NCBI RefSeq assembly: GCF_900167225.1
Contig: NZ_FUXH01000001.1
Coordinates: forward strand, 1 to 64,000
Source: Porphyromonas crevioricanis
GTDB lineage: Bacteria; Bacteroidota; Bacteroidia; Bacteroidales; Porphyromonadaceae
DNA: 64,000 nucleotides
Reading direction: 5' to 3'
Below the pieces are notes generated by a model, which saw nothing but the letters and a program-made list of their open reading frames with translations, was not told where the DNA came from and did not search any database. Shown here in pieces: positions 1-64,000 of the stretch; the first letter of the stretch is position 1; every line of letters starts with the position of its first letter. A program made the translations under genes and the position numbers.

Positions 1-127
1 AATACGATTGTTAGTCTGTAATGTTTCATGGTTTATTTATTTTGGATTTATTATTTGTCGTTGAGCCCTTATAAAGCCTCCGGATTTGATAATCAGAGAT
101 CTTTGCAATATTCCCCGAAGGACAAGC

Positions 128-1306
128 CTATTCTCCTAAGTAGATCTTTCCGGTGTGTCGCAAGCCTTGTGTGTCGGTCACGATGTAGAGATATAGCCCT
201 GTGGGCAAGGAGGAGAGATCGACAGAGGTCTTATCCTCCATATTGCCGGTCCATACTTGTTCAGCCTTCATAGTGTACAGAGCCAATGCCTTTAGGTTTG
301 CTTTTTCCCATTGTAGAAGATTGCCCTTAACAACGAAAGTCCATTCTTTGGGCAAGAAAGGATTATTCGTTCCTAAGACTTCGGTATTTACCACTTGATC
401 TGCTCGGAAGCAATCTTTTGCTGTGACATTTTCTTGAGGGAGGATTAGGTTGTCGTACAGATCCTTCCATTTGCTGGTGTCGTGATAGACGACTTGGTCA
501 TCTTGTACAAAGCAAAGCAAGAGATTTGTGGAATAGCTGTCGAAAAGAAGCTGATCATCTATGGGAGTCTTTTCTTTGAGCACAGGGGCGGATGTATATT
601 GGATATGGAAATAAGTAAATCCGAAGCCGCCCAAAGAGCCTATGCCATCTGCCCACTTATTGCCACGAAAGGAGATAGTTCGCCTCCACTTCCCTGCAAT
701 ATACTCGTAATCGTATCCTTCAAATTTAGGCTGCCATTTATTACCTCCCCACACCCGATCATATGCCATTTCTGGCTTATCGTAGAGGTTGAAATCATAC
801 AAAATGTACTCTTTGTTCGGATCCAAAAAGAGACCATTGCCTTCTTTCCAAGAATTGAAAGGGAGAACATTCCAAGCCCAATGCCAACCTCCCTCATCCT
901 GAAATGTGCCAGGATAGTTGTCTGGATCAGAGAGTCCCTGTGGTAGCCGTAGGTAGACGATCCCCTTGTCTTGGCGGATAGCTCCCCAGTAGTTTGTTTC
1001 GTTCGCAAGGAATTTATCGTCTTTGGTGCAATAAACTTTTTTGTAATCCAGCTGATTGATTGTCGTATCTCCATGTATAAATACATAGGAGAAAAAGAGG
1101 CCCATAGGAGACTTAAGACCCAGATCTATGTCGTGAATGTACATTTGGCAGGTATTCACCCAAATCGTACCATCACGGAGTGGAAATTCCATGATTTGGT
1201 AGTTCTCATCTGTTGGCTTTTCGCCTACACTTTCTTGTGCCTTGGCTGTCGCAGGCGCAACGAGTAGTGCAATAAGCCCCGCTAATAGTATTCGTATCAT
1301 ATTCAA
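128..1306 (-). CDS. Secreted protein with T9SS sorting domain
   Basis: A 392-residue secreted protein of unknown function. The first 24 residues form a Sec signal peptide (hydrophobic LLAGLIALLVAPATAKAQ). The last ~80 residues match a type A T9SS C-terminal domain: a beta-rich stretch ending in DLSSLPTGLYLYIVTDTQG and a final KIYLGE strand. This domain targets cargo through the outer-membrane Sov translocon, itself encoded at 9.7-17.3 kb, for cell-surface attachment via A-LPS. The middle ~270 residues are rich in Trp and aromatic residues and resemble no enzyme family I recognise. A possible -7 motif (TACATTTG) lies on this strand at 1397-1390. The gene stands alone, with no neighbour on its strand in the window. 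T9SS cargo status is well supported; the function of the body is unknown. Confidence 0.8.
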   Translation of the reverse strand: MNMIRILLAGLIALLVAPATAKAQESVGEKPTDENYQIMEFPLRDGTIWVNTCQMYIHDIDLGLKSPMGLFFSYVFIHGDTTINQLDYKKVYCTKDDKFLANETNYWGAIRQDKGIVYLRLPQGLSDPDNYPGTFQDEGGWHWAWNVLPFNSWKEGNGLFLDPNKEYILYDFNLYDKPEMAYDRVWGGNKWQPKFEGYDYEYIAGKWRRTISFRGNKWADGIGSLGGFGFTYFHIQYTSAPVLKEKTPIDDQLLFDSYSTNLLLCFVQDDQVVYHDTSKWKDLYDNLILPQENVTAKDCFRADQVVNTEVLGTNNPFLPKEWTFVVKGNLLQWEKANLKALALYTMKAEQVWTGNMEDKTSVDLSSLPTGLYLYIVTDTQGLRHTGKIYLGE

Positions 1307-1633
1307 GAAATGACAACTCTAATGTGTAACAGCGAAGTTATAAAAAGAATAAGTAAAAACAAACAAAAGAGAATTGTGTGCCCTAATTGCAAATGTATTC
1401 TTTGATAGAGGAATACCTAATTGAGACTACCGCATGATATGCTACCCACTTTGTTCTTTTTGACATTTAGTTTGGCTTACATACTTGAGTGTATAACCCA
1501 AGCTCCAGCCTCAGAGCCTTGTGGATTCTTTGTTTTTAACAATAATGTGGTATAATTAGGGCGAGAATACCCCTTTATTGGCCTTGTCATGCTTCTCTCT
1601 TTTGATGCCGACAATTGCTGTTTGGGTTCGAGA

Positions 1634-1770
1634 TAAAATTTTCTGGGGAGAGAGCGAAAATTCTCTCCTGAGAGAATTTTTGCTAACACAGGAGAAAACA
1701 AAATTTCTCTGAGGAGAGAATTTTGACCCTCTCAGAACGCCCTATTCATCGGTGTTTTGATAGAGGTCGA
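1634..1770 (-). repeat. Palindrome-rich intergenic repeat, copy A
   Basis: One of three related elements in this window (others at 18524-18660 and 43250-43382). Read on the minus strand it has a hairpin with loop GATGAATA, then CGTTCTGAGAGGG, then palindromes of the form TTCTCTC-NN-GAGAGAA spaced by a TGCTAACACAGGAGA-like motif. No coding capacity. It may be a MITE-like or other dispersed P. gingivalis-type repeat; its identity was not checked against any database. Confidence 0.65.
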
Positions 1771-2135
1771 AAAGCCCTCAAAAAGAGCTTTTTTCCCAAT
1801 CTACCACTACGACCTGCTATTGTGTTTGATAGGACGTATTTGTGCTAATTTGGGAAAATGAGCTTTGTGCCGTTTTGCCATATCGTGAGATCAAGCAGCG
1901 ATCTCTTTGGGAGGGCTCTTTGATTTTGTCGCTCGAGTCTGCTTAGGTCTGCTATGCAACACTGTTTTTACCTAATCGCAATAGACTCTGGATACTATTG
2001 CATAGCACAGCTCTCGTCGCATTATGCAACAGTATCTTTCGTGGTGCTGCTCTACCAAGTCTGAAATTGTCGCACGGAAATTCTCTCTTCTGCATAAATG
2101 TTATTAGGCTGTTATTTAGCATCTCTGTACTGATA

Positions 2136-2185
2136 AATCCCCTCTCTCGACAATCGCTTGTTGAGAGAGAGGGGATTGTCGTTTT
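2136..2185 (+). terminator. Strong hairpin terminator without an upstream gene
   Basis: AATCCCCTCTCTC (2136-2148) pairs perfectly with GAGAGAGGGGATT (2165-2177), followed by GTCGTTTTTG. It lies about 140 bp before the ECF sigma gene, with no + strand gene before it. It could end an unannotated small RNA or attenuate transcription into the sigma operon. Confidence 0.6.
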
Positions 2186-2318
2186 TGATTATTTTCGCAG
2201 TGTATGCAAGCAGTTGTATATCAATATGGAGAAGAATTACGGAACTTGATTCGGGATGCGAATACATCTTTGGAGATCAGATGGTGTTCCCTGTTGAGAG
2301 CCAATAATTTCCTGTTGT

Positions 2319-2870
2319 ATGAGGTCGGAGAGTAAAGAAATAACAAAGTGGGTGGAGCTATATTCCGAACCTTTGCTTAATCGAGCTTTGTCAATGGTGG
2401 CAGACAAGGAGGATGCAATGGATTTGGTGCAGGAGGTCTTTATCTCTGCTTCGTCTGCCTATGACAGATTTCAGGGGAAAAGTAGTCCTCTGACCTGGCT
2501 GCAAAATATATTGAGAAACAAGATAGCCGACTTCTATCGAGATAGATACCGTAAGCCACAAGTAGTCAGTATGTCGGATTTTTTCGATCAGTCGGGCTCG
2601 TGGACAGACCACTCCGTCCTTCAAGAATGGTCTCCTAATCTCGAAGAGCCCGAGGATGAAAAGGCCTTGATGGATACGCTGGATAAATGTCTCGAACATC
2701 TGCCAGTCCATTGGCAAATCACGGTGAAACGATATTATATCGAAGAGAAAAAAGCCAATGAGGTTTGTCAGGAGTTGGATATTGCTACGACGAATTTGTG
2801 GAAGATCCTCCAGCGCAGTCGTATGCAATTGAGGAAGTGTATCGAATTAAATTGGTTTGAGAAATTATGA
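2319..2870 (+). CDS. ECF-type RNA polymerase sigma factor
   Basis: A 183-residue sigma-70 family factor of the extracytoplasmic-function type, which directs RNA polymerase to stress or envelope promoters. Region 2 spans about residues 10-80 (DLVQEVFISASSAYDRF, then LTWLQNILRNKIADFYRDR). Region 4 spans about residues 125-175, with a helix-turn-helix around EVCQELDIATTNLWKILQR. Length is normal for the family. Its stop overlaps the start of the next gene in an ATGA arrangement; that gene is a likely anti-sigma factor. The genes that follow (RclC-like, MsrAB) suggest a response to oxidants such as hypochlorous acid; that regulon is inference. Confidence 0.92.
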   Translation: MRSESKEITKWVELYSEPLLNRALSMVADKEDAMDLVQEVFISASSAYDRFQGKSSPLTWLQNILRNKIADFYRDRYRKPQVVSMSDFFDQSGSWTDHSVLQEWSPNLEEPEDEKALMDTLDKCLEHLPVHWQITVKRYYIEEKKANEVCQELDIATTNLWKILQRSRMQLRKCIELNWFEKL

Positions 2871-3151
2871 CGAAGCTATTCGGCAAACTTATACACCTGC
2901 TCATCATGCCTTGCAGTCATGTGCCACAGTTGATAGAGCAGGAAAGATCCGGCAAGCTGCCTCTCTTGCAGAAAGTGCGCCTGCGTGCCCATCTGTCTAT
3001 ATGTAAGTGGTGTGCCGCTTATGCGAGGAAAGTGGAGCAAATAGACAAGTTCCTCACGAAAAAGTATGAGGGAGGAGAAAAAAAAGATCGATTTGAAAGT
3101 TCTGAAATACAGGATTTTAAGGATAGGATCAAAAAGAAAATGACACCATAG
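2867..3151 (+). CDS. Zinc-finger anti-sigma factor (ZAS-like)
   Basis: A 94-residue protein with a compact HxxxCxxC motif (HLSICKWC, about residues 43-50) and an earlier Cys/His pair (PCSH, residues 15-18), the pattern of zinc-binding anti-sigma domains. There is no convincing transmembrane segment, so it is probably cytosolic, and the thiol/zinc site could sense oxidation as in RsrA-type proteins. It starts 4 bp inside the end of the sigma gene, so the two are translationally coupled. The C-terminal half is highly charged and probably helical. Known for the family: these proteins sequester their partner sigma factor. The redox-sensing role here is inferred from the neighbours. Confidence 0.75.
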   Translation: MTKLFGKLIHLLIMPCSHVPQLIEQERSGKLPLLQKVRLRAHLSICKWCAAYARKVEQIDKFLTKKYEGGEKKDRFESSEIQDFKDRIKKKMTP

Positions 3152-3265
3152 CCCTATTTCTCCTGTCAGGATTACGAGCCTTTGCCGACTATACGTACAG
3201 AAAGCCCCTTGGAGACTTTCGCATACTAATTGGTTGCATTGGCGTAATCGAAGAAAACTGATAGG

Positions 3266-3721
3266 ATGAAAACAAGAAAACAACTGCTCTCAGGTAGAGG
3301 TATCTATCACCGGATCGGGTCTTATGTTGCCCTTTGGGGTATGGCCGTTATCCTTATATAGATAGGTATATTCAAGTTTACACCGATGGAAGCGGCTGCC
3401 ATTAGGCCTTTGCTGGAGCATCATCCCATCACATTTTGGGTATATGATGTGTTCGGCGTCCAATTTGTCTCTATTCTCGTAGGTTTGGCTGAGATCTCGG
3501 TAGCTCTTTTGCTACTGCTTTCGATCAGAGTTCATTCTCTGAGGAGATACGCCGGACTGGGGATAACTTTCATATTCCTTTTTACGCTCAGCTTTCTCTT
3601 CTTCACCTCCGGTATGTGGAAGGTGAGGGATGGTGTACTCATAACCGATTACTTTATACTTAAGGATATAGCGTATCTCGGATTCGGATTGATGCTTTTG
3701 GATGCTCCGAAGAACAGCTAA
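3266..3721 (+). pseudogene. DUF417 / RclC-like membrane protein interrupted by TAG
   Basis: The reading frame from ATG 3266 encodes MKTRKQLLSGRGIYHRIG..., stops at TAG 3359-3361 (codon 32), and then continues in the same frame to 3721 as a good DUF417 protein (IGIFKFTPMEAAAI, TLSFLFFTSG, ILKDIAYLGFGLML). In this family the stop position is normally Trp (WIGxxKF), so one TGG-to-TAG change explains it. Full length would be 151 residues with four membrane segments. The family includes E. coli RclC, a membrane protein of the reactive-chlorine response. An internal ATG at 3386 could make a shorter protein lacking the first helix. Either a recent nonsense mutation or a sequencing error; the downstream frame is otherwise intact. 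Confidence 0.8.
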
Positions 3722-3739
3722 CAATAAAATCAGAAAAAG

Positions 3740-4843
3740 ATGAAAAAGGCAAGTATTTTAATTTTCTCGATCGCAGCTCTCTCTCTTGTATTTGCGAGAA
3801 CACAAGTCGTACAAACGAAAGAAAATAGGAAGGAAAAAATGGAAGACGTGAAAATGAAGAAGGAGATATATCTGGCCGGAGGGTGTTTCTGGGGTACAGA
3901 GCATTTTCTGAAACAAATTCGAGGTGTGATAAAAACCGAAGTTGGCTATGCAAATGGCAAGGGAGAGCATCCCGACTATAAGAGCGTATCGACCGGAGAA
4001 CCCGGCTTTGCCGAAACAGTGAAAGTCGAATATGCTCCGGATCAGATCAGTCTGGAGAAATTGTTGGATTTATTTTTCGAGACTATCGACCCTACTGCTG
4101 TGAATAAGCAAGGGAATGATGTGGGGGTACAGTATAGAACAGGTATCTACTATACCGACATGGCCGACGCTCCCATGGTAAGGGCTTCCATAGACAAGCT
4201 CGCAGCAATGCATTCGCAACCGATAGCTATCGAAAGCAAGGCTTTGGAGAACTACTATACAGCTGAGGAATATCATCAGGACTATTTGGACAAGCATCCC
4301 AACGGATATTGCCATATCCCCAAGAGTCTGTTCCAGATGGCTCGCGAAGCAAATCCCGCCTTTTCGGAAGAGAAATATATACGTATGACCGATGAAGATC
4401 TGAAAGAAAAACTCACTCCGCTGCAATACGATGTTACACGCAACAATGCTACCGAAGCTCCTTTCAGAAATGAGTATTGGGATGAGTTCGGGGAAGGGAT
4501 TTATGTGGATATCACTACTGGTGAACCGCTCTTTGTCTCCACTGACAAATTTGAGTCGGGTTGTGGCTGGCCGAGCTTTTCCAAGCCGATAGACAAGACG
4601 CTTGTCATGGAGAAAACGGATAAGTCGTACGGTATGGTTCGCACCGAAATCCGGAGCAAAACGGGGGATGCCCATTTGGGGCATGTATTCAACGATGGGC
4701 CTGCGGAGAAGGGAGGTTTGAGGTATTGTATCAATAGTGCTGCCTTGCGCTTTATCCCCAAGGAAAAAATGAAAGAAGAAGGATATGAAGACTATATTTT
4801 CTTGCTAAAAAAGGAATTACCATTCAAAACCAAACAAATTTAG
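3740..4843 (+). CDS. msrAB: Exported fused methionine sulfoxide reductase MsrA-MsrB
   Basis: Repairs oxidised methionine in proteins: MsrA reduces the S-sulfoxide, MsrB the R-sulfoxide. Residues 1-20 look like a signal peptide ([14 protein letters not shown]), so the enzyme probably works in the periplasm. The MsrA domain (about 41-205) carries GCFWG with catalytic Cys49. The MsrB domain (about 225-357) carries SGCGWPSF (Cys275, likely resolving) and RYCIN (catalytic Cys330). The CxxC zinc pairs of many MsrB proteins are absent ([13 protein letters not shown]), so this is a zinc-free type. It follows the sigma/anti-sigma/RclC-like genes and ends 5 bp before a lipoprotein gene, so it is probably in one operon. 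Confidence 0.95.
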
Positions 4844-4848
4844 AAATC

Positions 4849-6087
4849 ATGAAAAAGAATCTATTCAAAGCCGGACTCTCGACTATCGCTCTGGCGAGTA
4901 TGACCTTCGTTGTTTCCTGCAAAAAAAATGACGAAATGAAAGCCCCGATGACCGGTGATATGCGCACTTTTACTGTTGAAAATATCGTTACACCGAAGTT
5001 GTTTGTGCAGAGTGGAACTTTCAAAGGTGTTGGGAGCAAGGAGATAAATCTCCCGATCATTCTACCCGGGCAGAGTGTTGACTTCAAGTTCAAGGCCGGT
5101 AAAGGGCAAGCTCTGATGTTCGTTACGATGTATGGAAAATCGAAAGACTGGTTTTTTGCCTCTCAACAGCCCGGTATCAACTTGTTCGACAAACAGGGCC
5201 GAGCCATACAGGGTGATGTCTCTTCTCAGGTCAGACTGTGGGACAACGGAACCAAAAACGACCAGACAGGAGATGTTGAGTCTAAACCTATTATGCAAGT
5301 TCCGGGCGTGGATGCTTCTAAATTGATGAATTTGAAGTTGGCGTACGAAGAGAAGACATCCGAGTTTACGCTTACTATAATGAATACCTCTGCTGATACC
5401 CCGAACGAAACACCGTTCTCTCCGGGTGTATGGGCTGTTTCTAACTTCGACGGTAGCAAGCTTCTTGCAGAAAAGCCCTTCTTCACTCCCAATGAGAAGT
5501 CCAATCCGGAGATTACAAATATCGCCCAGATGGGTAACATTGATAAGTTGAAGGAAAAGGTAGAAGCCAATACGGGTATTATCACCGGTATCTCACCTGT
5601 ATTCCTCGTTGTCTATCGTGGAGACAAAAACCCTATTTATCAGCTTGGAGAGAAAGACCCCGGCCTGGGGTTGAAGAACTTGTCGCAAGCGGGAGATGTG
5701 AGCAAGCTGATGAAAAACCTGAAGGCGATGAAAGGTGTAAAAGGGATCTACGTGGCAGGCAATGCCCCCATTGGCCCTGGAAAGATGGCAATGGTGCAGT
5801 ATAAGGCCGAAGAAGGTGATATGTTGGCCTATGCTACTATGTTCGGATTTTCAAACGACTGGTTCTATGCCAACGAACAGGCTGTATTGGCTCTGTCAAA
5901 CGGAAATGTGACAAAAAGTACAGCGTTATTTGACTCGGGTACGGGGGTGGATCAATTCCCCGGAGCTGGAAATCGACAGGCCCTTTTTGGTGGGACTCCC
6001 CAGATGGAGAGTAATTCGATCAGCAAAGTAGGGAATGCCTTCCCTGTTCCTCCAGTAGATCAGGTATTGAGAATCACAATTAAATAA
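4849..6087 (+). CDS. Lipoprotein with two spondin_N-like domains
   Basis: A 412-residue lipoprotein: hydrophobic leader followed by a VVSC lipobox, with acylation at Cys24. The residues after Cys are charged (KKNDE), which may favour surface export in Bacteroidetes. The body has two similar halves, each with the spondin_N signature: MYGKSKDWFFA...LWDNGTKNDQ (about residues 90-145) and MFGFSNDWFYA...LFDSGTGVDQ (about 325-370). In bacteria this domain occurs in secreted proteins of unclear function and may bind metal or glycosaminoglycan. It lies 5 bp after msrAB, so it is probably co-transcribed with the oxidative-stress genes. The duplication suggests two binding sites. Function unknown. Confidence 0.8.
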   Translation: MKKNLFKAGLSTIALASMTFVVSCKKNDEMKAPMTGDMRTFTVENIVTPKLFVQSGTFKGVGSKEINLPIILPGQSVDFKFKAGKGQALMFVTMYGKSKDWFFASQQPGINLFDKQGRAIQGDVSSQVRLWDNGTKNDQTGDVESKPIMQVPGVDASKLMNLKLAYEEKTSEFTLTIMNTSADTPNETPFSPGVWAVSNFDGSKLLAEKPFFTPNEKSNPEITNIAQMGNIDKLKEKVEANTGIITGISPVFLVVYRGDKNPIYQLGEKDPGLGLKNLSQAGDVSKLMKNLKAMKGVKGIYVAGNAPIGPGKMAMVQYKAEEGDMLAYATMFGFSNDWFYANEQAVLALSNGNVTKSTALFDSGTGVDQFPGAGNRQALFGGTPQMESNSISKVGNAFPVPPVDQVLRITIK

Positions 6088-6097
6088 ATTGGTTTTC

Positions 6098-6149
6098 GGG
6101 AGAGTCTGTAACGATCTGTTGTCTTCATTGCAGTTAGTGCGGACTCTCC
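6098..6149 (+). terminator. Probable terminator of the sigma-msrAB operon
   Basis: GGAGAGTC (from 6099) pairs with GACTCTCC (6142-6149), followed by a pyrimidine-rich ATTTTATCTCTCTTTTC tract. The loop is long (about 35 nt), so the call is moderate. Confidence 0.5.
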
Positions 6150-6547
6150 ATTTTATCTCTCTTTTCTTTTTCTATCTCTTCTGATGTGTCTGTAGGCTCA
6201 AGTATCCGAGAGGATATGCGGGCTTGCAGATCGTCGTTTAGTATGATGACCTAAGTATAGGTGATCGAAGAATAATGGCAAATCATTACACAGCTCAAGA
6301 CTGCTGCATAACACGGTATTCGCTGCGTTGCTTTCGACATTCGGGCTTGATCATGATGATAGGTATACTCCTCATATTCTCAGTCTCAATGTCTTACTTT
6401 CTCTGCATTCAGCAAAGTCAACAAAATGGTAAGTTTTAATTGCCTTTTTGAGACCTATACCAAGGTCTCAAGTCCCCTATATCTCTCTTTGTTTCGGCTA
6501 CTTTGTGTGCCGGCTGCGTCTTTCTTTATGAATAATCGTGGAGGGGG
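6150..6547. other. Intergenic region with one inverted repeat
   Basis: No gene seen. TTGAGACC (6448-6455) and GGTCTCAA (6464-6471) form a short perfect hairpin between the convergent spondin and DUF3109 genes. It lacks a clear T-run on either strand. Confidence 0.4.
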
Positions 6548-7144
6548 TTAAATAGACTGCTCCGATTGCTTTTGTGCCAGGTATTCTCGGGCTACAAGGC
6601 AGAGCTCCTCGTACCACTCCTCGCCATAGGCTCTGATGAGAGGCTCTTTCAAGAATTGGTATATGGGTATTCCCATCTTACGACCCAACTTGATAGCACA
6701 TTTGCAAATGCTCCATTGTTGATAGTTGAGTGCCGTAGCTCCTCCATAATACTTCTGCACCCGAATGGGATAGAGGTGGCAACTGATCGGTTTGAGAAAA
6801 TCGGTTTTCCCTTCTCTGTATAGCCTCTCTATAGCGCATTGGCAACGACCTTTTGAGTCGTAGGTGGTAAATACGCAGTCTTTTCCATTGACGATTTGGG
6901 TAACTTCTTCTCCATCCTCGTCTATATAACTGATCCCCTCTTCTTCGATTAGTTTTTTTGCTTGTGGAGAAATGAGGTCTTGCAGGAGAGGTAGTAAGGC
7001 CCTGATTTTGTCTGCCTCTCCGGCAGCCAGAGGTGCACCGTTGTCGCCTTCTACACAACAGATCCCTTTACATACATCGTAGTCGCATACAAATTGTTGG
7101 TCTATGATGTCCAGACTTACCAGCTTGTCTCCTATATATATCAT
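6548..7144 (-). CDS. DUF3109 family cysteine-rich protein
   Basis: A 198-residue cytosolic protein of the DUF3109 family, common in Bacteroidetes. Conserved cysteines cluster as FVCDYDVCKGICC near residues 18-30, then CVF, CQCAI, SCHLYP and CKCA further on. The pattern suggests a metal or Fe-S/zinc binding site, related in style to the YkgJ/CxxCxxCC families; no activity is established. Translation starts at the ATG complementary to 7142-7144, giving MIYIGDKLV. It is on the same strand as pbp1A with a 108-bp gap and may be transcribed from it. Function unknown. Confidence 0.8.
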   Translation of the reverse strand: MIYIGDKLVSLDIIDQQFVCDYDVCKGICCVEGDNGAPLAAGEADKIRALLPLLQDLISPQAKKLIEEEGISYIDEDGEEVTQIVNGKDCVFTTYDSKGRCQCAIERLYREGKTDFLKPISCHLYPIRVQKYYGGATALNYQQWSICKCAIKLGRKMGIPIYQFLKEPLIRAYGEEWYEELCLVAREYLAQKQSEQSI

Positions 7145-7252
7145 GTGAATGTCGTTTAATGGACTGAATCGATCTACAAATGAAGCACTTCGGCTGTCTT
7201 ATCCACAGGTAAGGACGAAGACAGACGAAGTGCTACTTGGGTTGGGTGGAAG

Positions 7253-9583
7253 CTATTCTTCCAGCAAGTCGAGTCCGATCCCAACCGAATCGTCCTCTTC
7301 GCTATGTTGATTCTCTTCGCTGCTACCGCAGGGCGAGAAGCCTTTGGGGATCTCAAAAGCCTCGTTCGGGTCGTATCCGAGAGACCTATTCGAGTAAACG
7401 AGTCGCATAAACTCCCCGAAAATAGGCAAAGCTGAGGCTGCTCCCTGACCGATAGACATGGAGTCGAAGTGAATACTTCTATCTTCTCCTCCTACCCAAC
7501 AACCGGCTACCAGAGAAGGAGTGAAGCCGACAAACCAGGCATCGCTATGATTCTGCGTTGTACCTGTTTTGCCACCAAGAGGCATCTTGAGGTTGTGACG
7601 AGAGCGCAACCTGCCACCTGTACCACCATCTATCACCGCTCTCATCATCGTGAGCATCTTGAGGGCAGCATCTTGAGAGAGAACTTCTGTAGTTTTGGGA
7701 ACGAAATTGGCCAAAACATTGCCATGCTGATCTTCTATGCGAGTAATGAAAAGCGGATCGACACGAATTCCGTTGCCGACAAAAGTACTGTAGGCACTGA
7801 CCATCTCTCCTATCGAAGCATCTGCTGTACCGAGACAGAGAGATACATCCGGGTACTCTATGATGCCATTTAGCCCGTAGCTTCTGAGCAGCCGCACAAA
7901 AGTATAAGGAGAGGTCAGCCCCATAAGGTATGCCGTTACCCAGTTGTCGGAATTTTGCAAGCCCCACTTGATACTTACCATTTCTCCCACACGTCGGCTT
8001 GAGCCTCGAGGTGTCCATGGTTTTCCTCCCTGTGTGTAGAGCGTTTGTGGTACATGCAGCATCATATCGCAAGGTGTGAGCCCATCGGTCATGGCAAGGG
8101 AATAGAGGAAAGGTTTGATTGTAGATCCCACCTGTCTTCTCCCTCTACTTACCATGTCGTATTGGAAAGTTGCGAAGTTAATCCCTCCTACATAGGCTTT
8201 GATATGCCCATTGTGCGGGTTCATGGCCATGAACCCTGTCCGCATTAGACTTTTGAGGTACACAATGGAGTCGAGAGGGGACATCACGGTATCTCTCATA
8301 CCTTGCCAGCTCCAGACTTGCATCTTACGTTTCTTGTTGAAAGAAGCCAGTATCTCTGCTTCGGAAAGACCTTCTTTTTGTGCTACTCTCCAGCGATCGG
8401 ATTGTCGCATGGCCCGTTTGAGGATTTGTTGTTTCTCTTCTTTGCCTATTTGGGAGGAGAAGGGAGCATAAGATTTCCCTGCTTTTTCTCTGTCGAAAGC
8501 CGGTTGCAGTACATCAGCCATTTGCTTGCGCACAGCCTGTTCGGCATAGCGTTGCATGGGAAGAGAAAGAGTGGTGTATATCTTTAATCCATCGGTGTAG
8601 AGATTTTTCCCATTTTTTTCACACCAGCCATAGGCTGGGTCTGTTTCCCAAGCCAAGCTATCGGCCGTATATTCCTCTTTTTGCCAAGATGCATAGTTCG
8701 ATCGCTTGGGTTTTTTTGCCGAGAGCATTAACCGTACTCGTTCTCGGAAATAGGGAGCTTCTCCCTCCTTGTGGCTATTCCTGTGGAAAGAGATACGTAG
8801 TGGAAGCTTGGATATGGAGTCGCATTGCGCTTGAGTCAGGTAGTTGGCTTTGGCCATTTGTTCCAGCACAACATTCCGGCGCATCAAAGAGCGTTCTACA
8901 GAAGCCTCCAATACAGGATTGTATGCAGCCGGGTTTTTACACATACCGACCAAAGTGGCTGCTTCTTGTATATTCAGGTTTTCTGGGCTTTTCCCGAAGT
9001 AAGTGTAGGCGGCTGAGCGGATCCCTACGGCATTGTACAAGAAGTCGAATTGATTGAGGTACATCGAGAGGATCTCGTCCTTGGTATAGTAGCGTTCCAG
9101 TTGGATCGCAATAATCCACTCAATAGGCTTCTGCAACACTCGGGTAAACACATTTTCGGCTGTAGGGGAGTAAAGCATCTTGGCCAGCTGCTGTGTGATG
9201 GTAGAGCCTCCTCCTCCGCTTTTTTGCCCTAGCAGACCTCTCTTGACTATTGCGCGCGACAAAGCTCGATAGTCTATGCCGGAGTGCTGCCGGAAGCGCA
9301 CGTCTTCAGTTGCAATGAGGGCATTTACGATATTATCCGACAAGTCGTTGTAAGAAACGTACACCCGATTGGCTCCGGATTGAGAATAGGAGCCTAATAC
9401 TTCGCCTTCAGCAGAGAATACCTGTGAGGCGAATTTGTCGATCGGGTTTTGTAGTTGCTCGATGGCAGGCATATAACCAATAGCCCCCTTAGCTATGAGA
9501 GTGACAACGACCAATAGGCCAATCCAAAAGAGACCGAAGAGTCCCCAGAGGGTTCCGAGGATGATTTTGGTGCTTTTCTTCAT
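7253..9583 (-). CDS. pbp1A: Bifunctional penicillin-binding protein 1A
   Basis: Class A penicillin-binding protein of 776 residues that polymerises glycan strands and crosslinks peptidoglycan in the periplasm. One N-terminal membrane anchor (about residues 7-30). The GT51 glycosyltransferase domain carries EDVRFRQHSGID near residue 93 and GGGGSTITQQLAKML. The transpeptidase domain carries the serine motif GSTIKPF (about 485), SDN (in QNSDNWVTAY) and KTGT (about 670). The C-terminal tail is acidic (SEEDDSVGIGLDLLEE). Length and domain order are typical. A TACCTTTG -7 element lies 45 bp upstream. Confidence 0.95.
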   Translation of the reverse strand: MKKSTKIILGTLWGLFGLFWIGLLVVVTLIAKGAIGYMPAIEQLQNPIDKFASQVFSAEGEVLGSYSQSGANRVYVSYNDLSDNIVNALIATEDVRFRQHSGIDYRALSRAIVKRGLLGQKSGGGGSTITQQLAKMLYSPTAENVFTRVLQKPIEWIIAIQLERYYTKDEILSMYLNQFDFLYNAVGIRSAAYTYFGKSPENLNIQEAATLVGMCKNPAAYNPVLEASVERSLMRRNVVLEQMAKANYLTQAQCDSISKLPLRISFHRNSHKEGEAPYFRERVRLMLSAKKPKRSNYASWQKEEYTADSLAWETDPAYGWCEKNGKNLYTDGLKIYTTLSLPMQRYAEQAVRKQMADVLQPAFDREKAGKSYAPFSSQIGKEEKQQILKRAMRQSDRWRVAQKEGLSEAEILASFNKKRKMQVWSWQGMRDTVMSPLDSIVYLKSLMRTGFMAMNPHNGHIKAYVGGINFATFQYDMVSRGRRQVGSTIKPFLYSLAMTDGLTPCDMMLHVPQTLYTQGGKPWTPRGSSRRVGEMVSIKWGLQNSDNWVTAYLMGLTSPYTFVRLLRSYGLNGIIEYPDVSLCLGTADASIGEMVSAYSTFVGNGIRVDPLFITRIEDQHGNVLANFVPKTTEVLSQDAALKMLTMMRAVIDGGTGGRLRSRHNLKMPLGGKTGTTQNHSDAWFVGFTPSLVAGCWVGGEDRSIHFDSMSIGQGAASALPIFGEFMRLVYSNRSLGYDPNEAFEIPKGFSPCGSSEENQHSEEDDSVGIGLDLLEE

Positions 9584-9627
9584 TTATTCTTTTGTATCGA
9601 TGTGTAATACTATACTTTTTGCACGCC

Positions 9628-9635
9628 CAAAGGTA
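9628..9635 (-). promoter_or_regulatory. -7 promoter element of pbp1A
   Basis: TACCTTTG on the minus strand, matching the Bacteroidetes TAnnTTTG consensus, 45 bp before the pbp1A start. No clear -33 TTTG was found. Confidence 0.45.
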
Positions 9636-9744
9636 GCAAAGCTATCCCGATACCGAGACAGAGGGTTCGAGCTTTGCGGGGGATAGGTATCCGAATACGA
9701 TCGCTCTGTTTCGCCTTTCCCCTCGCTCATGGATTGCATGATGC

Positions 9745-12700
9745 TTATTGTGTCAGGTTGAATCGTAGAGAGACTCCAAAATTGCTGTTTCGTATCGGGA
9801 AAGAGGCCGTACTCACCAACGGTCGATTTAGATCCCAGTCATAGAAAGCTCGGAATGTGAGCATTCTACTGATTTGGTAGTCTGCACTGATCTTAATTTT
9901 TACAGCGAGGTTTCCGGCTGTTGCCTGAGAGAATCGGTCTTGTATCTTGCGAATGAGGGTTGAGGAGTTGTTAATGCTAAACTCTGCTCTTGTGGTGAGA
10001 GCTCCTCCGCTTCGTTGAGGCATTTCTTTTGCCTTCTTTCCCTTGGGCTTACGTCGTAGACCTATTTTTTTTGCAAAGTCGTTTTCCTTATAACTCAAAG
10101 CGACAGAGGCCTCGTTGGTCGATGTCTCTATAATCTGGAAGGCGGACAGATTGAGCTTTATGTTCCTGCGCTTTCTCCATTCTGTAGCCACTCCAATGCC
10201 GTTGAGGAAGGTCATATCCACCCCGATGAGAGGATAGAAGCTCTCATCCAAAGTAACCCCAGGGATCTCATACGGAGCAGCCCCGATGAAATTGTTGTTT
10301 GTAGAGACAGACGGATCTCCTTTGATGAATTGATCTTGCACTGTTATTGCTTGTTGTGCCCTTGGCAAAAATCCCAAATTATCATCGGTATCGGAGGCTG
10401 GTACCCAAGAGAGGGAGGAGGTATAGCTGTCTACCCGATAGGTGGAGGTATAGGAATGCCTGATACTGAAGTTGCTGAATATCGCTCGGAATGCCGGGAG
10501 TTTGGATAAGCCATTGTAGGAGATATTCCAGTTCGGCATTATCGATGCAAGAGCTGGGAATGGGTTTAGCCCTATCTTGTCAGGGTTGCCTATCATGGTA
10601 TAGGAGGAGAGGAAGGCCGGGATAAGTACTTCGGGGCTGTTTTGCCTGATGTCGAGTTGGTTTATATCTATTTCTTTCCCAGCCAAGCCTTTTTCTATGA
10701 AAGGAGACGAGTGTGGATAACGTCCGCCCTGATAGGACTGTCTGATTCGCTCGGTAATCCGTTCTCTTGCATTGAGGAAGTTATTGAAGTCGGGAGAGGA
10801 ATAGCCATCACGGCCATCCGCAGAGAAAAAGAAGCCTTTTAGCCCGATTATCGTCATCACAAAGTTCCCGCCATAGGTCTGTGGAGATCCATTCAGAGTA
10901 TAGCTTGTCTGTGTCTGTCTGGAGTCGGATCGTTTGGCTGATAGGGTAATCCGCAACTCTTTGATTGGCTCCAAAGTGAGTTTGGCATCGACGTTGTCCG
11001 ATACCGTATAAGTTGCTGGATTCACATTCTGTTCGGATCTGAGCAGCCAGCCTTTTTCGTTTGCTTTGGATACGAAACTATTGTCTGTGAGGCCGAAAGC
11101 AAAGTCCAGACCGGGGGCCAGCCCCTCTGGCAAATGCCCTTGACCTCCTGCTGCCTGTATATTGGGGAGGAACCCAGGGAGATTGAGTCCGGAACTACGT
11201 TTGTAACTGAGAGAGAAGTCCCGTATGCCCATCAAGAAGTAACCTATCCGATCTCCCAATCCCTGAAGCAGTGGGTTTTCTTTGGGGAGAGGAGCTGTCA
11301 TGCTGATTTCTATCTCTACGCTGTCCTTGTTGAGTATCTCTATCCTGTTCCGGTCGAGCTTTCTGCTGCGGATAGGGTAGGGTTTGCCGTCGACTTTTGC
11401 AGTGATTAGTGCCGGATAGTTCTTGAGCCCGTGCTCAATAATGGTCGTACTATCGGTTTTCAACTTCACTCGCTGTATTGTCGGAGGGGGGAGTTGAGAC
11501 TTCTTTTTCTCCTTGCCGGCAGGTCTGTTTATTCTCTCTTCCACACCCTTGAAGTACGGAATTTTGCGCATGAGTTTTACCAAACTCAGGTTGATGCGTC
11601 CATCGAGACTCAACTGGTTGCGGATAATATTCCCTACTTCCAGACCCTGAGCAGCCCGTGCCCCCTTGTCCCAGTTGTACGTGGCATTGTAGTTGGCAGA
11701 GCCATCTATCCACTCCAAAGCCGGTATCTTGGTTGTCGGCAGGGTATACGAAGCTGTGGCCACCTGATCGTAGTGCAGGGGGGTCCCCAGCTGACGAAGA
11801 GACATCATTACGGAGTCTTGCCAGACTTTGTACTGGTCGGGGTTTAACTCTCTATTTACCTGAACGTGGGGCTCCTCTATGCGAGCATTGGTTCCGGAGC
11901 GGAAAGAGAGTCGCAAGGAGTTGGTCAGGTTCCAATTGACCGACAGAGAGCGATCCCATATAAAACTTTGCATGAAAGTCGCCGGAAGTTTTACGCCTTC
12001 CCCGATGCCGGGATTGAAGTTGCGTACCTGTTGCTCTTGGTAGTTACGCACCAGATTGGTTCGGAAATTTATCCTATTAGGAAGCAGATTGATGCCCCAT
12101 TCGCTCAGTCCCTTTCCATCCCCTTGTGTCGGTTGCTTTTGCCTTAGATTTCGGCGAGGAAGGTTCCCTATTTCTGTATTTGCATTTTGTTTCTCCTTTC
12201 TTTTTTCTCCTTTTGAGAGGAAAGCAAAAGGTTTGAAAGGAGGCAGCAGCGGAGCATAGTCGTAGGTGATGCCTGCATTCCAATTGGTCGTCTTGTCGTA
12301 CTCGATATCCGGTGTATGCTTGTCCACACCCGTAAAGGCGTAGTTGAAAGAGAAGTTGGCCGGATCGTACGGCATTGGATTTTTACTTTTGATATTGATC
12401 CTCATGTTGGCCAAAGACAAGCTCTTGGAGGTGTTCCTTGATATCGTAAGGCGTTCTATCGAATCTCTTTGGCTTTTGTTGGGTGCTGCATTTAATGCTT
12501 CTCGTAGCAGAACATCCTGATCAAGAGGATTGTACTGCGGGGTGATTACTTCGTCCGAGATCGTATAGTAGAGGGGTATCGACACATTTGCTTTGGGAGG
12601 GAGCAGTTTGCCCAGTTCTATATTGGCGGTCAGGTTGAGCTGTCGGTTGTCCTCCAAAGAGCGTTGAGATAGGCGTTGATCCAAGGCTCCAAATCCGGCG

Positions 12701-15700
12701 GACGTATATCGCCCTCGCACGTTGAGGTTACCGAGGTCGGATAGTTGCACATTGAGATTGCCTCCTGCAGCCCAACCTCCTTCTTCCTGATAGTCAGTGA
12801 CTCTCAATTCGTTTACCCATATCTCCACACTTTTGATCTGGTTGGCTCCGTTACGAACCCCGATCATGATAGTTCGTACATTCGATAGGGAAGGATTTCC
12901 CAATACGCTGATAGTGGCACGGCTGTTGTCCGGGTCAGGGCGAGAGTAGAGCTTGTAGAAGCCCGACATGGAGTTTTCCGCATTTCTTCTCACCTTGAGG
13001 TTTGTGAGATTGCGTATGGAAACATCGAAATAGTTGGCATCCGGCCATACAGCGCGTCTGTCGGCATCGCTTTGCTGGCTGTAAACTCCCGAAGGTGTGA
13101 TTTGCAAAGGCACCGCATATTCGTAGTAGTTATTGCGGTAGTCCGATCCCAGACGAATGAAAGCATATAGATCTCCTGTGGTGGTACCGGTGTCTTCCTC
13201 CAGAACCCTCTCAGCGTGGGTGAACATTTGGAGCCTGCTGTATCGCCTCAGATCATATTGCACATTCTTATATACCGCTCTGGCATCTCCCGGAGCCAAA
13301 TGGTGTATTTTAAGGCTGAGCGATTGCTCATTTTGCTGTGTACTCTGGGCTTGTTGCGGATCCAAGGAGCGAAGAACTCCCGGCGGTAACACATAGTTGA
13401 TCGGCTTGCGGTCTCCATTTTCCTCTATGTTTACTGCGCTGACTTCCATAGTTGCATCCGAAGTGGGAGCTGTGGAGGGGTCATGCAGCTCTTGGGTATA
13501 GCTACGCCAGTCTCCACGCACTAATTTGAGGGTGCCGAAGCGTAGTTTTGTCTCATCCTTGAATGAGGTCAGGTACATACGCATATAGCGAATTGTCTTG
13601 AAGTCGCTTATGCCACCGATTGAGTTTTGGTATTTGTGTACAGGGACTTTGAATTGGTACCAAGTTACCTCTCCCCACTGCCCGTTGCGAAGCTTAACCC
13701 TCGTATCCCTTTTGTCTACAATATGGTTGGAGCCAATCTGCATATCTTGAGGACGGAGCGAGATACGGTACTCGAAGTATTTCTCCGTCTCGTTCAGCGT
13801 ATTGTCCTGGTTGATATCCTCTACGTCCGGCACAACGCGGCTGGCCACGCTAAATTCATCCCCTTCCCCGGCTTGTGCCGAGTTGCTTTCCGTGCCATTG
13901 TAGTACTTGTATCGCTCTATGATAGACAGACGTGAGGCATCGTAGTCCCGACCTCTATAGTGATGGAAGTTGTCCCCTGCTGGGTCGTTGAGAGGGCTTT
14001 GTGGATCCTCCTGCCACAAATTGAGAGTTTGAGCCGAGACAATCCCTTTGAGTTTGGCTATGTAGTCCGTGTAGGAGGAGAAGGCCAACTCCTCTTCCGT
14101 GCTGAGACCATTGAAGCCGACATCTTGCTTTTTGCGTGCTCCGGGGGTATTGTCGAAAGCATAACCTGTCCCTTGCCGTTTAGGCACTTTCCCCCAAACC
14201 GTTGTTTCGGTTGCATCGGGATCATCATTGATAGGCATCCCGTTTTCAAAGAACTTTTTCTCGTCTTTGAGCACTTCCTCCGATACTTCCCCCAGATTGA
14301 TATACAGATCTCCCCCGCTTGCGGTGTTATCGTAGACAAAAGGATCCATGAGCCAAAACTCTATATACTCAATGTTAGAGGCTTCAAAGTCGCTTTGGTC
14401 TATCTTGCGCATGATCCCTCCCCACATCTTCTCCGGTCGGGTGAATAGTCCATCAGCCCCCATATCCACGGTGTTGAGGTTATACGGACCACGCTGACCG
14501 GGGTAGTAGGTCAGATTCAGGGTGTTGATGTAGCTCTGCTGGGCAATACTCTCTTCCCGGTAGGGAAAAAGTTCATTGGTCTCTATCTCGCGTACAAAGT
14601 GGTTGCTGAGTTGCTCCAAGTCGTTACGCAAATAAGAAGGAGTCAGAGAGCTATGCTCACGAGTAAAGAGAGGATCGATGTAATACCACGAGAGGAGTGC
14701 TCGCCTGTTGCCATATTCCAAGTCGTTGGTTTTGGCAGCCTCCGGAAAGAGAGGACTGGCTGTGTCTTGGAAAGGAGTGGAGCTTAGCATCCATGAATAG
14801 GGATTAAGCAGATCTATTGTGCTTTGTGAGCTTTCAAAGTCATCCAGATAGCTGTATCCTTTGGCATATCGACCTTCGTAATGCCCCGGTATCAGATGTG
14901 CAAATTCTGCATTAAGGCTGACTTCGGATGGCTTGGTGAGAGAGAGTAGGGGCAGGGCATCGAACATGTTGGTGAGCCATTGCGATTTGGTTCGGTAACT
15001 CATATTGATACCCCACAAGGTATTTTTCAGGGATTCCGATCCATAGGCCGTCTTCGTTGTCAGAGGCAATTCCGAAAGGTGCATGACGGTAGCACCGAGC
15101 GAAAAGTCCTTGCTGAAGTTGTAGTTCAAGTCCAATCCCAACATGGTCTTGCGTTGCATGTTGAAGAATCCCCTGTTTTCGAGAGATACATCTATGCGGC
15201 TGCCGGAAGCTAAGATACTCGGGTTGGTGATACGTACCGTACCGGACATATAGTCCACAGTGTAGTCTACGTTCTCGGTCAACAATACCCCCCCTGCCGT
15301 TACTCGTACAGAGCCGGGAGTGACATTCGTTGCTCCAAGAGAAATCTCACCGGAGGTTGAGGCTTGATACTCACCCCTGAGCAGGAATTTGTTCTTTTCG
15401 GCTACCTGCCTGGCTGCCACGGCTGTGGTATCATACAATTCCTGAAAGATGTATTTTTTCGCCAAGGCTTCTGACCCGAGGGCTTTGCCTAATGTTTTGC
15501 CGAAAGGCTGTACGGTGGGGAATATGATAAGTCCCTTTTGAGATAGCACGGTATAGCCCTCTACATAGTCAAAAGTTCCGTCAGGGTAGGGTTCTTGCCG
15601 TCTGTCCAGCCGGTCTGCACCCAGTACACCTAATAGCATTTTCCCTTTGATGGGGCCATCGTTGATAAAGGGTTGGGCGATGCCGGCCGAGTCGCTTTGG

Positions 15701-17319
15701 TAATATATGTCCAGCCGGAAGCGATCAGCCTGCACGTTGTACACATTCGGGCCAAGGGAATAGATGTTTTTCATCATCAAGTCCCAGTAAGGAGCCGAAG
15801 GAGTCTGATGTGTTCCTTTGAGTAGCTTGACGTAAAGGTTGTCATTCGATTGATCTGGCTTATCGGTAGAGAACTCTCCCACTTGATATACCTGCCCCCC
15901 GTAGGTGTATTCGAATGCTACCCCCAAGACTTCATCGGGAGAGAGTCTGGTGTTGAGAGACAAGTAACCTAAGTTGCTGTTCAGAGTGTAATCTTCGGAT
16001 CTTAACCTGCGAGCACTCTCTATCTTTTCGTAGTCGCGCCCACTCTTGTACATAGCTCCGAGCAGTTGAGTGACTTTGTCTATTCGTCTGGCTCCCGGTA
16101 TGGATAAGATTGTTTCGTATAGAGAGTTTGCCCTGTTGTCCGGCAGTCCGGCAGTAGATCCGGTGGGTGTTACGCCCGGGCTGCTGATGTGCTTTGTTTC
16201 TCCGAGATCTGAAAAGGCTACGATATTGCGTGCTTCGTCAAAAGCCCCTCGTTTGTTGGTTACCCAAACTTCTATTCTGTTGATTTTTACTCCGGAGCTG
16301 ATAAAAGGCAGGGTGCTGAGTGCGTTGTCATATTCCTCCGAAAAGTAGTGTCCGAGGAAGAAGTGTCTGTTCTCATCGTAGGCATCTGCCGAAAGTTCAA
16401 AAGGCTGGGTCTGTGCTCCTCCTTGTGTAGATACATGTTTGGTCTCCGCCTCCTGCTGGCTGACCACAAGATCTACATCCAGCTTGCCGAACTGCATTTT
16501 GCTGTGTATGCCGAAGAGAGAAGATCCTCCTTGTATCAAAGAGTTACGGCTTGACATGGACACATCGCCAGCCTCTATCAATTTGATAATGTCGTCCTCT
16601 TCTCCTTCGTAGGACAGTTTGAGTTTCTTGGCATCGAAGTCGAAAGAAGACTCCGTGTTGTAGTTCATGTTGAAGTTCAGTTTGCTACCAACTGAGGCTT
16701 GCATACTGAGCTGTATCTTTTCGTTGAAGTCGAAAAATGTGTGGTTGCGAGCTCTCTCCGGAAGAGAGAGGTTTTCGGTAGCATTCGTTTTGACTCCTGC
16801 GAGTACTTCGGCCGATCCTTGTGTGCGTAGTCTGATCCCACCGGGGCCGAATACTTTTTCTGCAGGACCCAATTCAAAGTTCATCTCCAGTGGGTTGAAG
16901 CTCTTTTTGCCTTCGCTCTCTGCTGCGGCCCTGTCTTTATCAAGGAAATAGCTGTGTACCCCTCTCTGTTGCATATATCGCAAATACTCCGTTGGGGTAT
17001 AGGGGATCGGGGTGCCGATTGTCTTGCCTCCAAGCGTTGTGGTGAGTAAGTACATGCCAGTAACGGGATTGTAGACAAAAGATGTCTGTATATTATCCGG
17101 TGTTTTCAGATCCATGGGGTATCGTTTTTGCAGGTAACGATAATCCCTGGCTCCCAAAGGCTGTACGGGGAAGCGTAGCGTGTCTGTCGCTACGGAAGAT
17201 GCTGCTGCGTGGATGTGCTCACGCCCTTGAGCAAAGGTCAGCACCACCGCCACCAAGAGGAGGAGAGTTGGCAGGATATGCAGCGATCGATATGGATGTG
17301 TGCGGTTCGAGGGGCTCAC
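9745..17319 (-). CDS. sov: T9SS outer-membrane translocon Sov/SprA
   Basis: The giant beta-barrel channel of the type IX secretion system, which moves folded cargo such as gingipains and other CTD proteins across the outer membrane. The frame stays open far upstream, but that part overlaps ruvA and reads as non-protein-like. The first sensible start is GTG at 17319-17317, giving MSPSNRTHPYRSLHIL and a signal peptide (LPTLLLLVAVVLTFAQG), 2,524 residues in all, the usual SprA size. Recurrent Tyr/Asn-rich SprA_N-type segments run through the protein, and it ends in an amphipathic barrel strand (FGVSLRFNLTQ). The start lies 17 bp after the ruvA stop on the same strand, so the two are probably co-transcribed. 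Identity is confident; the exact start is inferred. Confidence 0.93.
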   Translation of the reverse strand: MSPSNRTHPYRSLHILPTLLLLVAVVLTFAQGREHIHAAASSVATDTLRFPVQPLGARDYRYLQKRYPMDLKTPDNIQTSFVYNPVTGMYLLTTTLGGKTIGTPIPYTPTEYLRYMQQRGVHSYFLDKDRAAAESEGKKSFNPLEMNFELGPAEKVFGPGGIRLRTQGSAEVLAGVKTNATENLSLPERARNHTFFDFNEKIQLSMQASVGSKLNFNMNYNTESSFDFDAKKLKLSYEGEEDDIIKLIEAGDVSMSSRNSLIQGGSSLFGIHSKMQFGKLDVDLVVSQQEAETKHVSTQGGAQTQPFELSADAYDENRHFFLGHYFSEEYDNALSTLPFISSGVKINRIEVWVTNKRGAFDEARNIVAFSDLGETKHISSPGVTPTGSTAGLPDNRANSLYETILSIPGARRIDKVTQLLGAMYKSGRDYEKIESARRLRSEDYTLNSNLGYLSLNTRLSPDEVLGVAFEYTYGGQVYQVGEFSTDKPDQSNDNLYVKLLKGTHQTPSAPYWDLMMKNIYSLGPNVYNVQADRFRLDIYYQSDSAGIAQPFINDGPIKGKMLLGVLGADRLDRRQEPYPDGTFDYVEGYTVLSQKGLIIFPTVQPFGKTLGKALGSEALAKKYIFQELYDTTAVAARQVAEKNKFLLRGEYQASTSGEISLGATNVTPGSVRVTAGGVLLTENVDYTVDYMSGTVRITNPSILASGSRIDVSLENRGFFNMQRKTMLGLDLNYNFSKDFSLGATVMHLSELPLTTKTAYGSESLKNTLWGINMSYRTKSQWLTNMFDALPLLSLTKPSEVSLNAEFAHLIPGHYEGRYAKGYSYLDDFESSQSTIDLLNPYSWMLSSTPFQDTASPLFPEAAKTNDLEYGNRRALLSWYYIDPLFTREHSSLTPSYLRNDLEQLSNHFVREIETNELFPYREESIAQQSYINTLNLTYYPGQRGPYNLNTVDMGADGLFTRPEKMWGGIMRKIDQSDFEASNIEYIEFWLMDPFVYDNTASGGDLYINLGEVSEEVLKDEKKFFENGMPINDDPDATETTVWGKVPKRQGTGYAFDNTPGARKKQDVGFNGLSTEEELAFSSYTDYIAKLKGIVSAQTLNLWQEDPQSPLNDPAGDNFHHYRGRDYDASRLSIIERYKYYNGTESNSAQAGEGDEFSVASRVVPDVEDINQDNTLNETEKYFEYRISLRPQDMQIGSNHIVDKRDTRVKLRNGQWGEVTWYQFKVPVHKYQNSIGGISDFKTIRYMRMYLTSFKDETKLRFGTLKLVRGDWRSYTQELHDPSTAPTSDATMEVSAVNIEENGDRKPINYVLPPGVLRSLDPQQAQSTQQNEQSLSLKIHHLAPGDARAVYKNVQYDLRRYSRLQMFTHAERVLEEDTGTTTGDLYAFIRLGSDYRNNYYEYAVPLQITPSGVYSQQSDADRRAVWPDANYFDVSIRNLTNLKVRRNAENSMSGFYKLYSRPDPDNSRATISVLGNPSLSNVRTIMIGVRNGANQIKSVEIWVNELRVTDYQEEGGWAAGGNLNVQLSDLGNLNVRGRYTSAGFGALDQRLSQRSLEDNRQLNLTANIELGKLLPPKANVSIPLYYTISDEVITPQYNPLDQDVLLREALNAAPNKSQRDSIERLTISRNTSKSLSLANMRINIKSKNPMPYDPANFSFNYAFTGVDKHTPDIEYDKTTNWNAGITYDYAPLLPPFKPFAFLSKGEKRKEKQNANTEIGNLPRRNLRQKQPTQGDGKGLSEWGINLLPNRINFRTNLVRNYQEQQVRNFNPGIGEGVKLPATFMQSFIWDRSLSVNWNLTNSLRLSFRSGTNARIEEPHVQVNRELNPDQYKVWQDSVMMSLRQLGTPLHYDQVATASYTLPTTKIPALEWIDGSANYNATYNWDKGARAAQGLEVGNIIRNQLSLDGRINLSLVKLMRKIPYFKGVEERINRPAGKEKKKSQLPPPTIQRVKLKTDSTTIIEHGLKNYPALITAKVDGKPYPIRSRKLDRNRIEILNKDSVEIEISMTAPLPKENPLLQGLGDRIGYFLMGIRDFSLSYKRSSGLNLPGFLPNIQAAGGQGHLPEGLAPGLDFAFGLTDNSFVSKANEKGWLLRSEQNVNPATYTVSDNVDAKLTLEPIKELRITLSAKRSDSRQTQTSYTLNGSPQTYGGNFVMTIIGLKGFFFSADGRDGYSSPDFNNFLNARERITERIRQSYQGGRYPHSSPFIEKGLAGKEIDINQLDIRQNSPEVLIPAFLSSYTMIGNPDKIGLNPFPALASIMPNWNISYNGLSKLPAFRAIFSNFSIRHSYTSTYRVDSYTSSLSWVPASDTDDNLGFLPRAQQAITVQDQFIKGDPSVSTNNNFIGAAPYEIPGVTLDESFYPLIGVDMTFLNGIGVATEWRKRRNIKLNLSAFQIIETSTNEASVALSYKENDFAKKIGLRRKPKGKKAKEMPQRSGGALTTRAEFSINNSSTLIRKIQDRFSQATAGNLAVKIKISADYQISRMLTFRAFYDWDLNRPLVSTASFPIRNSNFGVSLRFNLTQ

Positions 17320-17336
17320 CTTGGTATGTTGCTGTA

Positions 17337-17927
17337 TCAGAGACGGCGCAAAGCCTGTTTGATGAGGTCTTCCACTTCTATTGTCGGGTCGGATTCGCAA
17401 ATTTGCTTGATCACTTTGTGAATTGCCGCTTCCCCAAAGCCCAGTAGCTTGAGGGCTGAAGAAGCCTCGGACCGGACTGCTGTTCGATTGGCACTCACAG
17501 CCTTCCCACTCTCGGCTGGTATGGTGTCGAGATCTATTTTCCCTTTTAGGTCTACAATGATGCGCTGTGCCGTTTTGAGTCCGATCCCTTTTACCGATTT
17601 CAGAGTCTCCGCTTCTCCCATAGAGATTGCGGTCATTAGTTCGGAGGGAGCGAAGGAGGAGAGAATGATGCGAGCTGTGGACGGCCCCACTCCGGATACG
17701 GTGGTCAGTTTGCCGAATAGCTGTTGCTCCAATTTTGTGGCAAATCCATATAAAGTATAGGTGTCCTCCCGAATAATTTCGCTTACCCACAGTTTGACTT
17801 CGGTTTTATCCCTTATTGCACTGTAGGTTGTGAGTGAAATATTTAGTTCATAGCCGACACCCGTGCAGTCTATGATTGCTGCGGTGGGGCTAATGTCGGC
17901 CAATTGGCCATGGAGGTATGCTATCAT
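17337..17927 (-). CDS. ruvA: Holliday junction branch migration protein RuvA
   Basis: RuvA binds four-way Holliday junctions and loads the RuvB motor during recombinational repair. The 196-residue protein has the N-terminal OB fold (MIAYLHGQLADISPTAAII), two central helix-hairpin-helix motifs (TTVSGVGPSTARIIL and SVKGIGLKTAQRIIVDLKGK), and the C-terminal RuvB-interacting domain (SEASSALKLLGFGEAAI...). Length is typical. RuvB is not encoded nearby. The next gene downstream on the strand is sov, 17 bp away; this pairing has no obvious functional logic. Confidence 0.97.
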   Translation of the reverse strand: MIAYLHGQLADISPTAAIIDCTGVGYELNISLTTYSAIRDKTEVKLWVSEIIREDTYTLYGFATKLEQQLFGKLTTVSGVGPSTARIILSSFAPSELMTAISMGEAETLKSVKGIGLKTAQRIIVDLKGKIDLDTIPAESGKAVSANRTAVRSEASSALKLLGFGEAAIHKVIKQICESDPTIEVEDLIKQALRRL

Positions 17928-18232
17928 ATCTCAATGAAGTGTTCGTTTGTCAGAAGCTTACAGTCTGTCGATTCTTACAATTAGGAATAGAAACAGACAA
18001 TCTACAAACGCAAAAGTACTCATTTTGTTGCCCCCTATTCTCTTTGTCGGTGCTGTTGCTCTCAATGCCAGAGTGTGCTCTCTTTTGTTCAGAGGTATTG
18101 AGATCATAAGTATGCTATGGAGTTTGTTGCTTTTGAACCCCTTGGTTATCTCACCCAAGTTAACCTTTCTAAGAGCTATTTGTTTTCAACCTGAGCGGGA
18201 CAAGTTATATATCAAGATTAGGAGTACTTCTC

Positions 18233-18325
18233 ATGCTACTCATGAGTGCTCCCATTGTTTTGGCACAAGGCCGAATTTCCATGGAAATAGAAAAAGAGAT
18301 GTACGAGGGAAGTGAAAATCCATAG
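18233..18325 (+). other. Short ORF with signal-peptide-like leader, possible gene remnant
   Basis: ATG 18233 to TAG 18323 encodes 30 residues (MLLMSAPIVLAQG followed by a short charged tail). The same frame is open back to 18173, adding hydrophobic SRLGVLL residues, so the leader may be longer than the ATG implies. It resembles the start of an exported protein whose body is gone, or a tiny secreted peptide. Weak evidence. Confidence 0.25.
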
Positions 18326-18523
18326 AGCCCCGGTAGAAAGTTCTCCCTCTGTCCGTATTACGAGAAGCATGTTTGCTTCGATCCCGAAGAACCCCCTGTT
18401 TCTTGTTGTTTAACCTGATATATTTTGTAAAAAATCACTTGTGCAGAAAACCGGAAAAATAGGAGAGAAAAAGTCTCCGAAAACGAGTGAATACAAACCC
18501 TTTTTTGTCTTTCGTAACCACCT

Positions 18524-18660
18524 CCTGGAATGCCGATGAATAGGGCGTTCTGGAGGGGTCGATTTTTTCTCCTGAGAGAAATTTTGCTAACACAGGAGAA
18601 AACGTTTGCTCTCACAGGAGAGAATTTTTGCTCTCTCCCGTGTTAGCAAAAAATGGCTCC
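18524..18660 (+). repeat. Palindrome-rich intergenic repeat, copy B
   Basis: Same family as copies A and C. An imperfect hairpin (arms CCTCCTGGAATGCC and GGCGTTCTGGAGG, loop containing GATGAATA) is followed by TTCTC-CT-GAGAGAA, GCTAACACAGGAGA, CTCTCACAGGAGAG and CTCTCCCGTGTTAGC blocks. Confidence 0.65.
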
Positions 18661-18912
18661 TATCAGAGTCAAAAAAGAGAGGGAAAATTCAGGCTAAAAT
18701 GCCCCCAATCAAGTCAGAAAAACATCTCAAAATGATAACATAAAAGATTGGATATAAACAAAAATACAAATATAGATTGGCGAAGAAAGAGAGGTGTCTC
18801 GGATAATCTTTTCGATACTTCGGGAGAGGGATTATTCTCTTCTCTTTAGATAGGGCAGTAGCTGTCGGAATTGCAGGTTTCTTCTGTATGGAAAAACGAA
18901 GAGGTATTTTCT

Positions 18913-18920
18913 TACCTTTG
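18913..18920 (+). promoter_or_regulatory. -7 promoter element of the 18952 gene
   Basis: TACCTTTG, 31 bp before the ATG at 18952, matching TAnnTTTG. It argues against any start upstream of the motif. Confidence 0.5.
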
Positions 18921-18951
18921 CCACATCAAGTCACACGAAAACAAAGTAACT

Positions 18952-19248
18952 ATGGCAAACAAAAGACAACTGAAAAAATACATTCATTCAATAGCCAGAG
19001 ATCTTTACTCCGATATTTCTATGGCAGGAGTAATGCTCCCAGTGGAGCGTGAACAAGAAGCTGAGGATCTGCTTGCACGGATTATCGTGTGGGATGATAA
19101 GTATATCCGCATGGTGAGCCATCCGGATGAGAAGCGTAACCCTGTCAAAGTGCGCAAATACTTCAACAACTTGATCGACTCAGCTGCAGAGGAGATTCAG
19201 CAAGTTCAGGCAGAGCTGGAGAAGATTTACGACAGCTTGAGCAACTGA
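18952..19248 (+). CDS. Small hypothetical helical protein
   Basis: A 98-residue cytosolic protein beginning MANKRQLKKYIHSIARDLYSD. It is predominantly helical and charged, with a conserved-looking central part (IIVWDDKYIRMVSHPDE) and a C-terminal helix (AAEEIQQVQAELEKIYDSLSN) that could form a coiled coil. I recognise the general type as a conserved Bacteroidales hypothetical but know no function. The ATG at 18952 was chosen because the promoter -7 element lies between it and the further-upstream start. A terminator follows 20 bp after the stop, so it is a single-gene unit. Confidence 0.7.
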   Translation: MANKRQLKKYIHSIARDLYSDISMAGVMLPVEREQEAEDLLARIIVWDDKYIRMVSHPDEKRNPVKVRKYFNNLIDSAAEEIQQVQAELEKIYDSLSN

Positions 19249-19268
19249 TATATACAGACCTGTAAAAG

Positions 19269-19304
19269 AGCAGGGGCCTCATTTTTTTGAGGTCTCCTGC
19301 TTTG
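19269..19304 (+). terminator. Hairpin terminator
   Basis: AGCAGG-GGCCTCA pairs with TGAGGTCT-CCTGCT across a T-rich loop, followed by TTGTTGTG. It sits just after the 18952 gene. Confidence 0.55.
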
Positions 19305-19383
19305 TTGTGTCTTTGCTTTAGCTCGCTTTAGCTCTTTGGGAGTGGAGAGTGTTTTTGATTGGTTTTATTTTTAGTCTGTATCT

Positions 19384-19941
19384 ATGAACAAGAAAAGCAT
19401 TGCACGTAGTATCCTCCGTCGCTGGGGGTGGAAGATTATTGATCCGCCAAGTGAGCCACAAAAGAGTGTGATATGTGTGGCACCACATACGAGTAACTAC
19501 GATTTCATACTCGGAAAGCTCTACTATTGGGCCATAGGTCGGAAAGCCGGTTTTTTGATGAAAAAAGAATGGTTTTTCTTTCCTCTTGGTCTGGTCTTTC
19601 GTTCCATGGGAGGGATTCCGATCAATCGTTCCAAACGGAGCTCTACTGTGGAGCAAATGCGTATTTTTTTCTCTGGAGAGGGACAGCGACACGTTGCTAT
19701 TACTCCGGAGGGAACTCGTAAGGCCAACGATAGGTGGAAGACGGGTTTTTTGCGCATTGCGCAAGGAGCAGGGGTACCGGTGCAGTTGGCAGTTATAGAC
19801 TATCGACGGAAAGAATTGGGAATTTTTGAGATCTATCAGCCCACGGGCGATATAGAAGCAGATCTCCTCTATATCAGTTCGCGCTATTCTGCCGAACAGG
19901 CTCGCAAACCGGAACAGTTTGCATCCAACTGCACGAAATGA
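19384..19941 (+). CDS. Lysophospholipid acyltransferase family protein (PlsC-like)
   Basis: A 185-residue acyltransferase of the PlsC/LPLAT superfamily, which transfers fatty acyl groups to lysophospholipids or related acceptors at the inner membrane. The catalytic HxxxxD motif appears as HTSNYD near residue 38, and the acceptor-binding motif as PEGTRK near residue 108. It is short compared with classical PlsC (about 240), so it is more like the compact Bacteroidetes acyltransferases; the substrate is not certain. Its stop overlaps the ATG of the nitrilase-family gene by 4 bp, indicating coupling. Confidence 0.85.
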   Translation: MNKKSIARSILRRWGWKIIDPPSEPQKSVICVAPHTSNYDFILGKLYYWAIGRKAGFLMKKEWFFFPLGLVFRSMGGIPINRSKRSSTVEQMRIFFSGEGQRHVAITPEGTRKANDRWKTGFLRIAQGAGVPVQLAVIDYRRKELGIFEIYQPTGDIEADLLYISSRYSAEQARKPEQFASNCTK

Positions 19942-20726
19942 AAACAAACGAATCCCAACTACACTTGGCTGTTGCCCAGTACCCGGTCGATGAGAGAAGC
20001 CCCGAATCCAATTTGCTCGTTGTAGAGGATTTGCTCAGATATACAGAGGCAGATTTACTTGTCTTACCGGAGTGTTCGCTTTCGGGCTTTTCCACTGATT
20101 TCTCTTCTGTGGAACGGGCTGCTGCTTTCCCAGCCATAGACCGTTTGGCGGAGCTTTCCGCGCGCTACGGTGTCGCGCTGGCCGGATCGGCTTTTGTGAG
20201 ACAAGGCGAACGTTATGCCAACAGGGGATTTCTTCTTTCTCCGGATGGTCGGGTTTGTTATCAGGACAAACGCCACCTTTTTAGTATGGCTGGCGAGACA
20301 GAGCTTCTGAATCCTGCTTCGGAGCGGAACATTTTTGAGTTTCTCGGGTGGCGTATTTTGCTTACGGTCTGCTATGATATCCGTTTCCCTGTGTGGTGCC
20401 GGAATGTAAATAATGAGTATGACCTATTGATCAATGTTGCCAATTGGCCAGAACCTCGTATTTCGGCGTATAAAATTCTTCTTCAAGCTAGAGCTTTGGA
20501 GAATTTATCTTATGTTGTCGGGGCAAACAGAGTAGGCCGTGATGAGAGAGGAATTAACTATACGGGAGAGTCTTCTGTCGTGGATTTCAAAGGGAAACAT
20601 CTTGTGCAGTTGCCACTCAACGAAGCTAATTTGTCTTTTGTGTACCTCAGTAAAGAGGCTTTGGTTACTTTTAGGCAGAAATTCCCGGCCTGGAAGGACC
20701 GAGATCTGTTTTCTCTAGAAATATAG
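19938..20726 (+). CDS. Nitrilase-superfamily amidohydrolase (omega-amidase-like)
   Basis: A 262-residue carbon-nitrogen hydrolase. The Glu-Lys-Cys triad is visible: Glu in VLPECSLSGF (about residue 49), Lys in YQDKRHLF (about 112), and Cys in TVCYDIRFP (about 146). The sequence around Lys and Cys matches the omega-amidase/YafV group, which removes the amide from alpha-ketoglutaramate or ketosuccinamate. It is coupled by a 4-bp overlap to the acyltransferase upstream. Substrate is inferred from family resemblance. Confidence 0.88.
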   Translation: MKTNESQLHLAVAQYPVDERSPESNLLVVEDLLRYTEADLLVLPECSLSGFSTDFSSVERAAAFPAIDRLAELSARYGVALAGSAFVRQGERYANRGFLLSPDGRVCYQDKRHLFSMAGETELLNPASERNIFEFLGWRILLTVCYDIRFPVWCRNVNNEYDLLINVANWPEPRISAYKILLQARALENLSYVVGANRVGRDERGINYTGESSVVDFKGKHLVQLPLNEANLSFVYLSKEALVTFRQKFPAWKDRDLFSLEI

Positions 20727-20778
20727 AATGTAGGAAATATCAATCACTGACAAATAATAAAATCAACACGGATATATC

Positions 20779-21420
20779 ATGGATCAAATAGCTCGATTGG
20801 TAGCCTCCAAATTGCTTGAAGTAGAGGCTGTACGTCTACAACCGGACAAACCTTTCCTCTGGGCCTCCGGCTGGCATTCTCCCATTTATTGCGATAATCG
20901 CAAAACGCTCTCTTACCCGGATGTGCGTAGCACGGTCAGGGATGAATTGGCTGCTGTGGTAACTCGTCTGTATCCACAGACCGAGTATATAGCAGGAGTA
21001 GCTACGGGAGCTATTGCGCAGGGAGCTTTGGTCGCAGACAAGTTGGGCCTCCCGTTTGTGTATGTACGCTCCAAGGCAAAAGATCATGGCATGGAGAATT
21101 TGATTGAGGGAGATCTTAAGCCCAATAGTCGAGTAGTAGTGGTAGAAGACTTGATCTCAACTGGAGGAAGCAGCCTGAAAGCTGTCGAAGCTCTGCGTGC
21201 AGCCGGAGCGGAAGTCCTCGGTATGGTTGCTATTTATACACATGGATTTGACGAGCCGGTACGCCGATTTGCGGAAGCCGAAGTGAAGCTGACAACACTC
21301 ACTGACTACGACACTGTGATTGCTCAGGCTCTCGCAAGTGGTTACGTTGGTCAGGCTGATGTGGATATGCTTGCCCAGTGGAGGAAAGACCCTGCCAGCT
21401 GGAACCCTGCTGTCAAGTAA
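20779..21420 (+). CDS. pyrE: Orotate phosphoribosyltransferase
   Basis: Converts orotate and PRPP to orotidine 5'-phosphate in pyrimidine synthesis. At 213 residues it is of normal length. The PRPP-binding motif VVVVEDLISTGGSS is at about residues 116-129, the flexible-loop region AKDHGMENLIEG at about 96-107, and the N-terminal substrate part reads PFLWASGWHSPIYCDNR. It sits between the nitrilase gene and a START-like protein on the same strand. Confidence 0.97.
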   Translation: MDQIARLVASKLLEVEAVRLQPDKPFLWASGWHSPIYCDNRKTLSYPDVRSTVRDELAAVVTRLYPQTEYIAGVATGAIAQGALVADKLGLPFVYVRSKAKDHGMENLIEGDLKPNSRVVVVEDLISTGGSSLKAVEALRAAGAEVLGMVAIYTHGFDEPVRRFAEAEVKLTTLTDYDTVIAQALASGYVGQADVDMLAQWRKDPASWNPAVK

Positions 21421-21455
21421 GCCTTTCTGAAAAATCTCCAAAACGCACAAAACCT

Positions 21456-21866
21456 ATGACTGAATATACAAGCCAAATAAAACGCATTGAGAAGCCGGCC
21501 GAACAGGTATTCGGCAAGCTGTCGGATCTCTCTAATCTCAACTTCGTTAAGGATAAAATCCCGGACAAGTCAATCACATTGGAGCATGCTGATACAGATA
21601 GCTGTACACTCAAACTCAATCCGATGGGGGCACTGGAATTGCGAGTTGTGGAGCGCGAACCATATAAAACGATCAAGATGCAGACGGAACGCTCTCCTCT
21701 GCCATTCACCTTTTGGATCCAATTGGTAGAGAAAGAGCCTGACCACTGTTTCTTGCGCCTTACCCTCCATGCGGAGTTGAATATGTTTGTCAAGAAAATG
21801 ATAGGCAAGAAACTCGAAGGAGGAATTGATCAATTGGCCAATATGCTTGCTGCGCTGCCGTATTGA
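21456..21866 (+). CDS. SRPBCC (START-like) domain protein
   Basis: A 136-residue protein of the SRPBCC / polyketide cyclase-like fold, which forms a hydrophobic ligand pocket. The family pattern shows in the opening KRIEKPAEQVFGKLSDLSNL, the central strands, and the C-terminal helix (VKKMIGKKLEGGIDQLANMLAALPY). ATG 21456 gives the natural N-terminus; an upstream in-frame start would overlap pyrE. It lies 35 bp after pyrE and 15 bp before a lipoprotein gene, so it is probably co-transcribed. The ligand is unknown. Confidence 0.8.
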   Translation: MTEYTSQIKRIEKPAEQVFGKLSDLSNLNFVKDKIPDKSITLEHADTDSCTLKLNPMGALELRVVEREPYKTIKMQTERSPLPFTFWIQLVEKEPDHCFLRLTLHAELNMFVKKMIGKKLEGGIDQLANMLAALPY

Positions 21867-21881
21867 TTTAGGCGAGATATT

Positions 21882-22343
21882 GTGCTTCGCTCCATACTCC
21901 ATACCTCTGCCTTGTCTCTGCTTTTGCTGTGGGGCTTGGTTTCTTGCTCTTCCCGGCAGGAGAGCTCTATCCCCTCTGTCCCTGTATATTATGAGTTGTA
22001 TTTCAATTCGGTACAGGGCAGCCTTCTTTTTTCTCCAGGTTCGGCGTTGGAAGTACGTCGTCCGGAGACGATTGTGCAGAGCATTGGTGTTTCGGGTTTG
22101 CTCATAGTGCATTCGATAGTCGATGCTGGTGTATTTTATGCTTTCGACCTTTGTTGTCCGTATGAAGCGGAGCCGGAGATAAGTGTCTGCCTGACCGATG
22201 CACTTGAAGTGACTTGCCCCTATTGCCATTCGGTTTATTCCGTTTTGTATGGCAATGGAGCACCCGTGGCAGGGCCCTCTTCAGAGCCACTGAGACGTTA
22301 TCGGGTAGAAGTTTTTCCGGATAGGCTTGTTGTGATCAATTGA
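21882..22343 (+). CDS. Lipoprotein with degenerate Rieske-like domain
   Basis: A 153-residue lipoprotein starting with GTG at 21882: leader LHTSALSLLLLWGLVSC, acylated Cys22. The C-terminal half resembles a Rieske [2Fe-2S] ferredoxin fold (CPYCHSVYSVLYGNGAPVAGPSSEPLRRY), but the first cluster motif is CCPYE rather than CxH, so the normal two-His ligation looks incomplete. Similar Bacteroidetes lipoproteins with altered ligands are common, and whether they bind a cluster is unknown. It follows the SRPBCC gene by 15 bp. Confidence 0.7.
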   Translation: MLRSILHTSALSLLLLWGLVSCSSRQESSIPSVPVYYELYFNSVQGSLLFSPGSALEVRRPETIVQSIGVSGLLIVHSIVDAGVFYAFDLCCPYEAEPEISVCLTDALEVTCPYCHSVYSVLYGNGAPVAGPSSEPLRRYRVEVFPDRLVVIN

Positions 22344-22416
22344 GCTTACCTTTCTTGATCGACCTTTGGTGTAGAGACCGAGAATGGAGCAAAATAATTT
22401 ATGAAAGGATGTACCG

Positions 22417-22956
22417 ATGGGCATACCAAAGAAAGCCATACAAATCGTAGTTGGGGATATCACGAAGTTGAGTGTAGATGCCATTGTGAATGCTGCAAAC
22501 ACATCTTTGCTTGGAGGTGGAGGAGTGGATGGTGCCATTCACAGGGCTGCAGGGCGGGAGTTGCTTGAGGAATGCAGGGCACTCGGTGGTTGTGAAACCG
22601 GACACAGCAAAATGACTGGAGCATATAAGCTGCCTTGTCGGAGGATCATTCACACGGTTGGCCCTATTTGGTATGGAGGGGATGCCAACGAAGCTGAGCT
22701 CCTTGAGCAATGCTATACTTCTGCCTTGGATATTGCAAGAACCAATGACTTGCGAAGTATCGCATTTCCTTGCATTAGCACAGGAGTATATCGTTTCCCT
22801 AAAGCCCAAGCAGCACAAATTGCTCTAAAAGCAATATGCAGGTATCTCGTCAGTGGTGCATATGAGGGCAAAGTTGTTATCTGTTGTTTCTGTGAAGAAG
22901 ACGCCTTGCTCTATAGGCAGCTCATGGAGAATATGCCCCTTGTGGGTAGAGGGTAG
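22417..22956 (+). CDS. Macro-domain O-acetyl-ADP-ribose deacetylase
   Basis: A 179-residue single macro-domain protein of the YmdB/MacroD type. It should hydrolyse O-acetyl-ADP-ribose and remove mono-ADP-ribose from acidic residues. Signature VGDITKLSVDAIVNAANTSL followed by the Gly-rich GGGGVDGAIHRAAG (about residues 11-45), then PCISTGVYRFP in the phosphate-binding loop (about 127-137). Length is typical. It stands alone after the lipoprotein gene (73 bp gap). The substrate is assigned by family. Confidence 0.93.
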   Translation: MGIPKKAIQIVVGDITKLSVDAIVNAANTSLLGGGGVDGAIHRAAGRELLEECRALGGCETGHSKMTGAYKLPCRRIIHTVGPIWYGGDANEAELLEQCYTSALDIARTNDLRSIAFPCISTGVYRFPKAQAAQIALKAICRYLVSGAYEGKVVICCFCEEDALLYRQLMENMPLVGRG

Positions 22957-23132
22957 TTAGACTTATTCTCTTTTTCTCTTTGTCCACCGTATATGAGTGA
23001 GTACTGACAGAAGTGAGGACAATTAGGTTTTTCAAAATGCCTTGTGATTACCGTATTCCGCAAAATCCATCAAAAGACTGCTTTTGGGAGCCTGTACCAT
23101 GGTTCTTTTCGCTGAAGCTCTCAGCGATTTCC

Positions 23133-23140
23133 TAATTTTG
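23133..23140 (+). promoter_or_regulatory. Possible -7 element before the porin gene
   Basis: TAATTTTG, 42 bp upstream of the ATG at 23182. It fits TAnnTTTG, but no clear -33 partner is seen. Nothing else is recognisable between 22957 and 23181. Confidence 0.35.
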
Positions 23141-23181
23141 TAACCCTTGGGGGAAAAGAATCCCCAATTTGGATGTGAGTG

Positions 23182-25275
23182 ATGAAGTGTAGATCGTCAA
23201 ATTTGTTTTGTTTCTTCGGCTATTTGTTTGGAGGTTTGCTTTGGCTTTGCATCGGAGAATATCCGTGTGCTGCTCAAGGAACCTTTGATCCTTATGGGAT
23301 CAAGGAAGTCAAAGCAGCCAGCGAAGAAGAACAAATACGTCGAGGTAATGGACTTAAAGCCTATGTGATAGATCCGAACACGGGAGATGCCATTCGAGAG
23401 AATATAGATACACTCACTATAGGCTTTTATCGCAGGCAGGTAGCTGAAGGGAGAACCTTAGCCATCGGTTATTTGGGTAATTTGCATTCTCCTTGGCACG
23501 CCAAGCTCTTTTTCGATCGCCCACGAGAGTTGTCTGGCTTCTTCTACAAGTCGGGTTTGGATCGCCTTATATTTTCTCCACAGACAGCCCTTTTCTACGA
23601 TACACAATCTCCTTTTGCAGAGGTGCTCTATCATAGGCATGGAGAGAATAAGATACGTGAGAGTCAGCTCGGTATACACTTCGGTGCGAATTATACCCCT
23701 AAATTCAATTTGGGAGCAGATTTCGATTATACTTACTCTAACGGTTACTACAATAGCCAACCAACGAAAAACTTCAACTATCGTATTTTCAGTTCTTATC
23801 GGCACGACCGGTATGAAGCCTACTTCTCTGTTGCCAACGATTATTTCCATATAGGCGAAAATGGGGGGATTCTTGATGAGCGTTATATCACCAATCCTCA
23901 AGAGTTCAATTTGGGGCGTAGCCAAATACGTCCACGAGATATTCCTGTGCGCTTCGCAGGAAATATCCTTTTCAATCGTATCAGGCAAGGATCGGCTTTT
24001 CTTACGCATCGGTTCAATTTAGGGTACTACAAGAAGGCTGTCGAAGAGCCTAAAAAAAGTCTCACCACCTCTCCTCCCAAGCAGAGCCTCAAAACCAAGC
24101 CGGATGAACCTCCTGCAGACTCACTTGTCTTTGTCCCTGTAGGAAGTATCGTGCATTCTTTGCGATTTACAAAAGATCGCAGACGTTTTATCGGAAGCCC
24201 GGATTTTGATTGGGGTAAAGAATATTCCAACGCTTTTATACATCGAGAGAGAGAGGGCAGACGTTTTGTGGCCCCCAACGATACGACACAGATGTTTCAG
24301 ATCGACAATACTCTGGCTCTGTCTCTTCGCGAAGGGTTTCGCCCTTGGGTTGCATTCGGGCTCACAGCCTATGCCCGGCTTGAGAATAGGGCTTACTATC
24401 TGATGGATTCTATTGCCGGCCAGCGTGTACACGAGAAAGGTTATGATGTGTACTTGGGAGGAGAGATCAACCGTATGAGTGGCAAAAGACTACATTTCAA
24501 AGGCAAGGCCGAGATAGTCCCGATAGGAGAAAATGCCGGCACTATCCGTATGGATGCTGCCATAAAGACCCGTTTCGATTTGTGGGGAAAAGAGTTGGGG
24601 CTGGATGCTTGGGGATATTTTGCTAATACCCGACCATCTTATTTGCTCAGGCATCACCATGGGACTTTCCATTGGTGGGATACAGATCTTTCTTTTATGC
24701 AGAGATTGGATCTCGGAGCTTCCGTGGGAAGCGAACTTCTTGGGCTCAAGTTGGAAGCTCGTACAGCTACTTTGCAGAATTATCTCTATTTCGGAGCAGA
24801 TGCCATTCCTGTTCAGAAGAAAGATCCTATACAAGTTTTGGAGATGAGGGCGAAGCATTGGCACCGCTTGGGTGCACTTTGTTGGGAGTTGGAGGGTGTC
24901 TACCAGCAAGCATCTGATGACAAAGCAATCCCGCTACCTCGTATAGCAGCCTATGCCCACGTGTATCTGGACTTCTATATTGCTGGGGTAATGCGTACAC
25001 AGCTGGGAGTCGATGCTCGTTACCATACGGCTTATAAGGTGCCGTACTACGAACCTGCCACCATGCAGTTTATAAATCAGGATAAGCTGAATATAGGCGG
25101 AGGATTACCTCTCTTTTCCGCTTATGTCAATGCCCACCTCAAGCGTACACGTTTCTTTTTACAGATGTACAATGTGGGTGAACTGGTATTTACTCCCAAT
25201 CGAATGTCTTTGCCAGGCTATCCTATCACGCCGGATAGTTTTCGTGTAGGTTTGTCCGTCGATTTTAATAATTAG
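23182..25275 (+). CDS. Putative beta-barrel porin (Porin_10 type)
   Basis: A 697-residue outer-membrane protein. The N-terminus is a signal peptide ending near CAAQG. The remainder alternates polar and aromatic residues in barrel fashion and carries the Bacteroidetes 'putative porin' pattern (LTIGFYRRQVAEGRTLAIGYLGNLHSPW near residues 75-105; LGIHFGANYTPKFNLGADFDYTYSNGYYNSQ). The last strand ends in Asn (SVDFNN). ATG 23182 is preferred to GTG 23179 just before it. Nine bp separate it from the next gene, a membrane-anchored substrate-binding protein. Solute specificity unknown. Confidence 0.8.
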   Translation: MKCRSSNLFCFFGYLFGGLLWLCIGEYPCAAQGTFDPYGIKEVKAASEEEQIRRGNGLKAYVIDPNTGDAIRENIDTLTIGFYRRQVAEGRTLAIGYLGNLHSPWHAKLFFDRPRELSGFFYKSGLDRLIFSPQTALFYDTQSPFAEVLYHRHGENKIRESQLGIHFGANYTPKFNLGADFDYTYSNGYYNSQPTKNFNYRIFSSYRHDRYEAYFSVANDYFHIGENGGILDERYITNPQEFNLGRSQIRPRDIPVRFAGNILFNRIRQGSAFLTHRFNLGYYKKAVEEPKKSLTTSPPKQSLKTKPDEPPADSLVFVPVGSIVHSLRFTKDRRRFIGSPDFDWGKEYSNAFIHREREGRRFVAPNDTTQMFQIDNTLALSLREGFRPWVAFGLTAYARLENRAYYLMDSIAGQRVHEKGYDVYLGGEINRMSGKRLHFKGKAEIVPIGENAGTIRMDAAIKTRFDLWGKELGLDAWGYFANTRPSYLLRHHHGTFHWWDTDLSFMQRLDLGASVGSELLGLKLEARTATLQNYLYFGADAIPVQKKDPIQVLEMRAKHWHRLGALCWELEGVYQQASDDKAIPLPRIAAYAHVYLDFYIAGVMRTQLGVDARYHTAYKVPYYEPATMQFINQDKLNIGGGLPLFSAYVNAHLKRTRFFLQMYNVGELVFTPNRMSLPGYPITPDSFRVGLSVDFNN

Positions 25276-25284
25276 TTCACGTCC

Positions 25285-26118
25285 ATGAAGCGGAGATATC
25301 GTGGCAAGCCTCTTTCTTTTATCCTCTATTTGGGGCTTTTGCTCGCAGTTTTGCTGTGTATGTTCTTTATCGGACATCGGATAAAGTCTGTCAAGGAATC
25401 TGTCGAGTCAGATTGCATCGAGCGAGACTACGAGCAGATAGCGGAGCGTGGTGAACTGAATATCTTGACTGCTTACGATGGACTGAACTATTCTATCGAG
25501 GGCGACAGTACAGTCGGGGCTGTCTATCGAGTTGCTCGTGAGTTGAGGCAAATCTCTGGCTGGCAGGTGAATGTGCTTCTGGCTGGTAGTTGGGCGGAGA
25601 GTTTGGCCGACTTGTGCAGCGGTCGAGTAGATGTGATAGCAATGCCTGTGGCGCAGACCACACAAATAGATAGCACACGGTATCGCTACTTAGAGCCTAT
25701 ACACCATGGCCTTCTGTATCTTGTGAAACGAAAAGACCGCAGTGCATCCGATCGTCTGGGACAGGGAATAGACTCTGTAGTGCTCCCTCGAGCTTCGTCC
25801 GTAGGCATTGTATTGCGTCACTTGTCTGAGGAAACGGGGAATAATTTTCGCATTGTGGAGGACCCCGTCTATGGATCTGAGCAACTCGCTATCCGGGTAG
25901 CAGAGGGGAATATTGCAGCCACCATTTGTTCGGACTGGGAAGTTTCTCGACTCATCCGTTTGTTGCCGGAGATCGATTGTAGTGTACCCATATCTGTGGG
26001 ATTGAGGCAGGGGTGGGTGTTGAGGCACTCCTCTATCTGTTTGGCAGACAGTCTCAACTCTTGGCTGATGAGGATCCTGACCGAAAGAAAAAGAAAAGAA
26101 GATAATTTCAATAATTAG
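25285..26118 (+). CDS. Membrane-anchored solute-binding protein, MltF-like without lytic domain
   Basis: A 277-residue protein with one N-terminal membrane segment (LYLGLLLAVLLCMFFIG) followed by a family 3 periplasmic solute-binding fold (RGELNILTAYDGLNYSIEGDSTVGAVYRVARELR, LADLCSGRVDVIAMPVAQT, EGNIAATICSDWEVSRLI). This resembles the regulatory half of the lytic transglycosylase MltF, but the transglycosylase domain is absent. It may sense a muropeptide or amino acid, or partner with the porin whose gene ends 9 bp upstream. Function inferred weakly. Confidence 0.7.
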   Translation: MKRRYRGKPLSFILYLGLLLAVLLCMFFIGHRIKSVKESVESDCIERDYEQIAERGELNILTAYDGLNYSIEGDSTVGAVYRVARELRQISGWQVNVLLAGSWAESLADLCSGRVDVIAMPVAQTTQIDSTRYRYLEPIHHGLLYLVKRKDRSASDRLGQGIDSVVLPRASSVGIVLRHLSEETGNNFRIVEDPVYGSEQLAIRVAEGNIAATICSDWEVSRLIRLLPEIDCSVPISVGLRQGWVLRHSSICLADSLNSWLMRILTERKRKEDNFNN

Positions 26119-26119
26119 T

Positions 26120-26127
26120 TATATTTG
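26120..26127 (+). promoter_or_regulatory. -7 element of the sppA operon
   Basis: TATATTTG, 43 bp before the sppA ATG, matching TAnnTTTG. It probably drives sppA-lpxK-thiL and the methyltransferase. Confidence 0.45.
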
Positions 26128-26170
26128 CCTGATAAGTAGGTTAATGACATAGCTAACCCAGCATTAGACA

Positions 26171-27946
26171 ATGAAAGATTTTTTCAAAATGTTTTTCGCC
26201 TCCATTCTTGGAGTGCTTACAGCCGGAATTATTCTGGGCTGCCTGTCTTTGTTTATCCTTTTTGGTCTGATAGCAAGTATCAGTATCAGTACTCCGCAAG
26301 AGTCGGCTCTGACGGAAAATTCTGTACTCAAGATTGATTTGAGTTCATTGCCCGAAATTGTGATGACTAATAATTTGCTCAGCTTCTCTTCACAGAATGT
26401 CTCTGTATCTCTCACAGACGCAGTCTCTGCCATTAAGAAGGCCAAGGAGAATGATAAGATCAAGGGGATATACATCAATACGGAAGGTATTGGTTCAGGC
26501 TTGGCTTCGATAGGGGTTTTGCGTCAGGCCATCGAAGACTTTAAGGAGAGTGGCAAATTTGTGGTAGCCTATGCTGATGCTTATTCTCAAAAAGGCTACT
26601 ATTTGGCATCTGTTGCCGATAAGATTTATTTACATCCACAGGGTTCGTTGGAGCTTAATGGTATTGCTTCACAAACGATGTTCTACAAAGATGCTTTGCA
26701 AAAACTCGGTGTAGAAATGATGATATTCAAGGTTGGGACCTACAAAGGAGCTGTCGAGCCTTTCATGCTCAGCAAGTTGAGCGAACCCAACCGCAGACAA
26801 ATAGAGGAGTATGCCAATGGCCTTTGGAGCCACATCAAAAATACTGTGGCTGGAGCTCGTGGTATTACTCCGGATGAGGTGCAACGCTATGCCGATTCCG
26901 GCTACAGCTTTTCCAAAGCCAATATGGCCGAGCAAGAGAAGTTGGTCGATTCTTTGGCTCACAGACAGGACGTGGAGGATGCCTTACGTGCTCGCATCGG
27001 GAAGAAATTGGATGAGGAGATCAATTTTGTAAGTCTCTCTCGTATGAGCCGTGAGAAAGCTAAGAGCCATGGCAAGTCAAGCGACTTGGTCAAGGTGATA
27101 TATGCCGAGGGCGAGATAGCCGATACCAGCGGGGCAGAACCTATCAGTATGGAAAACAATATCAACCAATCATTAGCTCGCCAGCTTCGTAAAGCTGCTC
27201 AGGATGATAAGGTGAAAGCCGTTGTTCTCCGTGTCAATTCTCCCGGAGGGAGTGCTTTTGTTTCGGATGTAATATGGAAGCAAGTGGTCGAGCTGAAGAA
27301 GAAAAAACCTATTGTTGTTTCCATGGGGGACTTGGCTGCTTCGGGTGGATATTATATATCCTGTGCGGCGGACTATATTTTCGCCGAGCCGATGACACTC
27401 ACCGGCTCGATCGGAATTTTCGGTATGTTCCCCAATTTCAGAGGTATTGCAGAAAAGGTAGGTATCACCACCGATGTAGTCAAGACAGCTAAGTATGCTG
27501 ATATGGGAATGCTTTTCGAGCCGATGACGGATGACGAAAAAGCTTTGATTCAGGCCCATGTGGAGCAGGGATATGACACGTTCATATCCAGAGTGGCCGA
27601 AGGGCGAAAGATGAGTAAGTCTGCCGTGGACAGCGTAGGGCAAGGGCGCGTTTGGCTGGGAGAGCGAGCTTTGGAACTCGGTTTAGTGGATGAGTTGGGA
27701 GGCTTGCAACAAGCTATCGACAAGGCCGCTGCTTTGGCTAAGGTGGATGACTTCGGGATTGATTATAGCAGGACAAAGATTGACTTCTTGGATCTATTGT
27801 TCAGTGACACTGGCACGGCTATTCGCCAGGCTGTATTGCGCTACACCATCTCTGCTCAAGAATTGGAATTACTCAGACAGTTACGTACCACTACCCAACA
27901 GACAGGTTATCGGGCGGCTTTGCCGATAGGCTTCCGGCCCTACTAA
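26171..27946 (+). CDS. sppA: Signal peptide peptidase SppA (67K type)
   Basis: Membrane-bound serine protease that degrades cleaved signal peptides. At 591 residues it is the long type with two tandem S49 domains. The N-terminus is a membrane anchor (about 8-40). The catalytic Lys lies in the first domain (YSQKGYYLAS, about residue 143) and the catalytic Ser in the second (LAASGGYYIS, about 394), the known Ser-Lys dyad arrangement. It begins an operon with lpxK (15 bp gap), thiL and an O-methyltransferase. Confidence 0.95.
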   Translation: MKDFFKMFFASILGVLTAGIILGCLSLFILFGLIASISISTPQESALTENSVLKIDLSSLPEIVMTNNLLSFSSQNVSVSLTDAVSAIKKAKENDKIKGIYINTEGIGSGLASIGVLRQAIEDFKESGKFVVAYADAYSQKGYYLASVADKIYLHPQGSLELNGIASQTMFYKDALQKLGVEMMIFKVGTYKGAVEPFMLSKLSEPNRRQIEEYANGLWSHIKNTVAGARGITPDEVQRYADSGYSFSKANMAEQEKLVDSLAHRQDVEDALRARIGKKLDEEINFVSLSRMSREKAKSHGKSSDLVKVIYAEGEIADTSGAEPISMENNINQSLARQLRKAAQDDKVKAVVLRVNSPGGSAFVSDVIWKQVVELKKKKPIVVSMGDLAASGGYYISCAADYIFAEPMTLTGSIGIFGMFPNFRGIAEKVGITTDVVKTAKYADMGMLFEPMTDDEKALIQAHVEQGYDTFISRVAEGRKMSKSAVDSVGQGRVWLGERALELGLVDELGGLQQAIDKAAALAKVDDFGIDYSRTKIDFLDLLFSDTGTAIRQAVLRYTISAQELELLRQLRTTTQQTGYRAALPIGFRPY

Positions 27947-27961
27947 CAGACAGAGAAATAT

Positions 27962-29083
27962 ATGCTGCAACCTGCTATAGAAACGATGTTTCTCAAACCT
28001 CTATCCGTAGTTTATGGCTGGGGGGTCAGGTTGCGCAATGTCCTTTTTGATCGGGGCGTACTCAAGCAAGAGCAATATCCTATCCCTGTTATCTGTATTG
28101 GTAATATTCGGATTGGTGGCACTGGCAAAACTCCTATGGTGGAATATTTGCTGGGGATGCTTATTCGGGAAGGATACCGGCCAGCCGTGGTGAGTCGTGG
28201 CTACAAGCGCTCCTCATCTGGCTTGCAGATTGTGCACGTCAGTTCTTCGGCATTGGAGGTAGGTGATGAACCAAGGCAGATCAAACAAAAATACCCATCT
28301 ACTACTGTTGTGGTAGATGCCAATCGGAGGCGGGCTATTACTCGCCTCCTGGAATTGGATGAATCGGAGCGGCCGAATGTAGTGTTGCTCGACGATGGCT
28401 TTCAGCATCGCTACGTGTTACCCTCCCTCTCTATCTTGCTCACAGATCATGATCATCCTCTTTGTCATGATGATTTACTGCCTTTGGGGCGTTTGCGAGA
28501 GAACTGTGATGCCAGACATCGTGCAGATGTCGTTGTTGTCACTCGTTGTCCGGCACATATGCAACCGATTGACTATAGTATTATTGAGCGGAACTTAGCC
28601 CTGTATCCACACCAGAAATTGCTTTTCTCCTCGGTGGGCTATTCCACTCCGATTCGGGTTTTCCCAACAACCCCCTCCATACAAAAACTCACGCACATGA
28701 GCGGCAGGGCTTTGGCCATTGCGGGAATTGCCAATCCAACGAAGTTTTTCCGTGAGATAAAGCATAAAATACCGCAGGTTGAGACTTTGTCTTTCTCCGA
28801 TCATCATCGGTTCGGACCCAAAGATGCCGATCTTATGAATAGGACTTTTGGCTCAGTGTTGGGGAGCACTCCTTCTTCTCAATATCCAATTGCTATTTGT
28901 ACGGAAAAGGATGCGCAGAGACTGTCTGATATACGACATCTGCTTAGCCCTGCTCTTGTTTCCAATTTGTACTATTTGCCTATACATACTGTTTTTCGCG
29001 AATATGCCACAATTTCGATGGATCAGATTGTGCTGAATCATATCCGAGATTTTTACCGAAAACCTACAAGTCCCTATATTTAA
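27962..29083 (+). CDS. lpxK: Tetraacyldisaccharide 4'-kinase LpxK
   Basis: Phosphorylates the 4' position of the lipid A disaccharide at the inner membrane. The P-loop GNIRIGGTGKTP (about residues 43-54), SRGYKR (about 79-84) and DDGFQHR (about 142-148) are family hallmarks. Length (373) is normal for Bacteroidetes LpxK. It follows sppA closely and lies 7 bp before thiL. Confidence 0.96.
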   Translation: MLQPAIETMFLKPLSVVYGWGVRLRNVLFDRGVLKQEQYPIPVICIGNIRIGGTGKTPMVEYLLGMLIREGYRPAVVSRGYKRSSSGLQIVHVSSSALEVGDEPRQIKQKYPSTTVVVDANRRRAITRLLELDESERPNVVLLDDGFQHRYVLPSLSILLTDHDHPLCHDDLLPLGRLRENCDARHRADVVVVTRCPAHMQPIDYSIIERNLALYPHQKLLFSSVGYSTPIRVFPTTPSIQKLTHMSGRALAIAGIANPTKFFREIKHKIPQVETLSFSDHHRFGPKDADLMNRTFGSVLGSTPSSQYPIAICTEKDAQRLSDIRHLLSPALVSNLYYLPIHTVFREYATISMDQIVLNHIRDFYRKPTSPYI

Positions 29084-29090
29084 CCATACA

Positions 29091-30128
29091 ATGACTGACA
29101 TAGCTACACTCGGTGAGTTCGGTCTTATTGATCGACTTATTCAGGATATTGAGCTTATGCAGCCGAGTAGCATTCTCGGTTGTGGAGATGATGCGGCCGT
29201 GGTGTCTTACCCACAGGGGATGCAAACGGTTGTGACAACAGACCTTCTGCTGGAGGGAGTGCATTTCGATCTTACCTATACTCCACTTAAGCACCTTGGA
29301 TACAAGGCGGCAGTGGTCAATTTCTCCGATGTTGTAGCCATGAATGCCAAGCCAAGGCAAATCATTGTAGCGATAGGTCTGTCCTCTCGTTTTGGGGTTG
29401 AGCAGGTGGAGGAGTTGTATTCCGGTATTCGCACTGCCTGTGCTGCTTATGGCGTTGATCTCGTGGGGGGGGATACAACGGCTTCTCTCAATGGTCTCAC
29501 GATTTCTATTACTTGCATTGGTGAATTAGAACCGGATCGTATTTCCAAACGTAGTGGTGCCAAACCTACTGATCTGATATGCGTAAGCGGAAACCTTGGT
29601 GCTGCTTATATGGGTCTGCAGCTATTGGAGCGAGAGAAGACCGTATTCGAAGGGATGGAGAGAAGCGAAGATTTCCAGCCGGCATTCGAAGGGAAGGAGT
29701 ATCTGATAGAACGCCAGCTCAAGCCAGAGGCCCGCATTGACATCATAGAGATGCTAAGGAGAGAGCAAATACTTCCAACTTCGATGATTGATATTTCCGA
29801 TGGGCTATCCAGTGAACTTTTGCATATAGCACACAGCAGTCAAGTAGGTGTCCGTATCTATGAGGATAGGATTCCCATAGACTACCAGACGGCACTAATG
29901 GCCGAAGAATTTAACCTCAATGTGGTGACAGCTGCTCTCAATGGAGGAGAAGACTATGAGTTGCTATTCACCGCTCCGCTTGCTTTGGCCGACAAGCTCC
30001 AGAACCTACAAGATATTCACCTGATCGGTCATGTCACAGAAGCCTCTCTTGGTTGTGCTTTGGTGACACGAGATCAAAAGGAAATTACTTTGCAGGCCCA
30101 AGGCTGGCAGGCTTACCCACAGCGATGA
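29091..30128 (+). CDS. thiL: Thiamine-monophosphate kinase
   Basis: Converts thiamine phosphate to thiamine pyrophosphate with ATP. N-terminal ILGCGDDAAVV with metal-binding Asp residues, VGGDTTAS at about 126-133, and SMIDISDGLSSEL near 230 match ThiL, an AIR-synthase/PurM-type fold. Length (345) is typical. The stop overlaps the ATG of the methyltransferase gene (ATGA). Confidence 0.96.
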   Translation: MTDIATLGEFGLIDRLIQDIELMQPSSILGCGDDAAVVSYPQGMQTVVTTDLLLEGVHFDLTYTPLKHLGYKAAVVNFSDVVAMNAKPRQIIVAIGLSSRFGVEQVEELYSGIRTACAAYGVDLVGGDTTASLNGLTISITCIGELEPDRISKRSGAKPTDLICVSGNLGAAYMGLQLLEREKTVFEGMERSEDFQPAFEGKEYLIERQLKPEARIDIIEMLRREQILPTSMIDISDGLSSELLHIAHSSQVGVRIYEDRIPIDYQTALMAEEFNLNVVTAALNGGEDYELLFTAPLALADKLQNLQDIHLIGHVTEASLGCALVTRDQKEITLQAQGWQAYPQR

Positions 30129-30757
30129 ATATTGATGAATATATTCGTCTGCATACTTCGCCACAGGGACAACTCTTGGATTCGCTGGAGCGTAGGGCTC
30201 ATGTAGAGTTGATGCGCCCTCGGATGATCTCTGGCCATGTACAAGGGCGCTTGCTCAAGATAATAGCTTCCATTGTCCGTCCTCGTTATGTTTTGGAGAT
30301 TGGTACTTATACCGGTTATGCTGCTATTTGTTTGGCCGAATCCTTAACTCCTGAAGCTGAGTTGCATACGATAGAGTCGGATGATGAGATGCTGGATTTT
30401 ATTCATCGTTTTGTTTCCCAATCTCCCCAGGCGAGTCAAATACATATTCATCATGGCGATGCTTTGGATTTGATCCCTGTTCTCGTCGAATGCTATCCTT
30501 TCGATCTAGTCTATATCGATGCCAATAAGCGTGAATATATTCGTTATTATGACCTTTTGATTGACAGGCTCCCTGTTGGGGCTTTGATCTTGGCTGACAA
30601 TACCCTTTGGGATGGCAAAGTGGCGCAGGAGCCAATGCCTCAAGATGCTCAAACAAAGGGGATTGACCAATTCAATAAATATATTGCTTCCGATCCTCGT
30701 GTAGAACAGGTAATCTTACCCTTGCGTGATGGCCTCTCTCTGATCTACAAGTTATGA
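30125..30757 (+). CDS. SAM-dependent O-methyltransferase (catechol OMT-like)
   Basis: A 210-residue class I methyltransferase of the family 3 O-methyltransferase group. The SAM-binding motif YVLEIGTYTGYAAICLAE is at about residues 58-75, the acidic loop (HTIESDDEM) follows, and metal-binding DLVYIDANK is at about 130-138, with LADNTLWDGKV after it. ATG 30125 overlaps the thiL stop; the reading from 30053 lies within thiL and was rejected. The acceptor substrate is unknown. Confidence 0.9.
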   Translation: MNIDEYIRLHTSPQGQLLDSLERRAHVELMRPRMISGHVQGRLLKIIASIVRPRYVLEIGTYTGYAAICLAESLTPEAELHTIESDDEMLDFIHRFVSQSPQASQIHIHHGDALDLIPVLVECYPFDLVYIDANKREYIRYYDLLIDRLPVGALILADNTLWDGKVAQEPMPQDAQTKGIDQFNKYIASDPRVEQVILPLRDGLSLIYKL

Positions 30758-30782
30758 GTCTTTGTAAAGAGGAGGCTTGTTT

Positions 30783-30826
30783 ATAGGTTGAAGAGATTTT
30801 TCTACAGATCTCAACATTGAACCTAT
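30783..30826 (+). terminator. Two-part hairpin after the sppA operon
   Basis: ATAGGTT (30783-30789) pairs with AACCTAT (30820-30826), and inner GAGAT pairs with ATCTC, followed by GTTTTGG. A second hairpin, AGAGAAC / GTTCTCT (about 30860-30880), follows before the next promoter. Likely termination region; the T-tract is weak. Confidence 0.4.
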
Positions 30827-30887
30827 GTTTTGGAGAAACCTTGTCATACGACAATCTTGAGAGAACCTTTGGTGTTCTCTTCTGTGT

Positions 30888-30895
30888 TATATTTG
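30888..30895 (+). promoter_or_regulatory. -7 element before the DUF4294 gene
   Basis: TATATTTG with TTTG at 30868-30871 as a possible -33 element (16 bp apart), 34 bp before the ATG at 30930. Confidence 0.45.
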
Positions 30896-30929
30896 TACAG
30901 TCGGCAATAGGCTTGTCGGCACGCTAAGT

Positions 30930-31571
30930 ATGGAGCCTATGAAGAATCAAAGTTGTTTGAAATGTCTCGTTTTTGCCCTGCCCTTATTTTTGTTTTTACA
31001 GACAAACCAACTTCTTGCGCAGGGCCACTTCGAGCGTCCGATCAGCAGAGATTCGATAATGATGATGATAGTCGAGGGTTCGGATACTCTATTCATGACG
31101 GCTCTCCCCAATTTGATTGTGACAGAGCACAAGTACAAACCTCTCACCCCAGCTGAGCGCAATGAACTTTGGCGCAGAATACGTGATGTGCGCAAGACAT
31201 TGCCATATGCCAAAGACATTGCAAGTCAACTGATCGAGACGTATGAATATATGGAGACGTTGCCAACTGAAAAAGTAAGGCAGAAGCACCTGAAAAGGGT
31301 TGAGGATGATTTGATGAAGAGATACAAACCCAAAATGAAACAACTGACTCTAAGGCAGGGGAAACTTTTGATAAAACTTGTTTCACGCCAATGTAACCAA
31401 TCTAGCTACAATATCGTACGCTCCTTTTTTGGTGGTTGGAAAGCCATGTGGTGGAATGTTTTTGCCGGATTTTTCGGTGCCAGCCTCAAGACGGAATATG
31501 ATCCGGTACACAATGCTGACGATGCTGTTACCGAGCGTATAGTTCAATTGATAGAGCTTGGCAGATTGTGA
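30930..31571 (+). CDS. DUF4294 exported protein
   Basis: A 213-residue protein with a signal peptide (LKCLVFALPLFLFLQTNQLLAQG) and the Bacteroidetes DUF4294 domain: LRRIRDVRKTLPYAK-type motif (here LWRRIRDVRKTLPYAK, about 90-105), LTLRQGKLLIKLVSRQ (about 142-157), and an aromatic GGWKAMWWNVFAGFFGASLKTEYDP segment followed by an ERIVQLIELGRL tail. It acts in the envelope; function unknown. A second ATG at 30939 gives an equally good leader. It lies 70 bp before a lipoprotein gene on the same strand. Confidence 0.85.
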   Translation: MEPMKNQSCLKCLVFALPLFLFLQTNQLLAQGHFERPISRDSIMMMIVEGSDTLFMTALPNLIVTEHKYKPLTPAERNELWRRIRDVRKTLPYAKDIASQLIETYEYMETLPTEKVRQKHLKRVEDDLMKRYKPKMKQLTLRQGKLLIKLVSRQCNQSSYNIVRSFFGGWKAMWWNVFAGFFGASLKTEYDPVHNADDAVTERIVQLIELGRL

Positions 31572-31641
31572 CCTTTTTGAGTTCGATTTGGACAGCTTTT
31601 TCGGAATAGAAGTTGTCGTACTCCCCAATGATTTTATAAGA

Positions 31642-33234
31642 ATGAATAGAATACAAATTTGCTACTCCAAGAGCTTAGGTCACTTTTTTCGTTTTTGTTT
31701 TGGTCAGATATCGGTCTGGGCCATTCTTTTGTTTAGTCTGATTGGCCCGATTTCCTGCCGGGATGACTTTGAGCGTATCAGTCATTCTGCTCAAGATCAG
31801 CCTTCTTTCTCGGCTGATACGGTGTTACTTGATACGCTTTTTAGTCGATTGAGCTCAGCTACTCATGAGTTGAAGATCTACAACAGAAATAAGAGTAGTA
31901 TCCGTTTAGATCGGATTGCTTTGGAGTCGGGTAATAGAGGATATCGAATCAATGTAGATGGGCGCAGCGGAGATAGCTTTCCTTCCATGATCATTCTTCC
32001 GGGTGATAGTATGTACGTCTTTGTAGAAGCGACTTTTCCGGAAGGGGAGGACGATCTTCCGGGAGAGATTACCGACAAACTGCTGGTCGAATGTCGAGGA
32101 GTACAATCTTCCGTCCTCCTCAGAGGGTTTCGCTTGAATGCTGATCGGGTGGGAGCCTTAATCATAGAGCGAGACACTACACTTTCTCTGAAGGGACCTC
32201 TGCTCGTGCGAGATAGTATTGTGGTGGCTTCTCAAGCTACACTTACCATACAAGGAGGGGGGCGGCTGTGCTTCTATCCTAAGGCTTACATGGGTATTCA
32301 TGGGAGATTGATTGCTGAGGGACAACGAACAACTCCCATTCGTATGGAAGGAGAGAGGCAGGATCGATTGCTTGAAGATTTACCTTATCCATTAGTGCCT
32401 GGTCAGTGGGGTGGAGTATATTTTGGTAAGAGCAGCCATGGAAATCGAATGACCTATTGTGAGTTGCGCAATGCTGTCAATGGTATTGTGTTCGATGGAG
32501 TACGAAGCCCGGAAGAGATGATACTGACAATGGAGAACAGTCTTGTCTCTAATATAAAAGGTTATGGCTTGGTGGCCGAAGGAGGGCGACTGGAGTTGTC
32601 TAATAGTGAGATTTCCAACACGCTCAATACCTCGCTCTTGCTGAATGGTTCTTCTTGTTTGATTCGTTCGTGCAGTTTTGTCAACTTCTATCCTTGGGAC
32701 AATCGAGGAGGGCCGACCATATTGTACACAGATGTGATCAGCCATGATGAGGCCGGAAATCCGATAGAGAAACCTTTACCAACGCCTGGTAGCAGCTTTG
32801 AGATGATTAGCTCCGTGGTGGATGGCTCTCGAGCCACTCGAGTTTCGCCCGGCTCCATTCCTAACGATAATATGGGAGAACTCATCTTGCGTTTGGTCGA
32901 CTCTACGGCCTTGGGGCAAAGCATTCACATAAGTCATAGCTTTTTGCGTATCCCAGAGGCTTATCATGTCAATTCAGCAATGAAAGATTGTTTATTGCCG
33001 AAGGATGATAAGCCAGCTGACCTCAAGAAAGACCGCTATTATTTGAGCCTTGGGTACGACAATAAGCCCGTTCCTGAACGGAATTTCCGTTATGATTTTC
33101 GACCTCTCCCGACAGCCCCATTTGTAGGCAAAGGGATGTTTCTTGACACTTGGCCAGTGGATAGAACCGGGGTAGCGCGGAGTGGAAGCCCCACGGCAGG
33201 TTGCTATGAGCCGGTGCAGTCTGCAGAGAAGTGA
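31642..33234 (+). CDS. Lipoprotein with right-handed beta-helix repeats
   Basis: A 530-residue lipoprotein. After a long basic N-terminus and hydrophobic core, the lipobox LIGPISC (Cys39) is followed by acidic residues (RDDFE), as in surface-exported Bacteroidetes lipoproteins. An Ig/HYD-like beta region comes first (about 60-175), then repeated strands with GQWGGVYFGKSS, MTYCELRNAVNGIVFDG, LVSNIKGYGLVAEGG and LSNSEISNTLNTSLLLNGS, the pattern of a parallel beta-helix. It may bind or process a polysaccharide, but no catalytic residues can be named. ATG 31642 was chosen; the longer frame would overlap the DUF4294 gene. Confidence 0.78.
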   Translation: MNRIQICYSKSLGHFFRFCFGQISVWAILLFSLIGPISCRDDFERISHSAQDQPSFSADTVLLDTLFSRLSSATHELKIYNRNKSSIRLDRIALESGNRGYRINVDGRSGDSFPSMIILPGDSMYVFVEATFPEGEDDLPGEITDKLLVECRGVQSSVLLRGFRLNADRVGALIIERDTTLSLKGPLLVRDSIVVASQATLTIQGGGRLCFYPKAYMGIHGRLIAEGQRTTPIRMEGERQDRLLEDLPYPLVPGQWGGVYFGKSSHGNRMTYCELRNAVNGIVFDGVRSPEEMILTMENSLVSNIKGYGLVAEGGRLELSNSEISNTLNTSLLLNGSSCLIRSCSFVNFYPWDNRGGPTILYTDVISHDEAGNPIEKPLPTPGSSFEMISSVVDGSRATRVSPGSIPNDNMGELILRLVDSTALGQSIHISHSFLRIPEAYHVNSAMKDCLLPKDDKPADLKKDRYYLSLGYDNKPVPERNFRYDFRPLPTAPFVGKGMFLDTWPVDRTGVARSGSPTAGCYEPVQSAEK

Positions 33235-33369
33235 GACTTTTGCACCCTTTTGATTAAAAACTTTACTTACTGACCTTTCAAGAGGTGTTTTGAAGAACCC
33301 ATAAGCAAAGGGTTATCGTGAGTTGTACTTATGATGTAAGTGCACTCTCGAAATCTTACGTAAGAGGCT

Positions 33370-33390
33370 TCAAAATCTTACATCACTTTT
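33370..33390 (+). repeat. 21-nt dispersed repeat, copy 1
   Basis: Identical to 58619-58639 except one A/G difference. The second copy is beside mobile-element remnants, so this may be an insertion scar. Confidence 0.5.
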
Positions 33391-33611
33391 CGGGGGTAGT
33401 TGCGAAACTTCCTTTCAAAGAGATTTTCGAGCCATTACGAGAAGCATTGCAAATCCTTCTGTAAAAACAAGCAAACTACATCTGGAAAAATCTCACTTCG
33501 GAATGTCTCTCAGAGTCTTCGTTTTGGGGCTATTGAGCTATTGTTGTTGTTACCGCAGTATGCATCCCCTCTTTTGGGTATTTTGGGCTTGAGGATTATA
33601 CCTATTTAGCC

Positions 33612-33619
33612 TATCTTTG
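33612..33619 (+). promoter_or_regulatory. -7 promoter element of frdCAB
   Basis: TATCTTTG, with TTG at 33589-33591 about 20 bp upstream as a -33 candidate. It implies a leader of about 125 nt before frdC and shows that the frame starting at 33619 is not the true gene start. Confidence 0.5.
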
Positions 33620-33750
33620 TGAGGTGGATTGTGCAGGCTTCTCAGGTTGTTTTGGAGAAATATCCAAGACAGAGAAGAGGCGCATGTATAACAGGGAATG
33701 GTGTGAATCATATAAACGACGAAAACATAAAATCAAAAATTAATTCATCT

Positions 33751-34425
33751 ATGTGGTTATTAAAGTCTTCGATAGGGCGAAAGCTGGTGATGAGTATTTC
33801 CGGGCTTTTCCTTATCACATTCCTCACGCTGCACGGAGCTATTAACTTTGTGTCAGTCTTCTCCGAAGAGGCATACAATGCAGCTTGCGATTTCATGGGG
33901 ACTAACCCCGCAGTACAGGTAATGGTGCCAGTGCTGGCTTTGGGGTTCGTGATTCACATCATTTATGCTTGTGTACTGACACTACAGAATCGTCGAGCTC
34001 GTGGAAACGATCGCTATGGGACAAGTTCCAAGACTCCTGTACCCTGGAATGCCAAGAACATGTTTGTTCTTGGTGTCATCATTTTGGGCGTGCTTGTCTT
34101 TCACCTCACACATTTTTGGCAGCATATGCAATTGCAGGAATGGCGAGGAATGCATTCGGCACGCGGATATGAATTGGTCAAAGAGACTTTTTCCAATCCG
34201 TGGATTGTAGCTTGCTATTTGATCTGGTTTGCAGCTGTATGGTACCACCTTACTCATGGATTTTGGTCTGCTTTCCAGACAATCGGTTGGAACAATCGTA
34301 TCTGGTATAAACGACTGAAAACCATCGGTATCATCATAGCAACTCTCATTATGCTTACCTACTTCGTCACAGCTATCTACTTTTTGATACTAAACTGCTG
34401 TGCTGGTGGCAGCTGTGCCTTCTAA
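33751..34425 (+). CDS. frdC: Fumarate reductase/succinate dehydrogenase cytochrome b subunit
   Basis: Membrane anchor that binds heme and (mena)quinone for the fumarate reductase complex. At 224 residues it has five membrane segments and several in-membrane histidines (TLHGAINF, FVIHIIYA, FHLTHFWQHMQ, WYHLTHGFW), as in the single-subunit class B anchors of Bacteroidetes. The start is ATG 33751 (MWLLKSSIGRKLVMSISG); upstream in-frame codons run through the leader and promoter. First gene of frdCAB, 35 bp before frdA. Confidence 0.94.
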   Translation: MWLLKSSIGRKLVMSISGLFLITFLTLHGAINFVSVFSEEAYNAACDFMGTNPAVQVMVPVLALGFVIHIIYACVLTLQNRRARGNDRYGTSSKTPVPWNAKNMFVLGVIILGVLVFHLTHFWQHMQLQEWRGMHSARGYELVKETFSNPWIVACYLIWFAAVWYHLTHGFWSAFQTIGWNNRIWYKRLKTIGIIIATLIMLTYFVTAIYFLILNCCAGGSCAF

Positions 34426-34460
34426 ATTAAATCAATCACTCCCTACAATATAATTGTGTT

Positions 34461-36401
34461 ATGAATATTGATTCTAAAATCCCTGCCGGTCCATTGGCCG
34501 AGAAGTGGAGTAACTATAAAGATCATCAGAAGCTGGTAAACCCGGCTAATAAGCGTCGTTTGGATGTGATTGTGGTTGGTACTGGTTTGGCTGGTGCCAG
34601 TGCTGCTGCCTCCCTTGGAGAATTGGGTTTTCATGTCCTCAATTTCTGTATTCAGGATTCACCTCGTCGTGCACACTCTATTGCGGCACAGGGAGGTATC
34701 AATGCAGCCAAAAACTATCAGAATGATGGGGACTCGGTCTATCGTCTTTTCTATGATACGATCAAAGGAGGAGACTACCGTGCCAGGGAAGCCAATGTTT
34801 ATCGTTTGGCAGAGGTCTCCAACTCTATTATAGACCAGTGTGTTGCTCAAGGAGTTCCCTTTGCCCGTGAGTACGGAGGTCTTTTGGATAACCGTTCTTT
34901 CGGTGGAGCTCAGGTATCCCGTACATTTTATGCTCGTGGTCAAACGGGACAACAACTCTTGCTCGGAGCTTACTCTGCTTTGAGCCGTCAGGTGGGCAAA
35001 GGAGCCGTGAAGCTCTACACTCGCTATGAAATGCTCGATGTGGTAGTTATAGAGGGGCGCGCTCGCGGTATTATTGCTCGTAATCTGGTTACAGGTAAGG
35101 TAGAGCGATTCTCTGCCCATGCAGTGGTGATTGCTACAGGTGGATACGGCAATACATTCTTCCTTTCGACAAATGCGATGGCTTCCAATGGTTCCGCAGC
35201 GTGGCAGTGCTATAAGAAGGGAGCCTACTTTGCCAATCCTTGTATGGCACAGATTCACCCCACTTGTATTCCGGTGCATGGAGAGTTCCAGTCCAAGCTG
35301 ACTCTTATGTCGGAGTCTTTGCGTAATGATGGACGTATTTGGGTTCCCAAGAAATTAGAGGATGCCAAGGCTATTCGAGAAGGCAAGCTCAAACCGACAC
35401 AGATAAAAGAGGAAGATCGTGACTATTATTTGGAACGTCGTTATCCTGCTTTTGGTAACCTTGTGCCACGTGACGTAGCCAGCCGTGCTGCCAAAGAACG
35501 CTGTGACGCGGGTTTTGGGGTAAACAATACTGGTCTGGCCGTTTATCTGGATTTCGCAGACGCTATTCAGCGTTTGGGACGAGATGTGGTGGAGCAGAAG
35601 TATGGCAATTTGTTCCAGATGTATGAGAAGATTGTGGACGACAATCCCTACGAAACTCCAATGATGATTTACCCTGCCATCCACTATACAATGGGTGGGA
35701 TTTGGGTAGACTACGAATTGATGACCACAATCCCCGGTTTGTTTGCCATAGGAGAAGCTAACTTTAGTGATCACGGTGCCAACCGTCTTGGAGCTTCGGC
35801 TTTGATGCAGGGCTTGGCTGATGGGTATTTTGTATTACCATACACGATACAGAATTATTTGGCAGATCAGATACGGGTGCCACGCTTTAGTACCGATTTG
35901 CCTGAATTTAAGCAAGCCGAAGAAGCTATCCAGAAAAGGATAGAGAAACTCATGAGTATCAAAGGCAATGAGTCTGTAGACAGCATACACAAACGTCTGG
36001 GGCATATCATGTGGGATTTTGTTGGTATGGGCCGTACGGCTGAAAGTTTGCAGAAGGCAATTGAGGATCTTAAAAAACTCAAGAAAGAATTTTGGCAGTC
36101 AGTGCGCATACCCGGCAAGGCAGATGAGCTTAATGTAGAGCTGGAGAAGGCTCTTCGCTTGGCTGATTTTATTGAGATTGGAGAGTTAATGGCACACGAT
36201 GCGCTCGACAGAGAGGAGAGTTGTGGCGGACACTTCCGTCTTGAGCACCAGACAGAAGAAGGTGAAGCCCTGCGCCATGACGATCTTTTCAGCTATGTTT
36301 CTTGTTGGGCCTACCAAGGGGAAGATAAAGATCCGGTCATGTACAAAGAATCTCTCGACTACGAGTTTGTGGAGCGTCAGCAGCGTAATTATAAGAATTA
36401 A
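34461..36401 (+). CDS. frdA: Fumarate reductase flavoprotein subunit
   Basis: Catalytic subunit (646 residues) that reduces fumarate to succinate using covalently bound FAD. Visible features: dinucleotide-binding [19 protein letters not shown] (about 35-55), the FAD-attachment region [16 protein letters not shown] (His near 73), catalytic HPTC with Arg/His-rich surroundings, and the C-terminal [15 protein letters not shown]. It works at the cytoplasmic face of the inner membrane as the terminal step of anaerobic fumarate respiration. In an operon with frdC and frdB. Confidence 0.97.
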
Positions 36402-36425
36402 CCCCTCTCTTTCAACATTAAAGTA

Positions 36426-37181
36426 ATGGACAAAAATATCAATATCACACTCAAAGTATGGAGACAGAAAGGTCCGCGTGAGAAAGGGGCTTTCGAAACA
36501 TACAGGTTGGAGAATATTTCCCAAGGAAGTTCTTTCCTTGAAATGCTCGATGTACTGAATGAAAAACTCATTAGTGAGCAGAAAGAACCAGTTGTATTTG
36601 ATCACGACTGTCGCGAGGGAATCTGTGGCATGTGTTCACTCTACATTAACGGACATCCTCATGGGCCGGATGATAGCATTACCACATGTCAGTTGCATAT
36701 GCGTCGCTTCAATGATGGTGATACTATCATGATTGAACCCTGGAGATCTGCCGGTTTCCCTGTGATACGAGACTTGATGGTAGACCGTTCAGCATATGAC
36801 AAGATCATTCAAGCCGGAGGTTTTGTCTCGGTTAATACTGGAGGTATCCCTGATGCTAATGCAATCCCCATTTCAAAGAAGAAGGCAGACGAAGCTATGG
36901 ATGCCGCGGCTTGTATTGGCTGTGGAGCTTGTGCTGCTGCTTGTAAGAATGGGTCAGCTATGCTGTTTGTATCGGCCAAAGTGAGTCAATTGGCACTCCT
37001 GCCTCAAGGGCAAGTAGAAGCCGCCAGACGAGCTAAAGCAATGGTGGCTAAGATGGATGAATTGGGATTTGGCAACTGTACCAACACCAGAGCTTGCGAA
37101 ATGGAATGTCCCAAGAATGTATCCATTAGTAACATTGCTCGTCTCAATAGAGAGTTCTTGGTAGCCAAGTTGAGAGACTGA
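36426..37181 (+). CDS. frdB: Fumarate reductase iron-sulfur subunit
   Basis: Carries electrons from the quinone site of FrdC to the FAD of FrdA. The N-terminal [2Fe-2S] ligands are CREGICGMC plus the downstream Cys in TTCQLHM. Cluster ligands in the C-terminal half are [11 protein letters not shown] and [11 protein letters not shown] followed by P. Length (251) fits the family. Last gene of the operon, followed directly by a strong terminator. Confidence 0.97.
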
Positions 37182-37203
37182 TATTATCTGGAGTGGAAGT
37201 TCG

Positions 37204-37250
37204 GAGAGGGGGAGGTCGATGTTTTCCCATAGACTTCCCCCTCTCTGTTT
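37204..37250 (+). terminator. Terminator of frdCAB
   Basis: GAGAGGGGGA (37204-37213) pairs perfectly with TCCCCCTCTC (37236-37245), followed by TGTTTCTCCTTGTTT. Confidence 0.75.
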
Positions 37251-37433
37251 CTCCTTGTTTATTTCGAGCTTGTGAGATCGAAGCTATCTCCCTCTTACAA
37301 GTGGGATTGAGGAGTGTGATATCCTCTCACCGTATTTGGCGAGCTGCAAGAATGTTTGTAAGTTTGCGAGAAATTTGAGCGCAAGCAGAAAGATTAAGAA
37401 TAAAAACAAATAAATAACAGATCAAGAAGGAAT

Positions 37434-37628
37434 ATGATTGTAGTACAACTCAAAGAGGGCGAAAACATAGAAAGAGCTCTGAAGAGATTTAAGAGAAAAT
37501 TTGAACGAACAGGTGCTATTCGTGAACTTCGTGCACGTCAGGCTTTTACCAAGCCTTCCGTGATCAAGCGTAAGAAAATGCAGAAAGCTATCTATGTGAA
37601 GAAGCTTCAAGAGGCACAAGAGCAATAA
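37434..37628 (+). CDS. rpsU: 30S ribosomal protein S21
   Basis: A 64-residue basic protein of the small ribosomal subunit, beginning MIVVQLKEGENIERALKRFKRK. It has the expected S21 length and a Lys-rich C-terminal helix (KPSVIKRKKMQKAIYVKK). It is alone between two terminators and so is transcribed separately. Confidence 0.96.
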   Translation: MIVVQLKEGENIERALKRFKRKFERTGAIRELRARQAFTKPSVIKRKKMQKAIYVKKLQEAQEQ

Positions 37629-37709
37629 GCCCTTTTTGTGCGTTATAGCCTCCTTGAGCTACTCCTTACTGGGAGAGGAGCTTTGGACGGAGGCATATCC
37701 TACTACTCT

Positions 37710-37747
37710 AAGCCATGCCAAAACATCGTTTTGGCATGGCTTTTTTG
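37710..37747 (+). terminator. Strong terminator after rpsU
   Basis: A 14-bp perfect stem (AAGCCATGCCAAAA / TTTTGGCATGGCTT) with loop CATCG, followed by a T-run. Textbook intrinsic terminator. Confidence 0.9.
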
Positions 37748-37779
37748 TTTTCGTCGAGAAGACGGAGATAAGATCTAAA

Positions 37780-37985
37780 TCTCGACAATTGTCTTGCTAC
37801 ACATCCTTTGAGACAGTTACTTTGCAATGCTTGTTTCAAGATAGATGCTTGTTTCAATACAGTTATTCTGCTACAATTGATTGATTGATGATAGTTGCAT
37901 TTGCAATGCTTGTTCCATAAGGATTGTTTTGTGACGATTGCTTGGTGACATATTCTTTTTAGATAGCTGCTTTTTTGTAGCAAAA
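37780..37985. repeat. Degenerate tandem repeats, roughly 22-30 nt
   Basis: Repeated blocks of the type TTGTTTCAAGATAGATGC, TTGTTTCAATACAG, TTTGCAATGCTTGTTCC, ATTGCTTGGTGACA and AGATAGCTGCTTTT run for about 200 bp between rpsU and the Omp28-like gene. Units are imperfect and of variable length. The unit length is reminiscent of the 23-nt tandem repeats in BrickBuilt MITEs described in P. gingivalis, but this was not verified. Confidence 0.5.
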
Positions 37986-38144
37986 AGATCTCAAATTGTC
38001 TGAACTTTGCTTCCGATGTAATCTTGTTCTTGCTTTTTTTGTGAAAAGAACCTAACTTCGCGACGTTGGTTCGTACCTATTTGTCAAACCTGAAGGCCGA
38101 CCAATGAGAATGGAAAGGGAGGTCTTCGCAAAAAGTTCTTTGGT

Positions 38145-40046
38145 ATGCAGAAACGAATATTATTTACCGCATTGCTATTGATGCTGTTTTCCTCCTCAAG
38201 CATTTTTTCTCAAGAGGTGAAGGATTTAAGGTCGGAGGATGAGATTCAAATCACCGGATACGGACTGGCCAACAGGCATATAAAGGCCGATGACATCACA
38301 TTGGCCGGAAATGGAGCTCCTAATTCGCCTGTAGTCCATGCCATACGATTACCTCAAATCTCTGGAGCAATCGAGGGAATACAGTTCTTTTGTTCCATGA
38401 ATGATCCCGAAGCTTGCATTTTTGTGTGTGAGGTGGAGACTGGGAAAATCATTGCTTTTAAGGCTGCTTCTCTAAAAAAAGGCTGGAATGATGTCAATTT
38501 CGATGCAGCTGTAGAGATGTCTACTGAAAAGCCCCTTCTTGTGGGTTATTCGATCACTACAGATGAGACAATTCTCTACGTTTTCCCTTTCGATGGGGAT
38601 GATGACAATTTTGCTTATGACTACAACTATGTGGCCTTTCCTACTGAGAAACTGACAGCCGGAGCTATCATTCCTCGAGTAAGACCTACAGAAAAGCTTA
38701 GTTCTCCCACTATTTTGGGTAATAGCATGATTTTCGCCAAGTTGAGAGACAAGGTGAATAATCTGGCTTTCCCTCTTGAGATGCTCGGCCCGATAGGGAA
38801 AGAGAATAACCCCGTCTCGGTAGAACTTGGGATCAGAAATGTGGGAAGCAATGAGATATCGTCTGTTGAGGTGAAATTGACAGGGGAGGGACTCACTCCT
38901 TCCACCAAGGAAATAGAGATTGTAGATAAGATCCAGGTGGGGCAGGACGGAGTTATCCGTTTCGATTTGGAAAATCTTGCACAAGGGACAGGTGTCGCCA
39001 ACCTCTCTATACAGAAAGTCAATGGTGTAGAGAATCTTTTCAATTCGGTAGAGCGAAAGGATCAATACTTTGTGTATGACGAGAATAATTACCTGCGGAA
39101 AGGGATTTTGTTTGAGCACTTCACAACTGAGAAGTGTAGTAACTGCCCGAAGGTAATGCCTCACATCAAATCTTTCTTCAATGAAGTAACTCAATCTGGT
39201 TTGCAGGTCAATTATGTAGCTCATCATGCTGCATTCATGGAAGACCCTTATACCCTGAATGAATCGAAGGAGCTTCTTCCATATTTCTTTGCTTTGATGG
39301 TTTATGCTCCATCAGCTTCTATAGATAGACGTGCTATCTGCCATGAAATGGGCTTCGTAGACATCAAAACACCAATCTTCTTACCCATCAATAGGTATCT
39401 TAATTATGCCTATAAACGAGTGGCCAAGATGCCTGATTTTGTGGACTTTGAAACAGTGAATAAGAGCTTGACTAATGGTGAATTGTCTATGTCTGTGATT
39501 GGCAAAACCAAGGGGTTGGTAGACAAAGACAACTTCTATATCACGGCCATTGTCACGGAAGACAAGATCGAGAGTACCAAGCAGGCCGGATTCAAAGGAA
39601 CTTACACGCACAATGGTGTGGCCCGTCTCTTTTTGACTCCTTATTCGGGTAATCAAGTGCAGATAAAAGAGGATGGATCTTTTGAAGTCAAATTCGACGC
39701 CAAACAGATTAAGCCTGATTGGAAACGTGAGAATCTGAAAGTGGTTCTTTTCGCACATCGCAACCTTGACCTGATGAACCATTCGGATGAGTATGTATAT
39801 GCCTCTACCTCTGTATCTCTATCGGATGATATAGGCATTGTACAGGTTCAATCCGAAGATGCAATCAAGGTTTTTGACAGAGGAGGCCACGTAGGTATTC
39901 TCGGTACTTATTCTTCTGTGCAAGTATATGATATGCAGGGGGCTTGGATTACAAACCGGATCGACACGCCTTTGCCGGCAGGTGAGTATATTGTGGTGGT
40001 GAAAAATGATGCCAAGAAAACCGTTGCCAAACTCGTAATACACTAA
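38145..40046 (+). CDS. Omp28-like thioredoxin-fold protein with T9SS sorting domain
   Basis: A 633-residue secreted protein. Signal peptide residues 1-23 (TALLLMLFSSSSIFSQ). An N-terminal beta region (about 30-310) is followed by an Omp28-related, thioredoxin-like domain (about 320-450) with the motif FTTEKCSNCPKVMPHIKSFF; CSNC occupies the position of a thioredoxin CxxC. The last ~75 residues form a T9SS C-terminal domain (VQVYDMQGAWITNR, LPAGEYIVVV, KTVAKLVIH). It is therefore a predicted surface protein exported via Sov, with a possible disulfide or binding role. Family assignment is moderate; the CTD is confident. Confidence 0.78.
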   Translation: MQKRILFTALLLMLFSSSSIFSQEVKDLRSEDEIQITGYGLANRHIKADDITLAGNGAPNSPVVHAIRLPQISGAIEGIQFFCSMNDPEACIFVCEVETGKIIAFKAASLKKGWNDVNFDAAVEMSTEKPLLVGYSITTDETILYVFPFDGDDDNFAYDYNYVAFPTEKLTAGAIIPRVRPTEKLSSPTILGNSMIFAKLRDKVNNLAFPLEMLGPIGKENNPVSVELGIRNVGSNEISSVEVKLTGEGLTPSTKEIEIVDKIQVGQDGVIRFDLENLAQGTGVANLSIQKVNGVENLFNSVERKDQYFVYDENNYLRKGILFEHFTTEKCSNCPKVMPHIKSFFNEVTQSGLQVNYVAHHAAFMEDPYTLNESKELLPYFFALMVYAPSASIDRRAICHEMGFVDIKTPIFLPINRYLNYAYKRVAKMPDFVDFETVNKSLTNGELSMSVIGKTKGLVDKDNFYITAIVTEDKIESTKQAGFKGTYTHNGVARLFLTPYSGNQVQIKEDGSFEVKFDAKQIKPDWKRENLKVVLFAHRNLDLMNHSDEYVYASTSVSLSDDIGIVQVQSEDAIKVFDRGGHVGILGTYSSVQVYDMQGAWITNRIDTPLPAGEYIVVVKNDAKKTVAKLVIH

Positions 40047-40081
40047 GTTTAGTTGAGCTCCAGTAGAGAGCTAAATTGTTT

Positions 40082-40123
40082 GCCCCTCTCAGGAGGTCTA
40101 TTGATTAGACTTCTTGGGAGGGG
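40082..40123 (+). terminator. Hairpin after the T9SS cargo gene
   Basis: GCCCCTCTCAGGAGGTCTA and TAGACTTCTTGGGAGGGG form a long, slightly imperfect stem, followed by TAAATCG without a good T-run. Probable termination or 3'-end stabilising structure. Confidence 0.5.
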
Positions 40124-40186
40124 TAAATCGTTGTATGCTAAAAGACCTTTTGAACCTGTACAACGCTCTCTATTTGATAACTTTCT

Positions 40187-40218
40187 TTTGCCGAAATACG
40201 GCAAAGAAACTATCTTTA
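40187..40218 (+). promoter_or_regulatory. cls promoter with an internal palindrome
   Basis: TTTG (40187-40190), a 20-bp spacer, then TATCTTTA (40211-40218), close to the Bacteroidetes -33/-7 pattern. A 7-bp inverted repeat, TTTGCCG (40187-40193) and CGGCAAA (40199-40205), covers the -33 box and spacer, a position suited to a repressor site. The regulator is unknown. Confidence 0.45.
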
Positions 40219-40279
40219 GGCCTACATGAAGTACGATGCCGGTGATATGAGCCGTAGCTCTTGTCGATAAGGCTGGGAG

Positions 40280-41710
40280 ATGCTTATGAATACAATACTG
40301 CTCATCCTTTACTCAGCTCTGGTTGTCAGTTTGGTTGTGGTGATAATAAGTGAGAACCGCAATCCACTCAAGGCTACTTCATGGCTCCTGCTTATTACGT
40401 TACTACCGGTAATAGGTGTGCTGTTGTACCTGTTATTTGGGCAAGATCAGCGACGTCGGCGAGTAATGAGCCGCAGGGTCTACAGACGTATTATGCGCCG
40501 TCCTCAATACTTGAGCATGCCGGAGGCTTTGTTGTCGAGCCTACAAGATGAGCAGCTTAGCCCCGTGATGCGTCTATTGGTCAATAATTCGGATAATCCG
40601 CTCCTTGCTGCTGAACATTTGGACATATATACCGAGGGTGGAACTAAACTCGAAGCCCTCTATCAGGATTTGGAGACTGCACATGATCACATTCATTTGC
40701 AGTACTATATCATTGCGGACGATGAATATGGGATACGGCTGCAGCAGTTGTTGATGCGTAAGGCTGCCGAGGGTGTCCGCGTGCGAGTGATTTACGACCA
40801 TGTGGGTTGTTGGGCTACTTCTTCTAAATATTGGAAAACCCTCCGAGAAGCCGGAGTAGAGGTTTACCCTTTCATGCGAGTTGCCTTCCCTATTTTCACG
40901 GGTCGTGTGAATTATCGCAATCACCGCAAGATCGTGGTCATAGACGGGACAATTGGCTATGTGGGAGGAATGAATATCGCCAAACGCTATGTAGTGGGGA
41001 ATGAATTAGGGATGTGGCGCGATACGCATATCCGTATGGAGGGTACGGCGGTGGCCAGTCTCCAAAGCAGCTTCTTGATCGACTGGTACGTTGTCTCACG
41101 CAAGGTAATCAGCATTGAGGGTTGTTATCATATTCCACCGGCTCCGAATATGCTTGCAGATGGCATCCGCATGCAGGTTGTTGCAGGAGGGCCGATCGGG
41201 CGGTGGCGGACGATCGAGCAGGCTATTAGTTATACGATAGCCAGAGCCACGAAGTACGTCTACATACAAACACCATATTTCCTACCTACCGATACGCTCA
41301 ACAATATCGTTTTGATGGCGGCTCTTTCCGGAATAGAGGTGCGACTGATGCTCCCGAAAAGAAGCGATGCCGTTTTGGCTCAATATGCTACTCGTTCGTA
41401 CCTCAGCCAACTGATGCAGGCTGGGGTCCGTGTTTTTCTTTACTCCAAAGGTTTTTTGCATTCCAAGCTGTTATTGGTGGATGGCCGTGTTGCTTCGGTT
41501 GGTTCTGCCAATATGGATTTCAGAAGTTTGGAGCATAATTTCGAGCTTAACGTGATGATTTACGATGAGACGACAGTGGAGCGACTTCGGAAAACATTCG
41601 AGGCAGATATGGAGTCTTGTGAATTATTGGATCGGCAACAGTGGGCAGCCAGAGGGCGATTTGAGCGTTTTTCCGAATCTTTCGTCCGGCTTTTCTCCCC
41701 TCTGTTGTAG
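40280..41710 (+). CDS. cls: Cardiolipin synthase
   Basis: Condenses phosphatidylglycerol to cardiolipin in the inner membrane. The 476-residue protein has two N-terminal membrane segments (about 3-60) and two phospholipase D HKD motifs, NHRKIVVIDGTIGYVGGMN near residue 215 and HSKLLLVDGRVASVGSANMD near residue 394. Length and layout are standard. A second ATG six bases downstream is an alternative start. It precedes dgt by 45 bp and may share its transcript. Confidence 0.96.
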   Translation: MLMNTILLILYSALVVSLVVVIISENRNPLKATSWLLLITLLPVIGVLLYLLFGQDQRRRRVMSRRVYRRIMRRPQYLSMPEALLSSLQDEQLSPVMRLLVNNSDNPLLAAEHLDIYTEGGTKLEALYQDLETAHDHIHLQYYIIADDEYGIRLQQLLMRKAAEGVRVRVIYDHVGCWATSSKYWKTLREAGVEVYPFMRVAFPIFTGRVNYRNHRKIVVIDGTIGYVGGMNIAKRYVVGNELGMWRDTHIRMEGTAVASLQSSFLIDWYVVSRKVISIEGCYHIPPAPNMLADGIRMQVVAGGPIGRWRTIEQAISYTIARATKYVYIQTPYFLPTDTLNNIVLMAALSGIEVRLMLPKRSDAVLAQYATRSYLSQLMQAGVRVFLYSKGFLHSKLLLVDGRVASVGSANMDFRSLEHNFELNVMIYDETTVERLRKTFEADMESCELLDRQQWAARGRFERFSESFVRLFSPLL

Positions 41711-41755
41711 TTTGTATGTCAAGTTATATTTTTTTTGATTGAGTCCTTTTTTGTG

Positions 41756-43090
41756 ATGCAGTGGCAACAGCTTCTATCGGATAAACGCCTCGGTTTGGAG
41801 GGCAGACACTCTTCTTCCACCGGAGGTGTGCGTACAGACTTTGAGCGTGATTATGATCGCATGGTTTTTAGTTCACCATTCAGGCGTTTGCAGAATAAGA
41901 CCCAGGTTTTTCCCTTGCCCGGCAATGTTTTTGTGCACAATCGTCTCACTCATAGCTTGGAGGTCAGCTGTGTAGGGCGTTCGTTGGGCTCTATCATCAC
42001 TCATACTCTCCGGCAGAGACATGGCTCGGATATTTTCCCCACAGAGGGAGCTATCAGCAGTATCGTGAGTGCAGCTTGTTTGGCTCACGATATGGGCAAT
42101 CCGCCTTTCGGTCATTCCGGAGAGCGTGCCATTGGAGCCTATTTCTCCGAGGGGAATGGTCGTATTTGGGAGGAGCAGGTGCGCCGGGAGAATGGTCGTT
42201 GGGAAGATTTTTTGCATTTCGAGGGCAATGCCAATGCTTTTCGCTTGCTTACTCACCAGTTTGTCGGCCGTCGGCCGGGTGGTTTTGCTCTTACTTATAG
42301 CACATTGGCAAGTATTATCAAGTATCCACACAGCAGTTTGGTGGCAGGGCGAAAAGGGAAGTTCGGCTTTTTTGCCAGTGAGGAAGATACGATGAAACGA
42401 ATTGCCGATCACTTAGGCTTGATCAAGCTCTCGGAGGAGCCTCTGCGTTATGCCCGCTATCCGTTGGTCTACCTTGTGGAGGCTGCGGATGACATCTGCT
42501 ACCAAATCATGGATTTGGAGGATGCCTATAAGTTGAAAATTTTCACTGAGCGTGATACCACCGACTTGTTGATGGATTATTTTGCTCCGGATCAGCGAGA
42601 TGAGATAAGGCTTGTTTTGAAATGTTTGGATGACTCCAACGAGCGAATTGCCTATTTGCGTTCCCGGGTTATCAACACCTTGGCCGAGGCCTGTGCCGAT
42701 ACCTTTCTGGAGGCAGAAGAGCGTATTTTGGATGGCTCTTTTGAGGGAAGCCTCATTGCTCAGATCTCCGAACGAGAGCGGTCTGCCTACCGTACATGTT
42801 CTCGCTTGGCTTATGAGCGGATCTATCCAGCTCGGGATGTTTTGGATGTGGAGTTGGCTGGTCATCAGATCTTCGGTTACCTGATAGACCGCTTGATGCA
42901 CGCCCTCACGCACCCCGACTATGCCTACTCTCGCTCTTTGCTTTCGAGGGTCAGTTCTCAGTACGATACCCACAGACAAGACATTTACGGCAAGCTACAG
43001 TGCACTTTGGACTATATATCCGGTATGACCGACATTTATGCCTTAGATCTCTATCGCAAGATTACTGGGATGAGTTTGCCTGCTATTTAA
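41756..43090 (+). CDS. dgt: Deoxyguanosinetriphosphate triphosphohydrolase
   Basis: HD-domain enzyme that hydrolyses dGTP to deoxyguanosine and triphosphate and so influences dNTP pools. The metal-binding HD residues are in NRLTHSLEVSCVGRSLG (about 62-78) and ACLAHDMGNPPFGHSGE (about 109-125). It is 444 residues from ATG 41756 (MQWQQLLSDKRLG). A TTG start seven codons earlier is less likely. It belongs to the dGTPase-like family; preference for dGTP over other dNTPs is inferred. Confidence 0.94.
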   Translation: MQWQQLLSDKRLGLEGRHSSSTGGVRTDFERDYDRMVFSSPFRRLQNKTQVFPLPGNVFVHNRLTHSLEVSCVGRSLGSIITHTLRQRHGSDIFPTEGAISSIVSAACLAHDMGNPPFGHSGERAIGAYFSEGNGRIWEEQVRRENGRWEDFLHFEGNANAFRLLTHQFVGRRPGGFALTYSTLASIIKYPHSSLVAGRKGKFGFFASEEDTMKRIADHLGLIKLSEEPLRYARYPLVYLVEAADDICYQIMDLEDAYKLKIFTERDTTDLLMDYFAPDQRDEIRLVLKCLDDSNERIAYLRSRVINTLAEACADTFLEAEERILDGSFEGSLIAQISERERSAYRTCSRLAYERIYPARDVLDVELAGHQIFGYLIDRLMHALTHPDYAYSRSLLSRVSSQYDTHRQDIYGKLQCTLDYISGMTDIYALDLYRKITGMSLPAI

Positions 43091-43714
43091 TGAGCAATGA
43101 GAATGGGGCCCTGATTTGTCTCTTTTTTGCTGTTGCCAAGTTGGATTGTTTTGTAAAAATCTACCTGAACTCTATACAAGAAAAATCGAGGGAGAAGAGC
43201 ACAAATGTTCGGCTCGATACTTTTCTTTTTTGCCCCTCCGAAACCTCTCTCCAAAATGCCTTATTCATCGGCATTCTGAGAGGGTCAAAATTCTCTCCTG
43301 AGAGAAAAATTTTTCTCTCCTGTGATAGCGAAAATTCTCTCAGGAGAGAATTTTATTTCCTCCTGTGTTATGAAAAAAGAGAGCCTATGGGGATTCAAAA
43401 CGGGGTAAAAAAGAGAGAAATCTGAGTCCTATTTTGAGCTAAAAATAGGTGCTGAGAGGATAACAAAAACAACTCAAATCTAAATGATATATTATATTTT
43501 TTGAATGAAAGCTATGCTCTCTATTTGATTGAGAGAAGTGGAGGCCGAATTTTCGGCAAAGTCTCCCCAAAGTATAACCTCTGTCCTTTCTTTTGGGAGG
43601 CATATAGACAAATTCATGAAAGTGATATAAGAACCGTTCGACAGCCATATCGGAAGACGGATGCAAACCGATCTATTCCCTTTTTTCTCTCTTCAAGTCT
43701 CGGGCCAAAATCTC
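43091..43714. other. Long intergenic region with repeat copy C
   Basis: Over 600 bp between dgt and the cobalamin genes with no credible gene. Repeat copy C lies at 43250-43382, followed by an AT-rich segment (43430-43505). The frame at 43000-43425 (+) is mainly repeat and the end of dgt read out of frame. Confidence 0.55.
43250..43382 (+). repeat. Palindrome-rich intergenic repeat, copy C
   Basis: Same family as copies A and B. A hairpin with arms AATGCC / GGCATT is followed by CTGAGAGGGTCAAAA, TTCTCTC-CT-GAGAGAA, a CTCCTGTGATAGCG motif, and TTCTCTC-AG-GAGAGAA. The hairpin loop reads TATTCATC, the reverse complement of the GATGAATA loop in A and B. Confidence 0.65.
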
Positions 43715-43722
43715 TACCTTTG
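43715..43722 (+). promoter_or_regulatory. -7 element of the cobalamin genes, 5 bp before the ATG
   Basis: TACCTTTG ends 5 bp before the cbiET ATG at 43728, which implies a leaderless or nearly leaderless transcript and leaves no room for a cobalamin riboswitch in a leader from this promoter. Confidence 0.5.
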
Positions 43723-43727
43723 CTCCT

Positions 43728-44963
43728 ATGAGTCAAGTCAGTGTTCAAGGGGGATCGGAAGGCCGGGCAATACGATTCTTTGTGATAGGTATTACCGACC
43801 AGTCCGAACCGCATCTTAGCCCGGAGTTGTGCAAATTGATCAGTCGAGCACAGGTCTTTAGCGGAGGTATTCGGCATAGAGGAATCGTGGAGCCGTATTT
43901 ACCAGCTTCCTATATTTGGATAGACGTTACGGTACCACTGGAAAAAGTATTTGTGCGGTATCGAGATCATCAGGAGATTGTTGTCTTTGCCTCCGGGGAT
44001 CCTCTCTTTTACGGCTATGCTGGCACTTTGTTGCGTGAATTTCCCTCGGCAGAGATTCGAGTCTATCCTGTCTTTAATTCCTTACAGATGCTTGCCCACA
44101 AGCTATCTCTCCCTTATGAAGATATGCGTGTGGTATCTCTCACCGGACGTCCTTGGATAGGTTTGGATAGGGCTTTGATAGAACGCGAAAAAAAAATTGG
44201 CTTGCTGACCGATCGTAAGCATACCCCTTCGGCTATTGCGAAACGACTGATCGAATACGGTTTCGATGAGTATTCTATGACAATAGGAGAGTTGTTAGGC
44301 AATCGCAATCAAGAACACTTGAGTATTCGGATGTCTTTGCATCAGGCTGCTGATTATGAAGCTCTATCTCCTAATGTCGTTTTGCTACAGGCAGAGGAGG
44401 TGAAACCTCGATATTTCGGGATTGACGAGAGTCGATTTTCCTTGCTGAACGGTCGTGCAAGGATGATAACCAAAATGCCGATACGCTTGTCTTCTTTGGC
44501 TGCCTTGGGGCTACCCGGCAGGCGTTGTCTTTGGGACATTGGTTTTTGTACTGGCAGCGTCTCCATCGAAGCGAAGCTACTGAGTCCGCAAACTCAAGTT
44601 GAGAGTTTTGAGATCCGTCCCGAAGGAGAAGAATTGATGCGTGAGAATGCTCGTCGTTTCGGTTGTCCCGGCATAGAGGTACATATAGGAGACTTTTTCT
44701 CTTTCTCTCTGGAGGATTTACCCCGCCCTGATGCCGTGTTTATCGGAGGGCATGGCGGGCGATTGGTCGAGATGATACAACGGGTGGCCCCCTATATGGT
44801 TTCGGGTGGAGTGTTAGTGTTCAATTCGGTTTCGTCTGAGAGTCGCTCTGCTTTTGATGAAGGTTGCCGTTTGGCCGGCTTGCTGCCGGATTTATCCCGA
44901 ATTATCAAAGTAGATGAACACAACCCGATAGACATTGTTCGGGCAACTAAACCTTCCGTTTGA
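43728..44963 (+). CDS. cbiET: Precorrin-6Y C5,15-methyltransferase, CbiE-CbiT fusion
   Basis: A two-domain corrin enzyme (also called CobL) that methylates C5 and C15 and removes the C12 acetate carboxyl. The N-terminal CbiE tetrapyrrole methylase is at about residues 10-215 (FFVIGITDQSEP, VVFASGDPLFYGYAGTLL, VRVVSLTGRP-like region). The C-terminal CbiT Rossmann methyltransferase is at about 220-411 (LWDIGFCTGSVSIEAKLL, DAVFIGGHGGRLVEMIQRVAPYMVSGGVLVFNSV). It ends at TGA 44961-44963, 38 bp before the probable ATG of the CbiG-CbiF gene. Confidence 0.93.
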   Translation: MSQVSVQGGSEGRAIRFFVIGITDQSEPHLSPELCKLISRAQVFSGGIRHRGIVEPYLPASYIWIDVTVPLEKVFVRYRDHQEIVVFASGDPLFYGYAGTLLREFPSAEIRVYPVFNSLQMLAHKLSLPYEDMRVVSLTGRPWIGLDRALIEREKKIGLLTDRKHTPSAIAKRLIEYGFDEYSMTIGELLGNRNQEHLSIRMSLHQAADYEALSPNVVLLQAEEVKPRYFGIDESRFSLLNGRARMITKMPIRLSSLAALGLPGRRCLWDIGFCTGSVSIEAKLLSPQTQVESFEIRPEGEELMRENARRFGCPGIEVHIGDFFSFSLEDLPRPDAVFIGGHGGRLVEMIQRVAPYMVSGGVLVFNSVSSESRSAFDEGCRLAGLLPDLSRIIKVDEHNPIDIVRATKPSV

Positions 44964-45001
44964 AACAACAAAGATTTGAAAGACAGCTTTACCAGAATAC
45001 T

Positions 45002-46807
45002 ATGATTAAATACAGCCTTATATACGTGAGTGACTCAGCCGAAGCAATGGCTGGCTTGATCGCCTCGGAATTGCGGCCCGAAGCAGAGGTATTTCATTAC
45101 AAAGACCTTGACAACGAATCCATTGCCCGACTTTGGCGTGAACGTGCAGCCTTAATCTATTTAGGGGCCTGTGGGATAGCCATACGGCAGATTGCTCCCT
45201 ATGTGCAAGACAAACAGACAGACCCAGCGGTAATTTGTATAGATCACCGTGGCAAATCGGTGATCCCTCTACTTTCTGGGCACATTGGTGGAGCAAACGA
45301 TTTGGCTAAACGTTTGGCTCGTATCGTGGGCGGATATGCCGTATTGACAACCAAAAGCGATGTAGAGGATCTGTGGCCTCTGGATACACTGGATCGTTGT
45401 ATGGGGTGGGCTATGGAGCCTATTGAGCGCAAAGAGATGAATAGGCTCATTACACTCTTCGTCTCTCGCCGGCCTACTTTGCTTTATCTTGGTATCCGGG
45501 ATCGAGGTACAGACTATTTGGAGCGTACTGCTCCCGAGCATGTGCAGATACGAAGCGGAAAGATCGATTTTCAGCAGGAGAATGGCTACGAATTGATCAT
45601 TGCTGTTACTCCCGAAAAAATACAACTCCCACACGGAGTGCCTGCAATGGTCTTGCGTCCGAAGTGTTTACACTTGGGGTTTGGATGCAGACAGCAGGCC
45701 AATCCCGAGGGGATAGCCCCATTTATCGTCCATGCTCTTTCCGAAGCCGGCTATTCACCTTTGTCGGTCGCAACAGTCAATACGATAACACTCAAGCAAG
45801 ACGAACCTCTTTTGCCCACCTTGCTCAAAGCTTTCCCTAACAGTCACAAGCAGATCTTTTCGGCTGAGGAGTTGGAGGGTATCTCTGTGTCCAATCCTTC
45901 GGACAAAGTACGGGAGGTAACGGGTGTAGATAGTGTGAGTGAGAGTTGTGCCATAGCAGCCGGTAAAGGACGGTTACTGATCCCGAAGCAGAAAGGGGTA
46001 CTTACCGAGGGAAGCCATTTCACCTTTGCCTTGGCCGATGATTTGGATATGAGAAGAGAGGGCCATATTGAGATCGTAGGTGCTGGCCCGGGGGATCCTG
46101 ACTTGGTTTCGGTGCGTGGAAGGCAATTTTTGGAGCGTGCCGATCTTATTCTATATGCTGGCAGCTTGGTGCCGATAGCCCTAACAGAGTGTGCAAAAGA
46201 GGGATGTGTGGTGCGTAGCTCGGCCAACATGAATTTGGAAGAGCAGTTTGAGCTGATGTACCAACATTATCTCCGTGGTCATTTGATTGTTCGTTTGCAT
46301 ACGGGGGATCCTTGCATATACGGAGCTATTCAGGAGCAAATGGCCTACTTTGACCGTTTTGGCTTGAGCTACCATATTACACCGGGGATCTCCAGCTTTC
46401 AAGCTGCTGCAGCAGCTCTAAGGTCTCAGTTCACCATTCCCGAGGAAGTGCAGACAATCATACTTACCCGTGGCGAAGGGCGTACGCCTATGCCAGAGAA
46501 GGAGAAGTTGCATATGCTTGCCAAATCCCAAAGTACGATGTGTATTTTCCTCTCGGCCGGTATTGTCGAGGATGTGCAGAAAGAGTTGCTGATGGCTTAT
46601 CCTCCGGAAACGCCTGTGGCTGCCTGTTATAAACTGACTTGGCCGGACGAAAAAATCTACAGAGGGCGATTGGATCAATTGGCACACATTGTCAAGAGTA
46701 ACGGCCTTACCCTTACCACTATGCTTGTGGTTGGTAAAGCAATTGATAATAGAGCAGGCTTATCGCGCTTGTACGCCGATGAGTTCAAGCACCTTTTCCG
46801 GAAGTGA
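45002..46807 (+). CDS. CbiG-CbiF fusion: cobalt-precorrin-5A hydrolase and precorrin-4 C11-methyltransferase
   Basis: Two corrin-pathway enzymes in one polypeptide of 601 residues. The CbiG part (about 1-340) opens the delta-lactone ring of cobalt-precorrin-5A: YLGACGIAIRQIAPYVQDK, VIPLLSGHIGGANDLAKRLA and the C-terminal CbiG domain LGFGCRQQANPEGI. The CbiF/CobM part (about 350-600) methylates C11: EIVGAGPGDPDLVSVRGRQFL, LYAGSLVP, HTGDPCIYGAIQEQM, YHITPGISSFQAAAAAL. They catalyse consecutive steps, so channelling is plausible. ATG 45002 was chosen over a TTG at 44960 that overlaps the cbiET stop. Confidence 0.92.
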   Translation: MIKYSLIYVSDSAEAMAGLIASELRPEAEVFHYKDLDNESIARLWRERAALIYLGACGIAIRQIAPYVQDKQTDPAVICIDHRGKSVIPLLSGHIGGANDLAKRLARIVGGYAVLTTKSDVEDLWPLDTLDRCMGWAMEPIERKEMNRLITLFVSRRPTLLYLGIRDRGTDYLERTAPEHVQIRSGKIDFQQENGYELIIAVTPEKIQLPHGVPAMVLRPKCLHLGFGCRQQANPEGIAPFIVHALSEAGYSPLSVATVNTITLKQDEPLLPTLLKAFPNSHKQIFSAEELEGISVSNPSDKVREVTGVDSVSESCAIAAGKGRLLIPKQKGVLTEGSHFTFALADDLDMRREGHIEIVGAGPGDPDLVSVRGRQFLERADLILYAGSLVPIALTECAKEGCVVRSSANMNLEEQFELMYQHYLRGHLIVRLHTGDPCIYGAIQEQMAYFDRFGLSYHITPGISSFQAAAAALRSQFTIPEEVQTIILTRGEGRTPMPEKEKLHMLAKSQSTMCIFLSAGIVEDVQKELLMAYPPETPVAACYKLTWPDEKIYRGRLDQLAHIVKSNGLTLTTMLVVGKAIDNRAGLSRLYADEFKHLFRK

Positions 46808-46976
46808 CCTTCATACCACAATAAGAGACCATTGTTCAGATACTCAAAAGATTCCGAAACAGCTTTTTGACTGAAGTTCATAAGATGTAGCAATGAGCAA
46901 GAATTGAGGGAGTCGGGTAAGAAACTAAGTCCGAATGCCGATAATAACACGGCGAACACAATAACTATCTCAACAA

Positions 46977-47030
46977 AAAAGTCTGCCCCTGAAAACTGAC
47001 ATTTGTGGTCAATTTTAGGGGCAGACTTTT
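46977..47030 (+). terminator. Bidirectional terminator between cbiGF and fhs
   Basis: AAAAGTCTGCCCCT (46977-46990) and AGGGGCAGACTTTT (47017-47030) form a perfect 14-bp stem with A and T flanks on opposite sides, so it can terminate both convergent transcripts. Confidence 0.8.
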
Positions 47031-47104
47031 CAATTTAGGACTTTCGTCCTTGCAGCCGAGAGTGTGTGTTTACTCTGGTTCTTTTTGAGGCTGTTGCTCA
47101 GGCT

Positions 47105-47143
47105 CTAAAAGGCCTTTTAGTAGCCCTTGCCAAATTTGGCAAG
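47105..47143. repeat. Two adjacent perfect palindromes
   Basis: CTAAAAGGCCTTTTAG (47105-47120) and CTTGCCAAATTTGGCAAG (47126-47143) lie back to back just after the fhs stop. No spacer loop exists, so they look more like protein sites or cruciform sequence than intrinsic terminators. Confidence 0.55.
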
Positions 47144-47190
47144 CCTATGGCAGCAGACTCTCTTTCGAGATCTCTCTCTGAAAGAATGGA

Positions 47191-48861
47191 TCAGCTTAGA
47201 CCATCTATAAATCCGTCTACAACATCTATGTGTTCTGCCTGTGGTGTTTTGGGAAGCCCCGGCATACGCATGATCTCACCCATGATCACAACGATCATTT
47301 CAGCACCTCGATTAACAACGACATCTGCCACTTTCAGCTCGAAATCTCTCACATCGCCATAGCCCTTGGGATCAGCTGAGAAAGAATATTGCGTTTTGGC
47401 AATGCAAATAGGGTAGTGAGACATCCCAAGCTCTTCTATACGCTTGATTTTCTTCGTTGCCTTGCTGCTATAGGTTACGCCAGAGGCAGAGTAAATCGTC
47501 TTGGCTATGTGGTCTACCTTTGTCTGTATGTTTTCTTTCAGGTCGTAGGTATAGCGAAGAGGTTGGGAAGGGTTGTTCTCCACAGTCTCCACTACCAGCT
47601 TGGCCAAATCTATGGCACCGCTGCCTCCTTCTCCGAAAGCACTGTTAATTGCAAATCCCACTCCGAGACTTTTTTCGCAATGCTCACGTACCAGCTCAAT
47701 CTCTTCCTCCGTATCGGTGGCGAAACGGTTGAATGCAATGACTACAGATTGCCCAAATCGTTTTAGGTTGGAGATGTGTCTGTCGAGATTTTTCAATCCT
47801 CGGCGTACTCCTTCGGGGTTGGGTTCTTTGATTGCTTGTTCGGGTACATCTCCGTGCATCTTCAGACCTCCGAGGGTTGCTACAATGACTGTCAGCGAGG
47901 GATTTAGTCCTGCATGGCGACATTTGATATTGTAGAATTTTTCAGCACCCAAATCTGCACCGAAACCAGCTTCCGTGATAGCGTACTCCCCGGTCGTAAG
48001 TGCCATTTTGGTAGCAATGATAGAGTTGCAGCCATGGGCAATGTTGGCGAATGGTCCTCCGTGTACAAAAGCTGGCCCATGCTCGATGGTTTGCACCAGA
48101 TTAGGCTTGATGGCATCATACAGGAGAGCTGTGATAGCTCCCGCAATACCCAAATCTTTCACTGTGAAAGGATCTCCCTTACGCGTGTATCCCAGGAGGA
48201 TTTTCTCTATGCGTCGGCGCAGGTCATCGAAGTCCGAAGCAAGGCAAAGAATAGCCATAATTTCGGAAGCTGCGGTGATGTCGAAACCGGCTTCTCTGGG
48301 GATGCCGTTGGAGAGGCCTCCCAAGCCTGTTACGATGTTGCGCAACGAACGGTCATTGACATCCAACACTCTCTTCCAGAGTACCTCAGACAGACCATCG
48401 CAAGTATTACGGTTTTGGTAGATGTAATTGTCCAGCAAGGCGGAGATCATGTTGTGGGCAGAGGTAATTGCGTGGAAGTCTCCAGTGAAGTGGAGGTTGA
48501 TTTTCTCCATTGGCAATACCTGTGCATAGCCTCCCCCGGCAGCCCCCCCTTTCATACCAAAGCAGGGACCGAGAGAGGGCTCTCGGAGAGCCACTGTGGC
48601 TGTCTTTCCTATTTGGCGGAGTCCCAAAGCCAAGCCGATGGATACGGTTGTTTTACCGATACCGGCTTTGGTAGGCGTGATAGCTGTCACCAATATGAGG
48701 TGATTTTTACGCACCTTCTCTTCATCGATTTCTGATAGAGGGACCTTGGCTACAAAACGCCCGTATGGCTCAATTGTTTCTGTATTGAGTCCGGCTTTTT
48801 CTGCTATTTCAGTGATAGGTTTTAGCTCAGCTTCGCGAGCGATCTGAATATCCGATTTCAT
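47191..48861 (-). CDS. fhs: Formate-tetrahydrofolate ligase
   Basis: Makes 10-formyltetrahydrofolate from formate, THF and ATP, feeding one-carbon metabolism. At 556 residues it is of normal length. The P-loop region [20 protein letters not shown] lies near residues 55-75 and is followed by [22 protein letters not shown]; the signature [23 protein letters not shown] is at about 118-140. It is a single gene with its own -7 element about 100 bp upstream, divergent from the porin-like gene at 49121 and convergent with the cobalamin genes. Confidence 0.97.
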
Positions 48862-48958
48862 TTTCTTAGATCTATTGAGGGCTTTTATGTTGTTGCTCTA
48901 AACTAAAGAAGGAAGTCTTGCGACAGAGCAATATCTCTCTGTGAATCTGTTCCTTTCT

Positions 48959-48966
48959 CAAAGGTA
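48959..48966 (-). promoter_or_regulatory. -7 element of fhs
   Basis: TACCTTTG on the minus strand, 97 bp before the fhs ATG, giving a leader of about 90 nt. No clear -33 partner. Confidence 0.4.
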
Positions 48967-49004
48967 TAATCATATTAGCCCCTTCTTTGTTTTGAGTTTG
49001 TTGT

Positions 49005-49034
49005 TTTGCTCCCAAAAAACATTGTTTATTTTTG
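49005..49034 (+). promoter_or_regulatory. Promoter of the porin-like gene
   Basis: TTTG (49005-49008), 18-bp spacer, TATTTTTG (49027-49034): one of the best matches to the Bacteroidetes -33/-7 consensus in the window, 86 bp before the ATG at 49121. Confidence 0.6.
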
Positions 49035-49120
49035 TTCGGAGAGGGTTCTTTTAGGGAAGAATGAAGGGTGAAAACGCTGAAGATTCGATCCGAGAGCATC
49101 CTCCATTTTAGCAATACTTT

Positions 49121-50386
49121 ATGAGAACGAAGAAATTAGCCAAACTGATTGCAATACTGCCATTGACAGCTCTGATGGCCTCTCCCGTTTCTTTTGCTCA
49201 AGGCCGGGGAGCCGTGGCAGATACTTCTATCATCCAACTTCACGGATATGTTCAGACCGATATTCAAGGGGGGGAGCGAGATGCAACATTGGATGTCGGA
49301 AAGCCTAACAAGAACGCGGAGAAGTTATTTGGGCGTATGGGGATCAGGCGAGGGTATTTTACTCTATCGGCCAGACATCCCAAATACCGAGATTGGTCTG
49401 CGGTGGGTACTGTCGATATAAATGATAGAGGAGTTTTTCCTTTTCAGGCTTATGTGAATTATCTGCACCAGTTCGATATTAGTGATACCGAACTTAGTTT
49501 GCTGGAGATTGGAGGGAAAGCTGGTCTGGACATCCCTTCTTTTGGCTTGGAAGAAAGAGAGACTTCGGATCAAAGACTCAGTCCGGAGCGAGCTGCCTAT
49601 ATATCGAATATGTATCCTGATGTCGTTGATTTGGGAGTTGGTATGCATTTCGGTATTGGTTTCGGTGGCTATACGCCAACCTATCTGCAACACTCCTTCG
49701 GCCTTGATATTCAGGCTTTGTCGGGCAATGGGCTTGGCAAGATGCGTAAGGATGTACCGGATGTTTTGTTCGATCTTCGGCATTCGATGAGTAATATCTA
49801 TTTGGACATCCTGTATGGAGCTTCCTACTATTGGGGATATGTACCTCAAGGGAATGAGCTAGATAAGAAAGTGCGTCGGGATTATCTCTCTGTTTTTGCG
49901 CGTTTTGGTTTCAGTACCGTACTCGGTTATACTCGCCTGAGTGCCGAATATATCTCCGGCAATCAGCCGGGAAAACGGCAGCTCTCCCATGTAGTAGGGC
50001 AAAAGATCGGAGATAAGGAGTACTACGATGATAAGGCGATATTCTCCAGAGGCTTCCAAGGAGCAATGGGAGAGGTCTCTCACCGATTTTATTTTGCTCC
50101 TATCGGCTTGCTATACAAATACTATTACTACAACAAAAGAGATCTCATTACCAATGATAAGGAACTGTGGCAGATGTATCTCGATCAGTTTTTAGCCTCA
50201 CCCGAGGCTGACGGCAAAGAGCAGGTCCATGGTTTTGGTTTGCAACTATTCCTTCTGGATGATGCACTGCGCCTGACTGCTTATTACGAAATGCCTCATA
50301 GCGAACGAGTGCCCAATCCAAAACATCCTCTCTATCGTGATCCGTCCGACGATAAACTCACATTGCGACTACAATATCGTTTCTAA
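49121..50386 (+). CDS. Porin-like outer-membrane beta-barrel protein
   Basis: A 421-residue outer-membrane protein: signal peptide 1-26 (LTALMASPVSFAQG), then HGYVQTDIQGG, a typical first barrel strand, and alternating amphipathic strands to a terminal Phe (KLTLRLQYRF). The arrangement resembles phosphate-selective porin O/P-type proteins of Bacteroidetes. Substrate unknown. It lies 21 bp before the SIMPL-domain gene, and both probably share the promoter at 49005. Confidence 0.75.
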   Translation: MRTKKLAKLIAILPLTALMASPVSFAQGRGAVADTSIIQLHGYVQTDIQGGERDATLDVGKPNKNAEKLFGRMGIRRGYFTLSARHPKYRDWSAVGTVDINDRGVFPFQAYVNYLHQFDISDTELSLLEIGGKAGLDIPSFGLEERETSDQRLSPERAAYISNMYPDVVDLGVGMHFGIGFGGYTPTYLQHSFGLDIQALSGNGLGKMRKDVPDVLFDLRHSMSNIYLDILYGASYYWGYVPQGNELDKKVRRDYLSVFARFGFSTVLGYTRLSAEYISGNQPGKRQLSHVVGQKIGDKEYYDDKAIFSRGFQGAMGEVSHRFYFAPIGLLYKYYYYNKRDLITNDKELWQMYLDQFLASPEADGKEQVHGFGLQLFLLDDALRLTAYYEMPHSERVPNPKHPLYRDPSDDKLTLRLQYRF

Positions 50387-50407
50387 CTCAAATCAATAAC
50401 AAACAAA

Positions 50408-51136
50408 ATGCAGAAGAGTAATATCATTACAGCTGTCATCGTGGGGATTGCTTTTGTCGTTGGCCTCGGTGCTTTGGCTAATGGTGTAGGCAAGGTAAGA
50501 CGCTCTCCCGAGCCCCTTATCAATGTAACGGGGATGGCCGAACGCAATTTTACGAGTGATTTGGCTGTATGGAGTGCCAGATATGAAGTGATGAGGTTTG
50601 ATATGCAACAGGCATTTGCCGATCTTGCTGGAAAGAGAGCTCAGGTGAAGAAATTTCTCCAAAGCAAAGGTATAGCGGAGGATAAGGTCGAGTATAGCTC
50701 TGTGAGTATTGATCGGAGATACGACAAGGAGGGTTATTGTGATCAGAAAGTTTTTGTTGGCTTTGCTCTCTCTCAGAGTATCACTATTACGTCTAATAAT
50801 ATCGAAGAGGTGGAAAACCTCTCTCGCTCTATCACGGAGCTTATCAATGAGGGAGTTGAGATTTATTCCGAAAGTCCCCAATTCTACTACACCAAGCTCA
50901 ATCAGCTTAAAATAGAGATGCTCAAAGCAGCATCGGAAGATGCCTACAACAGGGCAGCTGTGGTAGCCGAGGGAGGCAAAGGATCTTTGGGTAAGTTGGT
51001 GAAGTCGGATGTGGGAGTATTCCAGATCGTGGGGCTTAACTCCAACGAAGATTACAGCTGGGGTGGCTCGTTCAATACATCAAGCAAGGAAAAGACGGCT
51101 TCGGTCACTGTCCGCTCTTCTTATAGAGTGAAATAA
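50408..51136 (+). CDS. SIMPL domain (DUF541) periplasmic protein
   Basis: A 242-residue protein with one N-terminal hydrophobic segment (IITAVIVGIAFVVGLGALANG) followed by a SIMPL/DUF541 domain: VTGMAERNFTSDLAVWSARY near residues 38-57, and YNRAAVVAEGGKGSLGKLVKSDVGVFQI near 180-205. SIMPL proteins such as BP26/Omp28 of Brucella form periplasmic channel-like oligomers of unclear role. It ends the porin-like operon, followed by a strong terminator. Confidence 0.88.
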   Translation: MQKSNIITAVIVGIAFVVGLGALANGVGKVRRSPEPLINVTGMAERNFTSDLAVWSARYEVMRFDMQQAFADLAGKRAQVKKFLQSKGIAEDKVEYSSVSIDRRYDKEGYCDQKVFVGFALSQSITITSNNIEEVENLSRSITELINEGVEIYSESPQFYYTKLNQLKIEMLKAASEDAYNRAAVVAEGGKGSLGKLVKSDVGVFQIVGLNSNEDYSWGGSFNTSSKEKTASVTVRSSYRVK

Positions 51137-51235
51137 AAAGTAGAGGGTAATCAGATTGTTCTATTCAACCTCTGTCCGAGGAGATGTCATTTTACTAACT
51201 CGTGTAAAGGTTTTCCAATAGGCAGGAGCTCCTCC

Positions 51236-51290
51236 AAAAAGAAAGTCACCCGATCTGGCAAACTCCAGATCGGGTGACTTTCTTTTTTTT
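51236..51290. terminator. Long bidirectional terminator
   Basis: A 23-bp perfect stem (51236-51258 with 51265-51287), loop CAAACT, A-run on the left and T-run on the right. It lies between convergent SIMPL and rubredoxin genes and can terminate both. Confidence 0.9.
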
Positions 51291-51304
51291 AGTGCAATCC
51301 GATA

Positions 51305-51469
51305 TTACCCTTTGTGAACTTCAAAATCGTCCTTGGTTGCACCACAAACTGGGCAAGACCAATCATCAGGAATATCTTCGAAAGCAGTACCCGGTGCTAT
51401 TCCTCCATCCGGATCCCCTACTGCAGGATCGTAAACCCAATCGCATAGTGTGCAAATGTACTTTCTCAT
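51305..51469 (-). CDS. Rubredoxin
   Basis: A 54-residue one-iron electron carrier. The Fe(Cys)4 site is formed by [12 protein letters not shown] (Cys6 and Cys9) and [12 protein letters not shown] (Cys39 and Cys42). The ATG at 51469 gives MRKYICTLC; the longer frame starting at 51550 begins inside the promoter and was rejected. In anaerobes rubredoxin commonly supplies electrons to oxygen or peroxide reductases such as rubrerythrin. Single gene with its own promoter. Confidence 0.96.
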
Positions 51470-51547
51470 TGCTGTTTCTAATTTTACTGTAAGTGATAAA
51501 TATGTAACTCCTAAAGGAAAATCAACCTGTCGGTCTTTTGCAGAACA

Positions 51548-51555
51548 CAAAGGTA
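51548..51555 (-). promoter_or_regulatory. -7 element of rubredoxin
   Basis: TACCTTTG on the minus strand, 78 bp before the rubredoxin ATG. It decides the start by excluding the frame that begins at 51550. Confidence 0.5.
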
Positions 51556-51606
51556 TGGATATTGTTCATTCGCTTCAAGCATAAGGTCTCTCCGGATACA
51601 AAAAAT

Positions 51607-51635
51607 AAGCCCTGACCATCTGCCGGTCAGGGCTT
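51607..51635 (-). terminator. Terminator of the superoxide dismutase gene
   Basis: AAGCCCTGACC and GGTCAGGGCTT form an 11-bp perfect stem with a 7-nt loop; on the minus strand it is followed by ATTTTTT. Confidence 0.85.
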
Positions 51636-51645
51636 GAGGGAGTGT

Positions 51646-52296
51646 TTAGAGCTGATAACGAAGCTCTACCACTTGCCAATCTATAATTCGCCACACTTCA
51701 TCAAGATGCTTACCTCTGTCGTTGGTGTAATCCAAGTAGTAGGCATGTTCCCACAAGTCTATCCCCATGAGAGGCGTCAAACCTCTACGCACGGGGTTGT
51801 TTCCATTGGCCTCGGTTACAATTGAGAGGTTTCCTTTCTCGTCCGAAGAAAGCCAAGCCCATCCGGAGCCGAATACTCCCATGGCTGCCTGCTTAAACTC
51901 CTTTTGGAAGGCTTCGAAAGATCCCCACTGTGCTGTTATTCGTTCACCGAGTTTTCCTTGTGGCATACCTCCTCCTTTGGGAGAGAATTGCTCGAAGTAG
52001 AGGTTGTGATTAAGCAATTGCCCTGCATTGTCTGCAATGCTACCTGTTGCATATTTGGCTATCATCCGAACATCAGATACGGAAGCGAATGGAGTACCTT
52101 GGATCAGCTTGTTCAGCTTTTTGACATAGCCGGCAAGATGTTTGCCATGATGCAATTCCACAGTTTGTTTGCTGATTACCGGCTCCAACGCATCTGTTGC
52201 ATACGGCAATTTCATTAGTTGGAACTGAGCTGAAGCGGAGGAAAAGGAGGCCAGCACAAAGACTGTGGCCATGAGTAGGTGTTTTAGTCTATTCAT
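51646..52296 (-). CDS. Exported Fe/Mn superoxide dismutase
   Basis: Dismutes superoxide. The 216-residue protein has all metal ligands of the Fe/Mn family: His49 (ELHHGKH), His97 (LLNHNLYF), Asp180 and His184 (IDLWEHAYY). Gln93, four residues before His97, is the Fe-type or cambialistic arrangement. Unusually, residues 1-23 form a good Sec signal peptide (LLMATVFVLASFSSASA), so the enzyme should act in the periplasm or be secreted, unlike the cytosolic 191-residue Sod of P. gingivalis that I recall. Single gene with its own terminator. Function sure; location inferred. Confidence 0.93.
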   Translation of the reverse strand: MNRLKHLLMATVFVLASFSSASAQFQLMKLPYATDALEPVISKQTVELHHGKHLAGYVKKLNKLIQGTPFASVSDVRMIAKYATGSIADNAGQLLNHNLYFEQFSPKGGGMPQGKLGERITAQWGSFEAFQKEFKQAAMGVFGSGWAWLSSDEKGNLSIVTEANGNNPVRRGLTPLMGIDLWEHAYYLDYTNDRGKHLDEVWRIIDWQVVELRYQL

Positions 52297-52379
52297 TTAT
52301 GTATCAGTTAAGGTATTAGAAATATGATTCCAACACATTAACCGGAACGATGTGCAAAATGTTTAGCAAAGGCCTTTAT

Positions 52380-54824
52380 TCAGAAACTTGCTGTAAAGCG
52401 GAGGTTCCACTGTCGCCGGGTGAGATAGTTCGGGACTGCGTACTGCTGATTGAAAACATCGCTGATCCAATAGTAGGAGTTGACATTACTTATGTCGAAG
52501 AGGTTGAAGAGGTCTATTCCTAATTGTATCTTCTTGAATGCAGACCACAGGCCGGTACGGAACTTCTGTTTGCTGTTGTCAAGCAAAGTGTACTGCATAC
52601 CTATGTCTATCCGCTTGTATGCACTGCCTTCGAATGCGGCAGAGGAGAATCCTTTGGCAGGGTTGATTTCCGGCAATCCTCCCGAGAGCACACCTCTGAG
52701 GCTCAAACTGATTTGTTTGTATCCAGGGAAGTAATCCTGAAAAAATAGCGACAAGTTGTATTTCGGTGCGTTCATCAAAGGAATCTTGCCTATTCCTTTT
52801 CCTAGATTTTGTTCAGCCGAGAGAAGCGAACATGTGAGCCAAGAGTCTATCCCCGGCACAAACTCTCCGAACAGTTTGAAGTCTATCCCGGTTGCATAGC
52901 CACTGCCGATATTGCTTCCGTAGTAGCGGATTTTTACATTTTCCCTTATGTATGGGTTGATCCGGTAGAGACGCTTGTAGTAAAGCTCAGTTGTGAACTT
53001 GAATTTGCGGTCGGCAATGAGAAAATCCAAATCCGATCCGAGCAAAATAATTGCTGCTGCTTGAGAGCGGGTCTCTTTGTTGAGTGCAACATAGCGATTG
53101 TCGTGCTGGTCTTTCTGTTCCAATCGTAGCTCCTTGTAGAATGGAGCTTGATAGTACAAGCCACCCGAAAGACGGAAAATTAAATTCCGGTTGAAATCCG
53201 GAGCGAAGGAGGTGTTCAATCTGGGACTGACAGTGAACTCTTTGTTGAAAGACCAATAAGAGGCCCTGACACCGGGGGTTAGACTAAGCACTCCGTGAGA
53301 TGTCTGTAGGCGAATATGATCTTGTAGGAATGCACTTGCCCTCATTGATCTCATCCGAATGTCGGAGTATAGATTTCGCCAAACAGCCAATATCTCCTCC
53401 TTTCGAGGCAAGGTATAGCCCATCGAGTCTCTTTTCTCCCATTCGTTGATATGGTCGTTTACTTGTTCCAGCTTCAGGTTCAGCCCTGCTCTCCAGCGTT
53501 GTGTCTCACTGACATTCAGGTCTGTGCGATAGACCATATTGGCAACTGTTGCATAGAGGTGATTCCGGGCATGCTCATGATTATTGCCAATGCCTAATAC
53601 TCCAGATCCTGTCCCCGATTCTATAGCTGAGGGGTCTTGTGCTCCCAAATCATTGAGGAAATAGGAGCCAGAAATATCGTATGTTTCTTGCTCTCGTGTG
53701 CGGAAAGCCGAAAAGGTGAGGGTTTGTCGGAAATCGGTTGATGGGGTATGTTCCAGACTTACGGCTCCGAAGGCTGTGAGGAAAAGGTCTTGCTCTTTCC
53801 CCGAGAAGTATATCTTGAACTTCTTGATATTCTCCAATGTCCCAAAATTCGTTTCTCGGGTCTTAGGGACAAAGCGATAAGAGGTGTAGGAGACATTGGT
53901 GAGGAAAGAGAGTTTGAGTTTTGTGGAGAAAGCGTAGTGCAGGTAGGCCTGTGCATCGAAGTAATGTGGGTCGTATTCGGCTTGAGTATCATTGAGAGAT
54001 TTCAGCAGAGTATTGCCGGCTTTGTACCTTAGCCCGGTGATCATTGACAGCCTGTTCATACGTGTGCCAATGTATGCCGAACCTCCCATCATCCCTCCTG
54101 TGATGGAGCCTTCTGTTTCTTCCGGTCGTTTGTATTTAATATCCAATACAGAGCTGATCTTGTCTCCATAATCTGCGGTAAATCCTCCTGCGCTGAATTG
54201 TACCTGATCGGTGAGGTCGGGGTTTACGAAGCTAAGACCCTCTTGTTCAGCTGACCGGATCAAGAGAGGGCGATAGATCTCTATCCCATTTACGTAGACC
54301 ATGTTTTCGTCATAGCTACCCCCTCGTACCGAATATTGAGAACTCAACTCGTTGTTCTGGCTTACACCAGCATAAGTGCCAATTAAGCTCTCGACACCGG
54401 CCGTCGGGGATACATTGGCCTTTATCAGATCTGTCTTTACGGCCTGCATCGTACTGGTTTGTTTGCGACCCTGTGCGCTTACCACCACTCCTCCGAGATC
54501 TATGGCCGATGAGGCCAGACGAATGTTGATTCGTTGGTTGGAAGCGAGAGAGCTTAGCTTCCGTTCCTCCGACTTGTATCCCAGACAAGAGTATTCTATT
54601 GTGATAGAATCTTTGCTTGCAGGCATACTGAAGCTGTAGAAGCCTTTCAGATTGGTATAGGCTCCTATGGCTCGCCCCTGAACTCGTACGTTCGCCAACT
54701 CTATAGGCTTGTCATCCCTATCCAATACATAGCCCGAAATGGTATATTGTTGGGCCAATACAGGCTCCAGAGTGGAGAGAGCCAGCAGCAAGAAGAATAC
54801 GATTCGTAGGCCGAGCGTTTTCAT
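52380..54824 (-). CDS. TonB-dependent outer-membrane receptor
   Basis: An 814-residue receptor. Signal peptide 1-24 (FFLLLALSTLEPVLAQ), then a carboxypeptidase-regulatory-like Ig domain (about 27-110: YTISGYVLDRDDKPIELANVRV), a plug domain (about 120-225: SLIGTYAGVSQNNELSSQYSVRGGSYDENMVYVNGIEIYRP), and a 22-strand-type barrel ending in Phe (LRFTASF). No SusD partner is nearby, so it is more likely a metal, cofactor or peptide receptor than a glycan SusC. The start overlaps the stop of the upstream ATPase gene by 4 bp. Substrate unknown. Confidence 0.92.
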   Translation of the reverse strand: MKTLGLRIVFFLLLALSTLEPVLAQQYTISGYVLDRDDKPIELANVRVQGRAIGAYTNLKGFYSFSMPASKDSITIEYSCLGYKSEERKLSSLASNQRINIRLASSAIDLGGVVVSAQGRKQTSTMQAVKTDLIKANVSPTAGVESLIGTYAGVSQNNELSSQYSVRGGSYDENMVYVNGIEIYRPLLIRSAEQEGLSFVNPDLTDQVQFSAGGFTADYGDKISSVLDIKYKRPEETEGSITGGMMGGSAYIGTRMNRLSMITGLRYKAGNTLLKSLNDTQAEYDPHYFDAQAYLHYAFSTKLKLSFLTNVSYTSYRFVPKTRETNFGTLENIKKFKIYFSGKEQDLFLTAFGAVSLEHTPSTDFRQTLTFSAFRTREQETYDISGSYFLNDLGAQDPSAIESGTGSGVLGIGNNHEHARNHLYATVANMVYRTDLNVSETQRWRAGLNLKLEQVNDHINEWEKRDSMGYTLPRKEEILAVWRNLYSDIRMRSMRASAFLQDHIRLQTSHGVLSLTPGVRASYWSFNKEFTVSPRLNTSFAPDFNRNLIFRLSGGLYYQAPFYKELRLEQKDQHDNRYVALNKETRSQAAAIILLGSDLDFLIADRKFKFTTELYYKRLYRINPYIRENVKIRYYGSNIGSGYATGIDFKLFGEFVPGIDSWLTCSLLSAEQNLGKGIGKIPLMNAPKYNLSLFFQDYFPGYKQISLSLRGVLSGGLPEINPAKGFSSAAFEGSAYKRIDIGMQYTLLDNSKQKFRTGLWSAFKKIQLGIDLFNLFDISNVNSYYWISDVFNQQYAVPNYLTRRQWNLRFTASF

Positions 54825-55897
54825 AGACGGCTGTAGTCGGGGTTATCCGTTACATCTTCTATCAGCTTCACGAAAGGAGGCAGGTGTATATCTTCCTCTT
54901 TTCGTCCTTTTATTTCCAGTAGTTGGAACTTGAGTTCCGGTTCCAAGAATGTATCCAGCTCGAAGTACTGTTTGTCCCACACAAAGCTTTTGCGCAGTTT
55001 GTGCACGATCATCAAGTCGGATCTATCGACTCTGTTGAGCATGGATATGTATTCATTGGGGTTGATCTGTCTTTCGGTAACGATAGGCGCTCCTTCCTGT
55101 GGATGAGGGAGTGCCTGCACGCTGTGAAAGTAGACATAATTGCCAGGGTAGCCTCTCTTGCGTATACGCACTGTGGAGCCGTCCTCCGCAGGGATATATG
55201 CCTGATAGATCTCGGCTTCTACTCCATAGGGGATCTCTCCCGATAGCTCTACAAGGTATTTGCGACGTATACCCAATGTGCCGGGTTCTCCCAAAATGGA
55301 AGATATGGTATCGATTGTTTGCAGGATTTTGTTTTCAAAATCTCCATCATTCTCCACGATTCGAAGATTTTGGTGGCCTGTCCAGGCGGCTATGACTTTG
55401 GCATCCAACTCTCTGGCCTCATCAAGGGTCTCTCTGCGGAGGTCGTTGTTGTCTGTGGTATAGTGCTCTTCGGCTCCATTGGCTGCTGTCACCAAATGTA
55501 TAACAGCATCATACCGGGCATTTCGCAGTTTCATCTGAGAATATCCCAACTCGTCTATCATGGCCTGCCAAGCAGTCGGATCCATGTAGGCGGATATATC
55601 CATCGTACCTCTATCGGCAATGAGTAATACCGGCTGCGAGGCTGTACGGGCAAGTTCGTAGAAGGTATCCTCCATTTGTATTTGGAACTTGAGTACGGCT
55701 TTCTCTATGTTGTAGAAATACTGTTTGTCCGAAGTTGAAAAATTGACAGAAGCAGCATTGAATAAGGTTGGAGTCTCCGGCAAAGCATATACCAGATAGC
55801 CCATGTCGGTAAATCGCTCGATGATTTTGACCATAGCTGTAGTTTTGCCTGCGCAAGGGCCTCCGGTCATTACAATGCGAGTGATATTTTTGTTCAT
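54821..55897 (-). CDS. Ttd14-like P-loop ATPase with CYTH-like domain
   Basis: A 358-residue cytosolic protein. The N-terminal AAA_28/NadR-like P-loop domain (about 1-190) has Walker A MTGGPCAGKTTAMV (residues 10-23) and ADRGTMDISAYMD in the lid/Walker B region. The C-terminal domain (about 205-350: RKYLVELSGEIP, VRIRKRGYPGNYVYFHS, ITERQI-like TERQINPNEY, HKLRKSFVWDKQYFELDTF) resembles the CYTH triphosphate tunnel fold. The same architecture occurs in eukaryotic TRPL-translocation-defect 14 homologues, reported to bind GTP and phosphoinositides. Role in bacteria unknown. Translationally coupled to the TonB receptor and 15 bp after thioredoxin. Confidence 0.8.
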   Translation of the reverse strand: MNKNITRIVMTGGPCAGKTTAMVKIIERFTDMGYLVYALPETPTLFNAASVNFSTSDKQYFYNIEKAVLKFQIQMEDTFYELARTASQPVLLIADRGTMDISAYMDPTAWQAMIDELGYSQMKLRNARYDAVIHLVTAANGAEEHYTTDNNDLRRETLDEARELDAKVIAAWTGHQNLRIVENDGDFENKILQTIDTISSILGEPGTLGIRRKYLVELSGEIPYGVEAEIYQAYIPAEDGSTVRIRKRGYPGNYVYFHSVQALPHPQEGAPIVTERQINPNEYISMLNRVDRSDLMIVHKLRKSFVWDKQYFELDTFLEPELKFQLLEIKGRKEEDIHLPPFVKLIEDVTDNPDYSRL

Positions 55898-55912
55898 GTT
55901 ACAACCTCCTGC

Positions 55913-56275
55913 TTATTGTAGCAACAACTCTTCGATGTGTTGCTTTAGCTCTTGTTTTCCCATTACACCTAGCATGAGGTGAGGCTTTTCGTTTCCTGGT
56001 TTTGAGAAAAGAAGAGTAGGCACAGTACGTATGCCAAAGAAAGCTGTGAGTTCCTGATCTTGGTCTACATCCACCTTGTAGACTTCTATTTGGTCTTTAT
56101 ATTCCCGAGCTATTTCTTCGAGTATGGGGGAGAGGGCCTGACAAGGACCGCACCAAGTGGCGAAAAAGTCTACTAAGACGGGTTTCGATGACAAATGCTG
56201 CCAGTCATTGGGAGTAGATTCGATATTTGATACGAGCTGTATAAATTCTGATTTGTTGATTTGTCGTGTATTCAT
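55913..56275 (-). CDS. trxA: Thioredoxin
   Basis: A 120-residue thioredoxin with the active site FFATWCGPCQAL (WCGPC near residues 42-46) and the cis-Pro motif (IRTVPTLLFSKPG). It reduces disulfides in cytosolic proteins and could supply electrons to MsrAB-type enzymes. The ATG at 56275 (MNTRQINKSEF) is preferred; the frame from 56308 adds 11 unlikely residues. It lies 72 bp after dnaX on the same strand and 15 bp before the ATPase. Confidence 0.94.
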   Translation of the reverse strand: MNTRQINKSEFIQLVSNIESTPNDWQHLSSKPVLVDFFATWCGPCQALSPILEEIAREYKDQIEVYKVDVDQDQELTAFFGIRTVPTLLFSKPGNEKPHLMLGVMGKQELKQHIEELLLQ

Positions 56276-56347
56276 CTTTGTTTTTAATGCTTTAGTATTA
56301 TGTACCAAACATAGCCGGAAAGGCTTTTGTTTGGGAAGAAAGTGTTC

Positions 56348-58195
56348 TCAGTTTTCACGCAATCCCAAGGCTTGATACAGTTTGTCGAAGTTCGGATTTT
56401 CTTTTCGCCAGCGTTCTATTCGCTCTGCATTGGTTATCGCATCTTCATCCGAACTCACATCTTCTATGCTCAGTTTCATCCGCAATTCTGTGTTTCTCAG
56501 TCTGCTTCTGAGAAAAGACATGAGAGATATTTGGATCTCTTCCAACTCCTCTTGCTGCGCGGGATTGTAGATTTTTACTTCAAAATCGGCCTTGTCTAAT
56601 AATTTAGGCAGGCATAGCTGCATGGTGTTGCGTAGGTGAACCTGATCGGTGAGAACCTCTTTTGTATATGCCAACCAAGCCCGTTGCAACTCATTCTCTG
56701 TAAAGGATTCGTGCAAATCATCCTCAATGAGGTTGTTTGCCTCTTTCGGAGTGTTATCCCGGCGAATACCATGCACGGATAATCTGTTTCCAATGAAATT
56801 TCGATTGTTTTCTCCTGTTTGGATCGGAGCTTGTCGTGTGCTCGGTCTGGGAGTTGTATTCGATAGCTGTTGCGCAGGCTGTATAGGAGTCTCAGGAGTC
56901 AGATTTGTTTCTGTTGAAGCAAGCGGAGCGGGTGGCGTTTGCCGTGGTTGTTCAGCCGGTTTGGGAACTTCGGTTGCTGTCTCTGCAGTCGTGTTGTGAT
57001 TTGTGTCTGCTGTTGTTGGGCGGGCAGGTGGCGTGCTTGTGACTTGTGTTTTTGTTGCTTGTGTCACAGCCTTTTGCACTCCCGACTTCAGCTCGTTGCT
57101 ATACAAAGCTGAGATACTCATTAAAGCAAGCTCCACAAGTAGCCTTTTGTTTGAGGCTTGTCTGTATTGTTGATCGCAGCCGACGCAGATACGTATGGCC
57201 TGGTACAAAAAAGCTGAGGAGCAGGTAGATGCGGTCTGTACATACTTTTTGGCAATGGCTTGTGGTTTTTCGAGCAAAATAGCTGTATTGGGGTCTTTGG
57301 CCATCAATAGATCCCGGAAGAACGACGCCAATCCATTTACGATCATTGCTGCATCGAAGCCTTTGGCTAATAGCTCATCCAAAGTGAGAAGAACTCCCTT
57401 GTAATTGCCCGAAACAAATAGATCGATCAGCCGGAAATAGTATTCGTAATCCAATACATTGAGCCCTGATACGACATCTTGATAGGTAACTCGACCGCCC
57501 CCGAAATTGGCTATTCGATCGAAAAGAGAGAGAGCATCGCGCATCCCTCCATCGGCTTTTTCGGCGATTAAGCCTAAGGCATCTTCCTCATACTCAATGT
57601 TTTCCGTTTGGGCTACATGGCTCAAATGCCGGACGATCTGCGGTACGGCAATGCGTTTGAAATCGTATACCTGGCATCGTGAGAGAATAGTAGGTAGTAT
57701 CTTGTGTTTCTCTGTGGTTGCCAGAATGAATATCACATACTCCGGTGGCTCTTCCAATGTTTTGAGAAACGCATTGAAAGCTGCTTGTGAGAGCATGTGC
57801 ACCTCATCTATGATATAGATTTTGTGCCTGCCGATTTGTGGTGGGATTTGTACCTGTTCTATCAGTTGCCGTATGTCGTCTACTGTATTGTTTGAGGCTG
57901 CGTCTAGTTCGTATATGTTCAGGGAACGTTGCTCATCAAAGGCCTTGCAGCTTTCACATTGGTTGCAAGCTTCTCCCTCAGGAGTACGATTTAGGCAGTT
58001 GATTGTCTTGGCAAAGACTCGTGCCATGGAGGTTTTACCTACTCCTCTGGGGCCACAAAAGAGGTAGGCATGAGCAGTCTTTGCACTGTTGATAGCAGCC
58101 TTGAGTGTAGAGGTAAGGGCTTCTTGCCCTACCATGGTCGCAAAACTGTCGGGGCGGTATTTGCGAGCCGATACTATATATTGGGTCGTATCCAT
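56348..58195 (-). CDS. dnaX: DNA polymerase III subunit gamma/tau
   Basis: Clamp-loader ATPase of the replisome, 615 residues. Walker A GPRGVGKTSMARVFAK lies near residue 45-60, zinc-binding CLNRTPEGEACNQCESC near 66-82, Walker B IYIIDEVHML near 127, and the sensor SRC motif (TILSRCQVYDFKRI) follows. The region from about 385 to 500 is Pro/Thr/Gln-rich linker, ahead of the C-terminal tau domain. ATG 58195 is the start; the TTG at 58204 falls inside the -7 element. Confidence 0.96.
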   Translation of the reverse strand: MDTTQYIVSARKYRPDSFATMVGQEALTSTLKAAINSAKTAHAYLFCGPRGVGKTSMARVFAKTINCLNRTPEGEACNQCESCKAFDEQRSLNIYELDAASNNTVDDIRQLIEQVQIPPQIGRHKIYIIDEVHMLSQAAFNAFLKTLEEPPEYVIFILATTEKHKILPTILSRCQVYDFKRIAVPQIVRHLSHVAQTENIEYEEDALGLIAEKADGGMRDALSLFDRIANFGGGRVTYQDVVSGLNVLDYEYYFRLIDLFVSGNYKGVLLTLDELLAKGFDAAMIVNGLASFFRDLLMAKDPNTAILLEKPQAIAKKYVQTASTCSSAFLYQAIRICVGCDQQYRQASNKRLLVELALMSISALYSNELKSGVQKAVTQATKTQVTSTPPARPTTADTNHNTTAETATEVPKPAEQPRQTPPAPLASTETNLTPETPIQPAQQLSNTTPRPSTRQAPIQTGENNRNFIGNRLSVHGIRRDNTPKEANNLIEDDLHESFTENELQRAWLAYTKEVLTDQVHLRNTMQLCLPKLLDKADFEVKIYNPAQQEELEEIQISLMSFLRSRLRNTELRMKLSIEDVSSDEDAITNAERIERWRKENPNFDKLYQALGLREN

Positions 58196-58201
58196 CACGG
58201 A

Positions 58202-58209
58202 CAAAAATA
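58202..58209 (-). promoter_or_regulatory. -7 element of dnaX, 6 bp before the ATG
   Basis: TATTTTTG on the minus strand ends 6 bp upstream of ATG 58195, implying a leaderless or very short-leader dnaX mRNA. Confidence 0.45.
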
Positions 58210-58364
58210 CTCATTAAGAATGGGACGATGAAGCATTTTATTTACACAATTGTTCTCTCTGAAGTTTTCCCCTTTCGATACCTATGGTAGGGATTTCAGA
58301 ACACATCACAACTATTCCGATACATATCATTTTCGTACCATAATTCTGTTTAGAGTTAAGAATA

Positions 58365-58547
58365 CTACCACATTGCTCTTGGAGAGGAAACAAGGCCTGT
58401 GTTCCACTCGTGAGGCGCAACGCTTTCGCCCGTGCTCATCACCACGTTTGCTCCGTTGATGGTGATGCGACAAAGGCTTGCCGTTGTACCGTCTGTTTTG
58501 ACTTTATTCTTATTGATGTAGAATAGGATTTTGAATGTACTGCGCAT
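58365..58547 (-). pseudogene. Tyrosine recombinase (integrase) N-terminal remnant
   Basis: A 60-residue frame matching the start of Bacteroidetes phage/conjugative-element integrases: MRSTFKILFYINKNKVKTDG, then LCRITINGANVVMSTGESVAPHEWN, the Arm-type DNA-binding domain. After Trp at about residue 48 the similarity is lost, and a stop follows. The catalytic domain is absent, so this is a fragment of a former mobile element. Confidence 0.75.
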
Positions 58548-58618
58548 AAGTTTTTCGTGCGCTATATGATGGTTTGACGTGTGTTATGAGGTTATGAAAA
58601 TATTCTCTCGATAGTCTC

Positions 58619-58639
58619 TCAAAATCTTACGTCACTTTT
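58619..58639 (+). repeat. 21-nt dispersed repeat, copy 2
   Basis: Matches 33370-33390 at 20 of 21 positions. It directly abuts the transposase remnant and may mark an element end. Confidence 0.5.
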
Positions 58640-58850
58640 GGAGGCAGATTGTATTCCTTTCGGAAAACGCCTGTTTTATAGCTATTAAGGGCTCTTCCAC
58701 TCCCAAGGTGAGATACACATAAAGCCCCCCATGTGTAGGCATCGGTAATGAGAGATAAGTAGGCGCCCCCCCATAGGAAATGTAGGTAATATCCGCTACA
58801 ACCAGTTCCCCGGGACGTTTGGGCACGAAATTAGGCTCCGTATTGAGCAA
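58632..58850 (-). pseudogene. IS3-family-like transposase remnant (DDE core)
   Basis: A 72-residue frame that resembles the integrase core of IS3-group OrfB transposases: KRPGELVVADITYISYGGAPTYLSL contains the first Asp of the DDE triad. The later part (GVEEPLIAIKQAF) is also family-like. The remaining catalytic residues and both ends are missing. Inactive fragment. Confidence 0.7.
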
Positions 58851-58966
58851 ATCTTCGTACCGATGAGTTGTAAGGCCCTAATTCTTTCGGCCTTGTTTTG
58901 AAATAACAAGTGAGGATAAGTGTCTGGCTTTTTGATTAAACGAAAGAGACTCGTTTAGGTTTTGGG

Positions 58967-59362
58967 TCAGTGATCGGTGGAGATGTTCAACTGCTGCATT
59001 CCGATCTGTATGTACGGACGCTCCATGTCGGCCGGTTTGCACACTTCTGTATTCCAGATGAGCAGGTCTATGTCTATTGAGATGCGCGACTCTGTTTTAG
59101 GGTATTTGAGACGACCGCAAGATTGTTCTACCTGTTTGAGTATTTGTCGGCAGTCTTCTTTGCCCAAATCGGTGTGGATAATGCCGAGACAGTTGATAAA
59201 ATCGTGACATTTCACCTCGCAATCTACAGCTGGGTTGAGGATAGGTGGAGAAAAGCAGATCCTGGGAAAATGTTTGGACAGTAGCTTTCTGGCTTTTTTG
59301 ATGCGTCTTATGGCGTAATAATTACTCCCCAAGCTGATAAGTATCCTATTGCTGTTCATCAT
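58967..59362 (-). CDS. folK: Hydroxymethyl-dihydropterin pyrophosphokinase
   Basis: Transfers pyrophosphate from ATP to 6-hydroxymethyl-dihydropterin in folate synthesis. A short (131-residue) HPPK: ISLGSNY near residues 8-14, and the metal/ATP-binding RISIDIDLLIWN near 92-103. The N-terminus is somewhat diverged. It overlaps the end of the upstream DAHP synthase gene by 17 bp, so it is coupled to it. Confidence 0.88.
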   Translation of the reverse strand: MMNSNRILISLGSNYYAIRRIKKARKLLSKHFPRICFSPPILNPAVDCEVKCHDFINCLGIIHTDLGKEDCRQILKQVEQSCGRLKYPKTESRISIDIDLLIWNTEVCKPADMERPYIQIGMQQLNISTDH

Positions 59363-60431
59363 CTGAAACTCTGTGTTGTATCCTTACCGACTCTTGATGT
59401 ATATGGGAGAAAAGACCGGAAACGAAGTCCACATCAAGTTGCAACTCTCCGGCTTTTTGCTCCAATTCTTGTAGAATGGATTGGTAGCGATCCGTTTGTA
59501 AGACAGACAGATTGTGGCGACACTTGTAGTGTCCGATTTGGGCCGAAAGTTTCATTCGCTTGGAAAGCAGGCCAAGGATATTTTCGTCTATCTGATCTAG
59601 TTCGGTGCGCCACGCTTTGAGTACGGGTAGGGGGTCGCGCACCTGCTTCGATACATGCAGGTGGCTCAAAATATTTTGCAGGTCGTGGGGAGTTAGTTGC
59701 TGAGCTGCATCACTCAAAGCTGTCTGAGGGTTGATGTGTGTTTCTACGATCAATCCAGCATAGTGCATATCCAGAGACTGGCGACACAGGGCCGGTACGA
59801 GAGCACGTTTACCTGCTATGTGGCTCGGGTCGCCCAGTATGGTCATTTCCGGATATCTTCTCATCAACTCTATTGGTATTTGCCATTGTGGCGGATTGCG
59901 ATAGATGCTGTCTGTGTATGTGCTGAATCCTCTGTGTATGGCTCCCAAGCGAGTTACTCCGGCTTGATAGAGACGCTCAAAGGCTCCGGCCCAAAGTTCG
60001 ACATCAGGATTGATGGGGTTTTTGACCAACACAATGGGAGGGGTGCTCAAATGAGATAGCGTGTGGGCTATTTCGGCTATCAAGAAGGGATTGGAGGTCG
60101 TGCGTGCTCCTATCCACAAGATGTCTACACCGGCGTGTATGCTTTCCTCCACATGCCGGCTGCCAGCCACCTCCGTTGCCACAAGCATTCCCAATTCATG
60201 CTTTACTCTCATTAGCCATGGAAGACCTTTGCTTCCCATACCCTCGAAAGAGCCGGGCAATGTACGAGGTTTCCATAGTCCGGCACGAAAAATCCCGATC
60301 CCGGCCGAGCGGAGTTGCCAGGCCGTCTCCATTACCTGTTCTTCACTCTCGGCACTGCAAGGGCCAGCAATCAGGACAAATCCTCCCGACTGGTAGATAG
60401 GTAGATCTAATGGTTTGATTGATACGGACAC
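59346..60431 (-). CDS. Bifunctional DAHP synthase / chorismate mutase
   Basis: A 361-residue fusion that starts the shikimate pathway and diverts chorismate to prephenate. The DAHP synthase part (about 1-255) has VLIAGPCSAESEEQV, RAGLWKPRT, VKNPINPDVELW and ILGDPSHIAGKRALV. The type II (AroQ) chorismate mutase helical part (about 268-355) has ELDQIDENILGLLSKRMKLSAQIGHYK. Such fusions allow feedback control of DAHP synthase by prephenate or phenylalanine. It overlaps both folK and the glycosyltransferase gene. Confidence 0.95.
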   Translation of the reverse strand: MSVSIKPLDLPIYQSGGFVLIAGPCSAESEEQVMETAWQLRSAGIGIFRAGLWKPRTLPGSFEGMGSKGLPWLMRVKHELGMLVATEVAGSRHVEESIHAGVDILWIGARTTSNPFLIAEIAHTLSHLSTPPIVLVKNPINPDVELWAGAFERLYQAGVTRLGAIHRGFSTYTDSIYRNPPQWQIPIELMRRYPEMTILGDPSHIAGKRALVPALCRQSLDMHYAGLIVETHINPQTALSDAAQQLTPHDLQNILSHLHVSKQVRDPLPVLKAWRTELDQIDENILGLLSKRMKLSAQIGHYKCRHNLSVLQTDRYQSILQELEQKAGELQLDVDFVSGLFSHIHQESVRIQHRVSDDEQQ

Positions 60432-61705
60432 GAACGTATATTTTTCGGATTATCGAGTACTTCATTGAGTAGTCGGGCAAAATCTCCGACCTGTCTTTTG
60501 CGAGAGAATAGCTCTATTTCTTCCTGTTCTCCCAATACGGCTGTGTAGCCTTGTCTGATCCAGTCTTTGTGACACGAACGTACAAAAGAAATGACATCCC
60601 GGACAGAACGAGCTGCACATCCGATCCGAGTGTGCTTGATAAGTTGCTCCATTACAGCTTCGTCACTTCTTACCAATAGTACCGGCTTACGTACCGCCAT
60701 GGCTTCAAATATTTTGGTAGAGACCATGCCGTGCGGTCCGCTTTCGGATTCTCGGTTGGAGAGTTGCAGGAGAATAGCTGCCGATTGTATCATTCGAGCC
60801 ATTTCCTCTCTTGGCAGCATTTCGTGAAAAGTGTTGATTGTCTCCAGTCCGTAAGAAGAGATCACAGGGCGTAATAACCGTTCGCTCTGCTTGTCTGTAT
60901 ACCAATGGATGTGCAGCTTCGATGAGCTTACCAGTTCGGACAGCTCGGGAGAGGCCAAAGCTTGAAACAAAAGGCTTGGGTCTCTCATAGATAAGCTCAG
61001 GAGACGTCCAGTGTATATGATGTCGAAGTGAGGGTGTGGCTCTAATCGGGGGGAGAAAATCTCATGGTCGTAGCCGTTGTATATCAAATGACAATCGGGG
61101 TTTACTTTGGCAAGTAAATTCCTATGCCAGGGGGAAACAGTGATGACTTTGTTTGCCTGGGATAGGTACCGGTTGCGTTGACTGATAATACGAGCTCGGA
61201 TACTTCTCATCAATTTGAGCAAAGGGTGCCCCCAAAGAGTGATGGGGTGGGGGAGGAAATCTCCATCGGTATATTGTTCCACAATGTCTCTGCAATCGGC
61301 AATCCAGGGTATGCCCCAGCTTTTTGCCAGACGTGCAGCCGTACGCAGAGGAAACTTGCGGTAGGCGAAGCATAAGATGACATCGGGTTTCTCTTTCAGG
61401 CTCTTTTGCAAAGCCTTTTCCATGCGTCTTTCCCTCCTTTCGTAGACAAGGTCGGCCAGAAAGTTCAATTTGTGTCTCAATGTCCCGACTTCGTTCTTCC
61501 CAAAGTCAATCCTGTATATAGGTATATCTTCTTTGTACCGGCTATCAGTTGCCGTGTGTACATAGTCGGCTTGGTGTCTCACTAATTCGGTCGCTACCAC
61601 CGGTTCCCAGCCATAGGTCGGTAAGTATTTGGCTACTGCTTGTATGCGAGGAGCAAATACAGGGGGGAACAGATCCGACAGAATCAAGACACGACGCTGT
61701 CTCAT
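60407..61705 (-). CDS. Group 1 (GT4-like) glycosyltransferase
   Basis: A 432-residue GT-B glycosyltransferase. N-terminal VLILSDLFPPVFAPRIQAVAKYLPTYGWEPV is typical of GT4 enzymes; the C-terminal nucleotide-sugar domain carries IIYTGRLL, and SGPHGMVSTKIFEAMAVRKPVLLV with the conserved Glu near residue 345. It probably adds a sugar to LPS or another surface polysaccharide. It overlaps the DAHP synthase start by 25 bp and lies 3 bp after the deacetylase-like gene. Donor and acceptor unknown. Confidence 0.88.
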   Translation of the reverse strand: MRQRRVLILSDLFPPVFAPRIQAVAKYLPTYGWEPVVATELVRHQADYVHTATDSRYKEDIPIYRIDFGKNEVGTLRHKLNFLADLVYERRERRMEKALQKSLKEKPDVILCFAYRKFPLRTAARLAKSWGIPWIADCRDIVEQYTDGDFLPHPITLWGHPLLKLMRSIRARIISQRNRYLSQANKVITVSPWHRNLLAKVNPDCHLIYNGYDHEIFSPRLEPHPHFDIIYTGRLLSLSMRDPSLLFQALASPELSELVSSSKLHIHWYTDKQSERLLRPVISSYGLETINTFHEMLPREEMARMIQSAAILLQLSNRESESGPHGMVSTKIFEAMAVRKPVLLVRSDEAVMEQLIKHTRIGCAARSVRDVISFVRSCHKDWIRQGYTAVLGEQEEIELFSRKRQVGDFARLLNEVLDNPKNIRSCPYQSNH

Positions 61706-61708
61706 GGG

Positions 61709-63046
61709 TCACTCTTTTTTTCCATGAATGTGAATATTCATTGTTTCTCGTATGATGTCTCGATATAGATTGTCCAGCCACTTCTGTTCTCCCACAGCAA
61801 AGCTGACATTGTGCCAGAGTAGGTTCAACTCTCCGTGGTGCAGAGCTGTCTGCTCTATTAAGCCAAATGTGTAGGATTTGGCTTCGGAGTATTCCAGCCC
61901 CATATAATTAGGACGGTTCAGAGTACAATCCATTACGGTGAGTGGGTGTAACAACAATTCCGTGAGTACTCGAGTGCAGGGGCGAATGAAACGTACTACC
62001 CGGCAGGTACCCAACCGAAACCCGGCGACATCAGCATAACCCATGGTGTAGTCGTGCCGTATCCCCGCACTTATCAGGGCTTGCATATCTTCGGGCTCGC
62101 GTGCAGACAGGTAGTGATGGCGAGAGATATCAATCGAATGACTACATGTTTTTTGCAAGTGTTCTTTTTCTCGCAGTATCTTATCTGGATCCAAACCGGA
62201 GGCATAGGAGCAGTGCAGACCATAGCGTACCTCTCTTTTGTTGCAAAGATCTGTGAGAGGAGTAAAGCAGGCCGAGCCGAGATTGTAACACGGAGCATCG
62301 AGCGGATGTGTACCCATGGATTTGAAAAAGAAGATTGTATCGCATATCTCTTCTCCTAGTCGATCTCGCAGTTCTTTGTTTCGCTCAAGTATCCCGGCGA
62401 AGGTATAGTAGCGATCTTGCCATGGGGGGCGGAAAGCTAGATGAAAAGCCTTGAAGGGTGATTTCTTCTCTTTAATTATGGCACGCATCATACCTCTCCA
62501 TCCTCTGTATTCGAAAGGTTCATCTACATCGTGTGTCAGATTGATATGAGAGAAACCAAAGGGAGGTTCGGGAATATCTGTTCCTTCGTTTCGGAGTATT
62601 TTGCGCAACAACACCCCATATTCGTCTACGATCGGGCGATGGATAAATCCTGCTCGATATGGCAACGATTCTTTGCCGGGAAAACGACCATGTTCGTCTC
62701 GTATTTCTCGCTTATACATCTCTTCGTAGCGAGATATGAGGAAGAATGTAGAGGCTACCAAATCGGCTTCTATGATCAAAGGCCCTCCATCCGACTCCCG
62801 GCTTACTCCGGGTTTTCCAAACAAGACAGGTACACCCTCCCATTCTTCCAAGGGCAAGGTGGGGTAGGCGGCTTCGGTACCATAGCAGCCAGTTCGGAAA
62901 AAAGAGGAAGGGCGAATCACAACCCTATATCTCTGCATTTCCGATTTGTCTGAAGTATAGCCAATAAGTCGATCCATCCGTTGTTGGGGTAGAAGATCTC
63001 CGCCCAGCATAAACTGGATAATGTAGTTGGTTACTTCCGTATTCAT
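61709..63046 (-). CDS. Polysaccharide deacetylase-like protein (DUF7033 type)
   Basis: A 445-residue protein with a central carbohydrate-esterase-4-like core: INLTHDVDEPFEY (about residues 168-180; Asp-His metal motif) and later YGLHCSYASG (about 276-285) with conserved His. The N-terminal part (about 1-160) is the DUF7033-like region found before this domain in Bacteroidetes. No signal peptide. It may modify a cytoplasmic glycan precursor, with the adjacent glycosyltransferase acting in the same surface-polysaccharide pathway (inference). Confidence 0.72.
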   Translation of the reverse strand: MNTEVTNYIIQFMLGGDLLPQQRMDRLIGYTSDKSEMQRYRVVIRPSSFFRTGCYGTEAAYPTLPLEEWEGVPVLFGKPGVSRESDGGPLIIEADLVASTFFLISRYEEMYKREIRDEHGRFPGKESLPYRAGFIHRPIVDEYGVLLRKILRNEGTDIPEPPFGFSHINLTHDVDEPFEYRGWRGMMRAIIKEKKSPFKAFHLAFRPPWQDRYYTFAGILERNKELRDRLGEEICDTIFFFKSMGTHPLDAPCYNLGSACFTPLTDLCNKREVRYGLHCSYASGLDPDKILREKEHLQKTCSHSIDISRHHYLSAREPEDMQALISAGIRHDYTMGYADVAGFRLGTCRVVRFIRPCTRVLTELLLHPLTVMDCTLNRPNYMGLEYSEAKSYTFGLIEQTALHHGELNLLWHNVSFAVGEQKWLDNLYRDIIRETMNIHIHGKKE

Positions 63047-63084
63047 CGCCTTTGTTCTTGTTGGAAAACACGACTAATGTAGCA

Positions 63085-63092
63085 CAAAAGTA
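63085..63092 (-). promoter_or_regulatory. -7 element of the deacetylase-folK operon
   Basis: TACTTTTG on the minus strand, 38 bp before the ATG at 63046, presumably driving the four overlapping genes down to folK. Confidence 0.5.
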
Positions 63093-63201
63093 AAGGAATA
63101 ATCTGGTCTTAGTTTCACGTCTGATGCGAACAGGAGCAATCCATGGGAGAGGTCTGGGTCGGAGCTCTCGGGTTGCTTCCTTGTGCACGGATAAATCTGC
63201 C

Positions 63202-63209
63202 TACTTTTG
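63202..63209 (+). promoter_or_regulatory. -7 element of the symporter gene, 4 bp before the ATG
   Basis: TACTTTTG with TTG at 63181-63183 about 18 bp upstream. The motif ends 4 bp before ATG 63214, implying a leaderless transcript. Confidence 0.5.
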
Positions 63210-63213
63210 CAGC

Positions 63214-64000
63214 ATGAAAAAGGTACGTATCGGTCTCCTCGGGCGCATACTGATAGCTATCGCTTTGGGGATTGTCGCAGGATTGAAAGCACCGGAAGTA
63301 TTGGTGCGAGTGTTTGTTACTTTCAACTCTTTCTTCGGTAACTTCTTGGGCTTCGTAATCCCTCTCATTATTCTAGGCTTGGTCAGTGCAGCTATTGGAC
63401 GAATGGGTAGCGGTGCGAAGCGTTTGCTTCTGATCACGGTAGCATTGGCTTATGGCTTTACGATCTTTTCGGGTTTGATCTCTTATGGGACCTCCTCCTC
63501 AGTTTTCCCTTCTTTGATAGACCCCAGTGCGAAGACGCATATCACGGAAGGAAACGAAGCTATCAACCCTTTTTTTGTTGTGGATATGCCTCCCCTGATG
63601 GGGGTGATGACAGCTCTTGTATTAGCCTTTATTCTTGGTTTGGGGATGTCTCATATACGGGGAAAAGCCTTGATGGAGGTAGCTACTGACTTTGAGGAGA
63701 TAATCGGTAAAATGATTTCCTCCGTCATTATCCCCTTGCTTCCTCTCTATATCTTCGGAATTTTTCTGAATATGACTTACATGGGGCAGGTAGCCGGTGT
63801 AATGCAGGTGTTTCTCAAGATCATCGGTGTGATCTTCGTGATGCATATTCTACTTCTGTTGATTCAGTACTCTATAGCGGGTGCGGTAGTGAAGCGCAAT
63901 CCTCTCACTCTACTCAAACAGATGTTGCCGGCCTACGCTACTGCTCTTGGCACCCAAAGTTCGGCTGCTACAATCCCTATTACCCTAAAGCAAACTCGAA
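63214..64000 (+). CDS. Dicarboxylate/amino acid:cation symporter, 3' end cut
   Basis: The first 262 residues of a DAACS-family (GltP/DctA type) secondary transporter that runs off the right edge. MKKVRIGLLGRILIAIALGIVAGL and the following hydrophobic segments give at least six membrane helices; NFLGFVIPLIILGLVSAAIGRMG and LGTQSSAATIPITLKQ are conserved family stretches, the latter being the serine-rich loop before helix 7. It probably imports glutamate, aspartate or C4-dicarboxylates with Na+ or H+. C4-dicarboxylate uptake would fit the fumarate reductase of this genome, but substrate is not determinable here. Confidence 0.93.
   Translation, partial: MKKVRIGLLGRILIAIALGIVAGLKAPEVLVRVFVTFNSFFGNFLGFVIPLIILGLVSAAIGRMGSGAKRLLLITVALAYGFTIFSGLISYGTSSSVFPSLIDPSAKTHITEGNEAINPFFVVDMPPLMGVMTALVLAFILGLGMSHIRGKALMEVATDFEEIIGKMISSVIIPLLPLYIFGIFLNMTYMGQVAGVMQVFLKIIGVIFVMHILLLLIQYSIAGAVVKRNPLTLLKQMLPAYATALGTQSSAATIPITLKQTR

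Follow-up and report, generated by a model that had tools for sequence, protein, structure and literature searches.

Sequence comparison makes it likely that the superoxide dismutase (SOD) gene at positions 51646-52296 of the window (the whole 64,000-nucleotide stretch of Porphyromonas crevioricanis DNA analysed here) encodes an export-only enzyme of the SodFM2 type, one of a pair, and that its single-gene Bacteroidales relatives use one gene with two starts to serve two compartments, the nested start having been lost beside a cytosolic copy. The anatomy of the sequences, the presence and absence of their parts, the tie to gene copy number and the initiation signature are established here. The features of the locus are as follows.

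51646..52296, minus strand: Fe/Mn superoxide dismutase gene, predicted to be exported; ATG start, 216 codons plus stop (open reading frame; PF00081 and PF02777; 1qnn the best solved relative)
52228..52296, minus strand: predicted signal peptide of signal peptidase I type, residues 1-23 (MNRLKHLLMATVFVLASFSSASA), from sequence and hydrophobicity rule
51649..52227, minus strand: predicted mature SOD, residues 24-216, with Gln24 first (Q-rule); Pfam match from residue 24
52228..52230, minus strand: GCT codon (Ala23) at the site of the relatives' internal ATG; ATG and A-rich upstream lost, A 0.05 in the preceding 20 nt
51607..51635, minus strand: terminator-like stem-loop of 12 pairs, 7 of them GC, with a T tail, immediately 3' of the stop codon; it divides the SOD gene from the downstream rubredoxin gene
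52297..52379, no strand: 83-nt gap between the SOD start region and the end of the upstream TonB-dependent receptor-like gene

A superoxide dismutase with a predicted signal peptide

Both SOD domains were found in the 216-residue protein, Sod_Fe_N at residues 24-105 (3.2e-26, 92 bits, cut-off 27) and Sod_Fe_C at residues 112-211 (1.6e-37, 128.1 bits, cut-off 20.9). Residues 26-214 align with the solved SOD 1qnn (E 3.2e-74), which, with 1uer, we take to be the P. gingivalis SOD, a cambialistic enzyme. The original prediction that all metal ligands are present was borne out by alignment with 1qnn and 40 rows of genus SODs: the four ligands, three His and one Asp, are the first His of HHGKH, the His of LLNHN, and the Asp and His of GIDLWEH. 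In the same 40-row alignment the Q of NAGQLLNHN is the SodFM2 water-ligand Gln of the N-terminal domain. The residue at D-2 is Gly, as in the P. gingivalis SOD.

Because the Pfam domains begin at residue 24, residues 1-23 lie outside the enzyme. They form a signal peptide, MNRLKHLLMATVFVLASFSSASA, with a basic n-region, a hydrophobic core and an AxA site, followed by Q at +1 (SASA|QFQ). Signal peptides were called by a hydrophobicity rule of our own together with reading of the sequence. The rule was passed by 0.4-0.5% of shuffled upstream sequences and by none of 81 cytosolic SOD genes, so the call is more than chance, and the clear signal peptide that had been claimed to precede the enzyme is upheld. 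The predicted cut, A23|Q24, agrees with the Bacteroidetes Q-rule and would leave 193 residues with Gln first. No lipobox for signal peptidase II was found, Cys being absent from the N-terminal region; there is no twin Arg in the signal peptide; and no C-terminal domain of T9SS cargo was seen, the protein ending 5 residues past the SOD domain.

Some processing other than signal peptidase I cleavage before Gln24 is improbable. The protein does have a single hydrophobic stretch, and the enzyme follows it directly without a linker. Against this, ASA|Q suits signal peptidase I and the Q-rule, reported for most signal peptidase I substrates of P. gingivalis in the accessible text of PMC5837995, and the A-Q site recurs in eight exported copies of the genus alignment (G002, G003, G006, G010, G012, G013, G016 and G019).

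A sigma-70 promoter scan of the gap 52297..52379 gave no useful match, and no terminator match lies inside it. Directly downstream of the SOD gene is a rubredoxin gene (51305-51550, minus strand), whose position behind the terminator-like hairpin counts against an operon with the SOD. On the far side of the rubredoxin gene lies a SIMPL/DUF541 protein gene (50408-51136, plus strand), at the end of which is a hairpin of 20 pairs with a T tail (51238-51285), stronger than any other terminator-like site found by the scan.

Predicted exported and cytosolic SODs in the genus group

The P. crevioricanis genome (2.05 Mb, 99.96% complete) contains exactly two SodFM genes (PF02777). The search for a second, cytosolic sod gene that had been proposed was run and found G000:C13, which lies on another contig and encodes 193 residues without a signal peptide. 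SodFM genes are present in 26/26 genomes of the genus group and in two copies in 14 (PF02777 counts). In 13 of these 14 the second copy has a signal peptide and accompanies a cytosolic copy (G006, G019 and G020 among them are less than 90% complete); G009 is the exception. Its second SodFM (L029, G009:C31) lacks a signal peptide, sits on a long branch near Bacteroides SODs and possibly came from outside the genus.

An exported SOD had been described as unusual for this genus. That view did not survive the count, as 13/26 genus-group genomes carry a copy predicted to be exported. The statement that the P. gingivalis SOD is cytosolic and lacks a signal peptide did hold: the P. gingivalis-type genome G005 has one SodFM gene (L011), cytosolic and without a signal peptide, and its protein reads identical to 1qnn. 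A predicted exported SodFM thus belongs to the normal repertoire of the genus group, P. gingivalis being among the members that lack it. Cu/Zn SOD (PF00080) was not found in any of the 26 genus-group genomes, and superoxide reductase was not found in the source genome.

A conserved operon at the exported loci of the genus was considered and rejected, since neighbours differ and no common operon emerged: thioredoxin lies near in G000, G003 and G006, FTHFS in G000, G006 and G011, and four others have a shared family (f3) nearby. Two SodFM genes adjacent on one contig were seen at L056/L263 (G420), L145 (G146), L154 (G334) and L080; the pair in G420 comprises one exported and one cytosolic gene by prediction.

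An internal ATG in single-gene relatives

Ten genomes of the sister genus were examined. In the single-copy genomes G027, G028, G029, G032, G033 and G035 a signal peptide or lipobox opens the gene and a linker follows; an ATG then stands exactly 26 codons ahead of the first His ligand, so that its Met matches the residue with which cytosolic SODs start. G034 has two genes, a lipoprotein copy lacking that Met and a cytosolic copy, and G026, G030 and G031 have one gene each without a signal peptide. A lipobox marks L134, L135, L138 and L139 of the sister genus as predicted lipoprotein SODs; among two-start leaders both lipoboxes and Q-rule sites occur. The two-start anatomy is also found in Dysgonomonas-, Parabacteroides- and Tannerella-like genomes with a single SodFM (Dysgonomonadaceae/Tannerellaceae-like).

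The nested start is absent from the P. crevioricanis gene, which has GCT at the ATG site, an A fraction of 0.05 in the 20 nt before it and a start-matrix score of -6.85. Its linker is lost altogether, and the presumed old start codon is now Ala23, the last residue of the signal peptide.

Bacteroides-type sod genes (L053, L055, L057, L059, L062, L064, L194, L231 and L232) have a conserved hydrophobic leader of 11-12 residues, MNTLLxSL-like, 5' of the usual start; it is too short for a normal signal peptide, and the upstream ATG scores as a start in several. This leader was kept out of the main claim, save for L057, which passed the rule.

The internal ATG follows gene copy number

SOD open reading frames were examined at loci entered with the copy number of their genome; 69 of the 161 pass the signal-peptide rule. 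Copy numbers are PF02777 counts; for G397, entered as single-copy, one search gives two. One set of 80 loci contributed 16 whose copy number was determined and which entered the analysis; L056 and L075 were added by another count, and 62 were left out.

Among the 69, an ATG 25 to 27 codons before the first His ligand is present in 33/37 single-copy and 1/32 multi-copy genes, fractions that are not prevalences, because loci beyond the genus and its sister genus are best matches or were picked mostly for long open frames. L075 (G421) and any SOD without the motif required by the regular expression were dropped before the 33/37 count, and 8 of the 33 come from named records of unknown completeness. 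Fisher's test, which ignores kinship, gives p = 4e-14. When kinship is taken into account support is weak: there are 6 independent pairs on supported branches, and copy number agrees with the ATG in a mean of 5.2 of them and runs against it in 0 (median p 0.06).

A looser window (-24 to -32) raises the counts to 34/37 single-copy against 8/32 multi-copy genes. Four of these multi-copy genes (G298, G148, G062 and G380) have an ATG that also scores as a start, and among multi-copy lipoprotein SODs there are some whose ATG at -30/-31 scores fairly well as a start. Single-copy genes with a signal peptide that lack the ATG at -26 are those of G121, G228, G353, G397 and G421 (L075); G353 has a scored ATG at -30.

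The internal ATG carries an initiation signature

According to the accessible text of PMC6847099, initiation in Bacteroidetes, which are without Shine-Dalgarno signals, is promoted by A at -3 and around -12/-13. In the two-start genes the A fraction in the 20 nt before the internal ATG is 0.55, against 0.31 in the gene body. The corresponding values are 0.50 and 0.29 for true cytosolic starts, and 0.35 and 0.30 for the aligned site of export-only genes. Two-start genes have A in 71-85% at positions -11 to -15, export-only genes in 29-46%; enrichment at -12/-13 is shared by internal ATGs and cytosolic starts and is absent from the aligned export-only sites and from 227 ordinary Met codons. At -3, A is found at 14/34 two-start internal ATGs against 52/81 cytosolic starts. 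The mean A-excess by family differs (Mann-Whitney p 0.006).

A start matrix, trained on cytosolic SOD genes that are kin to the tested genes and used without cross-validation, scored 31/34 internal ATGs, 29/34 signal-peptide ATGs and 10/35 export-only aligned sites above the 95th percentile of ordinary Met codons. Among export-only genes of the genus, L005 and L032 exceed this threshold at the aligned site despite having no ATG, and G207, the sole multi-copy gene with an ATG at -25 to -27, lacks the A-rich signature. Lys, Glu and Gln codons of the linker end in A in 70/77 cases in two-start genes and 35/60 in export-only genes, the gene bodies standing at 0.62 and 0.55.

We consider it rather probable that a nested-start sod supplies two compartments across several Bacteroidales families, with an A-rich ribosome landing site in its linker codons, and that in Porphyromonas the work came to be shared by two genes, with repeated loss of the nested start after a separate cytosolic copy had become available. 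In one-gene relatives a single mRNA would give two proteins, a secreted or lipidated form from the first ATG and a cytosolic form from the internal one; where a second cytosolic gene exists, the exported copy would do without the internal start.

Two other explanations bear on the same observations. The P. crevioricanis protein could be an ordinary exported paralogue without any two-start gene among its ancestors; in its relatives the Met at -26 would be an old N-terminus left after fusion to a signal peptide, and only the long form would be made. That this Met coincides with the first residue of cytosolic copies fits such a history. So does the finding that exported SodFMs without it are common in other Bacteroidales families, where they occur beside a cytosolic copy. 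A fossil Met, however, would not retain an A-rich initiation signature and A-ending codons upstream, and is at odds with retention in 33/37 single-copy against 1/32 multi-copy genes; if only the long form were made, single-copy genomes would be left without any cytosolic SodFM. We regard this explanation as unlikely.

Less likely still is that the relatives make the short cytosolic form only, the apparent signal peptide upstream being chance sequence that is never translated. Proteins like these are often annotated from the inner Met, and the Bacteroides leader, being too short for a normal signal peptide, would suit such a view. The rule, however, is passed by about 0.5% of shuffles and by all 34 selected upstream regions, a partly circular comparison as the set was selected by the rule, and the median open frame upstream is 44 residues against 7 in shuffles. 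Lipoboxes and Q-rule sites are present in these regions, and the upstream ATG has an A-rich signature of its own in 29/34, which argues that both starts are used.

Phylogeny of the exported copies

The cytosolic genus copies, L029 of G009 excepted, form one clade (98/91). The exported copies form no single supported clade, those of G003 and G006 grouping with two-start genes of the sister genus (98/87), so the history involves more than one simple split. In an earlier tree the exported copies lay on one side of a branch; a single exported clade for the genus is unsupported in the later tree, which was built without the near copies of G001, G021 and G024. Since the cytosolic and the exported copies belong to separate lineages that split deep in the tree, recent local duplication of a P. 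gingivalis-type gene was rejected. On this tree the nested start was probably lost more than once, or genes moved between lineages. One clean single case of Met loss is L134, the lipoprotein of G034, beside its near relative L135 of single-copy G035, which keeps the Met (100/99).

Metal use and likely role

The D-2 position tunes metal preference, the residues named in the accessible text of PMC10172142 being Gly, Ala, Thr and Val, and with Gly there, a residue shared with the cambialistic P. gingivalis enzyme, either Fe or Mn is predicted to serve. The P. crevioricanis SOD is therefore likely to be cambialistic, a property that would be useful where the cell cannot control the metal. Of the exported Fe-type SOD originally proposed, predicted export stands by virtue of the signal peptide, but 'Fe-type' is too narrow. 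One genus group (L004, L006, L007, L009 and L014) has Cys at D-2 (LMCFDVWEH).

Export and cleavage of the protein, its activity, metal and location, initiation at the internal ATG and the direction in which the genes changed are all inferred from these comparisons. The precursor would be exported through Sec, and signal peptidase I would cleave it after Ala23, leaving a Gln24 that would probably be cyclised to pyroglutamate; the mature SOD would be active with its metal in a compartment beyond the inner membrane, for which the periplasm is the likeliest candidate. Known pathways would account for each of these steps, from Sec export and cleavage to the formation of pyroglutamate and the loading of metal on the far side of that membrane. 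There the enzyme would clear superoxide out of reach of the cytosolic G000:C13 enzyme, and its removal of host superoxide in the periplasm is a reasonable supposition.

Discussion

Exported SodFMs and internal starts are each already known. The P. gingivalis SOD (1qnn/1uer) shares with the P. crevioricanis enzyme the SodFM2 fold family, ligands, N-terminal Gln and Gly at D-2, but has no signal peptide, is the single gene of G005 and falls in the cytosolic clade, apart from the exported copies. The SodFM2 enzymes of Sendra et al. 2023 (PMC10172142) likewise include Bacteroidales members with the N-terminal water-ligand Gln and Gly at D-2, and predicted targeting sequences were removed from some SodFMs before expression; the accessible text describes neither a two-start gene nor an exported Porphyromonas paralogue. 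Periplasmic Cu/Zn SOD (SodC, PF00080) also acts outside the inner membrane but has an unrelated fold; given its absence from 26/26 genus genomes, the exported SodFM may take the place of SodC.

The closest parallels for the arrangement come from other proteins. HBP35 of P. gingivalis is produced from one gene as a signal-peptide form and as shorter cytoplasmic forms from internal ATGs, as proven by mutation (accessible text of PMC2907840). PilB of Neisseria meningitidis, as told in the same source, has a secreted long form and a cytoplasmic form from an internal AUG. In HBP35, however, the internal starts drop the thioredoxin domain and the forms differ in function, whereas both SOD forms would be a complete enzyme; PilB is a multidomain Msr/thioredoxin protein of another phylum that also loses a domain in its short form. 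No report of a two-start or exported SOD in Bacteroidales was found in the open literature at the level of titles and abstracts.

Outer membrane vesicles of Tannerella forsythia contained SodF, a protein listed as cytoplasmic (accessible text of PMC4604654). SOD in such vesicles can stem from lysis. If the two-start reading is true, lysis need not be the source of SOD in fractions of vesicles or periplasm from Tannerella, Parabacteroides or Dysgonomonas, annotations beginning at the inner Met overlook the long form, and the Shine-Dalgarno-less initiation of the phylum can put a second start within a coding sequence. The series from a single two-start gene to separate genes would be natural material for a study of subfunctionalisation. 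Oxygen and neutrophils are close neighbours of the anaerobic Bacteroidales, and in half of the genus-group genomes the predicted exported SodFM would be an answer to extracytoplasmic superoxide.
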